Notes under the pieces: model-generated
The model's database searches: none
The model's input: only the letters and a program-made list of their open reading frames with translations
Told to the model about the DNA's origin: nothing
Assembly (NCBI RefSeq): GCF_036924525.1
Contig: NZ_JAZHRU010000001.1
Span: forward strand, 1,145,001 to 1,209,000
Direction of reading: 5' to 3'
DNA length: 64,000 nucleotides
DNA from: Bradyrhizobium sp. AZCC 1719
GTDB taxonomy: Bacteria > Pseudomonadota > Alphaproteobacteria > Rhizobiales > Xanthobacteraceae
Part shown: positions 1 through 64,000 of the stretch, one piece after another
Layout of the letters: each line of letters begins with the position of its first letter
Numbering within the stretch: position 1 is the first letter of the stretch
Translations under genes and position numbers: made by a program

Positions 1-1
1 C

Positions 2-970
2 GTCACTGCCGTGTTCGACGAAGGTTACGCGCATTGGCTCGAAGTCGAAAAGCTGGGGTTCGAAGGAATATTCTTTAGCGAACATCACTTCGGTCAATCA
101 TATAGCCCCTCTCCCAACCTGTTGATCGCAGCCATTTCTCGCCACACGACCCGGCTGCGGCTGGGAACGATGGGAATGGTCGTGCCGCTCTATGAGCCAT
201 GGCGCATCATCGAAGAACTGACGATGCTCGATCACCTGACAAAGGGACGCCTCGAGATCGGCTTTGCAGCCGGCGTGCCGCAGGAGCTGGCGCGGATAGG
301 TTTAGGGATAGAGGAAGCCCGCGAGCGCTTCAAGGAGGCTTTGGAAATACTCGACGCCGCCCTCGTGAACCACGTCATCAGCCACAGCGGAAAGTATTGG
401 AAATTCGAAAACCTCAGCCTGATGCCGAACGTCTTCCTGCAGCCGTCTCCGCCAAAATGGACAACCGTCGTAAGTACCGGATCCGCGCAGAAATCCGCTC
501 AAAGGCGATCCAAGATCTGCACCGGCTTCGAATCCGTCGCTCGCATATCGGAAATTTTTGACGTGTATCGCGCGGCGTCTGCCAAACTGGGATTTCCGGC
601 AGGGCCCGATCAACTCGCAATCCGGCGCAATGTCTCCATTTCATACGATGCGGCTGAGGCGCGCGAGGAATCCCGTGCCGCGAAGGCGGCGACACTGAAA
701 GTTGTGGCGGGCGATCCGCGCGTTGTCCAAGGCACATCCTCATTGCTCGACGCGCCGAGGGCTGGCGCCGGATTTTCACTGCATGACGACGACTACATCG
801 CCGGCACGCCGGCGCAGGTCGCTGAACAAATCATCGATCAATGCCGCAAATGCGGCGCGGGCCATTTTCTCGCGATGCTCGGCAGGAGCTTTACGCCGCG
901 TCGCCGGGAAACGCTTGCTCTCTTCGGCGAGGAGGTAATCCCCCAATTGCGACGCGCTGAGATCGCTTGA
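2..970 (+). CDS. LLM-class flavin-dependent monooxygenase (5'-truncated by window edge)
   Basis: Luciferase-like monooxygenase of the TIM-barrel superfamily that uses reduced FMN supplied by a separate reductase. The reading frame is open to the left edge, so the true start lies outside the window. The visible N-terminus already carries the family core: a segment containing FFSEHHFG, then RLRLGTMGMVVPLYEP and GRLEIGFAAG, with SDT-type flavin contacts expected further on. It is followed 174 bp later by an NADPH:FMN reductase, an alpha/beta hydrolase and a Bug receptor on the same strand, which suggests a two-component oxygenase in a small catabolic cluster. The substrate cannot be read from the sequence. 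Confidence 0.85.
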   Translation, partial: VTAVFDEGYAHWLEVEKLGFEGIFFSEHHFGQSYSPSPNLLIAAISRHTTRLRLGTMGMVVPLYEPWRIIEELTMLDHLTKGRLEIGFAAGVPQELARIGLGIEEARERFKEALEILDAALVNHVISHSGKYWKFENLSLMPNVFLQPSPPKWTTVVSTGSAQKSAQRRSKICTGFESVARISEIFDVYRAASAKLGFPAGPDQLAIRRNVSISYDAAEAREESRAAKAATLKVVAGDPRVVQGTSSLLDAPRAGAGFSLHDDDYIAGTPAQVAEQIIDQCRKCGAGHFLAMLGRSFTPRRRETLALFGEEVIPQLRRAEIA

Positions 971-991
971 TGCGAGCCAGCGCAGTGTCTT

Positions 992-1075
992 CGTAGGGTG
1001 GGCCAAGCGGAGCGTGCCCACCGCTCACGAGCGGTGCGTGTTGTGGTGGGCACGCTCCGCTTGGCCCACCCTACG
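992..1075. repeat. Family E palindromic repeat, copy 1
   Basis: Perfect 31-bp inverted repeat: left arm 992-1022 begins CGTAGGGTGGGCC, and right arm 1045-1075 is its exact reverse complement, with a 22-nt centre that itself contains GCTC/GAGC. It lies between the monooxygenase and the FMN reductase. The same terminal sequence CGTAGGGTGGGC recurs at 55933-56060, so this is a dispersed element rather than a local terminator, although as RNA it would form a very stable hairpin. Confidence 0.9.
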
Positions 1076-1144
1076 CAGCTACGCAGGTCGCCCGATTGGA
1101 TCGGGCGAGCATTTCGGCTTGCGGCACAACAACTGGAGCGAAGC

Positions 1145-1759
1145 ATGATTGAGGATAAGCCTCTTATTCTCGGGATCGGAGGCACGCCACGGCGCGGGTC
1201 ATCGTCCGAACGCGCGCTCATGATCAGCCTCAAGGCCGCCGAGGATGAAGGCGCAAGAACCCTGCTTCTGTCCGGCGCAGAACTGCTTCTGCCGATGTAT
1301 ATGCCCGGACAGCAACAGTCCGATCAGGCTTCGCGTCTCCTGGCCGCGCTTCGTGCCTGCCACGGCATTATCATTTCGTCGCCTGCCTACCACGGATCGA
1401 TATCCGGACTGATAAAGAACGCGCTCGACTACGCGGAAGAACTCAGAACGGATACACGCGCCTACCTGGATGGAATTCCCGTTGGCTGCATCGCCTGTGC
1501 TGGCGGCTGGCAGGCGGTTGGGCAAACATTAGCCGCGCTTCGGACGGTTGCTCATTCCCTCAGAGGTTGGCCCACGCCGCTTGGTGCAATGTTGAACACA
1601 TCCAGCGCGCTGTTCGACGCCGAGGGAAATTGCACCGATGCGGCAACCAGACGTCAGCTTGAGACGGTGGGGCAGCAGGTGATCGATTTCGTGCGCATGC
1701 AATCTCGCGGCAGATTGGGAGCGCACTCCTTTTCGACAGACACGATGGTCCAACCGTAG
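1145..1759 (+). CDS. NADPH-dependent FMN reductase
   Basis: Flavodoxin-fold reductase of the SsuE/ArsH-like type, about 204 aa. The N-terminus ILGIGGTPRRGSSSERAL matches the FMN phosphate-binding loop (GSxRxxS type), and SSPAYHGSISGLIKNALDY is the family's conserved P-x-Y-x-G-S-x-x-xLKNxLD segment. The ATG at 1145 is chosen because the open frame upstream of it is translated repeat (family E) and a purine-rich GGAGCGAAG precedes it. It probably supplies reduced flavin to the luciferase-like oxygenase encoded just upstream. Confidence 0.85.
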   Translation: MIEDKPLILGIGGTPRRGSSSERALMISLKAAEDEGARTLLLSGAELLLPMYMPGQQQSDQASRLLAALRACHGIIISSPAYHGSISGLIKNALDYAEELRTDTRAYLDGIPVGCIACAGGWQAVGQTLAALRTVAHSLRGWPTPLGAMLNTSSALFDAEGNCTDAATRRQLETVGQQVIDFVRMQSRGRLGAHSFSTDTMVQP

Positions 1760-1789
1760 CGCCCGCTCGCGGCCAGGAAGGAGTTTGAC

Positions 1790-2569
1790 GTGGTATTCGA
1801 AACGATAAAGCTCGAAATCGATGCCGTTGACACGGTCATAAAAGTCATCGGGAGGGGTCCGGCCGTCCTGGCGCTCCACGGAGCGGCAACGATCGAGGGG
1901 CAAGAATGGGCGCGCGGTTTGGCCGACAGGTTTCGGATCTATCTGCCATTCCACCCCGGCTTCGGCGAAAGCGGACCTGCGCCGCATATCTGCGGGATGC
2001 AGGATTTGATCGTCCATAATTTGCGGCTCATCGCAGCATTGGGCATGGAACGGCCGCACCTCGTGGGTCATTCCATGGGCGGCTGGATGGCGGCAGAAAT
2101 GGCGGTGGTCGCCGGCGAACGCTTTGCTCGTCTGGTGCTGAACGCGCCTGCTGGGCTCAACCACCCTGACCATCGTGGCGCCGATCCCACCAAAATCGCT
2201 CCGCAAGATTTGCCTGGCTACCTGGCGCATCGAACGGAAATCGCAGCCCAATACTTTCCCGGAGGCTCGCTTGCACCCCCGCCAGAGCAGTTCATTGCGG
2301 CAAGGGAAAAGGAAGCCAAGGCGCTGAGCAACATTCAGAAGGCTCACGGCATGGGACACCCAAATCTCGGTCGGTGGCTAAGCCGGATACCCAACGAAAC
2401 GCTCATCGTGTGGGGCGACAGGGACAGGATCGCACTTGCCAGTCAGGCGGGACTCTGGGCAAGCGCGATTCCAAAAGCACGCACTCATATCGTGCCCGGC
2501 GTTGGGCACTTCGCCATGCAGGAAGACCCCGCCTGTGTCGCGGCGATCGGCGATTTCCTCGCGGGTTGA
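1790..2569 (+). CDS. Alpha/beta hydrolase
   Basis: A 259-aa alpha/beta hydrolase. It shows the oxyanion-loop segment LALHGAA near residue 28, the nucleophile elbow GHSMGG with Ser95, and a C-terminal PGVGHFAMQEDP carrying the catalytic His. The GTG start at 1790 has AAGGAG about 8 nt upstream. It resembles C-C bond or ester hydrolases of catabolic pathways. It sits 30 bp after the FMN reductase and probably shares its transcript, so it may act on the product of the upstream oxygenase; this is inference from position. Confidence 0.85.
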   Translation: MVFETIKLEIDAVDTVIKVIGRGPAVLALHGAATIEGQEWARGLADRFRIYLPFHPGFGESGPAPHICGMQDLIVHNLRLIAALGMERPHLVGHSMGGWMAAEMAVVAGERFARLVLNAPAGLNHPDHRGADPTKIAPQDLPGYLAHRTEIAAQYFPGGSLAPPPEQFIAAREKEAKALSNIQKAHGMGHPNLGRWLSRIPNETLIVWGDRDRIALASQAGLWASAIPKARTHIVPGVGHFAMQEDPACVAAIGDFLAG

Positions 2570-2676
2570 AAGAGACTTACCCCGCCCGCTCGCTTTCATA
2601 TGCGGAACGGGATGCTGCGGATGGATCGAGCGATCCATCGCTATTCCTTCAAATAGTAAGACCCAGGGAGATAATC

Positions 2677-3654
2677 ATGAGAGCCATTGTGGTCGCGATC
2701 GCCTTCACCGCGGGCCTGATATCCACTTCGCTGGCACAGAATTCGCCGGCACAGACCTGGCCCACCCAGTCCATTCGCCTCATTGTCAACTTTCCCGCGG
2801 GAGGAGCAGCAGATCAGCTCGCGCGCCTTGTGGGTCAACCTCTCAGCGAAGCTTTCGGTCAGTCGGTCGTGATCGAAAACAGGGGAGGCGCTGGCGGAAA
2901 CCTGGGCGGAGAATTCGTGGCGAGGTCGGCGCCGGATGGCTATACCCTGCTGATGTCTTCAGGCGGGATGGTGGCGATCAATCCGCATCTGTATGCCAAA
3001 ATGCCATTCGACCCCACGAAGGACATCATCCCCGTCGCTTCCGTTGCACGCGTGCCCTTCTATCTCGTCATTCGGGCGGACAGTCCGGTGCGGGATTTCA
3101 AGGAATTCATCGCTGACCTGAAGGCCAATCCGGAAAAGCGAAATTTTGGATCGCCCGGTATCGGCAGCTCTCCCCATCTTGCGGCAGAAATGTTGAAAAA
3201 CATGACCGGCACTAGCGCAGTGCACGTACCTTACCGCGGCGCGGCGCCTGCGCTCAATGACCTGCTCGGTGGGCAACTCGACTTCCTGTTCGACCCCGGC
3301 ATTGCCATCGAGCACGTGAAAGCCGGCAAGCTGCGTGCCCTTGCGATCGGAAGCCCGCAACGATCGCCGCAACTTCCGAACATACCCACGCTCGACGAGC
3401 TCGGCCTTAGCGGCTTTGACGCGGATGCCGTATTCGGCATCTATGCGCCGGCCGGAACATCACCCGATGTTGTCGCGCGTTTAAACAAGGAAATTAATCG
3501 ATCGCTTGCAACCGCCGCGTTGAGCGAGCGTATCGCGACCCTCGGAAACATCGCCGCACCGATGTCGCCGGAAGAGTTCAAGGAAAAGTCCCGCAAAGAC
3601 TCCGAGCGGTTCGGCGCGATCATACGTGAGCGGGGCATTCGCGCCGCCAACTAG
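2677..3654 (+). CDS. Bug-family tripartite tricarboxylate transporter substrate-binding protein
   Basis: A 325-aa periplasmic solute receptor. Residues 1-20 form a Sec signal peptide ending SLAQ. The mature protein has the Bug hallmarks: WPTQSIRLIVNFPAGGAADQLAR at the ligand pocket, then IENRGGAGG, APDGYTLL and VPYRGAAPALNDLLGGQLD. The ATG at 2677 follows a GGGAG ribosome site and fits the signal peptide, so the longer open frame from 2374 is rejected. No TctA/TctB membrane subunits lie nearby, as is usual for orphan Bug receptors. It closes the apparent catabolic cluster. Confidence 0.9.
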   Translation: MRAIVVAIAFTAGLISTSLAQNSPAQTWPTQSIRLIVNFPAGGAADQLARLVGQPLSEAFGQSVVIENRGGAGGNLGGEFVARSAPDGYTLLMSSGGMVAINPHLYAKMPFDPTKDIIPVASVARVPFYLVIRADSPVRDFKEFIADLKANPEKRNFGSPGIGSSPHLAAEMLKNMTGTSAVHVPYRGAAPALNDLLGGQLDFLFDPGIAIEHVKAGKLRALAIGSPQRSPQLPNIPTLDELGLSGFDADAVFGIYAPAGTSPDVVARLNKEINRSLATAALSERIATLGNIAAPMSPEEFKEKSRKDSERFGAIIRERGIRAAN

Positions 3655-3710
3655 CTGCAAGTTTCGTAGCCGGCCTCTGTGGCGCTTGACGTGCTGATCA
3701 GGCTCCACTT

Positions 3711-4322
3711 TCAGTTCTGGCGCACGGGTTGGCGGATCACGGTCTTGAGCTTTTCAGGCGCCGTCTTGCGAGGGTCGCTCAGATAGACCTCATGATGCCG
3801 ACCGGCGAAGTCGTAGCCGCCCGAAGGCATGATCTCCCCGTGCAACCTCGCGAGCAGCGGTCCTTCGTCGTCGTAGCTGCCCACGTGCAATGCCTGGAGG
3901 CAGAGGCCCTCCGCCAGGCTTTCGAGCCGCAGGCTTTCAGGAAGCGCGCCGAGCTTCTCTCGCGCCTTGATCCTGGCAGCCAGGAAGGTCTCGTCGTCCA
4001 CATAGTCCGGCACCATGATCATCATGGTCCACTCCCATTCGTCCTTACGCCGTGCGGAGAAGCTCTCAGGATCGGGAGCTGACCAAAGTCCCTCCAATGG
4101 CATCACGACGAAGTCTTTCCCGTTTGCCTTGCAGGAGAATTTGATCGTAAAGGCCGTCGCGTAGAGGCTTTCGACGGCGAGCCTATAAGCTTGCGCGGTG
4201 TTCGGGTCACCATGACCATCTACCATGAGGTAGGAAACCGGCGGCACATCGATCGTCACGAAGCGGTTAAGGGGAGCGGTGAAGAGTGGCTTCCTCACCT
4301 TCTTTAGATCCAGCTTCTCCAT
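3711..4322 (-). CDS. GyrI-like small-molecule-binding domain protein
   Basis: A 203-aa cytoplasmic protein. It starts MEKLDLKKVRKPLFTAP and contains PPVSYLMVDGHGDPN and a C-terminal EVYLSDPRKTAPEKLKTVIRQPV. These are typical of stand-alone GyrI-like proteins (SRPBCC-unrelated, AraC effector-domain fold) thought to bind small hydrophobic molecules. No DNA-binding domain is fused. It is transcribed against its neighbours and is probably monocistronic. The ligand is unknown. Confidence 0.75.
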   Translation of the reverse strand: MEKLDLKKVRKPLFTAPLNRFVTIDVPPVSYLMVDGHGDPNTAQAYRLAVESLYATAFTIKFSCKANGKDFVVMPLEGLWSAPDPESFSARRKDEWEWTMMIMVPDYVDDETFLAARIKAREKLGALPESLRLESLAEGLCLQALHVGSYDDEGPLLARLHGEIMPSGGYDFAGRHHEVYLSDPRKTAPEKLKTVIRQPVRQN

Positions 4323-4446
4323 CTACCCCTCACAGCATTCTGAACATGTTTGGACGGCCGAACCAGATCAGCCTTACTAGACCACACTGGACCACCTCGC
4401 GCAGAATACCTTGAGCCCGAGAGCCATAGTGAGGAGGCGGCACCTT

Positions 4447-4878
4447 ATGGAAAAGAACGTAAAGGACTTGTTTGAGCGCTATGCGAAGCTGTTCCGAATG
4501 GCGCTCAGGGATCAAGTGGATATGGACCAGGTGACGTCTTCATACGCCACTGCGTTCGTTGCGGCCTCACCGGCTGGCGTCAGTGTCGGCCGGAATGACG
4601 AGCACCTGAAGCAGATGATGCAACAGGGGTTTGAAAATTATCGCCGGATCGGTACCAAGGATATGCGACTTCGCAATGTCCGCATCGCACCTATCGACGA
4701 GCACCATTGCCTGGCGCACGTCGCTTGGACCGCCATCTACGACCGTGGCAGCGAAGTGGATGTTTCCATTGATTTTGAGGTCCATTACCTGCTGCAGCAG
4801 CTCGAAGACACACCAAAGATCTTTGGATGGGTGTCAGGGGACGAGCAAGCCGTTCTGAAAGAACACGGCATCGTCTGA
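4447..4878 (+). CDS. NTF2/SnoaL-like family protein
   Basis: A 143-aa protein of the cone-shaped alpha+beta barrel (NTF2-like) type, judged from its length, an N-terminal amphipathic helix (FERYAKLFRMAL), a central DEHHCLAHVAWTAIYDRG strand pair and VDFEVHYLL-like terminal strands. The ATG at 4447 has GAGGAGG 9 nt upstream, which decides against the TTG at 4411. The family includes isomerases, hydratases and many proteins of unknown role, so no activity is assigned. Confidence 0.6.
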   Translation: MEKNVKDLFERYAKLFRMALRDQVDMDQVTSSYATAFVAASPAGVSVGRNDEHLKQMMQQGFENYRRIGTKDMRLRNVRIAPIDEHHCLAHVAWTAIYDRGSEVDVSIDFEVHYLLQQLEDTPKIFGWVSGDEQAVLKEHGIV

Positions 4879-4996
4879 GTTCCGCTTCCGCCCTTCGCGC
4901 CCCGGTGCAACCAGCAGATCTCGGGCTGGCTGCGATTTTGTGCTATGCTTGCAAACAGCCTTCAGCCACATCAAGCGCTGTTTCACCGGTCCCGTT

Positions 4997-5470
4997 ATGG
5001 CCGACATAGCAGACGATACCGCTGGCGTCATTGTCCGGCCGCCGATCGCGTGGGGGCTCGCGGTGTTTGCCGGGTTCGCACTCAACTGGCTCATGCCCTT
5101 GCCGTTCCTGCCGGCCGCGCTACCAGCAGGCTGGCTGGGCGCGACAGTGTTTTCCCTTGCGCTGGCGTTGTCCGTGTGGGCGATCCTTACCATGACCCGG
5201 GCCGGCTCGAACGTGCCCACCAACCTGCCGACCACGACAATCGTGGAGGCTGGCCCGTACCGCTTCACGCGCAATCCCATCTATCTCGGCATGGTGCTGG
5301 GGCTGATCGGCTTGGCCATTGCCTTCAACAGCCTCTGGCTGTTGATGACGCTGGTGCCCTTCGCGCTTGTCATCCACTGCGGTGTGATCGCCCGCGAGGA
5401 AGCCTACCTCGAGCGCAAGTTCGGGGACGTCTATCGCCGCTACTGCGCGCGGGTACGGCGCTGGCTATAG
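4997..5470 (+). CDS. Isoprenylcysteine carboxyl methyltransferase-family membrane protein
   Basis: A 157-aa integral membrane protein with four predicted hydrophobic helices. The C-terminal half has the family's SAM-binding signature: GPYRFTRNPIYLGMVLG followed by REEAYLERKFGDVYRRYCARVRRWL. Bacterial members of this ICMT/PEMT-like family methylate lipids or small molecules and are not tied to prenylated proteins. The ATG at 4997 is preferred over the GTG at 4940 because the cytoplasmic start MADIADDTAG leads straight into helix 1. Confidence 0.8.
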   Translation: MADIADDTAGVIVRPPIAWGLAVFAGFALNWLMPLPFLPAALPAGWLGATVFSLALALSVWAILTMTRAGSNVPTNLPTTTIVEAGPYRFTRNPIYLGMVLGLIGLAIAFNSLWLLMTLVPFALVIHCGVIAREEAYLERKFGDVYRRYCARVRRWL

Positions 5471-5611
5471 GGCTTGTCGGCCGGGACCAGCGCCAGGGGA
5501 ACCCGTGCCTCGCCGTTCCCGCTCCGCAAATCGGCATGGGCATGGGTCGTGGGAAGGCGTATATTTGGGTGGTCCTTCGCGCAAAATGATCAACCTCTCG
5601 TGGAGGTGGCC

Positions 5612-5896
5612 ATGAAATATGTGCTGCTTGGTAATCTGAGCCCGGAGTGGGCAAGCAAGCAATCGGAGCGGATCGGCAAGGCCAAGACAAAACTCGACAA
5701 GCTAGGCATCAAGGTCGAGTCGATCCACTACACGCAGGGCTACTACGATTTCGTCGACATCGTCGATGCCCCGAATGAGGCGGCGATGCTCGCGTTCTCC
5801 GTCTGGTACGCGACGCAAGGTTTGGGCCGGATCCAAAGTATGCCGGCCTTCGACACCAAGACCTTCGAAGCCGCGATCAAGGACGCAGCGGGCTAA
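5612..5896 (+). CDS. GYD domain-containing protein
   Basis: A 94-aa protein covering one complete GYD domain: a ferredoxin-like fold with MKYVLLGNLSPEWA at the start, the signature TQGYYDFVDIVDAP in the middle and a final amphipathic helix. The ATG at 5612 has TGGAGGTGG upstream. GYD proteins are small, widespread and functionally uncharacterised. Confidence 0.8.
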   Translation: MKYVLLGNLSPEWASKQSERIGKAKTKLDKLGIKVESIHYTQGYYDFVDIVDAPNEAAMLAFSVWYATQGLGRIQSMPAFDTKTFEAAIKDAAG

Positions 5897-5942
5897 GCGC
5901 CGGGTAGTGGAGCGCGGTAGCCCGGAGCGGGCAGCACGGCGA

Positions 5943-7523
5943 TTACTGCGGCGGTGCGGCCTGCCTCTCGACCGCGCGTTCGATCAGATCGAGCCGCGAC
6001 TTCCACGGGTCGGCTTGCACGGCCGCTGTGGCGTCAGACGTGAACATCATCAGCTCGGACTTCGCGGGATCGTAGCGAGGCCATATCGGCAGGCCGCTGC
6101 GGTTCGGATCGCCGGTCTTGGCGAACGCGGCGATGTAGCCAATGAACGTATCGGCCATCGCGCGGTCCTTTGCCGTTACGGCCGCGCCATACGTCACCTC
6201 CAGCGTGCCGAAGAGATACGGCACTTCCTTGGCATGCTCCGCGGTGCCTTTCGGGCGCAGCGATTCGGCGACATATCCGAACCGGTAGAGCCACGCCGGC
6301 TGCCCGGCTGCGGTCGCCTGTTTCGCGACGAAACGAGCCGGCTCATGCATCGTGATATCCACCGCGATGTTCTTGATCGCGGCGCCCGGGTCGGCCGCGC
6401 CTGCGAAATACACGGCCTCCGCGACCGGCGCGTCCGCGCCGAAGAACGACAGGGGATTATCCCGGGGCGGAAACAGCATCGGCAAATCGTCGCCCGTCGT
6501 GCCGATCAGCACCGGCACCTGGGCCGGCGTGCGATTGCGCAGCACTTCGCTGGGCATATTCATGCCAGTCACGATCTTGCCGTCGACGATCGGACCACCG
6601 GCATAGGTGTCCACCTTTCCCAGCAACGCCTCCACGCCGAGGTCGCTACTGACTTTCTGCGCCGGTAGGGCCCGCAGCGCCGCAAGCACGTCGGCGCCGC
6701 CTCCGGTGATACCCACGCTCTGCGCAAAGGCGACGCTGGCCTGCTCGGCCCGCGCGCGCGACGCTCCGATTCCATAGGTGCGGCCGCCGCCAGACATAAC
6801 TACGGCGCGCTGAAACAGGCCGCGCGCCGCGGGCCACACCAGGTGATGCACCACCGAAACCCCGCCGGCGGACTCGCCCGCGATCGTCACCTGCTTTGCA
6901 TCGCCACCGAACTGAGCAATGTTACGCTGCACCCATTGCAGCGCGGCGAGTTGATCGAGGAAACCGTAATTGCCGGGTGCTTCTTCGCCCGCCACCGTCA
7001 GCGCGGGATGCATAAAGAACCCGAGCCGCCCCAGGCGGTAATTCAGGGACACCACGACCAGGCCCTGGCCTGCGAGCGCGCTGCCATCGAAGGTCGGCGC
7101 GGATGCTCCGCCAGCGATGAAGCCGCCACCGTGAATCCACACCAGAACCGGCAGCCGAGCGCCTGGCTGCATCGCCGCCGGATGCCACACGTTCAGGAAC
7201 AGGCAATCCTCGCCGACCTTGCCACCGCTTGCTGCCGCCTCGCCCGGAACCGGTTTCTGCACGCAATCGAGGCCGTATTCTGTGGCCTGACGTACGTCCC
7301 GCCAAGGCGCAACTGGCTGCGGTCCGCGCCAGCGCAAAGCCCCAACCGGCGGTGCTGCGTACGGAACACCCTTGAAGGCAGCAACGTCGTTCGAAGCGAC
7401 GCCCCTTATTATCCCAGCTTCGACGGTCACAGTCGGTGCGGTCTGGGCCGCAGCAGGAGAGAGCGCGCCGAGCGCGCTGGCCGCCGCTACAAGCAGAACC
7501 TTGCGGTAGAGTCGTCCGTTCAT
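5943..7523 (-). CDS. Exported type-B carboxylesterase/lipase
   Basis: A 526-aa alpha/beta hydrolase of the carboxylesterase type B family. Residues 1-26 are a signal peptide (helix LLVAAASALGALSPAAA), so it is exported. The sequence shows FKGVPYAAPPVG, EDCLFLNVW, the oxyanion loop WIHGGGF (about 129-135) and the nucleophile elbow GESAGG with Ser218; Glu and His of the triad are expected in the C-terminal half. The start at 7523 is chosen over the open frame from 7685 because the signal peptide begins there. It probably cleaves esters in the periplasm; the substrate is unknown. Confidence 0.9.
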   Translation of the reverse strand: MNGRLYRKVLLVAAASALGALSPAAAQTAPTVTVEAGIIRGVASNDVAAFKGVPYAAPPVGALRWRGPQPVAPWRDVRQATEYGLDCVQKPVPGEAAASGGKVGEDCLFLNVWHPAAMQPGARLPVLVWIHGGGFIAGGASAPTFDGSALAGQGLVVVSLNYRLGRLGFFMHPALTVAGEEAPGNYGFLDQLAALQWVQRNIAQFGGDAKQVTIAGESAGGVSVVHHLVWPAARGLFQRAVVMSGGGRTYGIGASRARAEQASVAFAQSVGITGGGADVLAALRALPAQKVSSDLGVEALLGKVDTYAGGPIVDGKIVTGMNMPSEVLRNRTPAQVPVLIGTTGDDLPMLFPPRDNPLSFFGADAPVAEAVYFAGAADPGAAIKNIAVDITMHEPARFVAKQATAAGQPAWLYRFGYVAESLRPKGTAEHAKEVPYLFGTLEVTYGAAVTAKDRAMADTFIGYIAAFAKTGDPNRSGLPIWPRYDPAKSELMMFTSDATAAVQADPWKSRLDLIERAVERQAAPPQ

Positions 7524-7782
7524 GGCGCTTCCAATCACGCCTAACGGGGGATGTCCGGAGACGTTCCGAGGCGGCGGCGCACAGGGCCCCTGGGATGATG
7601 GCGAACGACGGCGTAGGACTGGCCGCCAGAAGCCTCTGTAGCGGAGCAACTCGCGCAGCAAGAATGGCGGTGACTGGCGACACAACCCGATGTATTCATG
7701 GCGATTCTCTGACCACTTGACGTGGCGCGCTGCCTATGTTCTCTTTTTGTTCTATGGGCAACGCGTACGAGGTCTTTCTTTC

Positions 7783-9510
7783 ATGCATGACATTTGCACT
7801 GACGCCGGGTCGATCACGCTCTTCATTCATAATGACGACGATACGCCCGTCGAATTCGTCCGGCAGCTCCTTCGCAACGTCTTCGGCAAGTCGGAACGGG
7901 AAGCGATCGCATTCACCGCGCTGATCGAGAACGAAGAGAAGGTGGCCTGCGGCCCCTACCCGGGCCCGGTCGCCAAGGCGCTGCTGGATTCGGCACGGCA
8001 AAGCATCGGCGCCGCCGGTCATGGTTTGCTGATCACCAGCGAAACCGCGACCACGAAAGGCGCATGCGATCTTTGCGGAGCACCGGCGGCTGGCAGTGAA
8101 ATCCTGCTCGCCGGCAGGACAGCGCGCCTCTGCAACAGCTGCCTGCTTGCCGTCAGGCGCGCATCGGAGGCCGTGCCTGGAGACGAGTTCAAATACGCCT
8201 GGCTCGCGCTTGACTGGCACTTTGCCGGAATCCCGCGAAACCAGTTGGTGACCAGAGCGCGGCAGTTTCCCGGCCACATGCGCGCCGACGTCCAGGTCGC
8301 TGTCGACCAGTTGCTCGCCTCACCGCTGCACTTCTTCGGCATTCACGAGGAGTATCGCTATGAGACGCTGGTATTTGCGGCCCTGATGAAGGAGGGCCGG
8401 AACGCACCCGCGCTTGCGCCGCCGCAGTACCACGACGTCGAAATCGGTGAAGCGCAGCCGGTGAAATGCCTGCATAACGGACTGTGGCTGTGCAGCGCCG
8501 GCGAGCTCCGCTACGCCGTGCTGCTTTCGTTTCATCGCGAATACCAGCATGAGGCTGCGATACGCATCGAGATCGCCGTGCCGGCCGGCGCCGCCGGCGA
8601 CGCACTGGTGCAACGTTCGTTCGCCGAGCTTGAAGAGGCGGTGCACGCCGCGCGTTCCTATCGCGGCAAGATCCTTTCGCTCGAAGGTGGATCCGACTAT
8701 CGCGGACGGTCGTGCGGGGTCATGGTGCACCGGCTGCCGGCAGTCGGACGTGAGGAAGTCATCTTGCCCGAACAGACGCTGAAGCTGCTCGATCGCAACG
8801 TCATGGGCTTTGTCGGCAATCGCGCGGCGCTTCGCAAGCTGGGCCAATCGACCCGCAAGGGCATCCTGCTTTACGGCCCGCCGGGCACCGGCAAGACGCA
8901 CACGATCCGTTACCTCGCGACCAATTTGCCCGGACATACGACGTTGATCATCACGGCCGAGCAGGTGGGGCTGCTCGGCGCCTATATGAAGCTGGCGCGC
9001 CTGTTGCAGCCGACGATGGTCGTGATCGAGGACGTCGACCTCATCGCCCGCGATCGCGAAGAGATGGGATCGTGTGAAGAGCCGCTGCTCAACAAGCTGC
9101 TCAACGAAATGGACGGGCTGAAGGAGGACTCCGACATCCTGTTCGTCCTAACCACCAACCGGCCGGAGCAGCTTGAAGGCGCGCTGGCCGGCCGGCCCGG
9201 ACGTATCGACCAGGCGATCGAAGTGCCGCTGCCCGACGGCATCGGCCGCAGCAAGCTTGTTCAGCTCTATGGCAAGGACCTGCCGATGGATCAGACCATC
9301 ATTGATGAGACCGTGAACCGCACGAAGGGCGTCAGCGCCGCGTTCATCAAGGAATTGATGCGGCGTATCGCGCAAGCGAGCATTTTTCGGGATGGCGGTT
9401 CGACGGTCGAATCCGGCGACATCAGCGAAGCGCTGGACGACATGTTGTTCACTGGCGGCAGACTCAACGTCACGCTGCTCGGCGGGGCGCAGGAAATGGC
9501 AGGCTCTTGA
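7783..9510 (+). CDS. ClpS-like / zinc-finger / AAA+ ATPase fusion protein
   Basis: A 575-aa protein with an unusual domain order. Residues ~10-88 resemble the ClpS adaptor: NDDDTPVEFV corresponds to the substrate-pocket NDDYTPMEFV, and VACGPY to its ICGVF strand. Residues 95-120 form a ClpX-type zinc finger, C95-x2-C98...C117-x2-C120. Residues ~130-330 match nothing I recognise. Residues 345-560 are an AAA+ module of the FtsH/CDC48 clade with Walker A GPPGTGKT (365-372), Walker B VVIEDVD (413-419), sensor TTNRPE and arginine fingers in GRPGRID. No protease domain is present. A possible role is an adaptor and unfoldase in one chain; that is inference. The start at 7783 follows GAGG; an in-frame ATG also exists at 7690. 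Confidence 0.85.
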   Translation: MHDICTDAGSITLFIHNDDDTPVEFVRQLLRNVFGKSEREAIAFTALIENEEKVACGPYPGPVAKALLDSARQSIGAAGHGLLITSETATTKGACDLCGAPAAGSEILLAGRTARLCNSCLLAVRRASEAVPGDEFKYAWLALDWHFAGIPRNQLVTRARQFPGHMRADVQVAVDQLLASPLHFFGIHEEYRYETLVFAALMKEGRNAPALAPPQYHDVEIGEAQPVKCLHNGLWLCSAGELRYAVLLSFHREYQHEAAIRIEIAVPAGAAGDALVQRSFAELEEAVHAARSYRGKILSLEGGSDYRGRSCGVMVHRLPAVGREEVILPEQTLKLLDRNVMGFVGNRAALRKLGQSTRKGILLYGPPGTGKTHTIRYLATNLPGHTTLIITAEQVGLLGAYMKLARLLQPTMVVIEDVDLIARDREEMGSCEEPLLNKLLNEMDGLKEDSDILFVLTTNRPEQLEGALAGRPGRIDQAIEVPLPDGIGRSKLVQLYGKDLPMDQTIIDETVNRTKGVSAAFIKELMRRIAQASIFRDGGSTVESGDISEALDDMLFTGGRLNVTLLGGAQEMAGS

Positions 9511-9551
9511 TCGGACTTGGCTGGTGCGGACTGGTTGCTTTGCTCAAGTCG

Positions 9552-9579
9552 AGGAAACCCGATTGAAGGAAGGTTTCCT
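9552..9579 (+). terminator. Hairpin downstream of the AAA+ gene
   Basis: Inverted repeat AGGAAACC (9552-9559) / GGTTTCCT (9572-9579) with a 12-nt loop, extended outward by TCGA/TCGA after a short bulge. It lies 42 bp past the AAA+ stop. There is no T-tract, so it could be a weak terminator or an mRNA-stabilising hairpin. Confidence 0.35.
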
Positions 9580-9583
9580 GAAA

Positions 9584-9612
9584 TCGACGATCCCGTGCCG
9601 GTGCGGTAGAAT
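9584..9612 (+). promoter_or_regulatory. Candidate sigma-70 promoter for the small gene at 9663
   Basis: TCGACG (9584-9589), a 17-bp spacer and TAGAAT (9607-9612) match 4/6 and 5/6 positions of the sigma-70 consensus. The predicted start near 9619 would give a ~44-nt leader. Identified by eye only. Confidence 0.35.
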
Positions 9613-9662
9613 AGGTTATGACCCGCTACATGCCATGAACCCGATCGTCTGAGCCAGCGACC

Positions 9663-10034
9663 ATGAGCGTTTCAGCCGAAGCCCTGTACAAAATGTCCGA
9701 CGTCGAATTGCTGGCGGCCTATGTAGAGGCACGGCGACAGTTTGTCGAAAAGAAGTTCGCGCGCGATACGCAGCGGGCGCGGCTGGAGTGGCTCAGAGCC
9801 AAAATGTTCGTCGGCAGCCCGGGCGGGGTCACCGAGCGCAACATGGCTATCGACGTTTCCGAGGAAATCGCGCGCAAGGGCCAGGAACTGCGCGAGATGA
9901 CGCGAGAGCTCGATCTGCTCAAGGTCGATGTCGACGTCATCGGAATCGTCATTCGATCCCGCGGCGCGCCGGCACTGGTCGCCGCACAAGCGGAAGACGC
10001 GGTTCAGGGCGACGCCGAGCGCGAAGGCCATTGA
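9663..10034 (+). CDS. Hypothetical helical protein
   Basis: A 123-aa protein that I do not recognise. It is almost entirely helical and charged. Residues 12-50 form one amphipathic helix (YVEARRQFVEKKFARDTQR), and residues 66-95 show heptad-like spacing suggesting a coiled coil. It has no signal peptide, cysteines or membrane segment. It lies downstream of the ClpS-AAA+ fusion on the same strand, 152 bp away, with a possible promoter of its own, so any functional link to the ATPase is only positional. Confidence 0.6.
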   Translation: MSVSAEALYKMSDVELLAAYVEARRQFVEKKFARDTQRARLEWLRAKMFVGSPGGVTERNMAIDVSEEIARKGQELREMTRELDLLKVDVDVIGIVIRSRGAPALVAAQAEDAVQGDAEREGH

Positions 10035-10303
10035 AGCGCCCGAGGCATCCTTTGCACGTCAGAGTCAGTTGATAGGTGCTCAGTCCATCGAGCACGTGCA
10101 CAGCGGCAGCCTCTAGCAGGTCAAGACATTTGCGCGATGCAGTTGATAAATGGCGCGCCACGGCCGATGAAGATGGGCACTACTGCTTCGCTGTGGCGCT
10201 GTGATGCCGGAGCCTTTCATACGCTACAATTGATAATTTTGCGCTTGTCTGCGATCCTGCGCCGCGCCCAGATAATATGAAGCTGTAACGTAGGACTTGA
10301 TCG

Positions 10304-11077
10304 ATGCTTCTAGCAATTGAGCAGGGAAACACCAACAGCGTGTTCGCGGTTCACGACGGCGACCATTGGATCGCCCAATGGCGATCGGCTACCGAGCCTA
10401 GCCGTACAGCCGATGAATACGCCGTGTGGCTGTCGCAGCTGATGGCGATGCACAAACTTGAGCTCAGCCTTTTGAATGCCTGCGTGATATCGAGTGTAGT
10501 GCCGCAGTCAATCTTCAACCTGCGAAACCTGTCGCGTCGTTACCTGCACGCCGAGCCGTTGATCATTGGTGAGAATACCGAGCTGGGCATCCAGGTGCGG
10601 ACCAGGAAGCCCTCGGAGGTCGGATCGGACCGTCTGGTCAATGCGCTCGGCGCGCTCAAGCTCTATTCCGGGCCATTGATCATTGTCGACAGCGGGACCG
10701 CCATCACGCTGGACGTGATCGCGAGTGATGGCGGCTTCGAGGGAGGTGTGATCGCGCCAGGCGTCCACCTGTCGATGGAGGCCCTGCATGCAGCCGCCGC
10801 GAAGCTTCCCAGAATTGCGCTGCAAAAGCCACAACGGGTGGTAGGCGATGACACGGTTAGCGCCATGCAGTCCGGTATTTTCTGGGGTCACGTTGCGCTC
10901 ATCGAAGGAATGATTGCTCGCATTAAGGCTGAGCGGAACGAAGCAATGACGGTCGTCGCCACCGGCGGTGTCGCATCGTTGTTCCACGACGCCACCAAGG
11001 CGATAGATCACTTCGATCCCGACCTGACCATTCGCGGTCTGCTGGAGATATACCGGCGTAATACGGGATTACGGTGA
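10304..11077 (+). CDS. coaX: Type III pantothenate kinase, divergent copy
   Basis: A 257-aa protein of the ASKHA-fold type III pantothenate kinase family, which phosphorylates pantothenate in the first step of CoA synthesis. It has the family segments [55 protein letters not shown] and [10 protein letters not shown], and full length. The phosphate-1 motif at the N-terminus reads [13 protein letters not shown], so the usually invariant Asp (DxGNT) is Glu6. It is also not beside birA or the nuo genes, where rhizobial coaX is often found. It may be a second, specialised or weakened copy; function is therefore less certain than family. Confidence 0.8.
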
Positions 11078-11149
11078 CGCTCAATTCGAGAACTTAACGG
11101 GTTCAATCGAAGAGGCGGCCGATTTTGGCTGCGATCGCGTATTCCGAAA

Positions 11150-11220
11150 TGGCGCGCCCGGAACGATTCGAACCTCTGCCCCTCAGATTCGTATATCCAG
11201 AGGGGCCACCGAACGGGCGC
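11150..11220 (-). pseudogene. tRNA-like relic, related to tRNA-Arg
   Basis: On the minus strand this 71-nt stretch begins with a 7-nt acceptor strand GCGCCCG and ends CGGGCGC-G-CCA, a perfect acceptor stem identical to that of the intact tRNA-Arg at 11706-11782. It keeps a TTCGAAT T-loop and ACGAATCTG from the anticodon side. The D-arm is missing, the T-stem is mispaired, and a 7-bp GCCCCTC/GAGGGGC stem replaces the normal anticodon arm. It is probably a decayed duplicate of the neighbouring tRNA gene. Confidence 0.6.
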
Positions 11221-11270
11221 GCTGGCCATGGGAGCTCTTGAGATCTAAATGGGCCGGCGTGCGGTTGTCA

Positions 11271-11627
11271 TCACCGCCCGTCATATTCGGCCCAGCAGTC
11301 CGCCGTTTCGTAGACTCGAACAGCCGAGATTTGCTCAAGACCCGGCTTCAATCGGTCCCATATCCAGATCGCAATATTCTCGGCGGTCGGGTTCTCCAGT
11401 CCCTCGACGTCGTTCAGGCATCTGTGGTCCAGGGCGTCCACGATGCCGGCGAAGCATTTTTCGATATCAAAGAAGTCCGCGACGAAACCCGTGTGCGGGT
11501 CTACCGGTCCATCCAGATGAACCTCGACACGATAGGAATGGCCGTGCAGCCGGCGGCATCGATGCGTCTCGGGCACGTTTGGCAGCCGATGTGCCGCCTC
11601 GAATTTGAACGCCTGCGATATCCTCAT
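11271..11627 (-). CDS. queD: 6-carboxy-5,6,7,8-tetrahydropterin synthase
   Basis: A 118-aa enzyme of the PTPS/QueD family that makes 6-carboxytetrahydropterin from dihydroneopterin triphosphate in queuosine/7-deazaguanine synthesis. The zinc histidines appear in FEAAHRLP and LHGHSYRVEV, the catalytic Cys lies just before (THRCRRLHGH), and DFFDIEK, DHRCLND and NPTAENIA are the conserved binding segments. It stands alone between the tRNA relic and tRNA-Arg, without queC or queE in the window. Confidence 0.92.
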   Translation of the reverse strand: MRISQAFKFEAAHRLPNVPETHRCRRLHGHSYRVEVHLDGPVDPHTGFVADFFDIEKCFAGIVDALDHRCLNDVEGLENPTAENIAIWIWDRLKPGLEQISAVRVYETADCWAEYDGR

Positions 11628-11705
11628 CTGGTTCCTGGCAGGGCAAGGCCCATCCGCACCGGCCTAACGACCAGATGCCATGCTGTTCTGACCGACGTCG
11701 AAGAA

Positions 11706-11782
11706 TGGCGCGCCCGAAGAGATTCGAACTCCTGACCCCCAGATTCGTAGTCTGGTGCTCTATCCAGCTGAGCTACGGGCGC
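11706..11782 (-). tRNA. tRNA-Arg (anticodon ACG)
   Basis: The reverse complement folds as a complete cloverleaf: acceptor GCGCCCG/CGGGCGC, D-arm GCTC...GAGC, anticodon arm CCAGA-CTACGAA-TCTGG with anticodon ACG, a 5-nt variable region, T-arm with TTCGAAT, discriminator G and encoded CCA. Length is 77 nt. An A34 (inosine) arginine tRNA is normally single-copy and essential. Confidence 0.97.
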
Positions 11783-12045
11783 GTTTTTCGCTTGGCATTT
11801 GGGCTTTAAGGGGCCCGGATGCGTCCGACAAAAGCCTCGGACGGTCGCGAAAGAGCGCTTTAGCTACCCGCTCCGGCTTCGCTTTGCAAGGTGGGGAAAT
11901 GCGATCGGGGGGCCAATTCCGGGCAGTATTTCTGTCATTCGGGGAAGCACCATAGCGCAAACGTCGGATGTGCCCGGCACATCGGGCAATCTCGCGCCGT
12001 AACCACTGGATTTTCGGGTTCGATGCTTTCGCATCCCCCAAGCGC

Positions 12046-13521
12046 CTACGCCCGCGCCCGCTCGTTGCGGACGCTCTGCAGTTCCACCGGACGGTCGGGG
12101 ATCGAGACGCGGAAGGTGGCGCCGATGGTGCCTTCGACCAGGTGGATGTCGCCGCCATGGGCGCGGACCAACTCGGCTGCGATCGCCAGGCCCAGCCCAC
12201 TGCCGCCGGGGCGGCCGGAGGTCTGGAACGCCTCGAACAGGTGCTCGCGCGTCTTTGCCGGCACGCCCGGACCGGTGTCGGAAACCTCGATGATCGCGAC
12301 CGAGCCTTCGCGGCGGCCGGTGATTCGGATCTGCAAGGTCGCGGCGTCGCCCTTGGGGCGGCTGTCGAGCGCCTGCACCGCGTTGCGCACCAGGTTGAGC
12401 AGCACGCGAAAGAGCTGGTCGGGATCGGCGTCAATGGAGAGCCCGCGCTCGATCGCGTTGATCCAGGTGATCGAGGCGTCGGCGGCGAGGCCGGCGGATT
12501 CGCGTACCTCGGTGACCACGGGTTCGACCTGGACCAGGCGGCGGTCGGGCTCGGCCTCCTGGACGCGGCCATAGGACAGCGTCGATTGGCAGAAGTCGAT
12601 GGCGCGCTCCAGCGAGCGCATCAGTTTCGGCGCAAAGCGCTGCACGCGTGGATCGGGCACGCTGGCCAATTGATCCGACAGCAATTGCGAGGACGCCAGA
12701 AGATTGCGCAGATCATGGTTGATCTTCGACACCGCAAGCCCGAGCGCGGCAAGCCGGCTCTTCTGGGAGAGCATCGAGACGAGGTCGCGCTGCATGTCGG
12801 ACAGTTCGCGCTCGACGACGCCGATCTCGTCGCCGCGCTGGCTCGGCACGATGATGCGCGCCGCACTTTCGGGGTTTTCGTGGAAACCGACGAGATTGGC
12901 GGTCAGCCGCCGCATCGGGCGGACAAACAGATAATGCAGCGCGAGGTAAACCAGCCCCGCGGCCAGCATCGCGATCCCCAGCGAGACCAGCAGCAGATTG
13001 CTGGAAAACCGGTACATCGCCAGCCGCAACGGCTTCTCGTCGATGACGACCTCGATGAATTGCGCGCCGCCGGGCGCGGGTCCCACCACGCGGATGGTCT
13101 GGTTGCCTCGCTCCAGCATGGTCTCAAAGGACTCGACGATCGCGGACCATACCGTGAGCGTCCGCATGTCGATGTCACGGTCGATCGCCGGCGGCAGGTC
13201 GGCGCTGGCGAGCAGCCGACGCTGCTGTCCCATCTTGATGGCGACCGCCCGCGCGCCGACGCTGGTCAGAATCTGCCGGGCCAGCGAATCCGGGACCATG
13301 CCGAGCGGCGCGGCGTCCAGCACCAAGGCGGCGGTATTGGCCGCGGCGAGGCGGTCGTTCAGCCGGTTGGTCCAGAAATTCGCGATCGAAGGCACGTAGA
13401 TCATCAGGAGCGCGATCATCACGAGCGGGATGGTGAGCAGCAGGAGCTTGCCGGACAGGCCGAGCCGCCGCGGGCCCGAAGGCCGCGGCGCTTGAGGAGT
13501 CGGCTGGTCGGTCGCTGACAC
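12046..13521 (-). CDS. Orphan sensor histidine kinase with HAMP domain
   Basis: A 491-aa membrane histidine kinase. A Pro-rich cytoplasmic start is followed by TM1 (~24-46), a ~125-aa periplasmic sensor region, TM2 (~174-200), a HAMP linker (~200-245), the phosphoacceptor helix with His269 in KINHDLRN, and the ATPase domain with N-box NLVRNAVQAL, G1 DTGPGVP and G2 GGSGLGLAIAAEL. The NHDLRN H-box puts it in a subfamily often seen in alphaproteobacteria. No response regulator is adjacent, so its partner and signal are unknown. Confidence 0.9.
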   Translation of the reverse strand: MSATDQPTPQAPRPSGPRRLGLSGKLLLLTIPLVMIALLMIYVPSIANFWTNRLNDRLAAANTAALVLDAAPLGMVPDSLARQILTSVGARAVAIKMGQQRRLLASADLPPAIDRDIDMRTLTVWSAIVESFETMLERGNQTIRVVGPAPGGAQFIEVVIDEKPLRLAMYRFSSNLLLVSLGIAMLAAGLVYLALHYLFVRPMRRLTANLVGFHENPESAARIIVPSQRGDEIGVVERELSDMQRDLVSMLSQKSRLAALGLAVSKINHDLRNLLASSQLLSDQLASVPDPRVQRFAPKLMRSLERAIDFCQSTLSYGRVQEAEPDRRLVQVEPVVTEVRESAGLAADASITWINAIERGLSIDADPDQLFRVLLNLVRNAVQALDSRPKGDAATLQIRITGRREGSVAIIEVSDTGPGVPAKTREHLFEAFQTSGRPGGSGLGLAIAAELVRAHGGDIHLVEGTIGATFRVSIPDRPVELQSVRNERARA

Positions 13522-13942
13522 GATTATCCGCCTTGATATCTCTGCTTTCGGAGCCCGCCGAACCCAGGCCGCCCGGGCCCATATAAGTTCGCGTTCCCGT
13601 GATTCCGAGGATGCGTTTGGGCCACCGAACGGTCAAATTACCGATCGCTAATGTCTTGTGGTTCCGATGGTCCGGGCGCGTCGCCGTCCTGCCCCTGAAA
13701 ACCCCACGAAAACAGATATATTCGCCCCAATTGCGACGTTTCAAAGAACGGCTGATGTGGCAACCCCCGACATTGACGAAAACAGGTCGCTCCCGTATAA
13801 GCCGCGCCAATTGTCCGCGATGGCCCGGTTTCACCGGGGGCGGCTCGCTTTGGGCCGTAAATGGCCCGTTTTCGGGCCGGCCCGCATCATCGGACGCATC
13901 TCAATCCAACAGGCAAATTGCCCGGTCAGCGGAGAATTACCC
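13522..13942. other. 421-bp intergenic region upstream of rpmH
   Basis: Divergent intergenic region between the histidine kinase (minus) and rpmH (plus). No coding signal is convincing in any frame. It holds the strong promoter described separately at 13773-13801, followed by a ~140-nt leader containing several GC-rich inverted repeats such as GGCCCGTTTTCGGGCC near 13863. No DnaA boxes were seen, so there is no sign of an origin here. Confidence 0.6.
13773..13801 (+). promoter_or_regulatory. Sigma-70 promoter for rpmH-rnpA-yidC
   Basis: TTGACG (13773-13778), exactly 17 bp, then TATAAG (13796-13801): 5/6 and 5/6 matches to consensus, a very good promoter for a high-GC alphaproteobacterium. 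It points at rpmH with a leader of about 135 nt. Strong transcription fits a ribosomal protein operon. Confidence 0.7.
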
Positions 13943-14077
13943 GTGAAGCGGACTTATCAACCCAGCAAACTGGTGCGCAAGCGCCGTCACGGCTTCCGCG
14001 CCCGCCTCGCCACCGCCGGCGGCCGCAAGGTTCTCGCCGCTCGCCGTGCGCGCGGCCGCAAGCGTCTGAGCGCCTGA
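13943..14077 (+). CDS. rpmH: 50S ribosomal protein L34
   Basis: A 44-aa, extremely basic protein reading [18 protein letters not shown] and ending RGRKRLSA, the complete L34 sequence and length. It uses a GTG start with GGAG 8-9 nt upstream. First gene of the classic rpmH-rnpA-yidC cluster. Confidence 0.98.
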
Positions 14078-14103
14078 GCCGGACCTTTCCGGAGATTTCA
14101 TTC

Positions 14104-14448
14104 ATGGATCGGCTGAGGCAGCGGGCGGACTTTCTCGCCGTTGCCAATGGCACGCGGGCCAACAGCGCTGCCTTCGTGGTGCAGGGCCGGGCCCGCGACG
14201 ATGACGGCCCGATCCGAGTAGGCTTCACCGTTACCAAAAAGAACGGTACTGCTACCGAGCGCAATCGCATCCGGCGCAGGCTTCGCGAACTGGTGAAGCG
14301 GCTGGACGTCATATCAATGCGACCGCACCATGATTATGTGCTGGTAGGCCGTCGCGCCGCGCTCACCCGCGACTTCGCAACCATGCTCGACGATCTCCGC
14401 TCGGCGCTGCATCGCCTCGACCGGCAGCCGACCAAACATCCGAATTGA
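14104..14448 (+). CDS. rnpA: Ribonuclease P protein component
   Basis: A 114-aa basic protein subunit of RNase P, which assists the catalytic RNA in trimming tRNA 5' leaders. The start MDRLRQRADFLAV, the strand VGFTVTKKNG and the RNA-binding helix ERNRIRRRLRELVK (the RNR signature) are all present. It begins 26 bp after rpmH. Confidence 0.96.
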   Translation: MDRLRQRADFLAVANGTRANSAAFVVQGRARDDDGPIRVGFTVTKKNGTATERNRIRRRLRELVKRLDVISMRPHHDYVLVGRRAALTRDFATMLDDLRSALHRLDRQPTKHPN

Positions 14449-14468
14449 ATGGCGAGACCTCAAAAACG

Positions 14469-16319
14469 ATGACCGACAACCGCAACACCATCCTCGCCGT
14501 CATTCTGTCCGGCCTCGTGCTGATCGCCTGGCAGTATTTCTACAACATGCCGCAGATGGAGCGGCAGCGTGCGCAACAGCAGACCCAGGCTGAACTTAAC
14601 AAGTCGCAGCCGCCGGCGACCCCGGGCGCCACCCCGCAGCCGGGCTCGACGCCCTCCCCCGGCGCGCCCGCCGGCCAGCCGGCCCAGCCGGTCGTCAACC
14701 GCGACACCGCGATTGCCGCCTCGCCCCGCATCAAGATCGAGACGCCGCGGATTTCCGGCAGCATCGCGCTGAAGGGCGCGCGCATCGACGATCTCGCATT
14801 GGAGAAATTCCGCGACACCGTCGATCCGAAGTCGCCGGCGATCGTGCTGTTCTCGCCCTCGGGGACGGCGCATCCGTATTACGCGGAATTCGGTTGGGTC
14901 GCCGCCTCCGGCTCGACGGCCAAGCTTCCCGACCGCGAAACGGTTTGGCAGCAGGAAGGCTCCGGCAGCCTGAGTCCCGAGAGGCCGGTCACGCTGAAAT
15001 GGGACAATGGCGAAGGTCTCACCTTCCGCCGCACCATTGCGATCGACGACCGCTATCTTTTCACCATCAAGGACGACGTCACCAACGTCGGCAATGCGCC
15101 GGTCACGCTCTATCCGTTCGCCCTTATCTCCCGCCACGGCACGCCGGAGGTCTCGGGCTACTACATCCTGCATGAAGGCCTGATCGGCTATCTCGGCGAC
15201 CAGCGCCTGCAGGAATACAGCTACTCGAAGATCGACGAAGCTAAGTCGGTCGCCTTCAACGTCACCAATGGCTGGCTCGGCATCACGGACAAATACTGGG
15301 CGTCGGCGCTGTTGCCGGACACCACCGCCAGGCTGCAGGCGCGCTTCTCCTCCAACCTGACCGGCACCAAGCGCACCTACCAGACCGACTACCTGCTGGA
15401 TCCGCAGACGATTGCGATCGGCGGCACCGGCAGCGCCAATGCTCGGCTGTTCGCCGGCGCCAAGGAGGCCAGCGTCGTCGGCATCAACTTCCCGTTTGCC
15501 GGCCATGGCGGCTACAACAAGCAGCTCGGGCTCAACCAATTCGATCTATTGATCGATTGGGGCTGGTTCTACTTCATCACCAAGCCGATGTTCCTGTTGC
15601 TCGACTATTTCTTCCATCTGGTCGGCAATTTCGGCGTCTCCATCCTGCTGGTGACGGTGCTGATCAAGCTCTTGTTCTACCCGCTCGCCAACAAATCCTA
15701 TGCCTCGATGGCGAAGATGAAGTCGGTGCAGCCGCAGCTCGCCGCGCTGAAGGAGCGCTATCCCGACGACCGCCAGAAGCAGCAGCAGGAGATGATGGAG
15801 ATCTACCGCAAGGAGAAGATCAACCCGATCGCGGGCTGCCTTCCCATTGCGCTGCAGATTCCGGTGTTCTTCTCGCTCTACAAGGTGCTGTTCGTCACCA
15901 TCGAAATGCGGCACGCGCCGTTCTACGGCTGGATCAAGGACCTTTCGGCGGCGGATCCGACCAACCTGTTCAATCTCTTCGGTCTGCTGCCTTTCGATCC
16001 GACGCACATACCGGTGATCGGATTTTACCTCGCGCTCGGCGTCTGGCCGATCATCATGGGCATCACGATGTGGTTCCAGATGAAGCTGAACCCGACGCCG
16101 CCGGATCCGACCCAGAAGATGATCTTCGACTGGATGCCGCTGATCTTCACCTTCATGCTGGCGGGCTTCCCGGCGGGTCTCGTGATCTACTGGGCCTGGA
16201 ACAACCTGCTCTCGGTGATCCAGCAGAGCTACATCATGCGAAAGAACGGCGTGAAGGTGGAGCTGTTCGACAATCTCAAGGCGACGTTCGCGCCGAAGAA
16301 GGCCGCCGAGAAGACGTGA
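14469..16319 (+). CDS. yidC: Membrane protein insertase YidC
   Basis: A 616-aa insertase that places proteins in the inner membrane alone or with SecYEG. TM1 is at residues ~7-24 (ILAVILSGLVLIAWQYF), followed by a Gln/Pro-rich linker, the large periplasmic beta domain, and from ~362 the conserved five-helix insertase core with the coiled loop RQKQQQEMMEIYRKEKINP. The ATG at 14469 is preferred to the TTG at 14445, which overlaps rnpA. Third gene of the cluster. Confidence 0.97.
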   Translation: MTDNRNTILAVILSGLVLIAWQYFYNMPQMERQRAQQQTQAELNKSQPPATPGATPQPGSTPSPGAPAGQPAQPVVNRDTAIAASPRIKIETPRISGSIALKGARIDDLALEKFRDTVDPKSPAIVLFSPSGTAHPYYAEFGWVAASGSTAKLPDRETVWQQEGSGSLSPERPVTLKWDNGEGLTFRRTIAIDDRYLFTIKDDVTNVGNAPVTLYPFALISRHGTPEVSGYYILHEGLIGYLGDQRLQEYSYSKIDEAKSVAFNVTNGWLGITDKYWASALLPDTTARLQARFSSNLTGTKRTYQTDYLLDPQTIAIGGTGSANARLFAGAKEASVVGINFPFAGHGGYNKQLGLNQFDLLIDWGWFYFITKPMFLLLDYFFHLVGNFGVSILLVTVLIKLLFYPLANKSYASMAKMKSVQPQLAALKERYPDDRQKQQQEMMEIYRKEKINPIAGCLPIALQIPVFFSLYKVLFVTIEMRHAPFYGWIKDLSAADPTNLFNLFGLLPFDPTHIPVIGFYLALGVWPIIMGITMWFQMKLNPTPPDPTQKMIFDWMPLIFTFMLAGFPAGLVIYWAWNNLLSVIQQSYIMRKNGVKVELFDNLKATFAPKKAAEKT

Positions 16320-16346
16320 TAATCGCGTTTGCTCGCAATGTCCTCC

Positions 16347-16438
16347 GTCATTGCGAGCGGAGCGAAGCAATCCATACCTCAATGCGGGGATAGATGGATT
16401 GCTTCGTCGCTACGCTCCTCGCAATGACGGCGTGAGAT
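16347..16438. repeat. Family C palindromic repeat, copy 1
   Basis: An imperfect palindrome starting GTCATTGCGAGCGGAGCGAA and continuing to GCAATCCA, then a short centre and the inverse TGGATTGC...GCAATGAC. It separates yidC and engB. A second copy is at 54984-55066. The ends GTCAT and ATCCA are the same as in families A and B. Confidence 0.85.
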
Positions 16439-16451
16439 CGAGTACCTTCGC

Positions 16452-17102
16452 ATGACCGCCGAAACTGATGCGGAGCTGATCGAAGAGGGACGAAAACTCT
16501 TCGCCGGCGAATGGAAGTTCGTCTGGGCCGCGCCCTCGATCGAGACGCTGCCGCCGATGGCGGGCATGGAGGTGGCGTTTGCCGGCCGCTCAAATGTCGG
16601 CAAATCGAGTCTCATCAACGCGCTCACCGGCCGCAACGCGCTGGCGCGCACCTCTCATACACCGGGCCGCACCCAGGAACTGATCTTCTTCGAAGGGCCT
16701 GACAGGGCCGGGCTGCGGCTGGTCGACATGCCCGGCTATGGCTATGCCTCGGCGCCGAAAACCAAGGTCGCCTCCTGGACCAAGCTGATTCATCAATTCC
16801 TGTTAGGACGCGCCACGCTGGCGCGGGTCTATGTGCTGATCGACGCGCGCCACGGCATCAAGGATGTCGATCAGGACGTGCTGAAGACGCTGGACAAGTC
16901 AGCGGTGAGCTACCAGGTGGTGCTGACGAAGGCGGACCAGGTGAAGGCCGCCGAGCTTCAGAGCAATATCACCGAGACAACGGCCGCGCTCGCCAAGCAT
17001 CCGGCGGCGTTTCCGGATGTATTGGTGACCTCCTCGCGCACCAGTGCCGGCATGCCGGAATTGCGCGCTGCGATGGTGCGCCTGTTGAAGGAGCGTGGCT
17101 GA
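16452..17102 (+). CDS. engB: Ribosome biogenesis GTPase YsxC/EngB
   Basis: A 216-aa TRAFAC GTPase needed for 50S assembly. G1 GRSNVGKSS, the switch region TPGRTQELIFFE, G3 DMPGYGYA, G4 TKAD and G5 TSSRTSAG are all readable. The stop codon overlaps the start of the next gene (TGATG). It follows yidC, as in many alphaproteobacteria. Confidence 0.96.
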   Translation: MTAETDAELIEEGRKLFAGEWKFVWAAPSIETLPPMAGMEVAFAGRSNVGKSSLINALTGRNALARTSHTPGRTQELIFFEGPDRAGLRLVDMPGYGYASAPKTKVASWTKLIHQFLLGRATLARVYVLIDARHGIKDVDQDVLKTLDKSAVSYQVVLTKADQVKAAELQSNITETTAALAKHPAAFPDVLVTSSRTSAGMPELRAAMVRLLKERG

Positions 17103-17473
17103 TGAACCGCGCCGGCCGCATCCTGATCGTGCTCGCTGCCATCATGGGCGCTGACGGCGTCATGCTGGCGGCAGCCTCCGCCCATGGCGCGGATGCGTCG
17201 CGGCTGGTGTCGGCGTCGTCGATGCTGTTGTTTCACGCCAGCGCGGTATTGGGCGCGGTCGCGTTGGCCGAGCGCGGGATCGTTCACGCGAAAATCGGCA
17301 TCGCGGCCGCTTTCGGCTTCGTTCTCGCAGCGAGCCTGTTCGCCGGCGATTTGACACTGCGGCACTATGCCGGACATGGGCTGTTTACGATGGCCGCGCC
17401 CACCGGGGGGACACTGGTGATTGCGAGCTGGCTGGCGCTGGCGGTTTCGGCGGCCTGGCCGAAGCGGGGGTGA
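17102..17473 (+). CDS. DUF423 family membrane protein
   Basis: A 123-aa inner-membrane protein with four hydrophobic helices. The first contains the family's small-residue pattern ending in ASAHGADASR, followed by the LLFHASAVLGAVAL helix and a C-terminal TMAAPTGGTLVIASWLALA. These match the DUF423 (YgdD/YwdK) family, whose function is unknown. It overlaps the engB stop codon and is probably co-translated. Confidence 0.85.
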   Translation: MNRAGRILIVLAAIMGADGVMLAAASAHGADASRLVSASSMLLFHASAVLGAVALAERGIVHAKIGIAAAFGFVLAASLFAGDLTLRHYAGHGLFTMAAPTGGTLVIASWLALAVSAAWPKRG

Positions 17474-17476
17474 ATC

Positions 17477-17629
17477 TTCCCTTCTCCCCTTGTGGGAGAA
17501 GGTGGCATAGGCGGCCTTTGGCCGCCGTCTCTTAGAACGCCGATGCTTCGCATCGGCTACGGCGCCGGATGAGGGGTCTGCATCCGCGGAAAGAACCCCT
17601 CACCCGTCTCCCACAAGGGGAGTGGGAAG
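17477..17629. repeat. Family D palindromic repeat, copy 1
   Basis: The outer arms are CTTCTCCCCTTGTGGGAG on the left and the inverse CTCCCACAAGGGGAG on the right, enclosing nested hairpins (GGCGGCC/GGCCGCC and CCGATGC/GCATCGG) and the pair GAGGGGTCTGCATCC / AACCCCTCACC. It lies between the DUF423 gene and argB. Related copies are at 48614-48756 and, diverged, inside hrpB at 40131-40266. Confidence 0.85.
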
Positions 17630-17702
17630 TAAGACGCCTCCGCAATCCCCCCACTTTGCGCCCTGCCCGCCAATCGGATAGAACCCGGCCCGACATCCGA
17701 AA

Positions 17703-18617
17703 ATGGCGAGACCCGCTTTCATGACATCAGCGCAAGATATCAGCCCGCTCGATCAGGCCCGCATCCTGTCGGAAGCGCTCCCGCATATGCAGCAATATGA
17801 CGAGGAAACCATCGTCATCAAATATGGCGGCCACGCCATGGGCGCGGAGGAAACCGCCAAGGCGTTTGCGCGCGACATCGTGCTTCTGGAGCAGACCGCG
17901 ATCAATCCGGTGGTGGTGCATGGCGGCGGTCCGCAGATCGCGACCATGCTGAAGCGGCTGGGCATCCAGTCGGAATTTGCCGCCGGGCTGCGCATCACCG
18001 ATGCCGCCACGATCGAGATCGTCGAGATGGTGCTGGCGGGCTCGGTGAACAAGCAACTCGTCGGCTACATCAACGAAGCCGGCGGCAAGGCCGTCGGGCT
18101 GTCCGGCAAGGACGGCAACATGGTGAAGGCGACCAAGACGTCGCGGACCATGGTCGATCCGGATTCGAACATCGAGAAGGCGATCGATCTCGGCTTCGTC
18201 GGCGATCCCGACAAGGTCGATCTCACGCTGTTGAACCAGTTGATCGGCTATGAACTGATCCCGGTGCTGGCGCCGCTGGCGACCTCGCATGACGGCCACA
18301 CCCTCAACATCAACGCCGACACGTTTGCTGGCGCGGTCGCCGGTGCGCTCAAGGCCAAGCGACTATTGCTGTTGACCGACGTTCCCGGCGTGCTCGACAA
18401 GTCAAAGAAGCTGATTCCGGAATTGTCGGTGAAGGACGCGCGAAAGCTGATCGCCGACGGCACGATTTCCGGCGGCATGATTCCGAAGGTCGAGACCTGC
18501 ATCTACGCGCTGGAACAGGGCGTGCAGGGCGTCGTCATCATCGACGGCAAGATGCGGCACGCGGTGCTGTTGGAGTTGTTCACCAATCAGGGCACCGGCA
18601 CGCTGATCCATAAGTGA
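17703..18617 (+). CDS. argB: Acetylglutamate kinase
   Basis: A 304-aa amino-acid kinase catalysing the second step of arginine synthesis. It shows KYGGHAMG (phosphate loop), VHGGGPQI, the substrate-binding helix [25 protein letters not shown] and the GGMIPKVE motif. An alternative start at 17721 (MTSAQDIS) would remove six residues; neither start has a strong ribosome site. Arginase is encoded at 56 kb but the two are not linked. Confidence 0.96.
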
Positions 18618-18640
18618 TGCACGAGCGGCAAAAGGAAGTC

Positions 18641-18763
18641 GTCATGGTCGGGCATAGCCGTCCAAAGGACGGCGTCGCTTCCGCTAGCCTATGCCCGGCC
18701 ATCCACGCCTTTATCGGCTGCAGCAGGAAAGACGTGGATGCCCGGAATCAATCCGGGCAGGAC
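18641..18763. repeat. Family B palindromic repeat, degenerate copy 1
   Basis: GTCATGGTCGGGCATAGCC at the left and, at the right, GACGTGGATGCCCGG...GGGCAGGAC as a partial inverse. An additional hairpin around GTCCAAAGGAC is inserted in the left arm. It is translated in the open frame upstream of the DUF1036 gene, which is why the longer frame from 18614 was rejected. Confidence 0.7.
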
Positions 18764-18772
18764 GAGCGGAGA

Positions 18773-19798
18773 ATGCAGCGGCAGGCGCGTTCAGCGTTCG
18801 CACGCTTCCTGATGTCGCTGCCGGCCGCAATGATCTCGCTGTTCGTTTCCGCGCTGCCCGCGTTCGCCGACTTAAAGCTCTGCAACCGCATGAGCTACGT
18901 CGTCGAGGCCGCGATCGGCATCGACGAGAAATCGGCGACCGCGACGCGGGGCTGGTTCCGGATCGATCCGGCCGCCTGCCGGGTGGTGCTGCAGGGCGTG
19001 CTGACGGCCGACCGCATCCTGTTGAACGCGCGTGCGCTCGGCGTCTACGGCGCCTCGCCGATCCCGCAGAACGGCAGCGACACGCTGTGCATCGCGCCGG
19101 ACAATTTCGTCATCGCCGCCGCCCGCCAGTGCCGCGGCAACCAGACGCCGGCGCCGTTCACCCAGATCACGCCGACGCGGACCGACGACGGCAACCTTGT
19201 CGCCTATCTGGCCGAAGATTCCGAGTATGACGACGAGCAGGCGCGGCTCGCCGGCATCCAGCGGCTCCTGGTGATCGCGGGCTATGACGCCGCGCCGATC
19301 GACGGCGTCGACGGGCCGAAGACGCAGGCCGCCTTGAGCGCCTTTCTGAAGAGCCGTGGACTGGCGGCCGAAATCGTGCAGTCGCAAAACTTCTTCGCCA
19401 CCATGATCGACGCCGTGCAAAAGCCCTCCTCCACAGGGCTAACCTGGTGCAACGACACGCCGCACAAGATCATGGCGGCGGTCGCCACCGACGACGGCAA
19501 GGCGGTGACCAGCCGCGGCTGGTACCGTATCGATCCCGGCAAGTGCCTGCATCCCGATGTGATCGGCCAGCCCAAACAGGTCTATAGTTTTGCCGAAGCC
19601 GTCGACGGCGAAAGCCGCGCCATCAAGTACCGGGACAAGCCACTGAACTGGGGCGGCCCGAAACAGCTCTGCACGCGCGAGAGCAAGTTCGAGATATCCG
19701 AACAGGGCGATTGCGGCACGCGCGGACTTGCCGCAATCGGCTTTGCGCCGGTCGATATGAGTAGCGGCGGCAAGACGCTGCGATTTGCGATGCCGTGA
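18773..19798 (+). CDS. Exported protein with two DUF1036 domains flanking a peptidoglycan-binding-like segment
   Basis: A 341-aa secreted protein. Residues 1-32 are a signal peptide (hydrophobic core MISLFVSALPAFA). Residues ~34-145 and ~223-340 are two DUF1036 domains, recognisable by CNRMSYVVEAAIG / CNDTPHKIMAAVA and the paired RGWFRIDPAACR / RGWYRIDPGKCL. Between them, ~157-197 (AGIQRLLVIAGYDAAPIDGV) has the look of a PG_binding_1 repeat. It is probably periplasmic and cell-wall associated. The ATG at 18773 has CGGAGA just upstream. Confidence 0.85.
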   Translation: MQRQARSAFARFLMSLPAAMISLFVSALPAFADLKLCNRMSYVVEAAIGIDEKSATATRGWFRIDPAACRVVLQGVLTADRILLNARALGVYGASPIPQNGSDTLCIAPDNFVIAAARQCRGNQTPAPFTQITPTRTDDGNLVAYLAEDSEYDDEQARLAGIQRLLVIAGYDAAPIDGVDGPKTQAALSAFLKSRGLAAEIVQSQNFFATMIDAVQKPSSTGLTWCNDTPHKIMAAVATDDGKAVTSRGWYRIDPGKCLHPDVIGQPKQVYSFAEAVDGESRAIKYRDKPLNWGGPKQLCTRESKFEISEQGDCGTRGLAAIGFAPVDMSSGGKTLRFAMP

Positions 19799-19829
19799 TG
19801 CCTATGCGCGCCCGCCTCAATCCCCTCCC

Positions 19830-19965
19830 GTCATCACCCGCGAAGGCGGGTGATCCAGTACTCCGTGACATCTGTTATTACTCTCGAAGGCCGCGGCGTA
19901 CTGGATGCCCCGCCGGAGCCTGTCATCGGGCTCGCCGGAGGCGAGACCCGGTGGCGGGGCATGAC
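19830..19965. repeat. Family A palindromic repeat, copy 1 (with nested hairpin cassette)
   Basis: Left arm GTCATCACCCGCGAAGGCGG...ATCCAGTA, a ~40-nt centre, then GCGTACTGGATGCCCCGCC...GGCGGGGCATGAC. The right arm carries an inserted hairpin (about 19914-19955) starting GGAGCCTGTCATCGGGC and ending GACCCGGTGG, shared with other elements. It lies immediately upstream of the HAD phosphatase gene. Confidence 0.85.
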
Positions 19966-19976
19966 AGCGAAGAGGT

Positions 19977-20675
19977 ATGATGAGATCTCCCCGCTCCTTC
20001 AGCCACATCGACACCTGGGTGTTCGATCTCGACAACACGCTGTACCCGCATCACGTCAATCTGTGGCAGCAGGTCGACGCGCGGATCGGCGAGTTCATCA
20101 GCGCTTACTTGAAGATATCAGCGGAAGAAGCCCGCGTGATCCAGAAGGATTATTACCGCCGTTACGGCACCAGCATGCGCGGCATGATGACCGAGCACGG
20201 TGTGCACGCCGACGATTATCTCGCTTACGTACACAAAATCGATCACTCGCCGCTGGAGCCGAACCCGGCGATGGGCGCGGCGATCGCAAAACTTCCGGGG
20301 CGCAAGCTGATCCTGACCAACGGCTCCACCGACCATGCCGACGCGGTGCTGGAGCGGCTCGGCATCACCCAACATTTCGAGGCGGTGTTCGATATCATCG
20401 CCGCCGAGCTGGAGCCGAAGCCGGCGCCGCAGACCTACGACAGGTTCCTGCGCGTCCACGGCGTCGATCCCCTGCGATCGGCGATGTTCGAGGATCTCGC
20501 CCGCAACCTCGTGGTGCCGCACCAGCTCGGCATGACCACGGTGCTGGTGGTGCCTGACGGCGCCAAGGAAGTGGTGCGCGAGGACTGGGAGCTGGAAGGC
20601 CGCGATGCAGCTTACGTCGATCATGTCACGGATGATTTGACGGGGTTTTTGGAGCGATTGGCGCAATCAAAGTAG
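19977..20675 (+). CDS. Pyrimidine 5'-nucleotidase (HAD superfamily)
   Basis: A 232-aa HAD phosphatase of the SDT1-like pyrimidine nucleotidase group. Motif I is VFDLDNTLYP, motif II LILTNGSTDHA, motif III uses Lys in EPKPAPQTYDRF, and motif IV is AMFEDLARNL. It is expected to dephosphorylate UMP/CMP-type nucleotides. Two adjacent ATGs (19977, 19980) share the AGAGG ribosome site; the second has better spacing. Confidence 0.9.
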   Translation: MMRSPRSFSHIDTWVFDLDNTLYPHHVNLWQQVDARIGEFISAYLKISAEEARVIQKDYYRRYGTSMRGMMTEHGVHADDYLAYVHKIDHSPLEPNPAMGAAIAKLPGRKLILTNGSTDHADAVLERLGITQHFEAVFDIIAAELEPKPAPQTYDRFLRVHGVDPLRSAMFEDLARNLVVPHQLGMTTVLVVPDGAKEVVREDWELEGRDAAYVDHVTDDLTGFLERLAQSK

Positions 20676-20678
20676 GTC

Positions 20679-20777
20679 GTCATACCCCGCGAAGGCGGGG
20701 TATCCAGCAATCACCAGCATCTCGATCAATTACAGCGGCCGCGGCGTACTGGGTCACCCGCCTTCGCGGGTGACGAC
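20679..20777. repeat. Family A palindromic repeat, copy 2
   Basis: GTCATACCCCGCGAAGGCGG...ATCCAGCA, a short centre, then GCGTACTGGGTCACCCGCC...GGTGACGAC. It sits between the HAD phosphatase and dapD and starts 4 bp after the stop codon. Confidence 0.85.
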
Positions 20778-20857
20778 GGTGAGGGTTTGCCTTGACTCTC
20801 CCCCTCCAAATCCCGAAAAAGCCAACCTTGCCCCAATACTCCTCCGAGGAAATCCCG

Positions 20858-21703
20858 ATGTCCCTGTCCGCGCTCGAATCCACCGTCAACACCGCGTTCG
20901 ATGCCCGCGATGGCATTTCGACGGCGACCAAGGGCGAGGTTCGCGAGGCCGTCGATCACGCGCTTGAGCTGCTCGACAAGGGCGAAGCGCGGGTGGCCGA
21001 GCGCGAGGCCTCGGGCAAGTGGAAGGTCAATCAGTGGCTGAAGAAAGCCGTGCTGCTGTCGTTCCGCCTCAACGACATGGGCCAGATTCCCGGCGGCCCC
21101 GGCAAGGCGTCGTGGTGGGACAAGGTGCCGTCGAAGTTCGAGGGCTGGGGCGAGAACCGTTTTCGCGATGCCGGTTTCCGCGCCGTGCCCGGCGCGATCG
21201 TGCGCCGCTCGGCGTTCATCGCCCGCAACGTCGTGCTGATGCCGTCCTTCGTCAATCTCGGCGCCTATGTCGATGAGGCGACCATGATCGACACCTGGTC
21301 GACCGTTGGCTCCTGCGCGCAGATCGGCAAGCGCGTGCATATTTCCGGCGGCGTCGGCATCGGCGGCGTGCTGGAGCCGCTGCAGGCCGAACCTGTGATC
21401 GTCGAGGACGATTGCTTCATCGGCGCGCGCTCGGAAGTCGCCGAAGGCGTGATCGTGCGCAAGGGCGCGGTGCTGGCAATGGGCGTGTTCCTCGGTGCCT
21501 CCACCAAGATCGTCGACCGCGAGACCGGCGAAACCTTCATCGGCGAAGTGCCGGAATATTCGGTCGTGGTTCCGGGCGCCCTGCCCGGCAAACCCCTGAA
21601 AAACGGCCAGCCCGGCCCATCGACGGCCTGCGCCGTGATCGTCAAGCGCGTCGACGAGCGCACCCGCGCCAAGACCAGCATCAACGAATTGCTGCGGGAC
21701 TGA
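20858..21703 (+). CDS. dapD: 2,3,4,5-tetrahydropyridine-2,6-dicarboxylate N-succinyltransferase
   Basis: A 281-aa trimeric left-handed beta-helix enzyme of the succinylase branch of lysine/diaminopimelate synthesis. It has the N-terminal helical domain, [42 protein letters not shown] and [10 protein letters not shown] hexapeptide repeats, and the C-terminal [16 protein letters not shown]. The ATG at 20858 follows a GAGGA site; the open frame from 20792 is rejected. dapE, the later step, lies 0.7 kb downstream. Confidence 0.97.
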
Positions 21704-21774
21704 TCGAACCGGGGTCTTTTCCGCGCGACTAACCTACCGGGCCGCGGCATTTGCCGCCGTCCGGAGCGTTCGGC

Positions 21775-22389
21775 ATGAACTGGACCTGGTACCTGTTCCG
21801 ATTCGATGGCCGCATCAATCGCGCCAAGCTTTGGATGGCGCTGGTCATCATCATGTTCTGGATGATGTTGCTGGGCGGGCTGGCCGTTGCCACGGGCATC
21901 GTTCCCACCAAGACAACATTCAGCCTCAGCACCGACGACCTGTTTCGCGTCGTCGATCCCGCCAGCTACCGGTCGTGGTCCTGGGCCGGTATGCCTTCTT
22001 TGCTGATCAAAGTGATTGGCACGTCGCTGTTCCTTTGGGTCTATTTCGCCATCTCGATCAAGCGTCTGCATGACCGCGACAAAAGCGGCTGGTGGATGGT
22101 GCCGTTCTTCATCCTTCCCGGCCTCTACGACCAGTTCGCTGACCGCCTTCCGGAATCTTATTTCATGATAGTGCCGGCCCTGATTGGCTTCGGGTTGTAC
22201 ATCTGGGGCTTTGTCGAGATGTTCTTCCTGAGAGGCTCGCGAAACACCAACCGTTTTGGCCCCGACCCGCTGGCGTCGCAGCCGCGAGTGGATACGCGGC
22301 CGCCGTGGGACCAGCAGAGCGAGATCGAAATGGTGCCGCACAAGGCTGGCCCGCCGCCGGTTTGGCGTGTTAAGCCGGGGTATGAATGA
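21775..22389 (+). CDS. DUF805 family membrane protein
   Basis: A 204-aa inner-membrane protein. [18 protein letters not shown] is the classic DUF805 start (FxGRxxRxxFW pattern), followed by three or four hydrophobic helices, the [14 protein letters not shown] motif and a C-terminal [16 protein letters not shown] segment ([11 protein letters not shown]). Function unknown. The ATG at 21775 has GGAG upstream. Its 3' end overlaps the dapE start by 8 bp, so it is translationally coupled inside the dap cluster. Confidence 0.88.
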
Positions 22390-23536
22390 CGCCGTTTCGA
22401 TCACCCGCGACCTCGTCCGCTGCCCTTCCGTAACTCCCGCCGATGCCGGCGCGCTCGGCGTGCTCGAACGCCTACTGAAGGGCGCCGGCTTCGAGGTGCA
22501 TCGCGTCACCTTCGGCGAGCCGGGCACCGCCGACATCGACAACCTCTACGCCCGCATCGGCTCCGAAGCGCCGCACATCACCTTTGCCGGACACACCGAC
22601 GTGGTGCCGGCCGGTGACGAAGCCGCATGGAGCCATGGCGCGTTCTCCGGCGACATCAAGGACGGCTTTCTCTACGGCCGCGGCGCGGTCGACATGAAGG
22701 GCGGCATCGCCTGCAGCGTCGCTGCCGTGCTGCAATATCTCGCCGGCAACGGCGGCAAGCCGAAAGGTTCGATCTCGTTTCTGATCACCGGCGACGAAGA
22801 GGACATTTCGGTCAACGGCACCATCAAGCTGTTGAAGTGGTGCGCCGAGCGCGGCGAAAAATTCGATCATTGCGTGCTCGGCGAACCTTCCAACGTCGAG
22901 GTGCTGGGTGACTGCATCAAGATCGGCCGCCGCGGCTCGCAATCCGGCTCGCTCCATGTCGACGGCGTGCAGGGCCATGTCGCCTATCCGCACCGCGCGT
23001 CAAACCCGGTGCCGGACATTTCGCGGCTGATCGTGGCGCTCTCCGACGAGCCGCTCGACCACGGCAGCGCGCAGTTTCAGGCCTCCAACCTCGAGTTTAC
23101 CTCTGTCGATGTCGGCAACACCGCCAGCAACGTCATCCCCGGACAGGCGCGTGCAAAATTCAACATCCGCTACAACGACAACCACACGCAGGAAAGCTTG
23201 CGCGCGCTGGTCGAGGAGCGGCTGGCAAAGGCCTGCGGCAACCGCATCCGCGCCCGCATCGTGTGGGAATATTCCAACTCCAACGTGTTCGTGACGAAGC
23301 CGGGCACGTTCACCGATCTTGCCGTCAGCGCGATCGAGGAAGTCACCGGACGCAAGCCGGAGCTCTCGACTTCCGGCGGGACCTCGGACGCGCGCTTCAT
23401 TTCGAGCTATTGCCCGGTGATCGAATTCGGCCTCGTCGGCCAGACCATGCACCAGATCGACGAACGCACGCCGGTGTCGGATCTGGAGAAGCTGACGAAG
23501 ATCTATCGCGGGGTATTGGAGCGGTATTTCGCTTAA
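22382..23536 (+). CDS. dapE: Succinyl-diaminopimelate desuccinylase
   Basis: A 384-aa M20-family metallohydrolase removing succinate from N-succinyl-L,L-DAP. The zinc ligands sit in [31 protein letters not shown] and the C-terminal [11 protein letters not shown]. The dimerisation lid ([23 protein letters not shown]) is intact. The ATG at 22382 overlaps the preceding DUF805 stop. Together with dapD it supports the succinylase route. Confidence 0.97.
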
Positions 23537-23553
23537 GGAGTGCCAACTCCGCC

Positions 23554-23704
23554 GTCATGGCCGGGCTCGTCCCGGCCATCCACGTTCTTGGTGCCTCACC
23601 GCAACGATCGCATCCGTCATGCCCGGCATTGTGTCGGGCATCCGCGTTCTGACTCAACAATAAGCAAAAAGGACGTGGATGGCCGGGACGAGTCCGGCCA
23701 TGAC
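23554..23704. repeat. Family B palindromic repeat, copy 2
   Basis: Left arm 23554-23589 (GTCATGGCCGGGCTCGTCCC...ATCCACGTT), a second internal left-type arm starting GTCATGCCCGGCATTGTG at 23616, and a right arm GGACGTGGATGGCCGGGACG...CATGAC at 23671-23704. It begins 18 bp after dapE and abuts the 3' side of the decayed GIY-YIG gene. The left arm also pairs with the arm at 24027-24062. Confidence 0.85.
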
Positions 23705-23732
23705 GACGAGAGACGCCGACGGAAGGATAACT

Positions 23733-24014
23733 ATTGAGCGATCGAAGATCGTTCCAATCAGGGTTGTCAGCCAAAATCAATCTTACCTTCCATTTTCGCG
23801 ACCAATGCTTGATGTTGTGCTCACGCTGGATCGCTGCCTGGATGCTCTCGTGATACTCGAAGTAGACGAGGCGCTTGACCGAATATCGCTTCGTAAAGCC
23901 TGCGATTAATCCATTCCGGTGTTGGAAGACTCGCCGAACGAGATCGCTCGTCACCCCGACGTGCAGGATGCCGTTAGGTGCGCTCGCCATGATGTAAACG
24001 TAGCCGCCGGACAT
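23733..24014 (-). pseudogene. Decayed GIY-YIG nuclease gene
   Basis: The minus strand encodes MSGGYVYIMASAPNGILHVG followed by VTSDLVRRV, RYSVKRLVYFEYHESIQAA and REHNIKHWSRKWKVRLI, clearly homologous to the intact GIY-YIG protein at 28035-28340. Two defects are visible. The second signature tyrosine is His (LHVG where LYIG is expected), and there is no stop at the normal place: the frame continues through the neighbouring repeat and antisense to dapE until 23397. Coordinates given cover the recognisable domain only. An arm of family B lies 12 bp upstream of the ATG. Confidence 0.75.
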
Positions 24015-24026
24015 GGGGGGATGATG

Positions 24027-24062
24027 AAGGACGTGGATGGCCGGGACAAGCCCGGCCATGAC
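24027..24062. repeat. Family B repeat arm next to the GIY-YIG relic
   Basis: AAGGACGTGGATGGCCGGGA...GGCCATGAC. Its reverse complement matches 23554-23589 at 34 of 36 positions, so the GIY-YIG relic lies between inverted family-B arms. It ends 8 bp before the truA stop codon. Confidence 0.85.
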
Positions 24063-24070
24063 GGTGAAGG

Positions 24071-24808
24071 CTAATACTCCACGCGCACCAGATACAGCCC
24101 CTCCGGAGGCGCCACCGGGCCGCAGGCGGCGCGGTTGCGGGCGGCTAAAGCAGCGGCAAGGTCGTCGGCGCTCCAGCGGCCTTCGCCGACCCACACCAGC
24201 GAGCCCACCATCGAGCGCACCTGGCTGTGCAGGAACGAGCGCGCCGAGGTGAGGATCGAAATCGCGTCGCCCTCCCTGATCACGTCGAGCTGGTCGAGCG
24301 TCTTCTCCGGCGACTTCGCCTGGCATTCGGTGTCGCGGAAGGTCGTGAAATCGTGCTTGCCGAGCAGCCTCTTGGCTGCGGCGTCCATCGCGTCCGTATC
24401 GAGATGGCGCGGCACCCGCCAGCTTCGCTTGATATCGAGTGCGAGATTGGCGCGGTGGTTGGTGATCCGGTAGCGGTAGTGGCGTCTCTTGGCCGAGAAA
24501 CGTGCCTCGAAATCATCAGCCACGATTTCCGCACTGAGCACACCGATCGGATGCGGGCGCAAATGCGCGTTCAGCCCATCGCGCAACCGGCCCGGCGGAA
24601 ACGGCTTTTGGATATCGCAATGCGCGACCTGCGCCAGCGCATGAACCCCGGCATCGGTGCGGCCCGAGCCATGGACGCGCACGTCCTCGCCGCAGATCGC
24701 CTTCACCGCAGTTTCCAGCGCGCCCTGCACGGTCGGCGCGTTATCCTGGATCTGCCAGCCGGAGAATGGCGTGCCGTCGTATTCGATGATGAGTTTGTAG
24801 CGGGGCAT
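24071..24808 (-). CDS. truA: tRNA pseudouridine(38-40) synthase
   Basis: A 245-aa pseudouridine synthase modifying positions 38-40 of the tRNA anticodon stem. The start [18 protein letters not shown], the catalytic motif [11 protein letters not shown] with Asp52, RRHYRYRI and the C-terminal [17 protein letters not shown] are all present. It is in the truA-fmt-def gene order, each junction separated by a palindromic repeat. Confidence 0.97.
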
Positions 24809-24819
24809 GTTTACTCGAT

Positions 24820-24955
24820 GTCATGGTCCGCCAACCGGTCCGGCCTTTGGCCGGCCGGATGACAGGCTCCGGCGGACGATCCAGTACGCCGTGAAGTTCA
24901 TATTTACTCTCAGGGGCCGCGGCGTACTGGATACCCCGCTTTCGCGGGGTATGAC
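24820..24955. repeat. Family A palindromic repeat, copy 3 (with nested hairpin cassette)
   Basis: Left arm starts GTCATGGTCCGCC and contains the inserted hairpin cassette in inverted orientation (about 24829-24874, ending GATGACAGGCTCCGG) before GATCCAGTA. The centre is followed by GCGTACTGGATACCCCGC...GGGGTATGAC. It fills the truA-fmt gap and ends 4 bp before the fmt stop. Confidence 0.85.
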
Positions 24956-24959
24956 AGTG

Positions 24960-25895
24960 TCACGCAAACCGCGCGCCAGCCTTCAGCGGCGTACCGCGCA
25001 GGAAATCTGCGGCCTTCATCCGCGCCTTGCCTTCGCGTTGAAGTTCCAGAATGCGGATCGCGCCGTCGCGGCAGGCGATCGTCAAACCATCGTCGAGCAC
25101 CTCGCCGGGCGCGCCTGAACCCTTCGCCAACTCGCAGCGCAGAATCTTGATCCGCGCCGGCTCGCCGTCGGCAGCCAACTCGCACCAGGCGCCCGGAAAC
25201 GGCGACAGCCCGTGAATATGCCGCAGCACCTCGCGCGCCGGTCGCTTCCAGTCGATCCGCGCCTCGGCCTTGTCGATCTTGGCGGCGTACGTCACGCCGT
25301 CTTCGCTTTGCTTTTGGAGTTGCAACCCGCCGCGCTCGAGCCCGCCCATGGCGCGCACCATCAGGTCGGCCCCGAGCGGCGCCAGCGCGTCGTGCAGATC
25401 GGCGGCCGTCATTAAGTCCGTGATCGCGAGTCGCTCGGCCATCGCGACGTCGCCGGTGTCGAGGCCAACATCCATCTTCATCACCATCACGCCGGTCTCG
25501 GCATCACCTTCCATGATGGCGCGATTGATCGGGGCGGCGCCGCGCCAGCGCGGCAGCAGCGAAGCGTGCAGGTTGAAGCAGCCGTAGCGCGGCGCGTCGA
25601 GAATGGCCTGCGGCAGGATCATGCCGTAGGCGACGACGACGGCGGCGTCGGCATTGTGCGCGCGGAATTCGGCGAGCGCTTCCGGCGTCTTCAGTGTCGC
25701 CGGCATCAGCACGGGAATCCCAAGCCGCCGCGCTTCCTGCTCGACCGGGGTCGGCTGCAATTGCAGCCCACGGCGACCGCCCGGCTTCGGCACACGGGTA
25801 TAGACCGCCACGATCTGATGGCCATGGGCCACGAGTTCGAGCAGCGTCGGCACTGCAAAATCGGGCGTGCCCATGAAGATCAGGCGGAGTGGCAT
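24960..25895 (-). CDS. fmt: Methionyl-tRNA formyltransferase
   Basis: A 311-aa enzyme that formylates initiator Met-tRNA using 10-formyl-[28 protein letters not shown], the catalytic Asn/His segment [16 protein letters not shown], and DVGLDTGDV are readable, followed by the C-terminal OB-fold domain. It is partner to def (deformylase), encoded next on the same strand. Confidence 0.97.
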
Positions 25896-25930
25896 GAGGT
25901 GGAAATCCCGTTACGACGCCAGTTTAGTTC

Positions 25931-26016
25931 GTCATGGCCGGGCTTGTCCCGGCCATCCACGTCTTTAGTGCAGGCAGAAGAAAAGCGTGGATGCCCGGGA
26001 CAAGCCCGGGCATGAC
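25931..26016. repeat. Family B palindromic repeat, copy 3
   Basis: Compact, well-preserved example: GTCATGGCCGGGCTTGTCCC...ATCCACGTCTTT, a ~15-nt centre, then AAGCGTGGATGCCCGGGACA...GGGCATGAC. It fills the gap between fmt and def. Confidence 0.9.
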
Positions 26017-26035
26017 GGCTGAGAGAGATGCAAAA

Positions 26036-26563
26036 TCACCCCGCCGCGCGCTTGGCGGCTTTCGTAAACTTCTTCATCACGCGGTCGCGCTTCAGCTTCG
26101 ACAGATAGTCCACGAACAGCACGCCGTTGAGGTGGTCGATTTCATGCTGGATGCAGGTGGCGAACAGCCCGTCGGCGTCCTCCTCATGCACCTTGCCGTC
26201 GAGATCGGTGTAGCGGATGCGGACCCGCGCCGGGCGTTCGACCTCCTCGTAATATTCGGGGATCGAAAGGCAGCCCTCCTCGTAGATCGACATTTCCTCG
26301 GACGAGGAGATAATTTCCGGGTTGATGAACACCCGCGGCTTCGGCTTGGTCTCGCCGTTCTCGTCCTTCTTGGCGAGGTCCATGGTGATCAATCGCAGGG
26401 GTTGCGCGACCTGGATCGCGGCCAGACCAATGCCGGGCGCGTCGTACATGGTTTCGAACATGTCGTCGGCGAGCTTGCGGATCTCCATCGTCACCTTTTC
26501 GACAGGTTTGGAGACGAGCCGCAACTGCTTGTCCGGCAGGATGATGATTTCTCTGATGGCCAT
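26036..26563 (-). CDS. def: Peptide deformylase
   Basis: A 175-aa metallohydrolase removing the N-formyl group from nascent proteins. The three family motifs are intact: GIGLAAIQV (motif I), EEGCLSIP with the metal Cys (motif II) and QHEIDHLNG with two metal His and the catalytic Glu (motif III). Upstream of its start, shared with rmuC, is a perfect CtrA-type box. Confidence 0.97.
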
Positions 26564-26626
26564 GATTTTTCTCTGGCGCGGGATTTAAGCCGCTGACCTG
26601 CCGGGGTCAATCCGCCGCGGCGGCCG

Positions 26627-26642
26627 TTAAGGCGCCCTTAAC
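26627..26642. promoter_or_regulatory. CtrA-type box TTAA-N7-TTAAC
   Basis: TTAA, seven bases, TTAAC: an exact match to the CtrA consensus, in a partly symmetric context GTTAAG...CTTAAC. It lies between divergent def (64 bp from its start) and rmuC (104 bp from its start). A further GTTAACC half site occurs about 20 bp to the right. Identified from sequence only. Confidence 0.5.
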
Positions 26643-26745
26643 CATGATTTTCAACGCGGCGTTAACCACGAAAATTGATCCATCATTTACCATAAATGTT
26701 CCCTCTTCGTTCGCGCAAGCCGGCGAATCGGGCTACAAGGCTGAC

Positions 26746-27954
26746 ATGAACGAAATCCTCTTCACCGTCGGCGACCTGCCGATTCACGTGGGCGAGGCGC
26801 TGGCGGGCTTCGGCGCGCTGGCGCTGGTGCTGCTGCTGGCGATTGCCATCGTCATCGCCCGCTCCGGCCGCCGCGGCGCGGAACTGGCAATGGCGCAAGC
26901 GATCCGCGCCGACGAGCTGGAAGAGCGGCTGAGCGAGATGCTGCGGGCGCAGAGCGAATCGACGGGGCGGGTCGACGCCATGGCGCAGGCGCTGGCCGGC
27001 CGCCAGGCCGACATGGCGCGCGCGGTCAACGAGCGGCTGGATTCGGTGACGCATCGCGTCGGCCAGTCGATGGAAGCGACCACCCGCCACACCATGGATA
27101 GCTTGCGCGTGCTGCATGAGCGGCTCGGCATCATCGACAACGCGCACAAGAACCTCACCGACCTGACGTCTCAAGTGACTACGCTCCGCGACGTGCTCGC
27201 CAACAAGCAGTCGCGCGGCGCCTTCGGCCAGGCGCGGATGGAAGCGATCGTGCAAGACGGCATGCCGCAGGGCTCGTACGAGTTCCAATACACGCTCTCG
27301 TCGGGCAAACGGCCGGATTGCGTGGTGTTCCTGCCGGATCAGCGCCCGCTCTGCATCGACGCCAAATTTCCGCTGGAGGCGATGACCGCGCTGCACGACG
27401 CGCGCAGCGACGAGGAACGCAAATTCGCCACGCAGCGCCTGCGCAACGACGTGATGAAACACGTCAATGACATCGCCGAGAAGTACCTGATCGCCGGCGA
27501 GACCCAGGATACGGCGCTGATGTTCGTGCCATCGGAATCGGTCTATGCCGAAATCCACGATGGCTTTGACGACGTGATCCAAAAAGCCTACCGCGCCCGC
27601 GTCGTACTGGTGTCGCCCTCGCTATTGATGCTGGCGATCCAGGTGATGCAGCAGATCCTGAAAGACGCGCGCATGCGCGACGCCGCCGACCAGATCCGCA
27701 CCGAAGTGCTCAACCTCGGCGACGATCTGGGCCGCCTTCGCGACCGGGTGCTGAAGCTGCAAAAGCATTTTGGCGACGTCAACGAGGACGTCCGGCAGAT
27801 CCTGATCTCCGCCGACAAGATCGAAAAGCGCGCCGGGCGGATCGAGGAACTCGATTTCAGCAAAAGCGATGCGCCGGTGGAAGTGCCGCGCTTCGTCAAG
27901 AACAGCACCCCCGAGCTGTTCCCCGCCCCGCGCAAGCTGCAGGCGGGGGAGTGA
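26746..27954 (+). CDS. rmuC: DNA recombination protein RmuC
   Basis: A 402-aa RmuC-family protein linked to limiting recombination at inverted repeats. It has an N-terminal membrane helix (GFGALALVLLLAIAIVIA), a long coiled coil (~45-150) and the nuclease-like core with GAFGQARMEAIVQDG, RPDCVVFLPDQRPLCIDAKFP and FVPSESVYAEIHD. The ATG at 26746 places the membrane helix near the start; the longer frame from 26644 runs through the promoter region. Confidence 0.93.
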   Translation: MNEILFTVGDLPIHVGEALAGFGALALVLLLAIAIVIARSGRRGAELAMAQAIRADELEERLSEMLRAQSESTGRVDAMAQALAGRQADMARAVNERLDSVTHRVGQSMEATTRHTMDSLRVLHERLGIIDNAHKNLTDLTSQVTTLRDVLANKQSRGAFGQARMEAIVQDGMPQGSYEFQYTLSSGKRPDCVVFLPDQRPLCIDAKFPLEAMTALHDARSDEERKFATQRLRNDVMKHVNDIAEKYLIAGETQDTALMFVPSESVYAEIHDGFDDVIQKAYRARVVLVSPSLLMLAIQVMQQILKDARMRDAADQIRTEVLNLGDDLGRLRDRVLKLQKHFGDVNEDVRQILISADKIEKRAGRIEELDFSKSDAPVEVPRFVKNSTPELFPAPRKLQAGE

Positions 27955-27985
27955 GTGACCTACCCGGCCGTAGCCACATAATCGG

Positions 27986-28384
27986 CTGTCATCGCCCGGC
28001 TTGACCGGGCGACCCAGTATCCCAGAGGCAGTAAATGGGAACACGCAGCTACTACGTCTACATTCTAGCCAGCCGCATCGGCGGAACGCTCTACATCGGC
28101 GTGACAAATGATCTGATCCGGCGTGTTGGCGAGCACAAGTTAAAGCTCGCCGAGGGTTTCACCAAGAAGTATGAGGTGAGCCGGCTCGTCTATTTCGAAA
28201 CCTTCGATCAGATCGAATATGCGATCCAGCGCGAGAAGCGCCTTAAGAAATGGCCGAGAGCCTGGAAAATATCGCTGATTGAGAAACAAAATCCGGACTG
28301 GATTGATCTTTACCCGGAGATTGCCGGAGGCGGCGGATAGGCCTCTGGGATACTGGGTCGCCCGGTCAAGCCGGGCGATGACAG
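27986..28384. mobile_element. GIY-YIG element: perfect 44-bp inverted repeats around a nuclease gene
   Basis: Left arm 27986-28029 (CTGTCATCGCCCGGCTTGAC...CAGAGGC) and right arm 28341-28384 are exact reverse complements over all 44 bases; similarity stops sharply on both sides of each arm. Each arm also folds on itself (CGCCCGG/CCGGGCG). The enclosed ORF starts 5 bp after the left arm, whose terminal AGAGG can act as its ribosome site, and the right arm begins on the base after the stop codon. The arms are family-A sequences, so this is the coding version of the short family-A repeats. Confidence 0.85.
28035..28340 (+). CDS. GIY-YIG nuclease family protein
   Basis: A 101-aa single-domain GIY-YIG protein. 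The signature is split as YYVYILAS (GIY part) and GTLYIGVTNDLIRRV (YIG part plus the conserved Arg), followed by a conserved His (GEHK), a basic FTKKYEVSRLVYFET segment and AIQREKRLKKWPRAWK containing the family's acidic/basic helix. Small members of this family are close to YhbQ/URI-type proteins. There is no DNA-binding domain beyond the core. Enclosed by perfect 44-bp inverted repeats, it is the likely mobility or maintenance function of the element; that role is inference. Confidence 0.9.
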   Translation: MGTRSYYVYILASRIGGTLYIGVTNDLIRRVGEHKLKLAEGFTKKYEVSRLVYFETFDQIEYAIQREKRLKKWPRAWKISLIEKQNPDWIDLYPEIAGGGG

Positions 28385-28417
28385 TCTTTTTGTCGCAAAA
28401 TCTGCTAACACCCCTCG

Positions 28418-29776
28418 ATGACCGAATCCGCTTCCGTTTCACCTGAGAAAACTCCCGCGCCAAACTGGCGCGAGGCTTGGGCCGTGTATCTCCAGCCGCG
28501 CGTGCTGATCGTGCTGGTGCTCGGCTTTTCGTCCGGGTTGCCGCTGGCGCTGTCCGGATCGACGCTGCTGGTGTGGATGCGCGAATCCGGTGTCGATCTC
28601 GGCACCATCGGACTGTTCGCGCTGGTCGGCACACCCTACACGCTGAAATTTGCATGGGCGCCGCTGGTCGATGCGCTGCATGTGCCGATCTTCACGCGCG
28701 CGTTCGGCCGCAGGCGCGGCTGGCTGGTGTTCTCGCAACTGCTGCTGATCGGCGCGATTATGCTGCTGGCGCTGACCGACCCGGTGCGCTCGCCGCTGTT
28801 CGTGGCGCTCGGCGCACTTCTGGTCGCAACCATGTCCTCGACGCAGGACATCGTGGTCGACGCATTCCGCGTCGAGAGCCTGCCCGAAAGCGAACAGGCC
28901 GCCGGGATGGCCTCCTACGTCGCGGCTTACCGGATCGGCATGTTGGTCTCGACCGCCGGCGTGCTGTTCCTCGTAAGCGCGTTCGAGGACACCGGCATCG
29001 GGCGTAGCTCGGCGTGGATGTGGGGCTATGTTGCGATGGCCGCGCTGGTGCTGATCGGGACCGTCACGGCACTGGCCGCCACCGAGCCTGAACAATCGGT
29101 GCGCGCGGAGGCCAAGACCCACGACGAGGCTGCATTCTCGCGCATCATGCATGCCGCCATCGGGGCGTTCTCCGAATTTCTGGTCCGCAAGCATGCCTTG
29201 ACGGTGCTGGCCTTCGTGGTGCTGTTCAAACTCACCGACGCGTTTTCCGGCACCATGACTGCGCCGTTCGTGATCGACCTCGGCTTCACCCGCAACGACT
29301 ACGCCGCCATCGTCAAGGGCGTCGGTCTCGCCGCGACCCTGATCGGCGGCTTTGCCGGTGGCTATGTGGCGCGGCGCTATTCGCTGGTCGCAAGCTTGTG
29401 GATCGGCGGCGTGCTGCAGGCGATCTCCAACCTGGTGTTTGCGTGGCTCGCCTTTGTCGGCACCAACCAGTGGGCACTGGCCGTCGCCATCTCGGCAGAA
29501 AACTTCACCGGCGCGATCGGCACCGTGATCTTCGTCGCCTATCTCTCGGCGCTATGCCGGAATCCGCTGCACACGGCGACCCAATACGCGCTGCTCACCG
29601 CGCTGGCCGCCGTCGGGCGCACCTATCTATCCTCCGGCGCCGGCTATGTGGCGGAGGCGACGGGCTGGCCGCTATTCTTCGTGATCTCCGTTGCGATCGC
29701 GGTGCCAAGCCTGATCCTGCTGGCGTGGCTGCAGCGGCGCGGACATTTTGAGGCGGTGGGCCCGGTGAAGGTTTAG
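28418..29776 (+). CDS. ampG: AmpG-like muropeptide permease (MFS)
   Basis: A 452-aa major facilitator protein with about 12 membrane helices. It resembles AmpG: LGFSSGLPLALSGSTLLVWM in helix 1, TPYTLKFAWAPLVD, FGRRRGW, SSTQDIVVDAFRVESL and AAYRIGMLVSTAG. AmpG imports GlcNAc-anhydro-muropeptides for cell-wall recycling. It is monocistronic between the GIY-YIG element and another family-A repeat. Confidence 0.88.
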   Translation: MTESASVSPEKTPAPNWREAWAVYLQPRVLIVLVLGFSSGLPLALSGSTLLVWMRESGVDLGTIGLFALVGTPYTLKFAWAPLVDALHVPIFTRAFGRRRGWLVFSQLLLIGAIMLLALTDPVRSPLFVALGALLVATMSSTQDIVVDAFRVESLPESEQAAGMASYVAAYRIGMLVSTAGVLFLVSAFEDTGIGRSSAWMWGYVAMAALVLIGTVTALAATEPEQSVRAEAKTHDEAAFSRIMHAAIGAFSEFLVRKHALTVLAFVVLFKLTDAFSGTMTAPFVIDLGFTRNDYAAIVKGVGLAATLIGGFAGGYVARRYSLVASLWIGGVLQAISNLVFAWLAFVGTNQWALAVAISAENFTGAIGTVIFVAYLSALCRNPLHTATQYALLTALAAVGRTYLSSGAGYVAEATGWPLFFVISVAIAVPSLILLAWLQRRGHFEAVGPVKV

Positions 29777-29805
29777 TTGCTCATCGGCGACCGCAAACAC
29801 AAATC

Positions 29806-29935
29806 GTCATCACCCGCGAAAGCGGGTGATCCAGTATTCCAGAGCAGTTGCGTAGAATCGAGAGAGCGCGGCGTACTGGATCGCCCGGTCCTGGTGCGCA
29901 ATTGCGCACAAGGCCGGGCGACGACAGCGGTCTAT
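29806..29935. repeat. Family A palindromic repeat, copy 5
   Basis: GTCATCACCCGCGAAAGCGG...ATCCAGTATTCCAGAG, a ~30-nt centre, then GCGTACTGGATCGCCCGGTC...GGGCGACGAC. The right hairpin is lengthened by an inserted palindrome TGCGCAATTGCGCA. The inner left end (CAGTATTCCAGAG) closely follows that of the GIY-YIG element. Confidence 0.85.
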
Positions 29936-29958
29936 GTGGCAATGACGGCCGCGACACC

Positions 29959-30378
29959 TCAATGCTTCGTCACCACGCTCCACTTGGTGATCACGGCTTC
30001 GCTGATCTGACCGACATCCTGCGCGCAGGCGACTTCGTCGACCTTCACCGAAATTTCCTTGCCGATGAAATTCTTCAGTTGCGCGGCCTGGGCCTCGCTG
30101 CTGGTGACGAGCTGGAACGTCTCGGGCCCGGTTTCGAGATTGCAAAGCCCGTTCGGCGGCGGCAGCCGGCGCGGCTCGCTGGTGATCTGGTAGGTGGCGG
30201 CGCGCTTCTTGCCGCCCTTCATGGCGTTGAGTTCGCCGGACAGCACGTCGCCAGCCTTGATCGGCTTGCCGGGCTTCGGCGCGGGCTCGGCCTGCTGCGC
30301 CCACGCGGAAGGCGCGATCAAGGTCGCCGCCATGATGACCGCAAAACAATAGCGTTTGCCGAATCGAGGTTTCGTCAT
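29959..30378 (-). CDS. Hypothetical exported protein
   Basis: A 139-aa protein that I do not recognise. Residues 1-28 are a signal peptide (AVIMAATLIAPSAWAQ). The mature part has a Lys/Pro-rich start, a beta-rich body (GDVLSGELNAMKGGKKRAATYQITSEPRRL) and two cysteines that could pair. The ATG at 30378 is preferred because the signal peptide starts there; the longer frame from 30492 overlaps recR. Confidence 0.75.
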   Translation of the reverse strand: MTKPRFGKRYCFAVIMAATLIAPSAWAQQAEPAPKPGKPIKAGDVLSGELNAMKGGKKRAATYQITSEPRRLPPPNGLCNLETGPETFQLVTSSEAQAAQLKNFIGKEISVKVDEVACAQDVGQISEAVITKWSVVTKH

Positions 30379-30403
30379 GTCGATCAGTTCCGTTTGGTGA
30401 TGG

Positions 30404-31009
30404 CTAGAACAGCGTGCGCTGCCGCATGGCAGCCGATAGCGTACCTTCGTCGAGATAATCAAGCTCGCCGCCGACCGGCACGCCATGGGCAAGCCGGGTG
30501 ATCTTGACGTTGGCGTCCTGCAGGAGATCGGTGATGTAATGCGCGGTGGTCTGGCCGTCGACCGTGGCGTTCAGCGCGAGCACGATTTCGCTGACTTGCG
30601 ACTCGTGCGCGCGCGCCACCAGCGCGTCGATGGTCAGATCCTGCGGACCGATGCCGTCGAGCGGCGACAATGTGGCGCCGAGCACGTGATAGCGGCCGTT
30701 GGTCGCATTCGCCCGCTCCAACGCCCAGAGGTCGGCGACGTCGGCGACCACGACGATGGTCGAGGGATCGCGCCGGGGGTCGGTGCACACCGTGCAGGGA
30801 TTTTGCGTATCGATATTGCCGCAGGTCTTGCAGACCTGAATCCTGTCGATTGCCACCTGCAGCGCGCCGGCCAAAGGCGTCATCAGCGCCTCGCGCTTCT
30901 TGATCAGGTGTAGCGCCGCGCGCCGCGCCGAGCGCGGCCCAAGCCCCGGCAGCCGCGCCAGGAGCTGGATCAGGCGTTCGATTTCAGGGCCGGCAACGCT
31001 GGCGGCCAT
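30404..31009 (-). CDS. recR: Recombination protein RecR
   Basis: A 201-aa protein of the RecFOR pathway. The N-terminal helix-hairpin-helix ([19 protein letters not shown]), the zinc finger C-x2-C...C-x2-C ([15 protein letters not shown]), the Toprim domain ([30 protein letters not shown]) and the C-terminal [21 protein letters not shown] are complete. The ATG at 31009 gives the usual length; a TTG at 31024 would overlap ybaB. Confidence 0.97.
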
Positions 31010-31010
31010 T

Positions 31011-31331
31011 TCAGGTGAGACCAAGTCCGGGCGGCAGGCCGAGCCCGCCGGTCAGCGCCTGCATTTTTTCCATCGCCGCGGTTTCCGCCTTGCGCCGCGC
31101 GTCGTTATGCGCGGTGACCAGCAGATCCTCGAGCACTTCGCGCTCCTCGGCCTTCATCAGCGACGGATCGATCTTCACGCCCTTCACTTCCATCTTCGCG
31201 GTCATGCGAACGGCAACCAGCCCGCCGCCGGAAATGCCCTCGACCTCGAGATTGCCGAGCTCTTCCTGCATCGCCTGCATCTTGGATTGCAGCTCCGCCG
31301 CCTGCTTCATCATGCCGAGAAAATCAGCCAT
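31011..31331 (-). CDS. YbaB/EbfC family nucleoid-associated protein
   Basis: A 106-aa DNA-binding protein. It starts [25 protein letters not shown] and shows the central [14 protein letters not shown] and the helix [17 protein letters not shown]. It is encoded between dnaX and recR, the most common context of this family, with only a 1-bp gap to the recR start, so the three genes form one operon. Confidence 0.95.
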
Positions 31332-31355
31332 TCATCCGTCCTCTCGAGAGTCCGA

Positions 31356-33200
31356 TCAGTCGTCGTCGCCGTCGGAAGTCTCGTTCAAGTCGTCAGTGAT
31401 AATATTGGATTCCGGCGGCTCGGCGGCAAGCCTTCGCACCTCGACGACCTTGGTGCCGGGAAACCGCGCCAGCACCTCCTGCACGCGCGGATCGGCCTCG
31501 GCTGCGCGGGCGTGCTCGTTTCTCGCTTGCTCGTTCTGCGAGCGCAATGTCGGCTGGCCGGCCTCGTTGGAGACGATCACGGTCCAGCGCCGCCCGGTCC
31601 ACAGTTCCAGCTTGCGGGAGAGGTCGTTGACCAACCCCCGCGCCGCATTCCGCTCCAGCGCCACCTCAAGCCGCCCGTCCTCGAAGCGGACCAGGCGCAT
31701 ATCGGCTTCCAGCGCCGCCTTGGTCAGGAGATCGCGCTTTTCGCCGGCGAGCGCAACAAGCTGCGGGAAAGTCGTGATCCGCAGTACGGGCGCGGAGTCC
31801 GTTTGTGCCAACGGCGCCGCCATTTGCGGGCGCGCGGACGCCTCCGCGCCGGAGCGGGGCGAGGCAGGCGTCCGCATCGGTGACGCGGCAGACATTGAAG
31901 ATACCGGTGCGGTGGGCGCAGCCCGTGACGGCGCTGCACCGCCCGCGGCGATTTGCGCGCCCCCGCCGTTTTGGTCGAGCATCCGGATCGCCTCATCCGG
32001 TGTCGGCAAGTCGGCGACATAGGCGATGCGCACCAGCACCATTTCAGCGGCAGCCGCCGGCCGGGTCGCGGTCTGCACCTCCGTGATGCCCTTGAGCAGC
32101 ATCTGCCACATCCGCGACAGCACCCGCATTGACAGCTTTGCGGCAAATTCACGGGCGCGGACGCGCTCAGTCTCGCCGAAAGCGACGTTGTCGGCGGTGG
32201 CGGGGACGGCCTTCACGCGGGTAACGAAATTGACGAATTCGGCGATGTCGGACAGCACCACAACCGGATCGGCGCCGACGTCATATTGGCTGCGGAATTC
32301 GCCAAAGGCGCTGGCGATATCGCCGCGCGCCAGGTGCTCGAACAGGTCGATCACCCGGGTCCGGTCGGCAAGCCCCAGCATCTGCCGGACCGCGTCGGCA
32401 CGGACAAGCCCCGCCGCATGGGCAATTGCCTGATCGAACAGCGACAGCGAATCGCGCACCGAGCCTTCGGCAGCGCGCGCGATGATGCCGAGCGCCTCGG
32501 GCTCGACCTCCACGCCTTCCTTTTTCGCGATGTTGGAGAGATGCCCCATCAGCACGTCGGCCTCGACCCGTCGCAGGTCAAAACGCTGGCAGCGCGACAG
32601 CACCGTCACCGGGACTTTACGGATCTCGGTAGTAGCGAAGACGAATTTGGCGTGTTCCGGCGGCTCTTCCAGCGTCTTCAGGAAGGCGTTGAACGCCGCC
32701 GTCGACAGCATATGGACTTCGTCGATGATGTAGACCTTGTAGCGGGCACTGGCCGGCGCGTAGCGCACGCTGTCATTGATCTGGCGGACGTCGTCAACGC
32801 CGGTATGGGACGCGGCGTCCATCTCCAGCACGTCCATGTGCCGGCTTTCCATGATCGCCTGGCAGTGCACGCCGAGATCCGGCATGTGGATGGTCGGCCC
32901 CTTCACCGAACCATCCGGCTTCTCGTAGTTGAGTGCGCGGGCGAGAATTCGCGCTGTGGTGGTTTTGCCGACCCCGCGGACGCCGGTCAGGATCCAGGCC
33001 TGCGGAATTCGCCCGGTTTCGAACGCATTCGAAACGGTGCGCACCATGGCCTCCTGGCCGATCAGGTCGTCGAAATTGGAGGGGCGGTATTTTCGCGCCA
33101 GCACGCGGTAGGGCTTGGCGGTGGCGGGCTGGCCGCCGAGCTCCAAACCACCCTGGCCGGCGCCTGCTGTCATATCGGGGGGAGCGCCAGCATCACTCAT
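31356..33200 (-). CDS. dnaX: DNA polymerase III subunit gamma/tau
   Basis: A 614-aa clamp-loader ATPase. Walker A is GVRGVGKT (73-80), Walker B/DEAD-like YIIDEVHMLS, and SRC appears in VTVLSRCQRFDLRR. A C-terminal Ala/Pro-rich linker (~380-450) leads to the polymerase-binding tau domain. The zinc knuckle that usually has four cysteines (CGxCxxC) reads MPDLGVHCQAIM, leaving one Cys (113). First gene of the dnaX-ybaB-recR operon and directly downstream of the 4.5S RNA gene. Confidence 0.95.
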   Translation of the reverse strand: MSDAGAPPDMTAGAGQGGLELGGQPATAKPYRVLARKYRPSNFDDLIGQEAMVRTVSNAFETGRIPQAWILTGVRGVGKTTTARILARALNYEKPDGSVKGPTIHMPDLGVHCQAIMESRHMDVLEMDAASHTGVDDVRQINDSVRYAPASARYKVYIIDEVHMLSTAAFNAFLKTLEEPPEHAKFVFATTEIRKVPVTVLSRCQRFDLRRVEADVLMGHLSNIAKKEGVEVEPEALGIIARAAEGSVRDSLSLFDQAIAHAAGLVRADAVRQMLGLADRTRVIDLFEHLARGDIASAFGEFRSQYDVGADPVVVLSDIAEFVNFVTRVKAVPATADNVAFGETERVRAREFAAKLSMRVLSRMWQMLLKGITEVQTATRPAAAAEMVLVRIAYVADLPTPDEAIRMLDQNGGGAQIAAGGAAPSRAAPTAPVSSMSAASPMRTPASPRSGAEASARPQMAAPLAQTDSAPVLRITTFPQLVALAGEKRDLLTKAALEADMRLVRFEDGRLEVALERNAARGLVNDLSRKLELWTGRRWTVIVSNEAGQPTLRSQNEQARNEHARAAEADPRVQEVLARFPGTKVVEVRRLAAEPPESNIITDDLNETSDGDDD

Positions 33201-33312
33201 CGGTCGATCCGCAATTGATTGTCTCTCAGGGCCGGCTTGCGGAAAGGAGCAAAATCAGGCGCACGGGCGCGGACCCAGCCGCTTCCATGCGCTTTTCGCT
33301 CGAAAAACAGGT

Positions 33313-33408
33313 AGGAGACTGACGAGCGACCCGATCCGGACCTCGTTAGGGCTGCTTCCTTCCGGACCTGACCCGGTTGGCGAGTGGCTCGTCCACCGCC
33401 AATCTCCC
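33313..33408 (-). ncRNA. ffs: Signal recognition particle 4.5S RNA
   Basis: The reverse complement contains the universal SRP domain IV core GGTCAGGTCCGGAAGGAAGC (tetraloop GGAA and symmetric loop), flanked by complementary arms: GACGAGC pairs with GCTCGTC and the ends GGAGA/TCTCC close the rod. Length is about 96 nt. The 3' side is followed by a run of five T on the minus strand (33303-33307), a probable terminator end. It lies upstream of dnaX. Confidence 0.93.
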
Positions 33409-33477
33409 GATCCCTATTTGGGGCCAAAAGGGCCGGAAAGCAAGCGGGGCTTTCCCTGTAATAATCCGTGTCTCCCT

Positions 33478-33611
33478 GTCATACCCCGCGAAAGCGGGGT
33501 ATCCAGTACGCTGCAGCCTGACAGTAAAAACGGAAGGGCCACGGCGTACTGGATCCGCCTTCGCTGGTTGAGGCTACGGCGGACAAGTCAACCGCTTTCG
33601 CGGATGATGAC
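33478..33611. repeat. Family A palindromic repeat, copy 6
   Basis: GTCATACCCCGCGAAAGCGG...ATCCAGTA, a centre, then GCGTACTGGATCCGCC...GGCGGACAAGTCAACCGC...GATGATGAC. The right arm is disrupted by an extra ~30-nt stretch. It lies between ffs and the HIT gene. Confidence 0.85.
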
Positions 33612-33710
33612 ACATTGGTATGAAACTGCGCGAGTGCTCTCCAGAAGGCACTTTTAAAGACCCGACATTGCATCTAAAGGCCCGGCATGGATCGGGCATG
33701 GGAACTCTTG

Positions 33711-34136
33711 ATGTCCTCTGACGCCTCCGCCTGGTCGCTGCATTCCCAGCTCAAAAAGGACACCATCGACATCGGCGACCTGCCGCTGTGCAAGGTGCTG
33801 GTGATCAAGGATGCGCATTACCCGTGGCTGCTCCTGGTGCCGCGCCGGGCAGGTGCGGTGGAAATCATCGACCTCGACGATGTCGAGCAGGCGCAGTTGA
33901 TGACCGAAATCTCCCGGGTGTCGCGGGCGCTCAAAGAGATCACGAAATGCAACAAGCTCAATGTCGCGGCATTGGGCAATCTCGTGCCGCAGTTGCATGT
34001 CCATGTCATCGCGCGACGCACCAGCGATGCGGCCTGGCCGCGCCCGGTCTGGGGCGTGATGCCGCCGCTGGCGCACGACGCCGAGGAAGTCCAGAATTTC
34101 ATCAACGCGCTTCGCCGCAAGATCTGGTTGGGTTGA
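33711..34136 (+). CDS. HIT domain protein
   Basis: A 141-aa histidine-triad nucleotide-binding protein. It has the fold segments LCKVLVIKDAHYPWLLLVPRR and NVAALGNLVPQLHVHVIAR. The triad region reads Q-L-H-V-H-V-I, so the first triad His is Gln, a variant known in some HIT branches; the catalytic second/third His remain. The ATG at 33711 (MSSDASAWSL) is preferred; one at 33687 would add eight residues. It ends 4 bp before nudC and is probably co-transcribed with it. Confidence 0.9.
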   Translation: MSSDASAWSLHSQLKKDTIDIGDLPLCKVLVIKDAHYPWLLLVPRRAGAVEIIDLDDVEQAQLMTEISRVSRALKEITKCNKLNVAALGNLVPQLHVHVIARRTSDAAWPRPVWGVMPPLAHDAEEVQNFINALRRKIWLG

Positions 34137-34140
34137 ATAG

Positions 34141-35079
34141 ATGTCCGCATTCGACAAGTATCCGCTGGGGAAGCCCGCTTTCGTTACCCATATTCTGGAT
34201 CGCGCCGCGCATCTGCGCACCAATGACGAAAAACTGTTCGCGCTGGAGAACCAGCGCAACGCCAGCGCCTATGTGATCTACCGTGACTCGCTTCTGGTGA
34301 AGCAGGAGGCGGACGGGCCGCGCGTGCTGCTCGGCATCGAAGAGGCCGTGAAGCTCGGCGCCAATCCCGGCACGATCTTTCTGGGCCTGCGCGACGGCGC
34401 GCCGGTGTTCGGCATGGGTATTTCGGCGGCGGCCGTGGAGAAGCTGATGACGCGCGACGGTGTCGCCGTGACCGAGCTGCGCGGCATGGCCATGCAGGGC
34501 ACGGTGCCGCCAGAACAACTCTCCGCGATCGCGATGGCCAAATCGATGGTGACCTGGCATCAGCGCCACGGCTATTGCGCCAATTGCGGTACCCGCACCG
34601 CGATGAAGGAAGGCGGCTGGAAGCGCGAGTGCCCGAGCTGCAAAGCCGAGCACTTTCCGCGCACCGATCCGGTCGTAATCATGCTGGTCACGCACGGCGA
34701 TCGATGCCTGCTCGGCCGGCAGAAGCAGTTCATGCCTGGAATGTGGTCATGCCTCGCCGGCTTCGTCGAAGCGGCCGAGACGATCGAGGACGCGGTCTGC
34801 CGGGAAATTTTCGAGGAATCCGGCATTCGTTGCACCGACGTGAGCTATTACATGACGCAGCCGTGGCCCTATCCGTCATCGCTGATGATCGGATGTTCCG
34901 CGCGCGCGCTCAACGAGGAGATCGTAGTTGACCGCGCAGAGCTTGAGGACGCGCGCTGGTTCGATCGCGCCGAGGTCGCCCTCATGCACAAGCGCCAGCA
35001 TCCTGACGGCCTGTTTGCCGCGCATCCCTTCGCGATCGCGCATCATTTGATCGGCCAATGGTTGCATGGCCGGGGATAA
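34141..35079 (+). CDS. nudC: NAD(H) pyrophosphatase / NAD-RNA decapping enzyme
   Basis: A 312-aa Nudix hydrolase. The zinc ribbon CANCGTRTAM...CPSCKAEHFPRTDP is followed by the Nudix box (GFVEAAETIEDAVCREIFEE) and the NADH-specific element TQPWPYPSSLMIG, which matches the family's SQPWPFPxS. It cleaves NADH to NMNH and AMP and can remove NAD caps from RNA. It is tightly linked to the HIT gene upstream, suggesting coordinated nucleotide turnover. Confidence 0.96.
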   Translation: MSAFDKYPLGKPAFVTHILDRAAHLRTNDEKLFALENQRNASAYVIYRDSLLVKQEADGPRVLLGIEEAVKLGANPGTIFLGLRDGAPVFGMGISAAAVEKLMTRDGVAVTELRGMAMQGTVPPEQLSAIAMAKSMVTWHQRHGYCANCGTRTAMKEGGWKRECPSCKAEHFPRTDPVVIMLVTHGDRCLLGRQKQFMPGMWSCLAGFVEAAETIEDAVCREIFEESGIRCTDVSYYMTQPWPYPSSLMIGCSARALNEEIVVDRAELEDARWFDRAEVALMHKRQHPDGLFAAHPFAIAHHLIGQWLHGRG

Positions 35080-35137
35080 CTGCGCGTAGCGGGGAACCGG
35101 CGTCTGCTTGCTCGATTAACTGGGGACTTGAACGGAC

Positions 35138-36115
35138 ATGACGGATTCACGCATGAACTTTCAGGACAAGGCGCCGAAAATACCCCCGCGTGTCCTCTGC
35201 ATCGGCATGCCGGTGCGTGACCTCACTTTTCATACGCCGGGCGTTCCCGGGCGCGGTTCCAAGGAGAACGCCACCGCATTCGACGAAATCTGCGGCGGCA
35301 ACGCGCTCAATGGCGCGATCGGCATCGTTCGGCTCGGTGGCCGCGCCTCGATTTGCGGGCCGATGGGCGATGCCAGGGAAACATCGAGCCGCTTCATCTT
35401 CGAACAAATGGCGCATGAGGGCATCGAAACAAAACATCTGATCCACATGCCGGGGCTGGTGACGCCGATCTCGGCGGTGATGATCGATCCTTCCGGCGAG
35501 CGCACCATCGTGACCTTCCGCGATCCGAACCTGTGGCATGTGAAGTTGCCCGACTTCGACACGCTGCTGGACGATTGCGCCGCCATTCTCACCGAGAGCC
35601 GCTGCGCGGAATTCTGCACCGAGCTCTGCGCCGAGGCGGTCCGGCGCGGCATTCCCGTCATCGTCGACGTCGATCGCGCGATGTCGATGCGCGAGGGACT
35701 GTTGAACGCCTCCACCCACCTGGTGTTCTCGAGCGAGCCGCTGCAGGAAACCGCAGACGTTAGCGACGATGCCCAGGCGCTGAAGAAAATTGCAAAGCTG
35801 ACCCCCTCATTTCTGGCGGGAACCCGAGGCCCGAGGGGCACGATCTGGCTCGACGAGAACGGCGGCATCCAGGAAACCCCGGCTTTCCCGGTGCATACGG
35901 TAGACACCCTGGGCGCCGGCGACGTGTTCCACGGCGCGTTTGCGCTCGCGATCACCGAGAACCAGGAATTACGGCAGGCGCTCCGATTCGCCTCCGCCGC
36001 GGCAGCGCTGAAATGCACCCGCTTCGGGGGGGCCTTCGCAGCCCCACAACGTGCTGAAGTTGAAGAGTTTTTGACCCACGGCCAAGCTGCAGGCCAGGCT
36101 TCGACCGACCACTAG
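35138..36115 (+). CDS. PfkB-family sugar kinase
   Basis: A 325-aa ribokinase-like enzyme. The N-terminal substrate motif is CGGNALNGAIGIVRLGG and the C-terminal ATP/anion-hole signature is DTLGAGDVFHGAFAL with the catalytic Asp. It resembles sulfofructose/KDG-type PfkB kinases in length but the sugar cannot be assigned. It is followed on the same strand by an Lrp-type regulator with its own operator region. Confidence 0.9.
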   Translation: MTDSRMNFQDKAPKIPPRVLCIGMPVRDLTFHTPGVPGRGSKENATAFDEICGGNALNGAIGIVRLGGRASICGPMGDARETSSRFIFEQMAHEGIETKHLIHMPGLVTPISAVMIDPSGERTIVTFRDPNLWHVKLPDFDTLLDDCAAILTESRCAEFCTELCAEAVRRGIPVIVDVDRAMSMREGLLNASTHLVFSSEPLQETADVSDDAQALKKIAKLTPSFLAGTRGPRGTIWLDENGGIQETPAFPVHTVDTLGAGDVFHGAFALAITENQELRQALRFASAAAALKCTRFGGAFAAPQRAEVEEFLTHGQAAGQASTDH

Positions 36116-36125
36116 CGACTTGCTA

Positions 36126-36140
36126 TAGAAGAATTTTCTA
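36126..36140. promoter_or_regulatory. Lrp-type operator
   Basis: TAGAAGAATTTTCTA matches the E. coli Lrp consensus YAGHAWATTWTDCTR at 13 of 15 positions and is a near-palindrome. A second imperfect palindrome, ATATGAGGT...ACCTTTCATAT (36142-36167), follows at once. Both lie just upstream of the Lrp/AsnC gene, consistent with autoregulation. Confidence 0.5.
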
Positions 36141-36181
36141 TATATGAGGTGATCAGACCTTTCATATGGAACATTCTTCTC

Positions 36182-36682
36182 ATGACCGACCTAGCCGTTC
36201 AACTCCCTGAAGCCAGCCGCCGGCTGGATGCCATCGACCGCAAGATCCTGACCGTGCTGCAGGAGGACGCCTCGCTATCGGTTGCCGAGATTGGGGACCG
36301 GGTTGGGCTGTCGTCGACGCCGTGCTGGAAGCGGATCCAGCGGCTGGAGGCCGATGGCGTGATCCTGCGCCGGGTCGCGCTGGTCGACCAGAACAAGATC
36401 GGGCTCGGCATTTCCGTGTTCGTCTCGGTCGAGAGCGCCGACCATTCCGAGGCCTGGCTGCGAAAGTTCGCCGACGCCGTCAGCGCCATGCCCGAGGTGA
36501 TGGAGTTTTATCGGATGGCCGGCGACGTCGATTACATGCTGCGCGTCGTGGTCGCCGATATGGCGAGCTATGACGTGTTCTACAAAAAGCTGATCAGCGC
36601 CGTGCCGCTGAAGAACGTCACCTCGCGGTTTGCGATGGAGAAGATCAAGTCGGTGACCGCACTGCCAGTGCCGGCGGCGTAA
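36182..36682 (+). CDS. Lrp/AsnC family transcriptional regulator
   Basis: A 166-aa regulator: winged helix at ~12-70 (LDAIDRKILTVLQEDASLS, recognition helix VGLSSTPCWKRIQRLE) and a RAM effector domain (~75-155, VFVSVESADHSEAWL, GDVDYMLRVVV). The ATG at 36182 is preferred over the open frame from 36149. Its operator-like palindromes lie in the 60 bp upstream. The effector is probably an amino acid, identity unknown; the PfkB gene upstream is a possible but unproven target. Confidence 0.93.
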   Translation: MTDLAVQLPEASRRLDAIDRKILTVLQEDASLSVAEIGDRVGLSSTPCWKRIQRLEADGVILRRVALVDQNKIGLGISVFVSVESADHSEAWLRKFADAVSAMPEVMEFYRMAGDVDYMLRVVVADMASYDVFYKKLISAVPLKNVTSRFAMEKIKSVTALPVPAA

Positions 36683-36710
36683 GGGCGATCACGCGACCAT
36701 TCACTCCGCT

Positions 36711-36810
36711 GTCGTCACCCGCGAAAGCGGGTGACCCAGTATTCCAGAGACGTCAGCGATAGAACCGAGAAGCCGCGGCGTACTGGGTCCCCCGCCTTCG
36801 CGGGGAAGAC
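36711..36810. repeat. Family A palindromic repeat, copy 7
   Basis: GTCGTCACCCGCGAAAGCGG...ACCCAGTATTCCAGAG, then GCGTACTGGGTCCCCCGCC...CGGGGAAGAC. The inner CAGTATTCCAGAG is shared with copy 5 and with the GIY-YIG element. It lies between the Lrp gene and the convergent phosphohexomutase. Confidence 0.85.
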
Positions 36811-36840
36811 AACGGTGAGCGCGGCAACGATGCGCCCCCT

Positions 36841-38340
36841 TCAAATCTTCTGGTTATACTCACCCACTTCCGGATGCGTGCGCAGCACGGAATCCATCGC
36901 CTCGAACATGTCGCGCATGCGCGCCTCACTCACCGGGCTCTCGACCACGACCACCAGTTCCGGCTTGTTCGATGAGGCCCGCACCAGGCCCCAGCTTCCG
37001 TCCTCGACGGTGACGCGCACGCCATTGACGGTGACGAGATCGCGAATCTTCTGGCCGGCGACCTTGTCGCCCTTCTTCTGCAGCGCTTCGAAATGTTTCA
37101 CCACGGCGTCGGCGACGCCGTATTTGGCCTCGTCGGCGCAATGCGGCGACATGGTCGGCGACGACCAGGTTTTCGGCAGCGCGTTCTTCAGGTCCGCCAT
37201 CGACTTATCAGGCGCGCGATCGAGCATCTCGCAGATCGCAATTGCCGAGACCAAGCCGTCGTCATAGCCGCGGCCGAACGGCTTGTTGAAGAAGAAGTGG
37301 CCTGATTTTTCGAAACCTGCCAGCGCGCCCATCTCGTTGGTGCGGCGCTTCATGTAGGAATGGCCGGTTTTCCAGTAGGCCGTTTTCGCGCCCTGCTTCT
37401 GCAGCACCGGATCCGTGACGAACAATCCCGTCGATTTCACGTCGACCACGAATTGCGCTTCCTTGTGGATCGCCGACATGTCGCGCGCCAGCATCACGCC
37501 GACCTTGTCGGCGAAGATTTCCTCGCCGGTATTGTCAACGACGCCGCAGCGGTCGCCGTCGCCGTCGAAGCCCAGGCCCACATCGGCCTTGTGCTTGAGC
37601 ACGGCGTCGCGAATCGCGTGCAGCATCTCCATGTCTTCCGGATTCGGATTGTACTTCGGAAACGTGTGGTCGAGCTCGGTGTCGAGCGGGATCACTTCGC
37701 AGCCGATCGCCTCCAAAACCTGCGGCGCGAACGCGCCCGCGGTGCCGTTGCCGCAGGCGGCAACAACCTTCAGCTTGCGTTTCAGCTTGGAACGGCTGGT
37801 GAGATCGGCGATATAGCGCGCCGGAAAGTTCTCGTGGAATTGATAAGAGCCGCCGACCCTGTTCCTGAAATCAGCGTTGAGCACGATCTCTTTCAGCCGC
37901 GTCATCTCGTCGGGGCCGAAGGTGAGCGGGCGGTTGGCACCCATCTTGACGCCGGTCCAGCCATTGTCGTTGTGCGAGGCGGTGACCATGGCGACGCAGG
38001 GCACGTCGAGATCGAACTGCGCGAAATAGGCCATCGGCGTCACCGCGAGCCCGATGTCGTGCACCTTGCAGCCCGCGGCCATCAGGCCGGAAACCAGCGC
38101 GTATTTGATCGAGGCTGAATAGCCGCGGAAATCGTGGCCGGTGACGATTTCCTGTTTGACCCCGAGTTCCGCAATCAGCGCACCGAGCCCCATGCCCAGC
38201 GCCTGAACGCCCATCAAATTGATTTCCTTCTCGAACAGCCAGCGCGCGTCGTATTCGCGGAAACCAGTCGCCTTCACCATCGGCCCGGATTCGAAGTCAT
38301 AGGTATTCGGAACCAGCACGGATTTGGGCTTCGGGAACAT
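36841..38340 (-). CDS. Phosphomannomutase/phosphoglucomutase
   Basis: A 499-aa alpha-D-phosphohexomutase. The phosphoserine loop is TASHNDNGW, the metal loop DGDGDRCGVVD, the sugar-binding loop EKSGHFFF (GFEKSGH), and the phosphate-binding loop near the C-terminus is RASSNKPELVVVVE. It interconverts hexose 1- and 6-phosphates for envelope polysaccharides. With the UDP-glucose dehydrogenase at 42 kb it suggests nearby supply of sugar nucleotides, although they are separate transcripts. Confidence 0.94.
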   Translation of the reverse strand: MFPKPKSVLVPNTYDFESGPMVKATGFREYDARWLFEKEINLMGVQALGMGLGALIAELGVKQEIVTGHDFRGYSASIKYALVSGLMAAGCKVHDIGLAVTPMAYFAQFDLDVPCVAMVTASHNDNGWTGVKMGANRPLTFGPDEMTRLKEIVLNADFRNRVGGSYQFHENFPARYIADLTSRSKLKRKLKVVAACGNGTAGAFAPQVLEAIGCEVIPLDTELDHTFPKYNPNPEDMEMLHAIRDAVLKHKADVGLGFDGDGDRCGVVDNTGEEIFADKVGVMLARDMSAIHKEAQFVVDVKSTGLFVTDPVLQKQGAKTAYWKTGHSYMKRRTNEMGALAGFEKSGHFFFNKPFGRGYDDGLVSAIAICEMLDRAPDKSMADLKNALPKTWSSPTMSPHCADEAKYGVADAVVKHFEALQKKGDKVAGQKIRDLVTVNGVRVTVEDGSWGLVRASSNKPELVVVVESPVSEARMRDMFEAMDSVLRTHPEVGEYNQKI

Positions 38341-38457
38341 GGGATGGCCTTGTCATGAAAGCGAGGGAACCGCAGCCATAGCGAAAGCGCAGGCCGGGCG
38401 AAAGGCGGGCCGCCGCGTTTTGACGGTCAATTGCGGCGGTTTGGTAGCCGGGTAACC

Positions 38458-38973
38458 TTACTGTTCCAGCACCATTCTGCCGTTGGCATATTCGAAGCGC
38501 TTCAGCTTCGACAGGAACGACAGGCCGAGCAGGTTTTCGGACAGCGCCTCGTCCGGCAGCACCACGGCATCAACGTCGCGCACCACGAGGCCGCCGAGTT
38601 CGATCATCGCAAGCCGCGTACGCGCGGCCTTGATGGTGCCGTTGGCGGTGGTGACGGTCGCGTTGTAGTCGCTGCGCGAGGGACGCAGGCCAAAGCGGGC
38701 CGCCGACTTTTCGTTCAACGCCACCAGCGAGGCGCCGGTATCGACCATGAAGTTGATGCGTTGCCCATCGATGCGGCCGTCGGTCTGGAAATGGCCGCGC
38801 GCATCGCGGGGAATGTCGAGGCTGCGACCGGAGGCTTGCGCGACCGTTTGCACGGGAGCCTTTTTCGGCGACGTACTGGCGGAGGCCGAGGTCGGCGACA
38901 TCTTGTCTGCCATCTGCGCCATGTAGGTGCCGAGGCCGATCAGGACGGCGGCAAGGATCATCAGGTTACGCAT
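38458..38973 (-). CDS. Retropepsin-like aspartic protease (TIGR02281 type)
   Basis: A 171-aa membrane-anchored protein: helix MRNLMILAAVLIGLGTYMAQ, a Ser/Thr-rich linker, then a single-lobe aspartic protease with INFMVDTGASLVALNEKSA as the active-site DTGA motif and a final LLGLSFLSKLKRFEYANG. It would act as a dimer in the periplasm. The ATG at 38973 is preferred over the GTG at 38976. Substrates of this family are unknown. Confidence 0.9.
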   Translation of the reverse strand: MRNLMILAAVLIGLGTYMAQMADKMSPTSASASTSPKKAPVQTVAQASGRSLDIPRDARGHFQTDGRIDGQRINFMVDTGASLVALNEKSAARFGLRPSRSDYNATVTTANGTIKAARTRLAMIELGGLVVRDVDAVVLPDEALSENLLGLSFLSKLKRFEYANGRMVLEQ

Positions 38974-39135
38974 CACGCCACACTCGACTGCCAGACCGCC
39001 GATATCACCACGCCGGCCGCGAAATCGCGACTAACGGCGATGACCGGGCGTGCCATTTTGACGAAAAGGATGAGTGAAGTGTTAACGGGGCGTCCTGAAC
39101 CTCGCCCCGCTTGCGGGGAGAGGGAGCTCAAGCCC

Positions 39136-41760
39136 TCACGTCCCGCGCGGCTTGACCCGGCGGGTCGGCAGCGCATTTGCCGGGTCTTCCGGCCAGGGAT
39201 GACGGGGATAACGGCCGCGCAGGTCGGAGCGCACGGCGGCATAGCTGCCGCGCCAAAAACCTGGAAGGTCGCGCGTCACCTGCACAGGGCGTTGTGCCGG
39301 GGACAGCAATTCCAGCACCAGCGGCACCTTGCCTTTGGCGATCGAAGGATGGGTGTTGAGCCCGAACAGTTCCTGCAGGCGTACAGCAATGGTCGGGCCC
39401 TGCTCGGCCTCGTAGTCGATCGCCAACATGGTGCCGGTCGGCGCCTCGAAATGCGTCGGCGCCTCGCGCTCCAGCCGCGCGCGCAATTCCCATGGCAACA
39501 GCATCATCAGCGTATCCGAGAGATCGCCGGAGGAAAAATCCTTCAGCGAGGTCTTGTCGTGGAGCGCCGGCACCAGCCAGTTCTCGGCTTCGGCTGCCAG
39601 CGCAGCATCCGACAGATCGGGCCAGCTCTCACCTTCCGCCTTGCGCAGGAACATCACACGGTCACGCCACTGCTTCAGGGATTTCGACCATGGCAGCTTG
39701 TCGAGCCCCGCGGCGACCAAGCCCGCAGCGAAGATGCGTGCGGTCTCTGCCGACGGCGACAGCGCCATCGGCGCTTCCGACAGCGTGATTGCGTGCAGCG
39801 TCCGCTTGCGGCGGGCACGCAGCGCCATCGCGCCGCGATCGAACGAAATCTCTTCGGTGCTTTCGATCTGATCGGCGAAATGCGCTTCGATATCTTCTTG
39901 CGCGATCGGTGCCGCCAGCAGAATGCGCCCCTGGGCTGCGGTGCCGGTCAGTTCGGCGACCGCGATATAGGGCGCGCGCCCCAGCGACGAGCCTTGCTCG
40001 ACGGCGGCGCCACGACCGTTGGCGAGCACGAAACTGCCGTTGCCGCGGTTGCGGGCGACCCGATCGGGGAAGGCAAGCGCGAGCATGAGGCCGGTGGAGA
40101 GTTCTGCGTTAGGGACGCGAGACTGCCCGGGCTCCCCTCCCCCTTGCGGGGTCCGAGGCGAGCGAAGCTCGCTCTCGAGGTTGGGGGAAGGGGTAAGCCC
40201 AGGAAAGACTACCCGTGTGGACCCCTCTCCCCGGCCCTCCCCCGCAAGGGGGGAGGGAGAAGAGAGAGCACGCTCCTCGGCCCCCACCTGCTGCGCCCAT
40301 CGCTGGGCGAGACTGCGCGCGCTGGAAGCGCGCGACGAGCGGTCGCGGCGGAACTGATCGAGCCTGACGTCGAGATCGACGCTGTCGCCGCCGAGGCCGC
40401 GTTCGGTGAGAACAGCGGCGATTTCGGCGGCCTCCTCGCCCGCGCCCAGCCGGTGCGAATCCACGATCATGCGCGCCAGCCGTGGCGGCAGCGCCAGAGC
40501 CCGAAGGCTCTTGCCCTCTGCGGTGATGCGGCCGTCGCTATCGAGAGCACCGAGCTCGAGAAGCAGGCTCCCCGCTTCCTTCAGCGCCGGCGCCGGCGGG
40601 GGATCGAGAAACGCCAGCGTCGCCGGATCGCGGACGCCCCATTGCGCGAGATCGAGCACCAGCGAGGATAGATCGGCCGAGAGAATTTCCGGCTGGGTGT
40701 AGGCGGCGAGCGAAGCCGTCTGCGGCTCGTCCCACAGCCGGTAGCACACGCCGGGCTCGGTGCGGCCGGCGCGGCCGCGGCGCTGGTCGACCGCGGCGCG
40801 CGAGGCGCGCACGGTCTCGAGCCGCGTCAGGCCGATATCGGGCTCGTAACGCGGCACCCGCGCCAGGCCGGAATCGACGACGATGCGGACGCCCTCGATG
40901 GTCAGCGAGGTCTCGGCGATCGAAGTTGCCAGCACGACTTTGCGTTGGCCCTTCGGCGCCGGCGCGATGGCGCGGTCCTGCACGGCGGCCTCCAGCGCGC
41001 CGAACAGCGGCACGATCTCGACGCTTGCGTCATGAACCCGCTCGCCGAGAAAATTCTGCGTACGGCGGATTTCGGCGGCGCCTGGTAGAAATGCCAGCAC
41101 CGAGCCGGGATCGGCGCGCAGCGCGGTCGCGATCGCATCCGCCATCTGCCGCTCGATGGGTGCGTCCGCCTTGCGGCCGAGATAACGTGTCTCCACCGCA
41201 AACGCGCGGCCTTCGCTGGCAACCACTGGTGCATCCCCGAGCAGTTTGCCGACCCTTGCGCCGTCGAGCGTTGCCGACATTACGAGGATACGCAGGTCCT
41301 CGCGCAGGCCGGTCTGCGCATCGCGGGCGAGCGCGAGCCCCAGATCGGCGTCGAGCGAACGCTCGTGGAATTCGTCGAACAGCACGGCGGCGACGCCGTT
41401 CAATTCGGGATCATCGAGAATCTGGCGCGAGAAGATTCCCTCGGTGACCACCTCGATCCGGGTCGCGCGCGAGATCTTGGAGCCGAAGCGGACGCGATAG
41501 CCGACGGTCTCCCCTGCCCGCTCGCCGAGCGTCCGCGCCATTCGTTCGGCGCTGGCCCGCGCCGCGATCCGCCGCGGCTCCAGCATGATGATCTTCTTGT
41601 CCTTCAGCCAGGGCGCATCGAGCAGCGCGAGCGGCACCCGCGTGGTCTTGCCGGCACCGGGAGGGGCCACCAGCACCGCGGTGTTGCTAGCCGAAAGCGT
41701 GCGATCGAGTTCATCGAGCACGGCATCAATCGGCAGAGGCGTGTCGAAGGTAAGAGGCAA
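39136..41760 (-). CDS. hrpB: ATP-dependent helicase HrpB
   Basis: An 874-aa DEAH-box helicase. Motif I is VAPPGAGKTTR (32-42), Ia LEPRRIAARA, II DEFHER, III SATLDG, V ATSIAETSLTI and VI QRRGRAGRTEPG, followed by HA2/OB-type and HrpB-specific C-terminal regions. The start is TTG, 13 bp from a family-A repeat. Residues ~499-543 (containing SSPSPLAGEGRGEG) are a translated family-D repeat inserted in frame, absent from what I expect of HrpB proteins. Biological role in alphaproteobacteria is unclear. Confidence 0.95.
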   Translation of the reverse strand: MPLTFDTPLPIDAVLDELDRTLSASNTAVLVAPPGAGKTTRVPLALLDAPWLKDKKIIMLEPRRIAARASAERMARTLGERAGETVGYRVRFGSKISRATRIEVVTEGIFSRQILDDPELNGVAAVLFDEFHERSLDADLGLALARDAQTGLREDLRILVMSATLDGARVGKLLGDAPVVASEGRAFAVETRYLGRKADAPIERQMADAIATALRADPGSVLAFLPGAAEIRRTQNFLGERVHDASVEIVPLFGALEAAVQDRAIAPAPKGQRKVVLATSIAETSLTIEGVRIVVDSGLARVPRYEPDIGLTRLETVRASRAAVDQRRGRAGRTEPGVCYRLWDEPQTASLAAYTQPEILSADLSSLVLDLAQWGVRDPATLAFLDPPPAPALKEAGSLLLELGALDSDGRITAEGKSLRALALPPRLARMIVDSHRLGAGEEAAEIAAVLTERGLGGDSVDLDVRLDQFRRDRSSRASSARSLAQRWAQQVGAEERALSSPSPLAGEGRGEGSTRVVFPGLTPSPNLESELRSPRTPQGGGEPGQSRVPNAELSTGLMLALAFPDRVARNRGNGSFVLANGRGAAVEQGSSLGRAPYIAVAELTGTAAQGRILLAAPIAQEDIEAHFADQIESTEEISFDRGAMALRARRKRTLHAITLSEAPMALSPSAETARIFAAGLVAAGLDKLPWSKSLKQWRDRVMFLRKAEGESWPDLSDAALAAEAENWLVPALHDKTSLKDFSSGDLSDTLMMLLPWELRARLEREAPTHFEAPTGTMLAIDYEAEQGPTIAVRLQELFGLNTHPSIAKGKVPLVLELLSPAQRPVQVTRDLPGFWRGSYAAVRSDLRGRYPRHPWPEDPANALPTRRVKPRGT
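40131..40266. repeat. Family D-type palindromic repeat inside hrpB
   Basis: Arms CTCCCTCCCCCTTGCGGG-type at both ends in inverted orientation (left CTCCCCTCCCCCTTGCGGGG, right CCCCCGCAAGGGGGGAGGG), with inner hairpin GCGAGCGAAGCTCGC. It adds about 45 codons to hrpB without shifting the frame or adding a stop. A single related arm, CGCCCCGCTTGCGGGGAGAG-like, lies just past the hrpB stop near 39104-39125. Confidence 0.8.
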
Positions 41761-41772
41761 TATCTCTCATCC

Positions 41773-41867
41773 GTCATCACCCGCGAAAGCGGGTGATCCA
41801 GTAAACGCAGACGTTGCTGATCGCAAAGACCGGGAGTACTGGATACCCCGCCTGCGCGGGGTATGAC
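41773..41867. repeat. Family A palindromic repeat, copy 8
   Basis: GTCATCACCCGCGAAAGCGG...ATCCAGTA, a ~33-nt centre, then GAGTACTGGATACCCCGCC...GGGGTATGAC. It fills the gap between hrpB and the UDP-glucose dehydrogenase gene. Confidence 0.9.
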
Positions 41868-41881
41868 AACTGTGGTTGCGG

Positions 41882-43198
41882 CTACTTCCGAGTCTGAGCC
41901 GCCCGCCCGACGCTATCATAGATGAAGCCATGGGCCTCCATGTCTTCGGAGCGGTAGATGTTGCGCAAGTCGACCACGACAGGCTGCGCCATTGCGCCCT
42001 TGATCCGATCCAGATCGAGCGCGCGGTACTGCACCCATTCGGTGACGAGGACCATGGCGTCGGCGCCCTTCACGCATTCATAGGGGTCGTCGCAATATTC
42101 GATCTCGGGCAGCTCCTTCTTCGCCTGCTCCATGCCAACCGGATCGTGCGCGCGCACTTTCGCGCCCATGTCGAGCAGGCCGGTGACGAGCGGAATCGAC
42201 GGCGCCTCGCGCATGTCGTCGGTGTCGGGCTTGAAGGTGAGGCCGAGCACCGCGACCGTCTTGCCGCGCAGGTTGCCGGCGGCATTCGACACCTTGCGCG
42301 CCATCGCGCGCTTTCTGATGTCGTTGACGCCGAGCACGGCCTCGACGATGCGCAGTTGCACGTCATGATCCTGAGCGATCTTGACCAGCGCGCGGGTATC
42401 CTTCGGAAAGCAGGAGCCGCCGAAGCCCGGCCCCGCATGCAGGAATTTCGAGCCGATGCGGTTGTCAAGCCCGATGCCGCGCGCGACTTGCTGCACGTCG
42501 GCGCCGACCTTTTCCGAGAGATCGGCAATCTCGTTGATGAAGGTGATCTTGGTGGCAAGGAACGCGTTGGCCGCGTATTTGATCAGTTCGGCGGTGCGCC
42601 GCGCCGTGAACATCAACGGCGCCTGGTTGAGCGACAGCGGCCGGTAGACGTCACCGAGCACCTTGCGCCCGCGTTCGTCGTCGGTCCCGACCACGATACG
42701 GTCGGGGAATTTGAAGTCGCGGATCGCGGCGCCCTCGCGCAAAAATTCCGGATTGGAGGCGACCACGACGTCGGCCGACGGATTGGCCTCGCTGATCAAT
42801 CGTTCGACCTCATCGCCAGTGCCGACCGGCACGGTCGATTTGGTCACCACCACCGTGAAGCCCGACAGCGCCGCCGCGATCTCGCGCGCGGCGCTGTAGA
42901 CGTAAGTGAGGTCGGCATGGCCGTCGCCACGCCGCGAGGGCGTCCCGACGGCGATGAACACGGCGTCGGCTTCCGCCACCGGCGCGGTCAGGTCGGTGGT
43001 GAAATCCAGCCGCTTGGCCCTGACGTTGGAGGCCACCAGCGCGTCGAGCCCAGGCTCGAAAATCGGGATCTCACCTCGGTGCAGGGCTTCGATCTTGCCG
43101 GCGTCCTTGTCCACGCAGGTGACCTGGTGGCCGAAATCGGCAAAGCAGGCGCCGGATACCAGCCCCACATAGCCCGTGCCAATCATGGCGATTCGCAT
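41882..43198 (-). CDS. UDP-glucose 6-dehydrogenase
   Basis: A 438-aa NAD-dependent enzyme making UDP-glucuronate from UDP-glucose. The Rossmann motif is MIGTGYVGLVSGACFADFGH, the catalytic Cys lies in GPGFGGSCFPKDT, and the C-terminal UDP-binding domain has GLTFKPDTDDMREAPS. It supplies glucuronate for exopolysaccharide or capsule. The next gene, on the opposite strand, encodes a membrane acyltransferase that could modify such polymers. Confidence 0.95.
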   Translation of the reverse strand: MRIAMIGTGYVGLVSGACFADFGHQVTCVDKDAGKIEALHRGEIPIFEPGLDALVASNVRAKRLDFTTDLTAPVAEADAVFIAVGTPSRRGDGHADLTYVYSAAREIAAALSGFTVVVTKSTVPVGTGDEVERLISEANPSADVVVASNPEFLREGAAIRDFKFPDRIVVGTDDERGRKVLGDVYRPLSLNQAPLMFTARRTAELIKYAANAFLATKITFINEIADLSEKVGADVQQVARGIGLDNRIGSKFLHAGPGFGGSCFPKDTRALVKIAQDHDVQLRIVEAVLGVNDIRKRAMARKVSNAAGNLRGKTVAVLGLTFKPDTDDMREAPSIPLVTGLLDMGAKVRAHDPVGMEQAKKELPEIEYCDDPYECVKGADAMVLVTEWVQYRALDLDRIKGAMAQPVVVDLRNIYRSEDMEAHGFIYDSVGRAAQTRK

Positions 43199-43378
43199 GA
43201 AAACAATCCGTATTTGATGGTTAACGCCAATCCCGATTTTGCAGGCGTCTTAGAGCATTTTTCATCAAAGGGGAAACCGGAAAAAGCGCCCGATCCCGGC
43301 ATGTGATTTGTATGGATAAAGAAGAAAGCAACGGATCGGGCCGAAGATGCGGCCGCCTCGCGCCGAAAAGGGACACCG

Positions 43379-44431
43379 ATGACTTCAAACGGTACATCCG
43401 CCGTCACGGAACGCTCCACCCGCATCGATTGGGTGGACTACGCCAAGGGCATCTGCATCGTCATGGTGGTGATGATGCATTCGGTGCTGGGGGTCGAAGC
43501 GGCGGCCGGCCAGACCGGCTTCATGCATGCGTTCGTGATGTTCGCAAAGCCGTTCCGGATGCCGGATTTCTTCCTGATTTCGGGCCTGTTTCTTGCCGTT
43601 GTCATCGACCGTGACTGGCGCACCTATCTCGACCGCAAGGTCCTGCACTTCGCTTATTTTTATGTGCTGTGGGTGACGATCCAGTTCGGCTTCAAGGCTC
43701 CTGGCTTCGCCGCTGAATCGGGTTGGCGGCATGTCGGATTCATGTATCTGGAATCCTTCATCGAGCCGTTCGGCACGTTGTGGTTCATTTATTTGTTGCC
43801 GGTGTTCTTCGTTGTCACAAAACTGTTGCGCGGCGTCCCGCCGCTTGCGATCTGGCTCGCGGCCGCGGCGCTCGAGATGGCGCATATCACGACCGGCTGG
43901 ACCGTGATCGACGAATTCTGCGGGCGTTTCGTCTATTTCTATTCCGGCTACCTGTTTGCCAACTACGTGTTCGCGGTGTCGGACCGCGCGCGGGCGCGCC
44001 CGGCCCTCGCACTCGTGGGCGTCGCGCTGTGGACGCTCGTCAACGGCGCGCTGGTCGTATCCGGTTTTGACGAATGGCCGCTCGTTTCACTGGCGCTCGG
44101 CTTTGCGGGCGCCGGCGCCATCATCGTCATGGGCACGCTGCTGGCGCGCATGCAGTGGCTGAATTTCCTGCGCTATTGCGGCGAGCATTCCATCGTCATC
44201 TACCTCGCCTTCTTCCTGCCGATGGCGGTGACCCGAACGCTGCTTTTGAAGACCGGCCTGATCGCTGATATCGGAATGGTCTCGCTGATCGTGACGGTTG
44301 CAGGCGTCGCGGGGGCGGTGGTGATCTGGCGCCTCGCGCTGGCGCTGCGGGCGAACTTCCTGTTCGACCGCCCGGCCGCGTTCTGGATCGCGCCGAAAAA
44401 AGCCGCGCCGGCGCTGCAGCCGGCGGAGTAG
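43379..44431 (+). CDS. Acyltransferase 3-family membrane protein
   Basis: A 350-aa integral membrane protein with about ten helices. IDWVDYAKGICIVMVVMMHS is the characteristic first helix with the catalytic His of acyltransferase-3 proteins, followed by RMPDFFLISGLFLA and a C-terminal YCGEHSIVIYLAFFLPM. Such proteins transfer acetyl or succinyl groups to polysaccharides. A role in modifying a glucuronate-containing polymer is only suggested by the divergent UDP-glucose dehydrogenase gene. Confidence 0.88.
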   Translation: MTSNGTSAVTERSTRIDWVDYAKGICIVMVVMMHSVLGVEAAAGQTGFMHAFVMFAKPFRMPDFFLISGLFLAVVIDRDWRTYLDRKVLHFAYFYVLWVTIQFGFKAPGFAAESGWRHVGFMYLESFIEPFGTLWFIYLLPVFFVVTKLLRGVPPLAIWLAAAALEMAHITTGWTVIDEFCGRFVYFYSGYLFANYVFAVSDRARARPALALVGVALWTLVNGALVVSGFDEWPLVSLALGFAGAGAIIVMGTLLARMQWLNFLRYCGEHSIVIYLAFFLPMAVTRTLLLKTGLIADIGMVSLIVTVAGVAGAVVIWRLALALRANFLFDRPAAFWIAPKKAAPALQPAE

Positions 44432-44452
44432 GTTGCTCGACACACCCTACCT

Positions 44453-44572
44453 GTCATCGCCCGGCCTTGTGCGCAATTGCGCACTGGGACCGGGCGACCC
44501 AGTACGCCGAGCTCCCTCAGTTGAACATGACTGCCTCGGCGTACTGGATCACCCGCCTTCGCGGGTGATGAC
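44453..44572. repeat. Family A palindromic repeat, copy 9
   Basis: GTCATCGCCCGGCCTTGTGC...GGGACCGGGCGACCCAGTA, then GCGTACTGGATCACCCGCC...GGGTGATGAC. The left hairpin tip carries the inserted palindrome TGCGCAATTGCGCA also present in copy 5. It lies between the acyltransferase and polA. Confidence 0.85.
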
Positions 44573-44660
44573 GGATGTGCGGGTGACGACGGGTGTGTAT
44601 TTGGCTCAAAATCCCTCTCCCAAGGCTGTCAATCCGCGCAAAAATCCCTAAATTTCGGCC

Positions 44661-47600
44661 ATGCCGAAATCAGCCCCCAAAGCCGCCGCGAAACCCGCTC
44701 CCGCCAAAGCGCCTGCCAAGGCGCCCGCCAAAGCCCCTGCCAAGGGCGACCATGTGTTCCTGGTCGACGGTTCCGGCTACATTTTCCGCGCCTATCACGC
44801 GCTGCCGCCCTTGAACCGCAAATCTGACGGGCTGCAGGTCAATGCCGTGCTCGGCTTCTGCAATATGCTGTGGAAGCTGCTCCGCGAAATGCCCGAGGAT
44901 AACAGGCCGACGCATCTGGCGGTCGTGTTCGACAAGTCGGAAATCACGTTCCGCAACAAGCTCTATCCCGATTACAAGGCGCATCGGCCACCCGCGCCGG
45001 ACGACCTGATCCCGCAATTTGCCTTGATCCGCGAAGCCGTGCGCGCGTTCGACCTGCCTTGCCTCGAGCAAGTCGGCTACGAGGCCGACGACTTGATCGC
45101 GACCTATGTCCGCATTGCCTGCGAGCGGGGCGCCACCGCCACCATCGTGTCCTCGGACAAGGACCTGATGCAGCTCGTGACCGACTGCGTCACCATGTAC
45201 GACACCATGAAGGACCGGCGCCTCGGGGTCGCTGAGGTGATCGAGAAATTCGGCGTTCCGCCGGAAAAGGTCGTCGAGGTGCAGGCGTTGGCCGGCGATT
45301 CCACCGACAACGTGCCGGGTGTACCCGGCATCGGCGTCAAGACCGCGGCGCAACTGATTGTCGAATATGGCGACCTGGAAACGCTGCTGCAGCGCGCCGG
45401 CGAGATCAAGCAGCCGAAACGGCGCGAGGCGCTGATCGAGAACGCCGAAAAGGCGCGGATCTCGCGGCAACTGGTGCTGCTCGACGACAAGGTCGATCTC
45501 GAAGTGCCGCTCGATGACCTTGCCGTGCACGAGCCGGATGCGCGCAAGCTGATCGCCTTCCTCAAGGCGATGGAGTTCTCCACCCTTACCCGCCGTGTCG
45601 CCGAATATTCGCAGATCGATCCCGCCGATATCGAGCCGGATGCAGGCAACAAGAGCGGCGCCAGTGTTTTCGCGGTGCCGCCATCGGGCAAGAAGCCGGA
45701 GGGCTATGTCGAAGGCGCGACGCTATTCGACAGTCCGCCCGCCGGCAAAGCCGGCACCGCACCGGGCAAGACCGGCGGCGACAAGCAGGACAAGGGGGCG
45801 AGCCACAAGGGTACACCGATATCGCTGGCTGCGGTCCGCGCGGAGGCCGCGCGAAAACTGCCGGTCGATCGGACCAAGTACCAGACCATCCGCACGATCG
45901 ATGAGCTCAATGCCTGGGTTGCGCGGGCCTATGACGCCGGCACGTTTGCGATCGTCGCCAAGGCGAGCTCGGACGATCCAATGCAGGCCGACATCTGCGG
46001 CATTGCGCTGGCGCTGGCGCCAAACGACGCCTGCTACATTCCACTCACGCACAAGCAATCCGGCGGCGGCGCCGGCCTGTTCGACGCCGGCCTCGCGCCG
46101 GACCAGATCACGGCTGCCGAGGCGCTGGCGGGGTTGCAGCCGCTGTTGGAATCACAGGGCATTCTCAAGATCGGCTTCGATATCAAGTTCAGCGCCGTGA
46201 TGCTGGCGCAACACGGCGTCACCCTGCGCAACGTCGACGACGCGCAATTGATGTCGTACGCGCTCGACGCCGGACGCAATTCACATGCGCTGGGGTCGCT
46301 CGCCGAACGTTGGTTTGGCCATGCCGTCACGAGCGAAAGCGAGCTGATCGGCAACGGCAAGAACAAGCTGACCTTCGATCAGGTCGCGATCGACAAGGCG
46401 ACCGTCTATTCGGCCGAGAGCGCCGACGTCATCCTGCGGCTGCATCGCGTGCTCAGACCGCGGCTCGCCGCGGAGCACATGATGACGGTCTATGAGACCC
46501 TGGAGCGGCCGCTGGTCACCGTGCTGGCGCGGATGGAGCGGCGCGGCATTTCGATCGATCGCCAAGTGCTGTCGCGGCTGTCGGGCGATTTCGCCCAGAC
46601 CGCAGCGCGCGTCGAGGCCGAGTTGCAGGAGATCGCCGGCGAGCCGATCAATGTCGGCAGCCCCAAGCAGATCGGCGACATCATCTTCGGCAAGATGGGC
46701 ATCCCCGGCGGCACCAAGACCAAGACCGGGGCGTGGTCGACCTCGGCGCAGATTCTCGATGAGCTCGCCGAACAGGGTCATGAATTCCCGAAGAAAATTC
46801 TGGAGTGGCGGCAGGTCTCGAAACTGAAATCGACCTATACCGACGCGCTGCCGAATTATGTGCATCCGCAGACCCACCGCGTGCACACGACCTATGCGCT
46901 GGCCGCGACCACCACGGGGCGGCTGTCGTCGAACGAGCCGAACCTGCAGAACATTCCGGTTCGTACCGAGGACGGCCGCAAGATCCGCCGCGCCTTCATC
47001 GCGACGCCCGGGCACAAGCTGGTGTCGGCGGACTATTCGCAGATCGAATTACGGCTGCTGGCCGAGATTGCGGACATCCCCGTTTTGAAGCAGGCGTTCC
47101 GCGACGGGCTCGACATTCACGCCATGACGGCGTCCGAAATGTTCGGCGTGCCGATCAAGGACATGCCGGGCGAAGTGCGGCGGCGTGCGAAGGCGATCAA
47201 TTTCGGCATCATCTACGGCATCTCGGCGTTCGGCCTCGCCAACCAGCTCGGCATCGCCCGCGAGGAAGCCTCCGCCTACATCAAGAAGTACTTCGAGCGC
47301 TTCCCGGGCATCCGCGCTTACATGGACGAGACGCGGGATTTCTGCCGCACCAATGGCTATGTGCTGACCCTGTTCGGGCGGAAGTGTCATTATCCCGACA
47401 TCAAGGCCTCCAACGCCTCGGTCCGCTCCTTCAACGAGCGGGCCGCAATCAACGCGCGCCTGCAAGGCACCGCCGCCGACATCATCCGTCGCGCCATGAT
47501 CCGGATGGAAGATGCGCTGGCGGAGAAGAAGCTGTCGGCGCAGATGCTGTTGCAGGTGCATGACGAACTGATCTTCGAAGTGCCCGACGACGAAGTGGCG

Positions 47601-47717
47601 GCGACGCTTCCGGTGGTGCAGCACGTCATGCAAGACGCGCCGTTCCCGGCGGTAAATCTCTCGCTGCCGCTGCAGGTGGATGCGCGGGCGGCGAATAATT
47701 GGGACGAGGCGCATTGA
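44661..47717 (+). CDS. polA: DNA polymerase I
   Basis: A 1018-aa family A polymerase. Residues 1-30 are a Lys/Ala/Pro repeat (APAKAPAKAPAK), then the 5'-nuclease (~32-300, FLVDGSGYIFRAYHAL, SSDKDLMQLV), a low-complexity linker (~330-405), the 3'-5' exonuclease-like domain (~410-620) and the polymerase (~630-1018) with motif A DYSQIELRLLAEI, motif B RRRAKAINFGIIYG and motif C QVHDELIFEV. The exonuclease site looks dead: the DxE motif reads VAK, GFDIKFS has Ser for Asp, and YSAESAD has Ser for Asp. Polymerase and 5'-nuclease residues appear intact. Confidence 0.96.
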   Translation: MPKSAPKAAAKPAPAKAPAKAPAKAPAKGDHVFLVDGSGYIFRAYHALPPLNRKSDGLQVNAVLGFCNMLWKLLREMPEDNRPTHLAVVFDKSEITFRNKLYPDYKAHRPPAPDDLIPQFALIREAVRAFDLPCLEQVGYEADDLIATYVRIACERGATATIVSSDKDLMQLVTDCVTMYDTMKDRRLGVAEVIEKFGVPPEKVVEVQALAGDSTDNVPGVPGIGVKTAAQLIVEYGDLETLLQRAGEIKQPKRREALIENAEKARISRQLVLLDDKVDLEVPLDDLAVHEPDARKLIAFLKAMEFSTLTRRVAEYSQIDPADIEPDAGNKSGASVFAVPPSGKKPEGYVEGATLFDSPPAGKAGTAPGKTGGDKQDKGASHKGTPISLAAVRAEAARKLPVDRTKYQTIRTIDELNAWVARAYDAGTFAIVAKASSDDPMQADICGIALALAPNDACYIPLTHKQSGGGAGLFDAGLAPDQITAAEALAGLQPLLESQGILKIGFDIKFSAVMLAQHGVTLRNVDDAQLMSYALDAGRNSHALGSLAERWFGHAVTSESELIGNGKNKLTFDQVAIDKATVYSAESADVILRLHRVLRPRLAAEHMMTVYETLERPLVTVLARMERRGISIDRQVLSRLSGDFAQTAARVEAELQEIAGEPINVGSPKQIGDIIFGKMGIPGGTKTKTGAWSTSAQILDELAEQGHEFPKKILEWRQVSKLKSTYTDALPNYVHPQTHRVHTTYALAATTTGRLSSNEPNLQNIPVRTEDGRKIRRAFIATPGHKLVSADYSQIELRLLAEIADIPVLKQAFRDGLDIHAMTASEMFGVPIKDMPGEVRRRAKAINFGIIYGISAFGLANQLGIAREEASAYIKKYFERFPGIRAYMDETRDFCRTNGYVLTLFGRKCHYPDIKASNASVRSFNERAAINARLQGTAADIIRRAMIRMEDALAEKKLSAQMLLQVHDELIFEVPDDEVAATLPVVQHVMQDAPFPAVNLSLPLQVDARAANNWDEAH

Positions 47718-47721
47718 GGCG

Positions 47722-47908
47722 ATGCGTTCCCCGGATGCTGCGCAGCATCAAAAGCGCGTTCACGCGCGTCTTGGACGCGCTATGGTGATGCGCTGCTGAT
47801 CCGGGTCCAGTGGGTCCCGGCTCTGCGTCGCGTCATTTCATACCGCGCCGCGTCCGGGACACGTGATCTGCATTGCTCCGAACGATAGCGGCTCCCCATC
47901 GGAGCAAT
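47722..47908. repeat. Family F composite palindromic region
   Basis: Intergenic block after polA made of nested inverted repeats: CCGGATGCTGCGCAGCATC paired with GATGCGCTGCTGATCCGG around an inner AGCGCGTTCACGCGC hairpin, then TCCCGGCTCTGCG / CGCGTCCGGGA, and finally ATTGCTCCGA (47872-47881) / TCGGAGCAAT (47899-47908). It ends about 65 bp before the LysE-type gene. Only one copy occurs in this window. Confidence 0.6.
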
Positions 47909-47973
47909 ATACGAAATGACATCGCCGCGCGCTGCGCGCTAGAAACGTGCGCATTCCTCGCCGCGAGTCTGCC

Positions 47974-48609
47974 ATGCCTCACATCGCAACCCTGCTCGGT
48001 TTTGCCCTGGTCTCGCTCGGCATGGTGCTGACGCCGGGGCCGAACATGATCTACCTGATCTCGCGCTCGATTACGCAAGGGCCGGCAGCCGGCATCGTCT
48101 CGCTGGGCGGCGTTGCGCTCGGGTTCGTGTTCTACATGCTGTGCGCGGCGTTCGGCATCACGGCGCTCTTGTTCGCGGTGCCCTATGCTTACGACGCGCT
48201 GCGGTTTGCTGGCGCGGCCTATTTGCTGTGGCTGGCGTGGCAGGCGCTGAAACCGAACGGGCGTTCGCCGTTTCAGGTGAAGAAGCTGCAAGTCGACGGC
48301 CCGCGCAAGCTGTTTGCGATGGGCTTCGTCACCAATCTGCTCAATCCGAAGATCGCGATGCTGTACCTGGCGCTGCTGCCGCAATTCATCGATCCGGCTG
48401 TGGGAGGTGTGCTGACGCAGTCGCTGGCGCTGGGCGCGATCCAGATCGTGATCAGCGTCAGCGTCAACGCGCTGATCGCGCTCGCCGCCGGATCGATCGC
48501 AATGTTTCTCGGCTCGCGGCCGACGTGGCTGTTGCTGCAGCGCTGGCTGATGGGAACGGTGCTGGCAGGGCTTGCGGTGAAGATGGCATTCGAGGCGAAG
48601 CGGGGGTGA
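47974..48609 (+). CDS. LysE family amino-acid exporter
   Basis: A 211-aa inner-membrane protein of the LysE/RhtB superfamily with six hydrophobic helices. It has the family start LLGFALVSLGMVLTPGPNMIYLIS, followed by GPAAGIVSLGGVALG, and the loop FAMGFVTNLLNPKIAMLYLALLPQFI. Likely exports a neutral or basic amino acid or homoserine lactone-type compound. The ATG at 47974 is preferred to the frame from 47947. Confidence 0.9.
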   Translation: MPHIATLLGFALVSLGMVLTPGPNMIYLISRSITQGPAAGIVSLGGVALGFVFYMLCAAFGITALLFAVPYAYDALRFAGAAYLLWLAWQALKPNGRSPFQVKKLQVDGPRKLFAMGFVTNLLNPKIAMLYLALLPQFIDPAVGGVLTQSLALGAIQIVISVSVNALIALAAGSIAMFLGSRPTWLLLQRWLMGTVLAGLAVKMAFEAKRG

Positions 48610-48613
48610 TGTT

Positions 48614-48756
48614 CTTCCCCTCTCCCCTTGTGGGAGAGGGTGGATCAATCGCGCGAAGCGCGTTGAGACGGGTGAGGGGTCTGTCTCCGCGGAGAGAACC
48701 CCTCATCCGGCGCGGATTGCATCCGCGCCACCTTCTCCCACAAGGGGAGAAGGAAG
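48614..48756. repeat. Family D palindromic repeat, copy 2
   Basis: CTTCCCCTCTCCCCTTGTGG...GGAGAGGGTGG, nested GCGCGAAGCGC, GAGGGGTCTGTCTCCGC / GAACCCCTCATCC, and the outer right arm CACCTTCTCCCACAAGGGGA...GGAAG. It lies between the converging LysE and GST genes. Confidence 0.85.
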
Positions 48757-48772
48757 AAAGCAAGGCGCGTTC

Positions 48773-49399
48773 TCAATCCAGCTTGGCTTCCATGCCGCGC
48801 TTGGTCGCCGGGCGTGCCATCAGGGCGTTGTACCAGCGCTCGACGTTCGGAAAATCCTTCAGCTCCACCTTGTGGCGCGGGTGGCGCCAGGCCCAGCCGA
48901 GAATGGCGAAGTCGGCGACCGACAAGGCATCGGCGACGAACTCGCGGCTCTCCAGCCGACGGTCGAGGACGCCGTAGAGCCGGCGGGTTTCGGCCATGAA
49001 GCGCTTGAGGCCATAGGCGCGGTCGGTCTCGTTCTCCAGCGCGATGAAATGGTGCACCTGGCCCGGCATCGGCCCAAATCCGCCCATCTGCCACATCAGC
49101 CATTCATAGACCGGGATACGCTCGGCCAGCGGCTTGGGCAGGAACTTGCCGGTCTTCTCGCCGAGATAAAGCAGGATCGCACCGGACTCGAAGATACTGA
49201 CCGGCTTGCCGCCGGGGCCGTCGGGATCGACGATCGCCGGGATCTTGTTGTTCGGGCTGAGCTTGAGAAAGGCGGGCGCCATCTGCTCGCCCTTGGTGAT
49301 GTTCACCGGGATCACCTTGTAGGGCAGCCCCATTTCCTCCAGCGCAACCGATATCTTGCGGCCGTTCGGCGTGTTCCAGGTGTGCAGTTCGATCGTCAT
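48773..49399 (-). CDS. Glutathione S-transferase family protein
   Basis: A 208-aa two-domain GST. The thioredoxin-fold part has WNTPNGRKISVALEEMGLPY, LKLSPNNKIPAIVDPDG and the glutathione-binding SIFESGAILLYLGEKTG; the helical part has the N-capping-type SVADFAILGWAWRH. This layout resembles YfcG/YghU-type GSTs (disulfide-bond reductases). The start at 49399 removes an upstream frame that is merely translated family-A repeat. Confidence 0.92.
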   Translation of the reverse strand: MTIELHTWNTPNGRKISVALEEMGLPYKVIPVNITKGEQMAPAFLKLSPNNKIPAIVDPDGPGGKPVSIFESGAILLYLGEKTGKFLPKPLAERIPVYEWLMWQMGGFGPMPGQVHHFIALENETDRAYGLKRFMAETRRLYGVLDRRLESREFVADALSVADFAILGWAWRHPRHKVELKDFPNVERWYNALMARPATKRGMEAKLD

Positions 49400-49402
49400 T
49401 TT

Positions 49403-49502
49403 GTCATCCCCGCGGAAAGCGGGGTATCCAGTACCCCGGAACTTCGGGGCGTTACAACCGCCGCTGCGGAATACGGGGCCATCCGCTTTCGCGGATGCCG
49501 AC
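49403..49502. repeat. Family A palindromic repeat, copy 10 (degenerate)
   Basis: GTCATCCCCGCGGAAAGCGG...ATCCAGTACC, a GC-rich centre, then a decayed right arm GGGGCCATCCGCTTTCGCGG...GATGCCGAC. It abuts the GST start codon by 3 bp, so it forms the GST leader. Confidence 0.75.
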
Positions 49503-49595
49503 ATGGTGCCCTGTTGACGGCGTCGGATCGGCGCTGGAATCTAACCGGCAGCGCCGATAGATTGCGCCCCGCCTGAAACCTTCGGGGAAACCGCC

Positions 49596-50159
49596 TTGTC
49601 CAAATCAGCCTCCCGCGCCCGCCTCGCCGAGATCATCCGCAAGCGCTCGTTCGGCCGCGGCGAGATCACGTTGGCCTCAGGCCGCAAGAGCGACTTCTAC
49701 TTCAACCTCAAGCCGACCATGCTCGACCCCGAAGGTGCGGCGCTGTTGGCTGAATTGACCTATGAGGCGTTGAAGGACGACAATCTCGATTTCGTCGGCG
49801 GGCTGGAGATGGGCGCGGTCCCACTGGCGGGCGCGATCGCGCAGCTCTCCTGGATCAAGGGCCACCCGATCGCGGCGTTTTTCGTGCGCAAGAAACCAAA
49901 GGAGCATGGCGCGCGTCTCGCAGTGGAGGGCCTTGCCAAGGGCGAGACCCTGCAGGGCAAGCGCATCGTGATCGTGGAGGACGTCACCACCACAGGCGGC
50001 TCGGCATTGAAGGCGGTCGAGGCCGTGCGCGAAGCCGGCGGCGAGATCGTGCTCGTGCTTACGATGGTAGACCGCGAGGAAGGCGCGACCGAAGCCTTTG
50101 CCGAGGCAGGGCTTGAGTTTCGTTCGCTGTACAAGGCGGGCGAATTTTTGAAGGGGTGA
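49596..50159 (+). CDS. pyrE: Orotate phosphoribosyltransferase
   Basis: A 187-aa type I PRTase converting orotate and PRPP to [51 protein letters not shown] (catalytic lysines) and the PRPP loop [16 protein letters not shown] are present. The start codon is TTG at 49596, the only one that gives the full N-terminus; it implies low translation. Confidence 0.95.
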
Positions 50160-50247
50160 ATAGGTCTTCCCCCCGTCCCCGCTCATCACTCATTTACCAT
50201 CCGCCGTTAAGGTTACCCCGAACTGAAGCCGTCGCGCTTCAGCGCGT

Positions 50248-51081
50248 TTGTTGCGTTGGGTGGAGTTGGCGTTGCGTACAGAGTTGGCCTTTTCGCGCGT
50301 GCGGCGCCGCGCGACGTTTGTTGCCGCAGCGATCCTTTCGGGCGCTCTCCTGCTCGCGCCCGGCAGCGTTTCCGCCGAGGGCCTGTTCGATTTCCTGTTC
50401 GGCGGCGCGCAGAAGCAGCAGACGCGGCAAGCGTCACCGCAGGCCAATTTCTTCGCCGATCCGTTCGGCCTCAATCAGCAGCCATCGGCACCCCCGGCCC
50501 CGCGGGTAGCCGGCTCCGGGCCAGCGTTTTGCGTGCGAAGCTGCGACGGCAAATATTTTCCGCTGACCATGCGCGGCACCGCCTCGCCGGTGCAGACCTG
50601 CCAGGCGTTCTGCCCGGCCAGCGTCACCAAGGTGTTTTACGGCAGCAACATCGATCATGCGACCGCCAGTAACGGCGAGCGTTATGCCGACAGCGAGAAC
50701 GCCTACGCCTATCGCAAGGCGCTGAGCGCCGACTGCACCTGCAACGGCCGAAGCCCGTCCGGGCTTGCGCCGGTCGATCTCACGCTTGACACTTCGCTGC
50801 GCTCCGGCGATGTCGTCGCCACCACCGACGGCCTGGTGGCCTATACTGGCGTGCGTCTTGGCGCCGACCACACGGCGGAGTTCACGCCAGTCGCCTCCTA
50901 TCCCGGCCTCACGGCGGATGTCCGCGCCCGGCTCGGCGAAATGAAGGTCGCGCCAGTCAGCGCCGAGATGGTCGCCGGCACCGCGCCGCTGCCCGAAGCA
51001 CGGCGCGACGACGAACTGCCGACCGCCTCGATCCCGAAGACGGCCGCGCCGAAAGCGGCGAAGCGGGCGGAAGCGCGATAG
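50248..51081 (+). CDS. DUF2865 domain-containing exported protein
   Basis: A ~277-aa secreted protein. The N-terminal hydrophobic stretch RATFVAAAILSGALLLAPGSVSA is a signal peptide. The DUF2865 core has three Cys clusters: FCVRSCDGKYFPL, CQAFCPAS and CTCNGR, with YGSNIDHATASNGERY between. The tail is Lys/Ala-rich. The start is uncertain: TTG 50248, GTG 50260 and TTG 50272 (best spaced from GGTGGAG) are all possible. Function unknown; the family is mostly found in Rhizobiales. Confidence 0.85.
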   Translation: MLRWVELALRTELAFSRVRRRATFVAAAILSGALLLAPGSVSAEGLFDFLFGGAQKQQTRQASPQANFFADPFGLNQQPSAPPAPRVAGSGPAFCVRSCDGKYFPLTMRGTASPVQTCQAFCPASVTKVFYGSNIDHATASNGERYADSENAYAYRKALSADCTCNGRSPSGLAPVDLTLDTSLRSGDVVATTDGLVAYTGVRLGADHTAEFTPVASYPGLTADVRARLGEMKVAPVSAEMVAGTAPLPEARRDDELPTASIPKTAAPKAAKRAEAR

Positions 51082-51186
51082 GGCACCCGCACTACGCCGC
51101 AGGGCCCAAACACAAAATTACGAAAACAACCCCATGCAAAGTAGCGTGGGCCCGGGCTCGCGGCATTCAGGTAGCTGACGCCAGCA

Positions 51187-51618
51187 CTACCGCCCCACGA
51201 TGACCCCGATCACGTTCGGCGCCGACAGATATTTTTCCTCGATCGCCGCCCGCGCCGCGGCGCGGTTTTCCGGCGTCAGCAAGCCGCGCTTCTCGGCCAG
51301 AATCATCCAGCAATAGCCCCACCAGTCCGTCAGCATGCCATGGTCGTCGACGAGATCGTAGCCTGCTTGGGCTGCAAAAATCCGCGCCTGCGCTTCATCG
51401 AGCGAATCGAGAAAGGCGTGATCCTCGATCGAAAACAGTTCGTCGCTGAAATCGTCCGTGGTGTAGCCCCACACCGACATGCAGACCGCGTTGAACTCGC
51501 GGTCGATCGCGTCGTCGTCGACGAGCTGGCGGCGCGAGGCCTGATGCAGGCGCGATAGCGAGCGCGCGAAATCGGCGATGCGGGTGAGAGCGAACTGATC
51601 GAAAGCGATGGTGGACAT
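51187..51618 (-). CDS. Hypothetical protein
   Basis: A 143-aa acidic, soluble protein that I do not recognise. It has an amphipathic start (MSTIAFDQFALTRIADFARSL), a central FSDELFSIEDHAFLDSLDEAQARIF and a Trp-rich LTDWWGYCWMILAEKRGLLT. The ATG at 51618 has GAGGAC just upstream and is preferred over the frame from 51675. No operon partners. Confidence 0.7.
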   Translation of the reverse strand: MSTIAFDQFALTRIADFARSLSRLHQASRRQLVDDDAIDREFNAVCMSVWGYTTDDFSDELFSIEDHAFLDSLDEAQARIFAAQAGYDLVDDHGMLTDWWGYCWMILAEKRGLLTPENRAAARAAIEEKYLSAPNVIGVIVGR

Positions 51619-51724
51619 GTAGTCCTCGCAAACTCGGATGGGCCTATATGTTGTGTCGGCGACGTGCCGAATCACAATGATATATCAAAGACTTGCTAAG
51701 GTGTTCTTAATTTGTTCTAGCCTC

Positions 51725-51874
51725 GTGCCGAAATTTCGCTATCCGGGTTGCCGCAAGGATCGAGATCGAGCCAGCCAGATTCGGATGCCGTTGCTGGAAG
51801 CGGCCGACGCGTTCGAGCTGCTGCAGAAGCTTTATCTCCGCTATCCCGCGCTTGCCGAGGAAGGCGAAGCTTGA
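51725..51874 (+). CDS. Possible small protein (49 aa)
   Basis: GTG start at 51725 giving a 49-aa peptide with a basic N-terminus (PKFRYPGCRKDRDRASQIR) and an amphipathic C-terminal helix (EAADAFELLQKLYLRYPALA). Codon third positions are GC-rich, unlike the AT-rich sequence just before it. No ribosome site is obvious, so this is tentative. Confidence 0.3.
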   Translation: MPKFRYPGCRKDRDRASQIRMPLLEAADAFELLQKLYLRYPALAEEGEA

Positions 51875-51911
51875 GGGCCGCAATGGGATGAACCGTCCCG
51901 AACCCAATCCT

Positions 51912-52142
51912 TCACATCGCCGACAACAGTTTGTCGCCGCAATAATTGGCGTAGAATTTTCCGCCGCACTGCCGCTTGATCGCGGCACAACGCGCTTCTG
52001 GTGAAGCGCCCTTTGCAACGCTGAACGAGCAGCTCAGCCCGTCGGCACTTCTGCCGGTCTTGCCCGCGGCAAAGGCGGCGCTGGTGGCGCTGATGCAGAC
52101 CATCAATAACGCGGTAGCAGCGATCTCGATCGTCAACCTCAT
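51912..52142 (-). CDS. Small exported cysteine-containing protein
   Basis: A 76-aa protein with a clear signal peptide (residues 1-25, IAATALLMVCISATSAAFAA). The mature ~50 residues contain four Cys (LSCSFSV, EARCAAI, RQCGG, NYCGD), suggesting two disulfides in the periplasm. The family is unknown to me. A GAGGG ribosome site precedes the ATG at 52142. Confidence 0.65.
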   Translation of the reverse strand: MRLTIEIAATALLMVCISATSAAFAAGKTGRSADGLSCSFSVAKGASPEARCAAIKRQCGGKFYANYCGDKLLSAM

Positions 52143-52226
52143 GACAGGCCCTCCCCGTTTTGCTGGCGCGCGATTCCTTGGACCCGAATCGGCATCTACC
52201 CACCAAGCCCCAGCGATCCCTGTACT

Positions 52227-54914
52227 TTGGTATTGGATTATAACACCAAAGCTGGCACGCCGGTGCCGCGAAATCGGCCCGGTCCTTGCATAAATTCATA
52301 CCAGCGCAGTGCACAACATACTCCGGCGTTCTCCGGCGTTTCGATTGCCGGACAAGACGCCTATGTTGTGAGTCTCAACGCAGGGATCGACGTGTTGCAG
52401 GAACAAATCGCAGGGAACTATCCGGCACTTGGCCAGCCGGTCGACGAACTCGCGCTGGCCGAGATCAAGGGCGCCATCCTCGCCAAGCTGCGCCTTGCGA
52501 TCGGCAAGGATGCCGGCATGGCGACGCGTCGCGACTGGTACAAGGCCGCGGCGCTGGCGTTGCGCGACCGCGTCGTGCACCGCTGGCTGACGGCCGAAAA
52601 AGAGAGCTACGACGCGGGCAGCAAACGGGTCTACTACCTCTCGCTCGAATTCCTGATCGGCCGGCTGTTCACCGACGCGCTGAACAATATGGGCCTCTTG
52701 CCGGTGTTCGAGGCGGCGCTCGGCGATCTCGGCGTCGGCCTGGATGATTTGCGCAAATGCGAGCCGGATGCAGCGCTCGGCAATGGCGGTCTCGGACGGC
52801 TTGCGGCGTGCTTCATGGAAAGCATGGCGACGCTGGCCGTTCCCGCTATCGGCTACGGCATCCGCTACGATTTCGGCCTGTTCCGCCAGATCATTTCGCA
52901 AGGCTGGCAGCAGGAATATCCGGACGAATGGCTGAGCTTCGGCAACCCCTGGGAATTCCTGCGGGCGGAGGTGGTCTATCACGTTCATTTCGGCGGCTTT
53001 GTCGATCACGTCGACGACCACGGGCGCGACCGCGCGACATGGCGCCCGGCGGAAACCGTGCAGGCCGTCGCCTATGACACGCCGATCGTGGGCTGGCGCG
53101 GCCAGCACGTAAACGCGCTACGGCTATGGTCGGCGCGCTCGCCCGATCCCTTGCGGCTCGACGTCTTCAACACCGGCGACTACCTCGGCGCCGTCGCCGA
53201 GGAAGCGCGCGCGGAATCGATCTGCAAATTCCTCTATCCGAACGACGAGAGCCCCGCGGGGCGCGAGTTGCGGCTACGGCAGGAATATTTCTTCGTTTCG
53301 GCCTCGCTGCAGGACCTGGTCAAGCGGCACCTCGCCTCGGACGGGCAGTTGCGCAGCTTGGCGATGAAGGCCGCGGTGCAGCTCAACGACACCCATCCGA
53401 GCCTCGCCGTCACCGAGCTGATGCGCATCCTGGTCGATCTGCACAATTTCCGCTGGGACGAGGCGTGGAAGATCACGGTGGCGACGCTGTCCTACACCAA
53501 TCACACGCTGCTGCCGGAAGCGCTGGAGACATGGCCGGTCGAGCTGTTCGAGCGGCTGCTGCCGCGGCATCTCGAAATCATCTACCGCATCAACGCTGCG
53601 CATCTGGCGCTGGCCGATCAGCGCTGCCCTGGTGACATCGAATATCGCGCGTCGGTGTCGCTGATCGACGAGAAGTCCGGCCGCCGCGTGCGGATGGGGC
53701 AGCTCGCCTTCGTCGGCTCGCACCGCATCAACGGCGTGTCGGCGATGCACTCCGACCTGATGAAAGAGACCGTGTTCCACGATCTCAATCATCTCTATCC
53801 CGGCCGCATCACCAACAAGACCAACGGCATCACCTTCCGCCGCTGGCTGATGCTGGCCAATCCAAAGCTCACCGGACTTATGCGCGAGGTCTGCGGCGAG
53901 AACGTGCTCGACGATTTCTCGCTGTTCGAGCGCCTCGAGGCCCACGCCAGTGACAACGCGTTCCAGCAGCGTTTTCGCGAGGTCAAGCATCACAACAAGG
54001 TGGCGCTGGCGCGGCTCATCAACGAGCGCCTTGGCGTCAAGATCGATCCGTCGGCATTGTTCGACATCCAGATCAAGCGCATCCACGAGTACAAGCGGCA
54101 ATTGCTCAATGTCGTCGAGACCATTGCGCTGTACCAGGCGATCAAGGACGAGCCGCAGCGCGACTGGGTGCCGCGCGTAAAAATCTTCGCCGGCAAGGCG
54201 GCGGCGAGCTATCGCTACGCCAAGCTGATCATCAAGCTGATCAACGATGTCGCCGAAGTCGTCAACAACGACCCTGACGTCGCAGGAAGGCTGAAGGTCG
54301 TCTTTCTCGCCGACTACAATGTCAGCCTCGCCGAAGTGATCATTCCGGCCGCCGATCTATCCGAACAGATTTCGACCGCCGGCATGGAGGCCTCCGGTAC
54401 CGGTAACATGAAGCTGGCGCTGAACGGCGCGCTGACGATCGGCACGCTCGACGGCGCCAATATCGAAATCCGCGACCATGTCGGCGTGGAGAATATCGCG
54501 ATCTTCGGCATGGAGGCCGGCGACGTCATGATCCGGCGCAAGCAGGGCCTGGATGCGACCGATGTGATCAGCCGCTCGCCGCGGCTGGCGCGGGCCATTA
54601 CCGCGATCGAGAGCGGCGCGTTCTCGCCCGACGATCGCGCCCGCTTTGCTTCGATCGGCCACGCGCTGCGCTACCTCGACCACTACATGGTCTCGGCCGA
54701 TTTCGATTCCTACTACACGGCGCAGCGCGGCATCGACGCACGCTGGCAGGTGGTGCCGGCCTGGACCCGCGCCTCGATCCTCAACGTGGCGCGGATGCCG
54801 TGGTTCTCCTCCGACCGCACCATCCGTGAATATGCCGAGGAGATCTGGAACGTGCCGGTGCGGGCGGCTGCGCCGGTGTCGGAGCCGGAGGCGCAACGCG
54901 GGGCGACGCGATAA
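52227..54914 (+). CDS. glgP: Glycogen/starch/alpha-glucan phosphorylase
   Basis: A GT35 PLP-dependent phosphorylase releasing glucose 1-phosphate from glycogen. SKRVYYLSLEFLIGRLF, EPDAALGNGGLGRLAACFMES, QLNDTHPSLAVTELMR, NKTNGITFRRWL and the PLP-lysine site EASGTGNMKLALNGALTIGT are intact. The start is unsettled: the frame opens at TTG 52227, but GTG 52368 would give about 848 aa, nearer the usual length. No other glg genes are in the window. Confidence 0.93.
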   Translation: MVLDYNTKAGTPVPRNRPGPCINSYQRSAQHTPAFSGVSIAGQDAYVVSLNAGIDVLQEQIAGNYPALGQPVDELALAEIKGAILAKLRLAIGKDAGMATRRDWYKAAALALRDRVVHRWLTAEKESYDAGSKRVYYLSLEFLIGRLFTDALNNMGLLPVFEAALGDLGVGLDDLRKCEPDAALGNGGLGRLAACFMESMATLAVPAIGYGIRYDFGLFRQIISQGWQQEYPDEWLSFGNPWEFLRAEVVYHVHFGGFVDHVDDHGRDRATWRPAETVQAVAYDTPIVGWRGQHVNALRLWSARSPDPLRLDVFNTGDYLGAVAEEARAESICKFLYPNDESPAGRELRLRQEYFFVSASLQDLVKRHLASDGQLRSLAMKAAVQLNDTHPSLAVTELMRILVDLHNFRWDEAWKITVATLSYTNHTLLPEALETWPVELFERLLPRHLEIIYRINAAHLALADQRCPGDIEYRASVSLIDEKSGRRVRMGQLAFVGSHRINGVSAMHSDLMKETVFHDLNHLYPGRITNKTNGITFRRWLMLANPKLTGLMREVCGENVLDDFSLFERLEAHASDNAFQQRFREVKHHNKVALARLINERLGVKIDPSALFDIQIKRIHEYKRQLLNVVETIALYQAIKDEPQRDWVPRVKIFAGKAAASYRYAKLIIKLINDVAEVVNNDPDVAGRLKVVFLADYNVSLAEVIIPAADLSEQISTAGMEASGTGNMKLALNGALTIGTLDGANIEIRDHVGVENIAIFGMEAGDVMIRRKQGLDATDVISRSPRLARAITAIESGAFSPDDRARFASIGHALRYLDHYMVSADFDSYYTAQRGIDARWQVVPAWTRASILNVARMPWFSSDRTIREYAEEIWNVPVRAAAPVSEPEAQRGATR

Positions 54915-54983
54915 GTCCGGGGCACGGAACCATTACCTCTGACGTCATTGAATTCGGCCGGATAGTCGCGATACTACCTCCCC

Positions 54984-55066
54984 GTCATTGCGAGGAGCGC
55001 AAGCGACGAAGCAATCCATTCCTCCGCTTGCGGCGCGATGGATTGCTTCGCTCCGCTCGCAATGAC
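54984..55066. repeat. Family C palindromic repeat, copy 2
   Basis: GTCATTGCGAGGAGCGCAAG...GAAGCAATCCA, a ~22-nt centre, then TGGATTGCTTCGCTCCGCTC...GCAATGAC. Same family as 16347-16438. It lies between glgP and the thioesterase gene. Confidence 0.88.
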
Positions 55067-55110
55067 GGCACTTGCGGCAAGGCTGTCACCTTTGAAGATC
55101 GAAAGTATCC

Positions 55111-55929
55111 ATGCTGACCAAAGCCCCACATCTTTTCGACGATGCCACACGGGTCACCGCCGGTGACAGTTGCTGGCAGGGCAAGACCAGCCCGGATTAC
55201 TGGGCCTTTGTCGGCCCGTTCGGCGGCTGCACGGCCGCCACCATCCTGCGCGCGCTGATGGAGCATCCGCAGCGTGCAGGCGATCCGTTGTCGGTCACGG
55301 TGAATTTCTGCGCGCCGGTCGCCGAAGGCGGCTTCGATCTCGATGTCCGCCTGGTCAAGGCCAACCGTTCGAGCCAGCATTGGTGCGTGGAGATGACGCA
55401 GAGCGGCGGCGACGTCGCGACGCTGGCGACCGCCGTGTTCGCCGAACGCCGTCCGTCCTGGTCGCACCAGCAGGCAAAATTTCCGGGCGCCGCGCCGTTC
55501 GATCAGGCGCGTTCATTTCCGAACACGCCGATGACCTGGACGCACCAGTATGATTTCCGCTTCGTCGAGGGTGAGCCGAGTTTGTACGGATCGCCTGCCA
55601 CGGCACCGCTCGATGCGTTCTCTAAACAGTGGATCGGCGACCGCACGCCGCGGAAGATCGACATGTTGTCGCTGATGTCGATGTCAGACGCCTTCTTCGG
55701 CCGGGTGTTTCTGGCGCGGCGGGAACTGGTCCCGTTCGGCACGGTATCGCTGACGACGTACTTCCATACCGCGTCGGACGATCTCGCGGCCGAGAACATC
55801 ACGCGCACACTGGCGGTAGCCGACGCCAGAATTTTCCACAGGAGTTATGGCGACCAGCACGGCGAATTATGGTCGCCGTCGGGACGCCTCCTCGCAACCA
55901 CGACGCAAATCGCCTATTTCAAGGCATGA
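55111..55929 (+). CDS. Acyl-CoA thioesterase, double-hotdog type
   Basis: A 272-aa TesB-like protein with two hotdog domains. The first has PDYWAFVGPFGGCTAATILRALM and LSVTVNFCAPVAEGGFDLDVR; the second has SLMSMSDAFFGRVF, VSLTTYFHTASDDL and a final GRLLATTTQIAYF, the usual TesB ending. Expected to hydrolyse acyl-CoA; chain preference unknown. Confidence 0.87.
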   Translation: MLTKAPHLFDDATRVTAGDSCWQGKTSPDYWAFVGPFGGCTAATILRALMEHPQRAGDPLSVTVNFCAPVAEGGFDLDVRLVKANRSSQHWCVEMTQSGGDVATLATAVFAERRPSWSHQQAKFPGAAPFDQARSFPNTPMTWTHQYDFRFVEGEPSLYGSPATAPLDAFSKQWIGDRTPRKIDMLSLMSMSDAFFGRVFLARRELVPFGTVSLTTYFHTASDDLAAENITRTLAVADARIFHRSYGDQHGELWSPSGRLLATTTQIAYFKA

Positions 55930-55932
55930 CAG

Positions 55933-56060
55933 CGTAGGGTGGGCAAAGTCGCGCTTGCGCCGTGCCCACTATCTATCCGACTGTGATCCTGGTCGGTGGG
56001 CACGCGGAGCCTGTCATCGGGCGCGCATTCGCGCGACCCGTTGGCTTTGCCCACCCTACG
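55933..56060. repeat. Family E palindromic repeat, copy 2 (with nested hairpin cassette)
   Basis: Terminal arms CGTAGGGTGGGCAAAG (55933-55948) and its exact inverse (56045-56060), with inner GTGCCCAC / GTGGGCAC pairs. The right half contains an inserted hairpin GCGGAGCCTGTCATCGGGC...GCGACCCGTTGG (about 56004-56044) that is also found in family-A copies 1 and 3. It lies between the thioesterase and arginase. Confidence 0.88.
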
Positions 56061-56081
56061 ATTTTTCGGAGGCCCCGGCTC

Positions 56082-57083
56082 ATGTCCGAAGCTGCCCAAC
56101 CCCGCATCGCCCTGCTCGGTGTCCCCCTCGAGATCGGCGCCTCGCAGGCCGGCACGCTGATGGGACCAGCGGCGCTACGCACCGCAGGCATCGGCCGCAT
56201 CCTCGATCAACTCGGTTTTGTCGTCGAAGACCATGGCGATATGCTGACGCCGGCCATTGCTCCCGCCGAGGGGCCGCCGCCGGCGAACGCCAAATATTAC
56301 GATGTGATCAAAACCTGGATCCGCGCGCTCAGCGAGCGTTCGTATTTGCTCGCGCAATCCGGCGCCGTTCCGATCTTCATGGGCGGCGATCACTCGCTCT
56401 CGATGGGCTCGGTGAACGGCGTCGCGCGGCACTGGCAGGAACAGGGCCGGCCGTTGTTCGTGCTGTGGCTCGATGCACATGCCGATTACAACACGCCGCA
56501 GACGACCGAGACCGGCAACATGCACGGCATGTCGGCGGCCTTTCTCTGCGGCGAAGACGGTCTCGAGGGCCTGCTCGGCGACGTGCCCCGCGCCTCGATC
56601 GGTCCCGAGCGACTCGATCTGTTCGGCATCCGCTCGATCGATCCGCTGGAGAAGAAGCTGGTGTTCGACCGCCGCGTCGCGATCGCCGACATGCGCGCCA
56701 TCGACGAGTTCGGCGTCGCCGTCCTGATCCGGCGCGTGATCGAGCGTGTCAGGGCGAGCAACGGGGTGCTGCATTTAAGCTTCGACGTCGATTTTCTCGA
56801 TCCCGCGGTCGCTCCCGGCGTCGGCACCACGGTACCGGGTGGCGCGACCTATCGCGAAGCGCATCTCATCATGGAGTTGCTGCACGATTCCGGTCTGGTG
56901 CGATCAGTCGACGTCGTCGAGCTCAACCCGTTCCTGGACGAACGCGGCCGCACCGCGCGCGTCGCGGTCGAATTGATCAGCAGCCTGTTCGGCCTGCAGA
57001 TCACCGATCGTCGCACGCCCAGCAACGCGGTCTTTCCGGACAACAGCCAAATTCGTCGGAAAAGCAAAAAGGGCGGCCCATGA
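56082..57083 (+). CDS. rocF: Arginase
   Basis: A 333-aa ureohydrolase with a binuclear manganese site: MGGDHSLSMG, WLDAHADYNTP and SFDVDFLDPAVAPGVGT carry the metal ligands, and TGNMHGMSAA the substrate loop. It degrades arginine to ornithine and urea. CGGAGG precedes the ATG at 56082. The stop codon lies inside a terminator hairpin. Confidence 0.95.
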   Translation: MSEAAQPRIALLGVPLEIGASQAGTLMGPAALRTAGIGRILDQLGFVVEDHGDMLTPAIAPAEGPPPANAKYYDVIKTWIRALSERSYLLAQSGAVPIFMGGDHSLSMGSVNGVARHWQEQGRPLFVLWLDAHADYNTPQTTETGNMHGMSAAFLCGEDGLEGLLGDVPRASIGPERLDLFGIRSIDPLEKKLVFDRRVAIADMRAIDEFGVAVLIRRVIERVRASNGVLHLSFDVDFLDPAVAPGVGTTVPGGATYREAHLIMELLHDSGLVRSVDVVELNPFLDERGRTARVAVELISSLFGLQITDRRTPSNAVFPDNSQIRRKSKKGGP

Positions 57084-57094
57084 AGCCGCCCTTT
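57068..57094. terminator. Bidirectional terminator between arginase and pckA
   Basis: Perfect 10-bp stem AAAGGGCGGC (57068-57077) / GCCGCCCTTT (57085-57094) with a 7-nt loop. A-rich on one side and T-rich on the other, it can work for both converging genes. The arginase stop TGA (57081-57083) is in the loop. Confidence 0.75.
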
Positions 57095-57118
57095 GGAGCA
57101 GTTGATTGCGTTTGAGGC

Positions 57119-58735
57119 TTACTCCGCCGCGAGCTTCAAATCCGGCGCGGCAGCGCGAACTTCGGCGTCGACCTGGGCTTCGAACTTGGCAAAGTTCTTC
57201 TGGAACATGCCGACCAGCGCGCGCGCAGTCTTGTCGAACTCGGCCTTGTCCTTCCAGGTATTGACGGGATTGAGGATCTCGCTGGGCACGCCCGGCAGCG
57301 CAGTCGGCACCGCGAAACCGAAATACTTGTCGGTTCGGAATTCGACATTGCGCAACGAACCGTCGAGCGCCGCGGTCAGCAGCGCGCGCGTCACCTTGAT
57401 CGGCATCCGGCTGCCGGTGCCGTATTTGCCGCCGGTCCAGCCGGTGTTGACCAGCCAGCAATCGACGTCGTGCTTGGCGATCAGCTCACGCAGCATGTTG
57501 CCGTAGACGGAAGGATCGAGCGGCAGGAACGGCGAGCCGAAGCAGGTGGAGAATTCCGGCTGCGGCTCATTGCCGAGACCGCGCTCGGTGCCGGCAACCT
57601 TGGCGGTATAGCCGGACAGGAAGTGATACATTGCCTGCGCCGGCGAGAGTTTTGCAATCGGGGGCAATACGCCGAACGCGTCGGCGGCCAGCATCACCAC
57701 GTTTTTCGGCTGGCCGGCGCGGCCGGTGCGCGAAGCGTTCGGGATGAAATCGAGCGGGTAGGCCGAACGGGTGTTTTCGGTCTTCGAGCCGTCGTCGAAG
57801 TCGGGCACGCGGGTGCTCTCGTCAAGCACCACGTTCTCGAGCACGGCGCCGAAGCGGCTGCTGGCGGCGAAGATCTGCGGCTCGGCTTCCTTCGACAGCT
57901 TGATGCACTTGGCGTAGCAGCCGCCTTCGAAGTTGAAGACGCCGTCGCTGCCCCAGCCATGCTCGTCGTCGCCGATCAGCGTGCGGTTGGGATCGGCCGA
58001 CAGCGTGGTCTTTCCGGTACCGGACAGGCCGAAGAAGATCGCGGTGTCGCCCTTGGGTCCGACATTGGCCGAGCAGTGCATCGGCAGCACGCCCTTGGCG
58101 GGCAGATAATAGTTCAGCGTGGTGAAGACCGACTTCTTCATCTCGCCGGCATAATAAGACCCGCCGATCAGGACGATCTTGCGGGCGAAATCGATCGCGA
58201 CGACGTTCTCCGAGCGCACGCCGTGACGTTTGGGGTCGGCGCGGAAGCTCGGCAGGTCGATGATGGTGAGTTCAGGCACGAAGTCCTTCAGCGCTTGAGC
58301 CTCGGGGCGGATCAAAAGCGTGCGGATGAACAGCGAGTGCCAGGCAAGTTCGGTGAACACGCGCGTCTTGATCTGGAAGTTCGGATCGGCGCCGCCGTAT
58401 AGATCCTGCGCATACAGCGACATGCCTTCGGCATGCTTGAGGAAGTCGGCATAGAGCGCGGCAAACTGCTCCGAGGTGATCGATTGGTTGCCGGCCCACC
58501 ACATGTTCTTGTCGGTGGTCGCATCACGCACCGTGAACTTGTCCTTGGGACTGCGGCCGGTGAATTCACCGGTGTCCGCGCAGAGCGCGCCGTCGGCCGA
58601 CAACACGGCCTCGCCGGCCGTGAGTGAATGTTGATAAAGCTGCGGCGCCCCGAGATTCCAGTGCACCGTCTTGAGATTTTTTAAGCCGAATTTGTCGGCG
58701 CCGAAGGCGCCGTTGCGTAGACCCGTCTCTTGCAC
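57119..58735 (-). CDS. pckA: Phosphoenolpyruvate carboxykinase (ATP)
   Basis: A 538-aa gluconeogenic enzyme converting oxaloacetate to [13 protein letters not shown] (oxaloacetate/PEP binding), [12 protein letters not shown], the kinase 1a loop [11 protein letters not shown], kinase 2 and the [10 protein letters not shown] metal segment are present. It starts with GTG, preceded by a strong GAGGAGG site. It is the outer gene of the conserved rhizobial block with chvI, chvG, hprK and the PTS genes. An upstream TATAAT and a FixK/FNR box suggest oxygen-linked control. Confidence 0.96.
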
Positions 58736-58812
58736 GAAGAAAGTCCTCCTCGAACCCGCGTTACTCGAATCGCGCGCATGTCGCTTGACGCGCTCTGTCG
58801 CGGTGACCCTGA

Positions 58813-58841
58813 ATTATAGCCTTCCGGCATCGGTCCGGCGA
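58813..58841 (-). promoter_or_regulatory. Candidate pckA promoter
   Basis: On the minus strand a perfect -10 TATAAT (58818-58813) has a poor -35 (TCGCCG, 58841-58836) 17 bp away, as expected for an activator-dependent promoter. The predicted leader is about 70 nt. Confidence 0.45.
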
Positions 58842-58908
58842 CCTATATTGATGAACGCCGTGCTTGCCAAGCCGATCCACGCGACTTGGTTTATTCCAGC
58901 GCGGAAGG

Positions 58909-58922
58909 TTGATTTGCATCAA
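58909..58922. promoter_or_regulatory. FixK/FNR box
   Basis: TTGATTTGCATCAA is an exact match to the palindromic consensus TTGAT-N4-ATCAA. It lies 174 bp upstream of the pckA start and roughly 110 bp from the predicted transcription start. No other gene start lies within reach on the plus strand. Confidence 0.6.
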
Positions 58923-59187
58923 TCGCTTGCTGCACTGCTTTGCGCTGGTTTGCCCTCTTGGTTGCGCGACCATACGCCGTTGTTTAGCTCGGCCAGTAAT
59001 TGCTGCGTCGCACAATCAGAATATTTTCAGCGCGCGGAGCGTGTTTTCATTGACGAAGCTTTCCGCCCGTGACCGCGAACTGCACCATCGCCTTGTTTTA
59101 CGGCAACCGTGCCTGAATCTTCTTCACTGTCATCGGCGATGAATTCGACAGTGCGGCGCAGTTGCTCGGTGACGGCGTTAACGTTTG

Positions 59188-59922
59188 CTAGCCCTTGGCC
59201 CGCGCCTCGCCCGCAAGCCGCACCAGCATCTTGCGCAACGCCATGGCGCTGGTGACTCGTTCGGGGAAATCCAGCCGCAGCGTCGCGGAGCCGGCCTGCA
59301 TGTCCATGCCGTCGGGGTCGCAGCCGGTGCAGCGCCAGTCGTCCGATTCGGCGCCCAGTAGTTTGGTCGCGTAGAGGTTCATCGCCTCGCGGTGATCCTC
59401 ATTCATATGCTCGACAGCGCCTTGCTCGGCTTCCAGCAAATCGGCGGTATCGCCGATCTCGGTCATGAACTGCTCGGGCCTGAGGTCGATGATGCGGCCG
59501 AAACCCGCGACCAGATGCAGGCCTGACGGGACGATCCGGAAGAACGAGAAGTCCTTGAAATCTACAAACGCTTCAGCCGATGGATGAGCGTTAAGATAGC
59601 GCCGGCGCAGGATTTTCGCAGTTTCTCCTTGGGCCTCCTCGGCCCGTCCCGCCAGCATGATTCGTGCGCCCTCCAGCGGATCGCCGGCGGCACGTTCGTC
59701 CAGCATCAGCGATACCCTGCTATCGGCGAGGATGTTTTTTGTATGCAGCGCCAGCCGCGAAAGCAGCAGAATCGGCGACGCATCGGCATGGCTGGCGACG
59801 TTCACCAGTGAGCAATAGGGATCGCCACTTTCGGGCATAAGCGTGGCCAATGCGCCCTGCCGGCTACGCCGCAACAGCGATCGGGCCAGTTTGGAAGCAT
59901 CAAAATCTGCGGTCGGCTGCAT
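59188..59922 (-). CDS. HugZ-like pyridoxamine 5'-phosphate oxidase-fold protein with DUF2470
   Basis: A 244-aa protein. The first ~160 residues form a split-barrel flavin/heme-binding domain ([44 protein letters not shown]), and the C-terminal ~80 residues are DUF2470 with [22 protein letters not shown]. This combination is typical of HugZ/HutZ-type heme-utilisation proteins, though heme oxygenase activity is not certain for all members. Confidence 0.88.
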
Positions 59923-60143
59923 GGTTCCTTTCCGGCCATCTTATTGCAAAAAGGGCCTTTTCTCATCGGGTCAGGGTGCTATATGGGGGGCCGCGCGTCT
60001 CCTTGGGGAACGTTTTGCGGAACTCGGTCACACTTCAGCCCAGCTTGCATTGCTCGTTGACTGTGTACACGAAGCCCATTTACGCGGCGTCTGGCTCAAG
60101 TGCCCGCCGTTTAAGCCACTCTCTTATTCGAAAGCAGAGGCTC

Positions 60144-60845
60144 ATGCCCACAATCGCCCTGGTCGATGATGACCGCAACATTCTCACTTCCGTATCGATC
60201 GCGCTCGAAGCCGAAGGCTATCGCATCATGACCTATACGGATGGTGCCTCGGCGCTGGACGGCTTCCGCACTTCGCCGCCGGACCTTGCGATCCTCGATA
60301 TCAAGATGCCGCGCATGGACGGCATGGAGACGTTACGCCGGTTGCGGCAGAAGTCCGATCTGCCGGTGATTTTCTTAACTTCCAAGGATGAAGAGATCGA
60401 CGAATTGTTCGGCCTCAAGATGGGCGCCGACGATTTCATCCGCAAGCCGTTCTCGCAGCGCCTCTTGGTCGAGCGGGTCAAGGCCGTGCTTCGCCGCGGC
60501 CAGCCCAAGGATCCGACCGCCGTTCCGAAGGAGCCGGATGCACGCGCGCTGGACCGCGGCCTGTTGCGGATGGACCCGGAGCGTCACACCTGCACCTGGA
60601 AGAACGAGCCGGTGACGCTGACGGTGACGGAGTTCTTGATCTTGCAGGCGCTGGCCACGCGGCCCGGTGTGGTGAAGAGCCGCAACGCGCTGATGGACGC
60701 GGCCTATGACGACCAGGTCTATGTCGACGACCGCACCATCGACAGCCACATCAAGCGGCTGCGCAAGAAGTTCAAGGTGGTCGATGACGATTTCGAGATG
60801 ATCGAGACGCTGTACGGCGTCGGCTATCGCTTCAAGGAAGCCTGA
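60144..60845 (+). CDS. chvI: Response regulator ChvI
   Basis: A 233-aa OmpR-family regulator: receiver with [15 protein letters not shown], phosphoacceptor Asp52 in [13 protein letters not shown], Lys in [11 protein letters not shown], then a winged-helix domain ([36 protein letters not shown]). With ChvG it forms the acid/envelope stress system essential in many rhizobia. The ATG at 60144 is preceded by CAGAGG; the much longer upstream frame is not coding. Confidence 0.96.
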
Positions 60846-60856
60846 TCTGCGTTTTC

Positions 60857-60888
60857 CGGGCGGAAGTGTTAACTGACACATCCGCCCG
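60857..60888 (+). terminator. Hairpin between chvI and chvG
   Basis: CGGGCGGA-a-GTGT / ACAC-a-TCCGCCCG with a 6-nt loop: 12 paired bases with one A-A mismatch, starting 12 bp after the chvI stop. No T-tract follows, so attenuation, transcript processing or stability control is more likely than full termination. Confidence 0.5.
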
Positions 60889-60944
60889 TTCGGCGTAAAA
60901 GCGTAGAGCTAGAAATCGGCGCATCACAACCGGCAGTTCAGCCA

Positions 60945-62762
60945 TTGCTAGATCGAACGCAGCCCGATTCCAACCTGAACCACGAGGATGCTTTGGAGCT
61001 CCTCGATCGGGAACGCGTTGCCGAGGATAATGCGGGCGAGAAGGGCTGGCGGCGGCCGCTCGGCTGGTTGCGCCGGGCCGGGCAGTTCTTCTTCGCGCTC
61101 TCCTTCTCCAGCCTCACGCGCCGGATCGTCTCGCTCAATCTGGCGGGCCTCGTCGCGCTGGTGGCGAGCATTCTCTATCTCTCGCAATTCCGTGCCGGCC
61201 TGATCGATGCGCGGGCGCAGAGCCTGCTGGTGCAGGCCGAAATCATCGCCGGTGCGATCGCCGCCTCCGCCACCGTCGAAACCAACACCATCACCATCGA
61301 TCCGGATCGGCTGCTCGACCTCAAGCCCGGCGAAAGCTACGGCGCGCCGGACGAATCTTCCGGGCTGGATTTTCCGATCAATCCGGAACGGGTCGCGCCG
61401 GTGCTGCGGCGGCTGATCTCGCCGACCAAGACGCGCGCCCGCATCTATGGCGGCGACGGCGGCATGATCCTCGACAGCCGCAGTCTCTATGGCCGCGGCG
61501 ACGTGTTGCGATTCGAACTGCCGCCACCTTCCACGGAGAAGCCGGGCTTCGTCGAACGCGCGCTGATCGCGACCCGCACCTGGCTCAATCGCGGCGACCT
61601 GCCGCTGTATCGCGAGCTGGGCCCGGAGAACGGCAAGGGCTATCAGGAAATCGTGCAGGCGCTCGACGGCGTCAAAAGCAGCGTGGTGCGCGTCAACGAC
61701 CGCGGCGAGGTGATCGTCTCGGTCGCGGTCCCCGTACAGCGGTTCCGTGCCGTACACGGTGCGCTGATGCTCTCGACGCAAGGCGACGACATCGACCAGA
61801 TGGTGACCGCCGAGCGGCTGGCGATCCTCAAGGTCGGCGGCGTCGCTTCGGCAGTCATGATCGTGCTGTCGCTGCTGCTCGCGAGCACGATCGCAGGTCC
61901 GGTGCGGCGGCTGGCCGACGGCGCCGAGCGCGTCCGCCGGCGCATCCAGACCCGCGTCGAGATTCCTGATTTCACCCGCCGCCGCGACGAGATCGGCCAT
62001 CTGTCCGGCGCGCTGCGCGACATGACGAACGCGCTCTACAGCCGCATCGAGGCGATCGAGATGTTCGCCGCCGATGTCGCCCATGAATTGAAGAATCCGC
62101 TGACCTCGCTGCGGTCGGCGGTGGAAACGCTGCCTTTGGCGCGCAATGACACCAGCCGCGCGCGCCTGCTCGAGGTGATCGAGCACGACGTCAAGCGGCT
62201 CGATCGGCTGATCTCGGATATTTCAGACGCCAGCCGCCTCGACGCCGAATTGCAGCGCCAGGACATGGCCCCGGTCGATCTGCGCCGGCTGCTGACGACG
62301 CTGACCTCGGTCGCCAACGAAACCAGGCTCGGTCATGACGTCGCCGTCGAGGCCCGCTTCGACGGCCGCGGCGCCACCGATACGTTCTCGGTGCCAGGCC
62401 ATGATTCCCGGCTCGGGCAGGTGATCTCCAACCTGTTGTCCAATGCGCAATCCTTCTCCACCCCCGGCGGGAAAGTGCGCGTCACCTGCCGCCGCGTGCG
62501 ATCGGAAATCGAAATCATCGTCGATGACGATGGGCCGGGTATCGGCGAGGATGCGCTGGAACGCATCTTCGAGCGCTTCTACACCGACCGGCCCCATCAG
62601 GGCTTTGGCCAGAACTCAGGTCTCGGCCTATCGATCTCAAAGCAGATTATCGAAGCGCATAATGGGCGGATCTGGGCGGAAAACCGCCATGGCCCGGCCG
62701 GCGCCGACGGCAATCCGAGTGTGGCGGGTGCGCGGTTCGTGGTCAGGCTGCCCACGCCATGA
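60945..62762 (+). CDS. chvG: Sensor histidine kinase ChvG
   Basis: A 605-aa membrane kinase. TM1 (~58-80, IVSLNLAGLVALVASILYL), a periplasmic sensor of ~220 residues, TM2 (~305-325), HAMP, the H-box DVAHELKNPLTSLRS with His380, N-box QVISNLLSNAQSF and G-boxes DDDGPGIGE and GLGLSISKQI. In rhizobia the periplasmic ExoR protein inhibits it. The start is TTG at 60945, with no strong ribosome site. It overlaps hprK by 4 bp. Confidence 0.95.
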   Translation: MLDRTQPDSNLNHEDALELLDRERVAEDNAGEKGWRRPLGWLRRAGQFFFALSFSSLTRRIVSLNLAGLVALVASILYLSQFRAGLIDARAQSLLVQAEIIAGAIAASATVETNTITIDPDRLLDLKPGESYGAPDESSGLDFPINPERVAPVLRRLISPTKTRARIYGGDGGMILDSRSLYGRGDVLRFELPPPSTEKPGFVERALIATRTWLNRGDLPLYRELGPENGKGYQEIVQALDGVKSSVVRVNDRGEVIVSVAVPVQRFRAVHGALMLSTQGDDIDQMVTAERLAILKVGGVASAVMIVLSLLLASTIAGPVRRLADGAERVRRRIQTRVEIPDFTRRRDEIGHLSGALRDMTNALYSRIEAIEMFAADVAHELKNPLTSLRSAVETLPLARNDTSRARLLEVIEHDVKRLDRLISDISDASRLDAELQRQDMAPVDLRRLLTTLTSVANETRLGHDVAVEARFDGRGATDTFSVPGHDSRLGQVISNLLSNAQSFSTPGGKVRVTCRRVRSEIEIIVDDDGPGIGEDALERIFERFYTDRPHQGFGQNSGLGLSISKQIIEAHNGRIWAENRHGPAGADGNPSVAGARFVVRLPTP

Positions 62763-63280
62763 CGGCGGGCGCGAGCGTGCACGCCTCCGCCGTGCTGGTG
62801 GGCGAGCGCGCCGTGCTGATCCGCGGGCCATCCGGCGCCGGCAAGTCGCGGCTGGCGTTCGATCTGATTCTCGCCGGACGCGCCGGACAGCTTCCGCGGG
62901 CCGTTTTGGTCGGCGATGACCGTGTCCATCTCGACACAGTCGCCGGACAATTGTTGGTCCGCCCGGCGCGAGAATTGGCCGGGCTGATCGAGGTCCGGGG
63001 CCTCGGCATCCGCCATTGTGACTTTGTTGGGGAAGCGGTGGTGGGCCTCGTCGCCGACCTTGCGGCCAGCGATGCCGAGCGGCTGCCGCCGCCAGAAGCG
63101 CTCTCCACCCGCCTCAACGGTGTTTTACTACCGAGAATTCCCGTCGGGACCGGCTTTGATCCCCTCCCGCTGATTGTAGCGGCTCTGACGACAACCGTCG
63201 GTTCAGGTTCCGTCCAACCTTTGGATGATTGTTCGAAGGGGATTGGTAACCATATAAGCCCCAATATCGCCACCGAATAA
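62759..63280 (+). CDS. hprK: HPr kinase/phosphorylase (short alphaproteobacterial form)
   Basis: A 173-aa protein equal to the C-terminal catalytic domain of Gram-positive HprK. Walker A is IRGPSGAGKSRLA, followed by LVGDDRVHLD and ARELAGLIEVRGLGI, the family signature. It phosphorylates HPr on Ser. The missing N-terminal half is normal in alphaproteobacteria. The ATGA overlap with chvG and the downstream PTS genes link envelope sensing to carbon regulation. Confidence 0.94.
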   Translation: MTAGASVHASAVLVGERAVLIRGPSGAGKSRLAFDLILAGRAGQLPRAVLVGDDRVHLDTVAGQLLVRPARELAGLIEVRGLGIRHCDFVGEAVVGLVADLAASDAERLPPPEALSTRLNGVLLPRIPVGTGFDPLPLIVAALTTTVGSGSVQPLDDCSKGIGNHISPNIATE

Positions 63281-63412
63281 GCTGGCGCAGGCCTCACTCT
63301 TTACCGGCAAATTCCGGAACAATAGCCAAGATGCCCTCTTGCGCGGGGGCTCTGGATGGTCAAAGTGGCGCGTTCGTGCGGTGCACCAAAAAGCACCCGC
63401 GAGGAGTTTCCG

Positions 63413-63814
63413 ATGATTGGTCTAGTGCTTGTGACCCATGGGCGCCTTGCCGACGAGTTCAAGGCGGCGCTCGAACATGTCATGGGTCCGCAAAAACAAA
63501 TTGAAGCCATCACGATTGGAGCCGAAGACGACTCCGATCTGTGTCGAAGCGATATCATCGAAGCGGTGAATCGCGTCGACAGTGGCGATGGTGTCGCCAT
63601 CCTCACCGACATGTTCGGCGGCACGCCTTCCAACCTCGCAATTTCCTGCATGAGCCGCCCAAAGGTGGAAGTGCTCGCAGGCATCAATCTTCCCATGCTG
63701 GTCAAGCTTGCCAAGGTGCGCGAAGAGCGCTCGCTTCCCGACGCCATCGCGATGGCGCAGGAAGCCGGCCGCAAATACGTCACCATCGCCAGCCGCGTGC
63801 TCGCCGGCAAATGA
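63413..63814 (+). CDS. PTS EIIA component, mannose family
   Basis: A 133-aa EIIA(Man)-fold protein starting MIGLVLVTHGRLADEFKAAL, with the phosphoacceptor His9 in VTHG, then AVNRVDSGDGVAILTDMFGGTPSNLA. With no EIIB/EIIC here it belongs to the regulatory PTS of alphaproteobacteria. GAGGAG precedes the ATG at 63413. Its stop codon overlaps the HPr start (ATGA). Confidence 0.95.
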   Translation: MIGLVLVTHGRLADEFKAALEHVMGPQKQIEAITIGAEDDSDLCRSDIIEAVNRVDSGDGVAILTDMFGGTPSNLAISCMSRPKVEVLAGINLPMLVKLAKVREERSLPDAIAMAQEAGRKYVTIASRVLAGK

Positions 63815-64000
63815 GCGACGACGCCGCGCCCGACAAGGAACTCGGGCCGAGCGTGCCCGCAGGCGCCATCTCGCGGGAACTTCAGATTATCAATAAGCGC
63901 GGCCTGCACGCGCGGGCCTCGGCCAAATTCGTCCAGATGGTGGAGCGCTTCAACGCCGAGGTCTGGGTGACGCGCGGCAACGAGACCGTCGGCGGCACCT
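63811..64000 (+). CDS. Phosphocarrier protein HPr (3'-truncated by window end)
   Basis: The first 63 codons of an HPr protein. After a ~20-residue N-terminal extension it reads ISRELQIINKRGLHARASAK, with the phosphoacceptor His in GLHARA, then FVQMVERFNAEVWV. The gene continues beyond the window. It is the substrate of both HprK and the EIIA partner encoded directly upstream. Confidence 0.95.
   Translation, partial: MSDDAAPDKELGPSVPAGAISRELQIINKRGLHARASAKFVQMVERFNAEVWVTRGNETVGGT

Follow-up and report, generated by a model that had tools for sequence, protein, structure and literature searches.

Results and Discussion

A GIY-YIG nuclease gene between exact inverted repeats

The window analysed here is a 64-kb stretch of the genome of Bradyrhizobium sp. 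AZCC 1719. At positions 27986-28384 it holds a GIY-YIG nuclease gene (28035..28340, + strand; 101 aa, ATG start, UPF0213/SLX1-like fold) enclosed by two 44-nt arms, one on the left (27986..28029, + strand) and one on the right (28341..28384, - strand). As the preliminary description of this DNA had reported, the arms are exact inverted repeats; their coordinates and 100% complementarity were confirmed, with a spacing of 311 nt, and they form the sole 100% pair among the 25 longest of the 89 inverted pairs in the whole window. The last base of the stop codon of the 101-aa ORF is 28340, and the right arm does begin on the very next base, 28341. At the other end of the gene, the left arm consists of a CGTC-type REP (TGTC tag, stem CGCCCGG/CCGGGCG, loop CTTGA, CCA tail) and a 13-nt extension ending in AGAGGC, the arm's 3' end; this motif lies 5 bp ahead of the ATG at 28035 and is probably the ribosome site of the gene. 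The ORF has a single Pfam match, to PF01541 (GIY-YIG), at 58.5 bits against a cut-off of 22.6.

Each arm folds into the hairpin TGTC-A-TCGCCCGG-CTTGA-CCGGGCGA-C-CCAG, beginning with the tag TGTC and ending in CCAG, so that the CCA tail is present; the first A of the stem stands opposite C, and 8 pairs remain. According to the passages of Di Nocera, De Gregorio and Rocco (2013, PMC3733652) that define the group, CGTC REPs have a CGTC or TGTC tag, an 8-9 bp stem starting AT, a loop of 4-5 and a CCA tail, and mostly form inverted dimers. The arms thus fit the CGTC REP superfamily in tag, stem, loop, tail and dimeric arrangement. They differ from it in having an enzyme gene attached, whereas the 2013 paper, in its account of the repeats, reports no associated transposase genes.

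Repeats of several types in the window

A hairpin detector modelled on CGTC REP anatomy, in which the CC of the tail is a built-in requirement, returned 24 matches in the window and 0 or 1 match in each of 5 Markov shuffles of it; three of the 24 look spurious or double, leaving ~21 convincing copies. These comprise several REP types. The earlier proposal that the arms belong to the same family as repeats elsewhere in the window therefore holds, but the family is larger and more varied than the nine copies then counted. The short dimers are oriented as are the gene's arms, with YGTC heads outward. One, at 25930..26017 (heads outward), joins the GGCCGGG and GCCCGGG types. The heterodimer at 29806..29925 combines an arm CACCCGCGAAAGCGGGTG, followed by tail CCAGTATTCCAGAG, with an arm bearing the CGCCCGG stem, and the same two types make up the heterodimer at 44453..44572. 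Tail CCAGTATTCCAGAG, one base off the tail of the gene's arms, occurs on two window REPs, that of 29806..29925 and the REP at 36711..36738 (+ strand). Further short dimers are of the CCCGC-GAAA-GCGGG type (41773..41867) and the CCCGC-GAAG-GCGGG type (20679..20777), and further REPs of the CACCCGC-GAAG type (19830..19857, + strand, with a weaker partner at ~19890-19931) and the ACCCCGC type (33478..33505, + strand).

A second GIY-YIG gene in the window (~23757..24014, - strand) belongs to the clade of the first, is 55% identical to it in protein sequence and is bracketed by another window REP type: a CGTC REP of the GGCCGGG-CTTGT type lies upstream (24027..24069), and three CGTC REPs, two of them of the GGCCGGG type, lie downstream (23550..23708). 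Since His replaces the Tyr of the YIG motif, and the frame continues beyond the conserved domain with no stop before the downstream REPs, this gene may be decaying and its protein may be inactive. Genome-wide, six GIY-YIG genes were found, three in the clade of the window gene. Identity to the window protein is 58% and 55% for the other two members, and each of the three genes lies between CGTC-type repeats of a different type. The remaining three GIY-YIG genes fall outside the clade (L005, uvrC by sequence; L006; L002). The arm type of 27986-28384 has 16 matches in its own genome, two of which are the arms themselves.

Clade genes of distant bacteria are also flanked by CGTC REPs

We scanned genomes by protein similarity alone and examined the best 80 of 465 loci encoding a relative. 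Among these 80, a correctly oriented CGTC REP lay within 300 bp upstream at 44, downstream at 50 and on both sides at 36, compared to 3.1%, 3.6% and 0.20%, respectively, of 22,490 equal-size random boxes placed in the same loci. A flanking inverted repeat scoring at least 13 was found at 60/80 real genes vs 17/879 random boxes. The pairing reaches well past the host genus: outside Bradyrhizobium, 49 of the 54 loci within the best 80 had a flanking REP or inverted repeat, and 23/54 had REPs on both sides against a background of 0.13% of 14,900 boxes. For Pseudomonadota outside Bradyrhizobium the figure was 29/31. REPs in the wrong orientation were also seen near non-Bradyrhizobium genes (10/54 upstream, 13/54 downstream), some of them being the more distant units of dimers. 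Thirteen named phyla are represented among the 49 loci, four of which have no phylum assigned; most phyla contribute 1-3 loci, and single-phylum assignments are only as reliable as the metagenome bins from which many of these loci come. At the single Kiritimatiellota and the single Ignavibacteriota locus, neither a REP nor an inverted repeat flanked the gene. The arms in a lone 'Frankia' record are of the Bradyrhizobium type, and this record may have been mislabelled. With further genomes added, 166 of 175 unique clade genes had a flanking REP or inverted repeat.

Two named replicons illustrate the range. In Azospirillum lipoferum 4B the clade gene lies on plasmid AZO_p3 between sufB and sufC (L337), with CGTC dimers on either side, one arm of the left dimer being imperfect. 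At the Sinorhizobium meliloti pSymB copy our detector found no CGTC REP, but the gene lies within an inverted repeat that has a CCTCATCCCTGTG end. Di Nocera et al. (PMC3733652), where they list hosts and variants, name both Bradyrhizobium and A. lipoferum among CGTC REP hosts and CCTC as a tag variant.

The placement controls rule out a chance association of gene and REPs. They also bear on passive hitchhiking, by which REPs gather at gene ends and the small gene just happens to lie in intergenic DNA that is rich in them. Local REP density (~21 in 64 kb) would favour such an explanation, as would the predominance of REPs downstream of coding regions stated in the 2013 survey (PMC3733652). Against it, bracketing at 36/80 loci far exceeds the 0.13-0.20% of boxes, which were drawn at random positions rather than from other small intergenic genes. 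Together with the arm sequences described below, which follow the protein subclade and are concerted within a genome, this makes hitchhiking very improbable.

Arm types, protein subclades and REP numbers

Different protein subclades carry different arm types. On a tree of 95 Bradyrhizobium genes (92 columns, forks poorly resolved), the ten arm types on 85 labelled rows required 10 changes, the minimum being 9; the count excludes 10 rows that our patterns left unlabelled (nine T6 and one T7, later assigned by hand). The arm type was identical on both sides of 67/95 genes. This congruence between tree and arms is partly non-independent, since most subclades sit at one site, where arm and protein share descent. 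Several neighbourhoods were found for T3 (3), T4 (3), T6 (4) and T9 (4).

We then compared REP number with gene presence. Among the 31 Bradyrhizobium genomes compared, a type's REP count rose with the presence of its own gene for T6 (p=0.0015-0.015) and T8 (p=0.0006-0.002), both nominal with five types tested. The same was true of T1, the arm type of 27986-28384 (nominal p=0.012, or 0.001 when T10-armed orthologues are counted). No association with the gene was seen in these genomes for T2 (p=0.10) or T9 (p=0.25-0.52). Two matches were deducted per carrier, in the T1 test from T1-armed carriers only, and the first REP pattern, reversed as a control, gave 0 matches in 31/31 of the genomes.

Across 249 Pseudomonadota genomes, at least 20 REP-pattern matches were present in 27/58 carriers of the gene vs 12/191 others (p=1.6e-11), and in 21/52 vs 12/191 once the host genus was removed (p=1.2e-8). 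Carriers are here the genomes with an A3 match of at least 67 bits; two of them (G088, G140) hold gene fragments only, four genomes with weaker A3 matches only (G223, G046, G031, G131) count among the 191, and reversed-pattern matches, 0-6 per genome, were left in the counts. Some genomes count against a partnership: 25/58 carriers have fewer than 10 pattern matches, 15/191 others have at least 15, and G008 and G025 lack a clade gene yet have 177 and 72 first-pattern matches, respectively. The last two indicate that REPs can persist after the enzyme is gone.

Long residence of the gene between rmuC and ampG

The perfect arms had suggested either recent formation or active homogenisation. Recent formation finds no support in the comparison with relatives. 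At 18 of the 26 Bradyrhizobium loci within the best 80 of 465, the gene lies between rmuC and ampG, as it does in the window, and it occupies this site in 10 of 29 genus-wide, evenly drawn genomes with readable neighbours, our own included. Among the 18 loci, the frame is broken in L023, L030 and L031. One further genome of the 29 retains a 25-aa remnant. At the remaining sites our detector picked up a single REP or short dimers of other types, and at some nothing. A recent transposon insertion at 27986-28384 is not supported either, the gene being an old rmuC-ampG resident (survey of 265 genomes, 131 of them unscored). In L012 and L115 the rmuC-ampG gene has the opposite orientation with respect to its neighbours, an arrangement expected of recombination between its inverted arms.

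Homogenisation, in contrast, fits the data. An ungapped match to the window arm of at least 35/44 was found in 30/43 left and 29/43 right flanks (shuffled maximum 25), so the gene is present in many relatives with arms that are mostly undiverged; the preliminary description had regarded a gene resident in all related strains with diverged arms as grounds for abandoning its proposal. For the 18 of 43 genes in which both arms fitted a regular expression, the left and right arms of one genome were 1.33 bases apart compared to 2.0 between genomes (permutation p=0.003). At these 18 loci, identity is 95% in the arms, compared to 35-42% in the 30 bp outside them and 58% at third codon positions, a pattern that also speaks against hitchhiking; the arms were chosen here by that expression, a bias from which the ungapped matches in the 43 flanks are free. 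Perfect arms therefore do not imply recent insertion: the gene is mostly inherited in place and its arms are kept near-identical. The orthologues are bracketed by T1 or, in a subset, T10 REPs, some of the latter as full dimers, indicating that the arms can change while the gene stays.

Dimer ends, target sites and the gene as spacer

Among 316 REP units found with loops up to 6, 296 had 8 or 9 stem pairs and a loop of 4 or 5. In 149 unique inverted dimers, C or T preceded GTC (YGTC) at 288/298 ends. None of the 149 dimers was flanked by a direct repeat of at least 5, and 3- and 4-mers occurred at the shuffled level. A search of 121 dimers, later extended to 1,005 REP units and pairs so as to take in the closest relatives (at least 4% diverged), turned up rough replacements and one collapsed dimer, and no clean target duplication or empty site. 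The collapsed dimer is the L264 counterpart of window 25930-26017, where the short dimer is reduced to CGTCATGGCC-GGGCATGACG, its outer half stems fused.

Gene-bearing and gene-less copies share terminal inverted repeats, both in the window and in L162, a locus from the same bacterial family as the host. This is a feature of DDE-type IS/MITE pairs, from which the present repeats differ in that target-site duplication was not seen (0/149 dimers). Of the two models first put forward, then, a RAYT/REPIN-like or a transposon/MITE-like pair with a GIY-YIG enzyme, the idea of a partnership gains support that extends well beyond the window, while the lack of target duplication means that classical MITE/IS behaviour is not seen.

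The L162 locus has the arrangement dimer-28bp-[arm gene arm]-28bp-dimer within a tandem array that contains a 112-bp perfect direct repeat. Its middle unit is a dimer with the gene as spacer, where the neighbouring dimers have a short spacer. GIY-YIG homing endonucleases are a known class, and the gene's position in place of a dimer spacer, along with the match of protein subclades to REP types, is what one would expect of a homing-type selfish gene whose product cuts gene-less dimers so that repair copies the gene in, the REPs spreading otherwise. Nevertheless, Bradyrhizobium genomes hold only 0-5 gene matches of at least 90 bits despite 23-312 REP matches, and most subclades occupy one conserved site. 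Spacers differ among the three T9 loci compared (the comparison gave no T10 locus), so they offer no single cut site. We regard homing as unlikely.

The enzyme: fold, motif residues and selection

An AlphaFold model of the window protein, built with 24 sequences, reached a pLDDT of 88.9. The only solved fold it matched at E<=0.001 was UPF0213 1zg2 (BH0048), also the best PDB match by sequence, followed by SLX1 structures (7cq2-7cq4, 4xlg, 6seh; E 0.006-0.03), with UvrC much weaker. Motif residues Y20, R30, H34, E67 and N86, which we take to be catalytic by analogy with I-TevI and UvrC, are retained in 75-78 of the 78 proteins aligned; five of 83 were left out for broken or over-long frames (L023, L030, L031, L058, L059). 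The median dN/dS was 0.125 over 308 pairs with dS 0.05-1.5, a rough value, since dS comes close to saturation (median 1.16). Purifying selection acts on the gene, and its motif residues are kept. With UPF0213/COG2827 the clade shares a single-domain GIY-YIG fold, its motif residues and the 1zg2 match, and differs from distant small GIY-YIG genes (L301-L305, L006) that lack a CGTC REP or inverted repeat. SLX1 resembles it in fold, and its activity on branched DNA would be in keeping with a palindromic substrate. SLX1 itself is larger, eukaryotic and works with SLX4, and we know of no repeats attached to it.

Purifying selection, vertical inheritance at fixed sites, the SLX1-like fold and co-occurrence with REP-rich genomes could also describe a domesticated housekeeping nuclease that resolves REP cruciforms or hairpins and protects the genome, its flanking REPs serving in regulation or sensing rather than being mobilised. 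Such a role alone would leave several things unaccounted for: that each subclade has an arm type of its own, that T3, T4, T6 and T9 occupy several sites, that one gene copy lies between sufB and sufC, that the gene is lost or decays at rmuC-ampG, and that some REP-bearing genomes lack it. We consider this alternative improbable as well.

A candidate enzyme for CGTC REPs

We judge it probable that the locus represents a RAYT/REPIN-like partnership, in which gene and arms constitute an 'autonomous' CGTC REP dimer built around an unrelated SLX1-like GIY-YIG nuclease. The autonomous form would be a REP dimer with heads outward (YGTC...GAC) and the nuclease gene as spacer, and the scattered short dimers would be its gene-less forms. 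The protein would recognise the hairpin or cruciform made by its own REP type and nick or cut it near the YGTC tag; repair or recombination might then copy, excise or homogenise dimers, leading to amplification in trans. For its part, the enzyme gene would mostly remain at one chromosomal site under vertical inheritance, as RAYT genes do. The YGTC ends, the lack of target duplication and the SLX1-like fold suggest that an extruded hairpin or cruciform is recognised and that copying proceeds through repair instead of DDE transposition. Mobilisation of the REPs by the GIY-YIG enzyme is what we infer from these sequence comparisons.

RAYTs are present in few gene copies that are vertically inherited and mostly stay at one site. 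As in the REPIN-RAYT system (REPtron), the enzyme gene described here is flanked by REPs, as monomers or dimers, of the type that populates its genome, and gene-less dimers are scattered through that genome. RAYTs are repeat-specific where several REP families coexist, as noted by Di Nocera et al. (PMC3733652), and the same would hold for the present enzymes. The two differ in that a RAYT is an HUH tyrosine enzyme and its REPs are tagged GTAG, whereas the present proteins match PF01541 (GIY-YIG) only and the tag is YGTC.

The 2013 survey, in the relevant parts of its text, records CGTC REPs from five phyla as well as from Rickettsia, Wolbachia and Neisseria, includes Neisseria dRS3 and Rickettsia RPE-4 and RPE-6 in the superfamily, and offers as explanations for the apparent lack of a dedicated transposase that the enzyme was lost early or that many transposases are used (PMC3733652). 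GIY-YIG has zero occurrences in the full text of that paper as available under this accession, and GIY, nuclease, RAYT and transposase are absent from the available portion of the 2025 RepRanger paper. A 2007 paper mentions three small genes of Caulobacter crescentus that belong to COG2827 and whose role is unknown (PMC1839093, in the part concerned). Among the matches listed for the open-licence PMC literature none links GIY-YIG to REPs, in keeping with the initial impression that such a system had no prior description.

To our knowledge, the GIY-YIG fold has been encountered only in homing, repair, restriction and retroelements. Because the same gene-palindrome pairing recurs in distant bacteria, the GIY-YIG enzyme is the best candidate for the machinery spreading or maintaining one of the two big bacterial palindrome families. 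We see roughly even chances that the enzymes missing so far from the CGTC REP superfamily, those that mobilise it, are GIY-YIG nucleases. Enzyme and repeats would then make up a class of minimal mobile system that crosses phyla and is convergent with RAYT/REPIN, with palindromes cut by a single-domain SLX1-like nuclease and with neither HUH or DDE enzymes nor target duplication involved. What would be new is the type of enzyme in an enzyme-plus-palindrome pairing, and there is a fair chance that this is a new class of mobile system. CGTC REPs thereby gain a named candidate enzyme, and the question of a dedicated transposase becomes testable. If the REPs are mobilised by it, the GIY-YIG nuclease fold would have a transposition-like activity and enzyme-plus-palindrome partnerships would have arisen at least twice.

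Other GIY-YIG genes and their repeats

A comparison set of other GIY-YIG genes, intended as a negative control, comprised 23 loci, 22 of them with a match. The detector found CGTC REPs at 0/22. Inverted repeats of another family were present at 13/22, all 13 within a sister group of Bradyrhizobium genes (13/15 of L286-L300), and the set therefore fails as a negative control. L002, the relative of this group in our own genome, had no inverted repeat in the same test, and at L006 and L301-L305, the latter being five distant small Bradyrhizobium genes scoring 37-41 bits, neither a CGTC REP nor an inverted repeat was nearby (0/6). The sister clade's repeat has the form CGTCATCCTGAGG...CTCGAAGGATG, with a CATCCTGAGG repeat. 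This looks like a second enzyme-repeat pairing and suggests that the arrangement is wider still. Many of the repeats that bracket the sister-group genes read CCGTCATCCTGAGGTGCGAGC or CTCGAAGGATGG. Lastly, the Bradyrhizobium locus L239 holds a tandem pair of T9-type GIY-YIG genes, with REP dimers between and around them.
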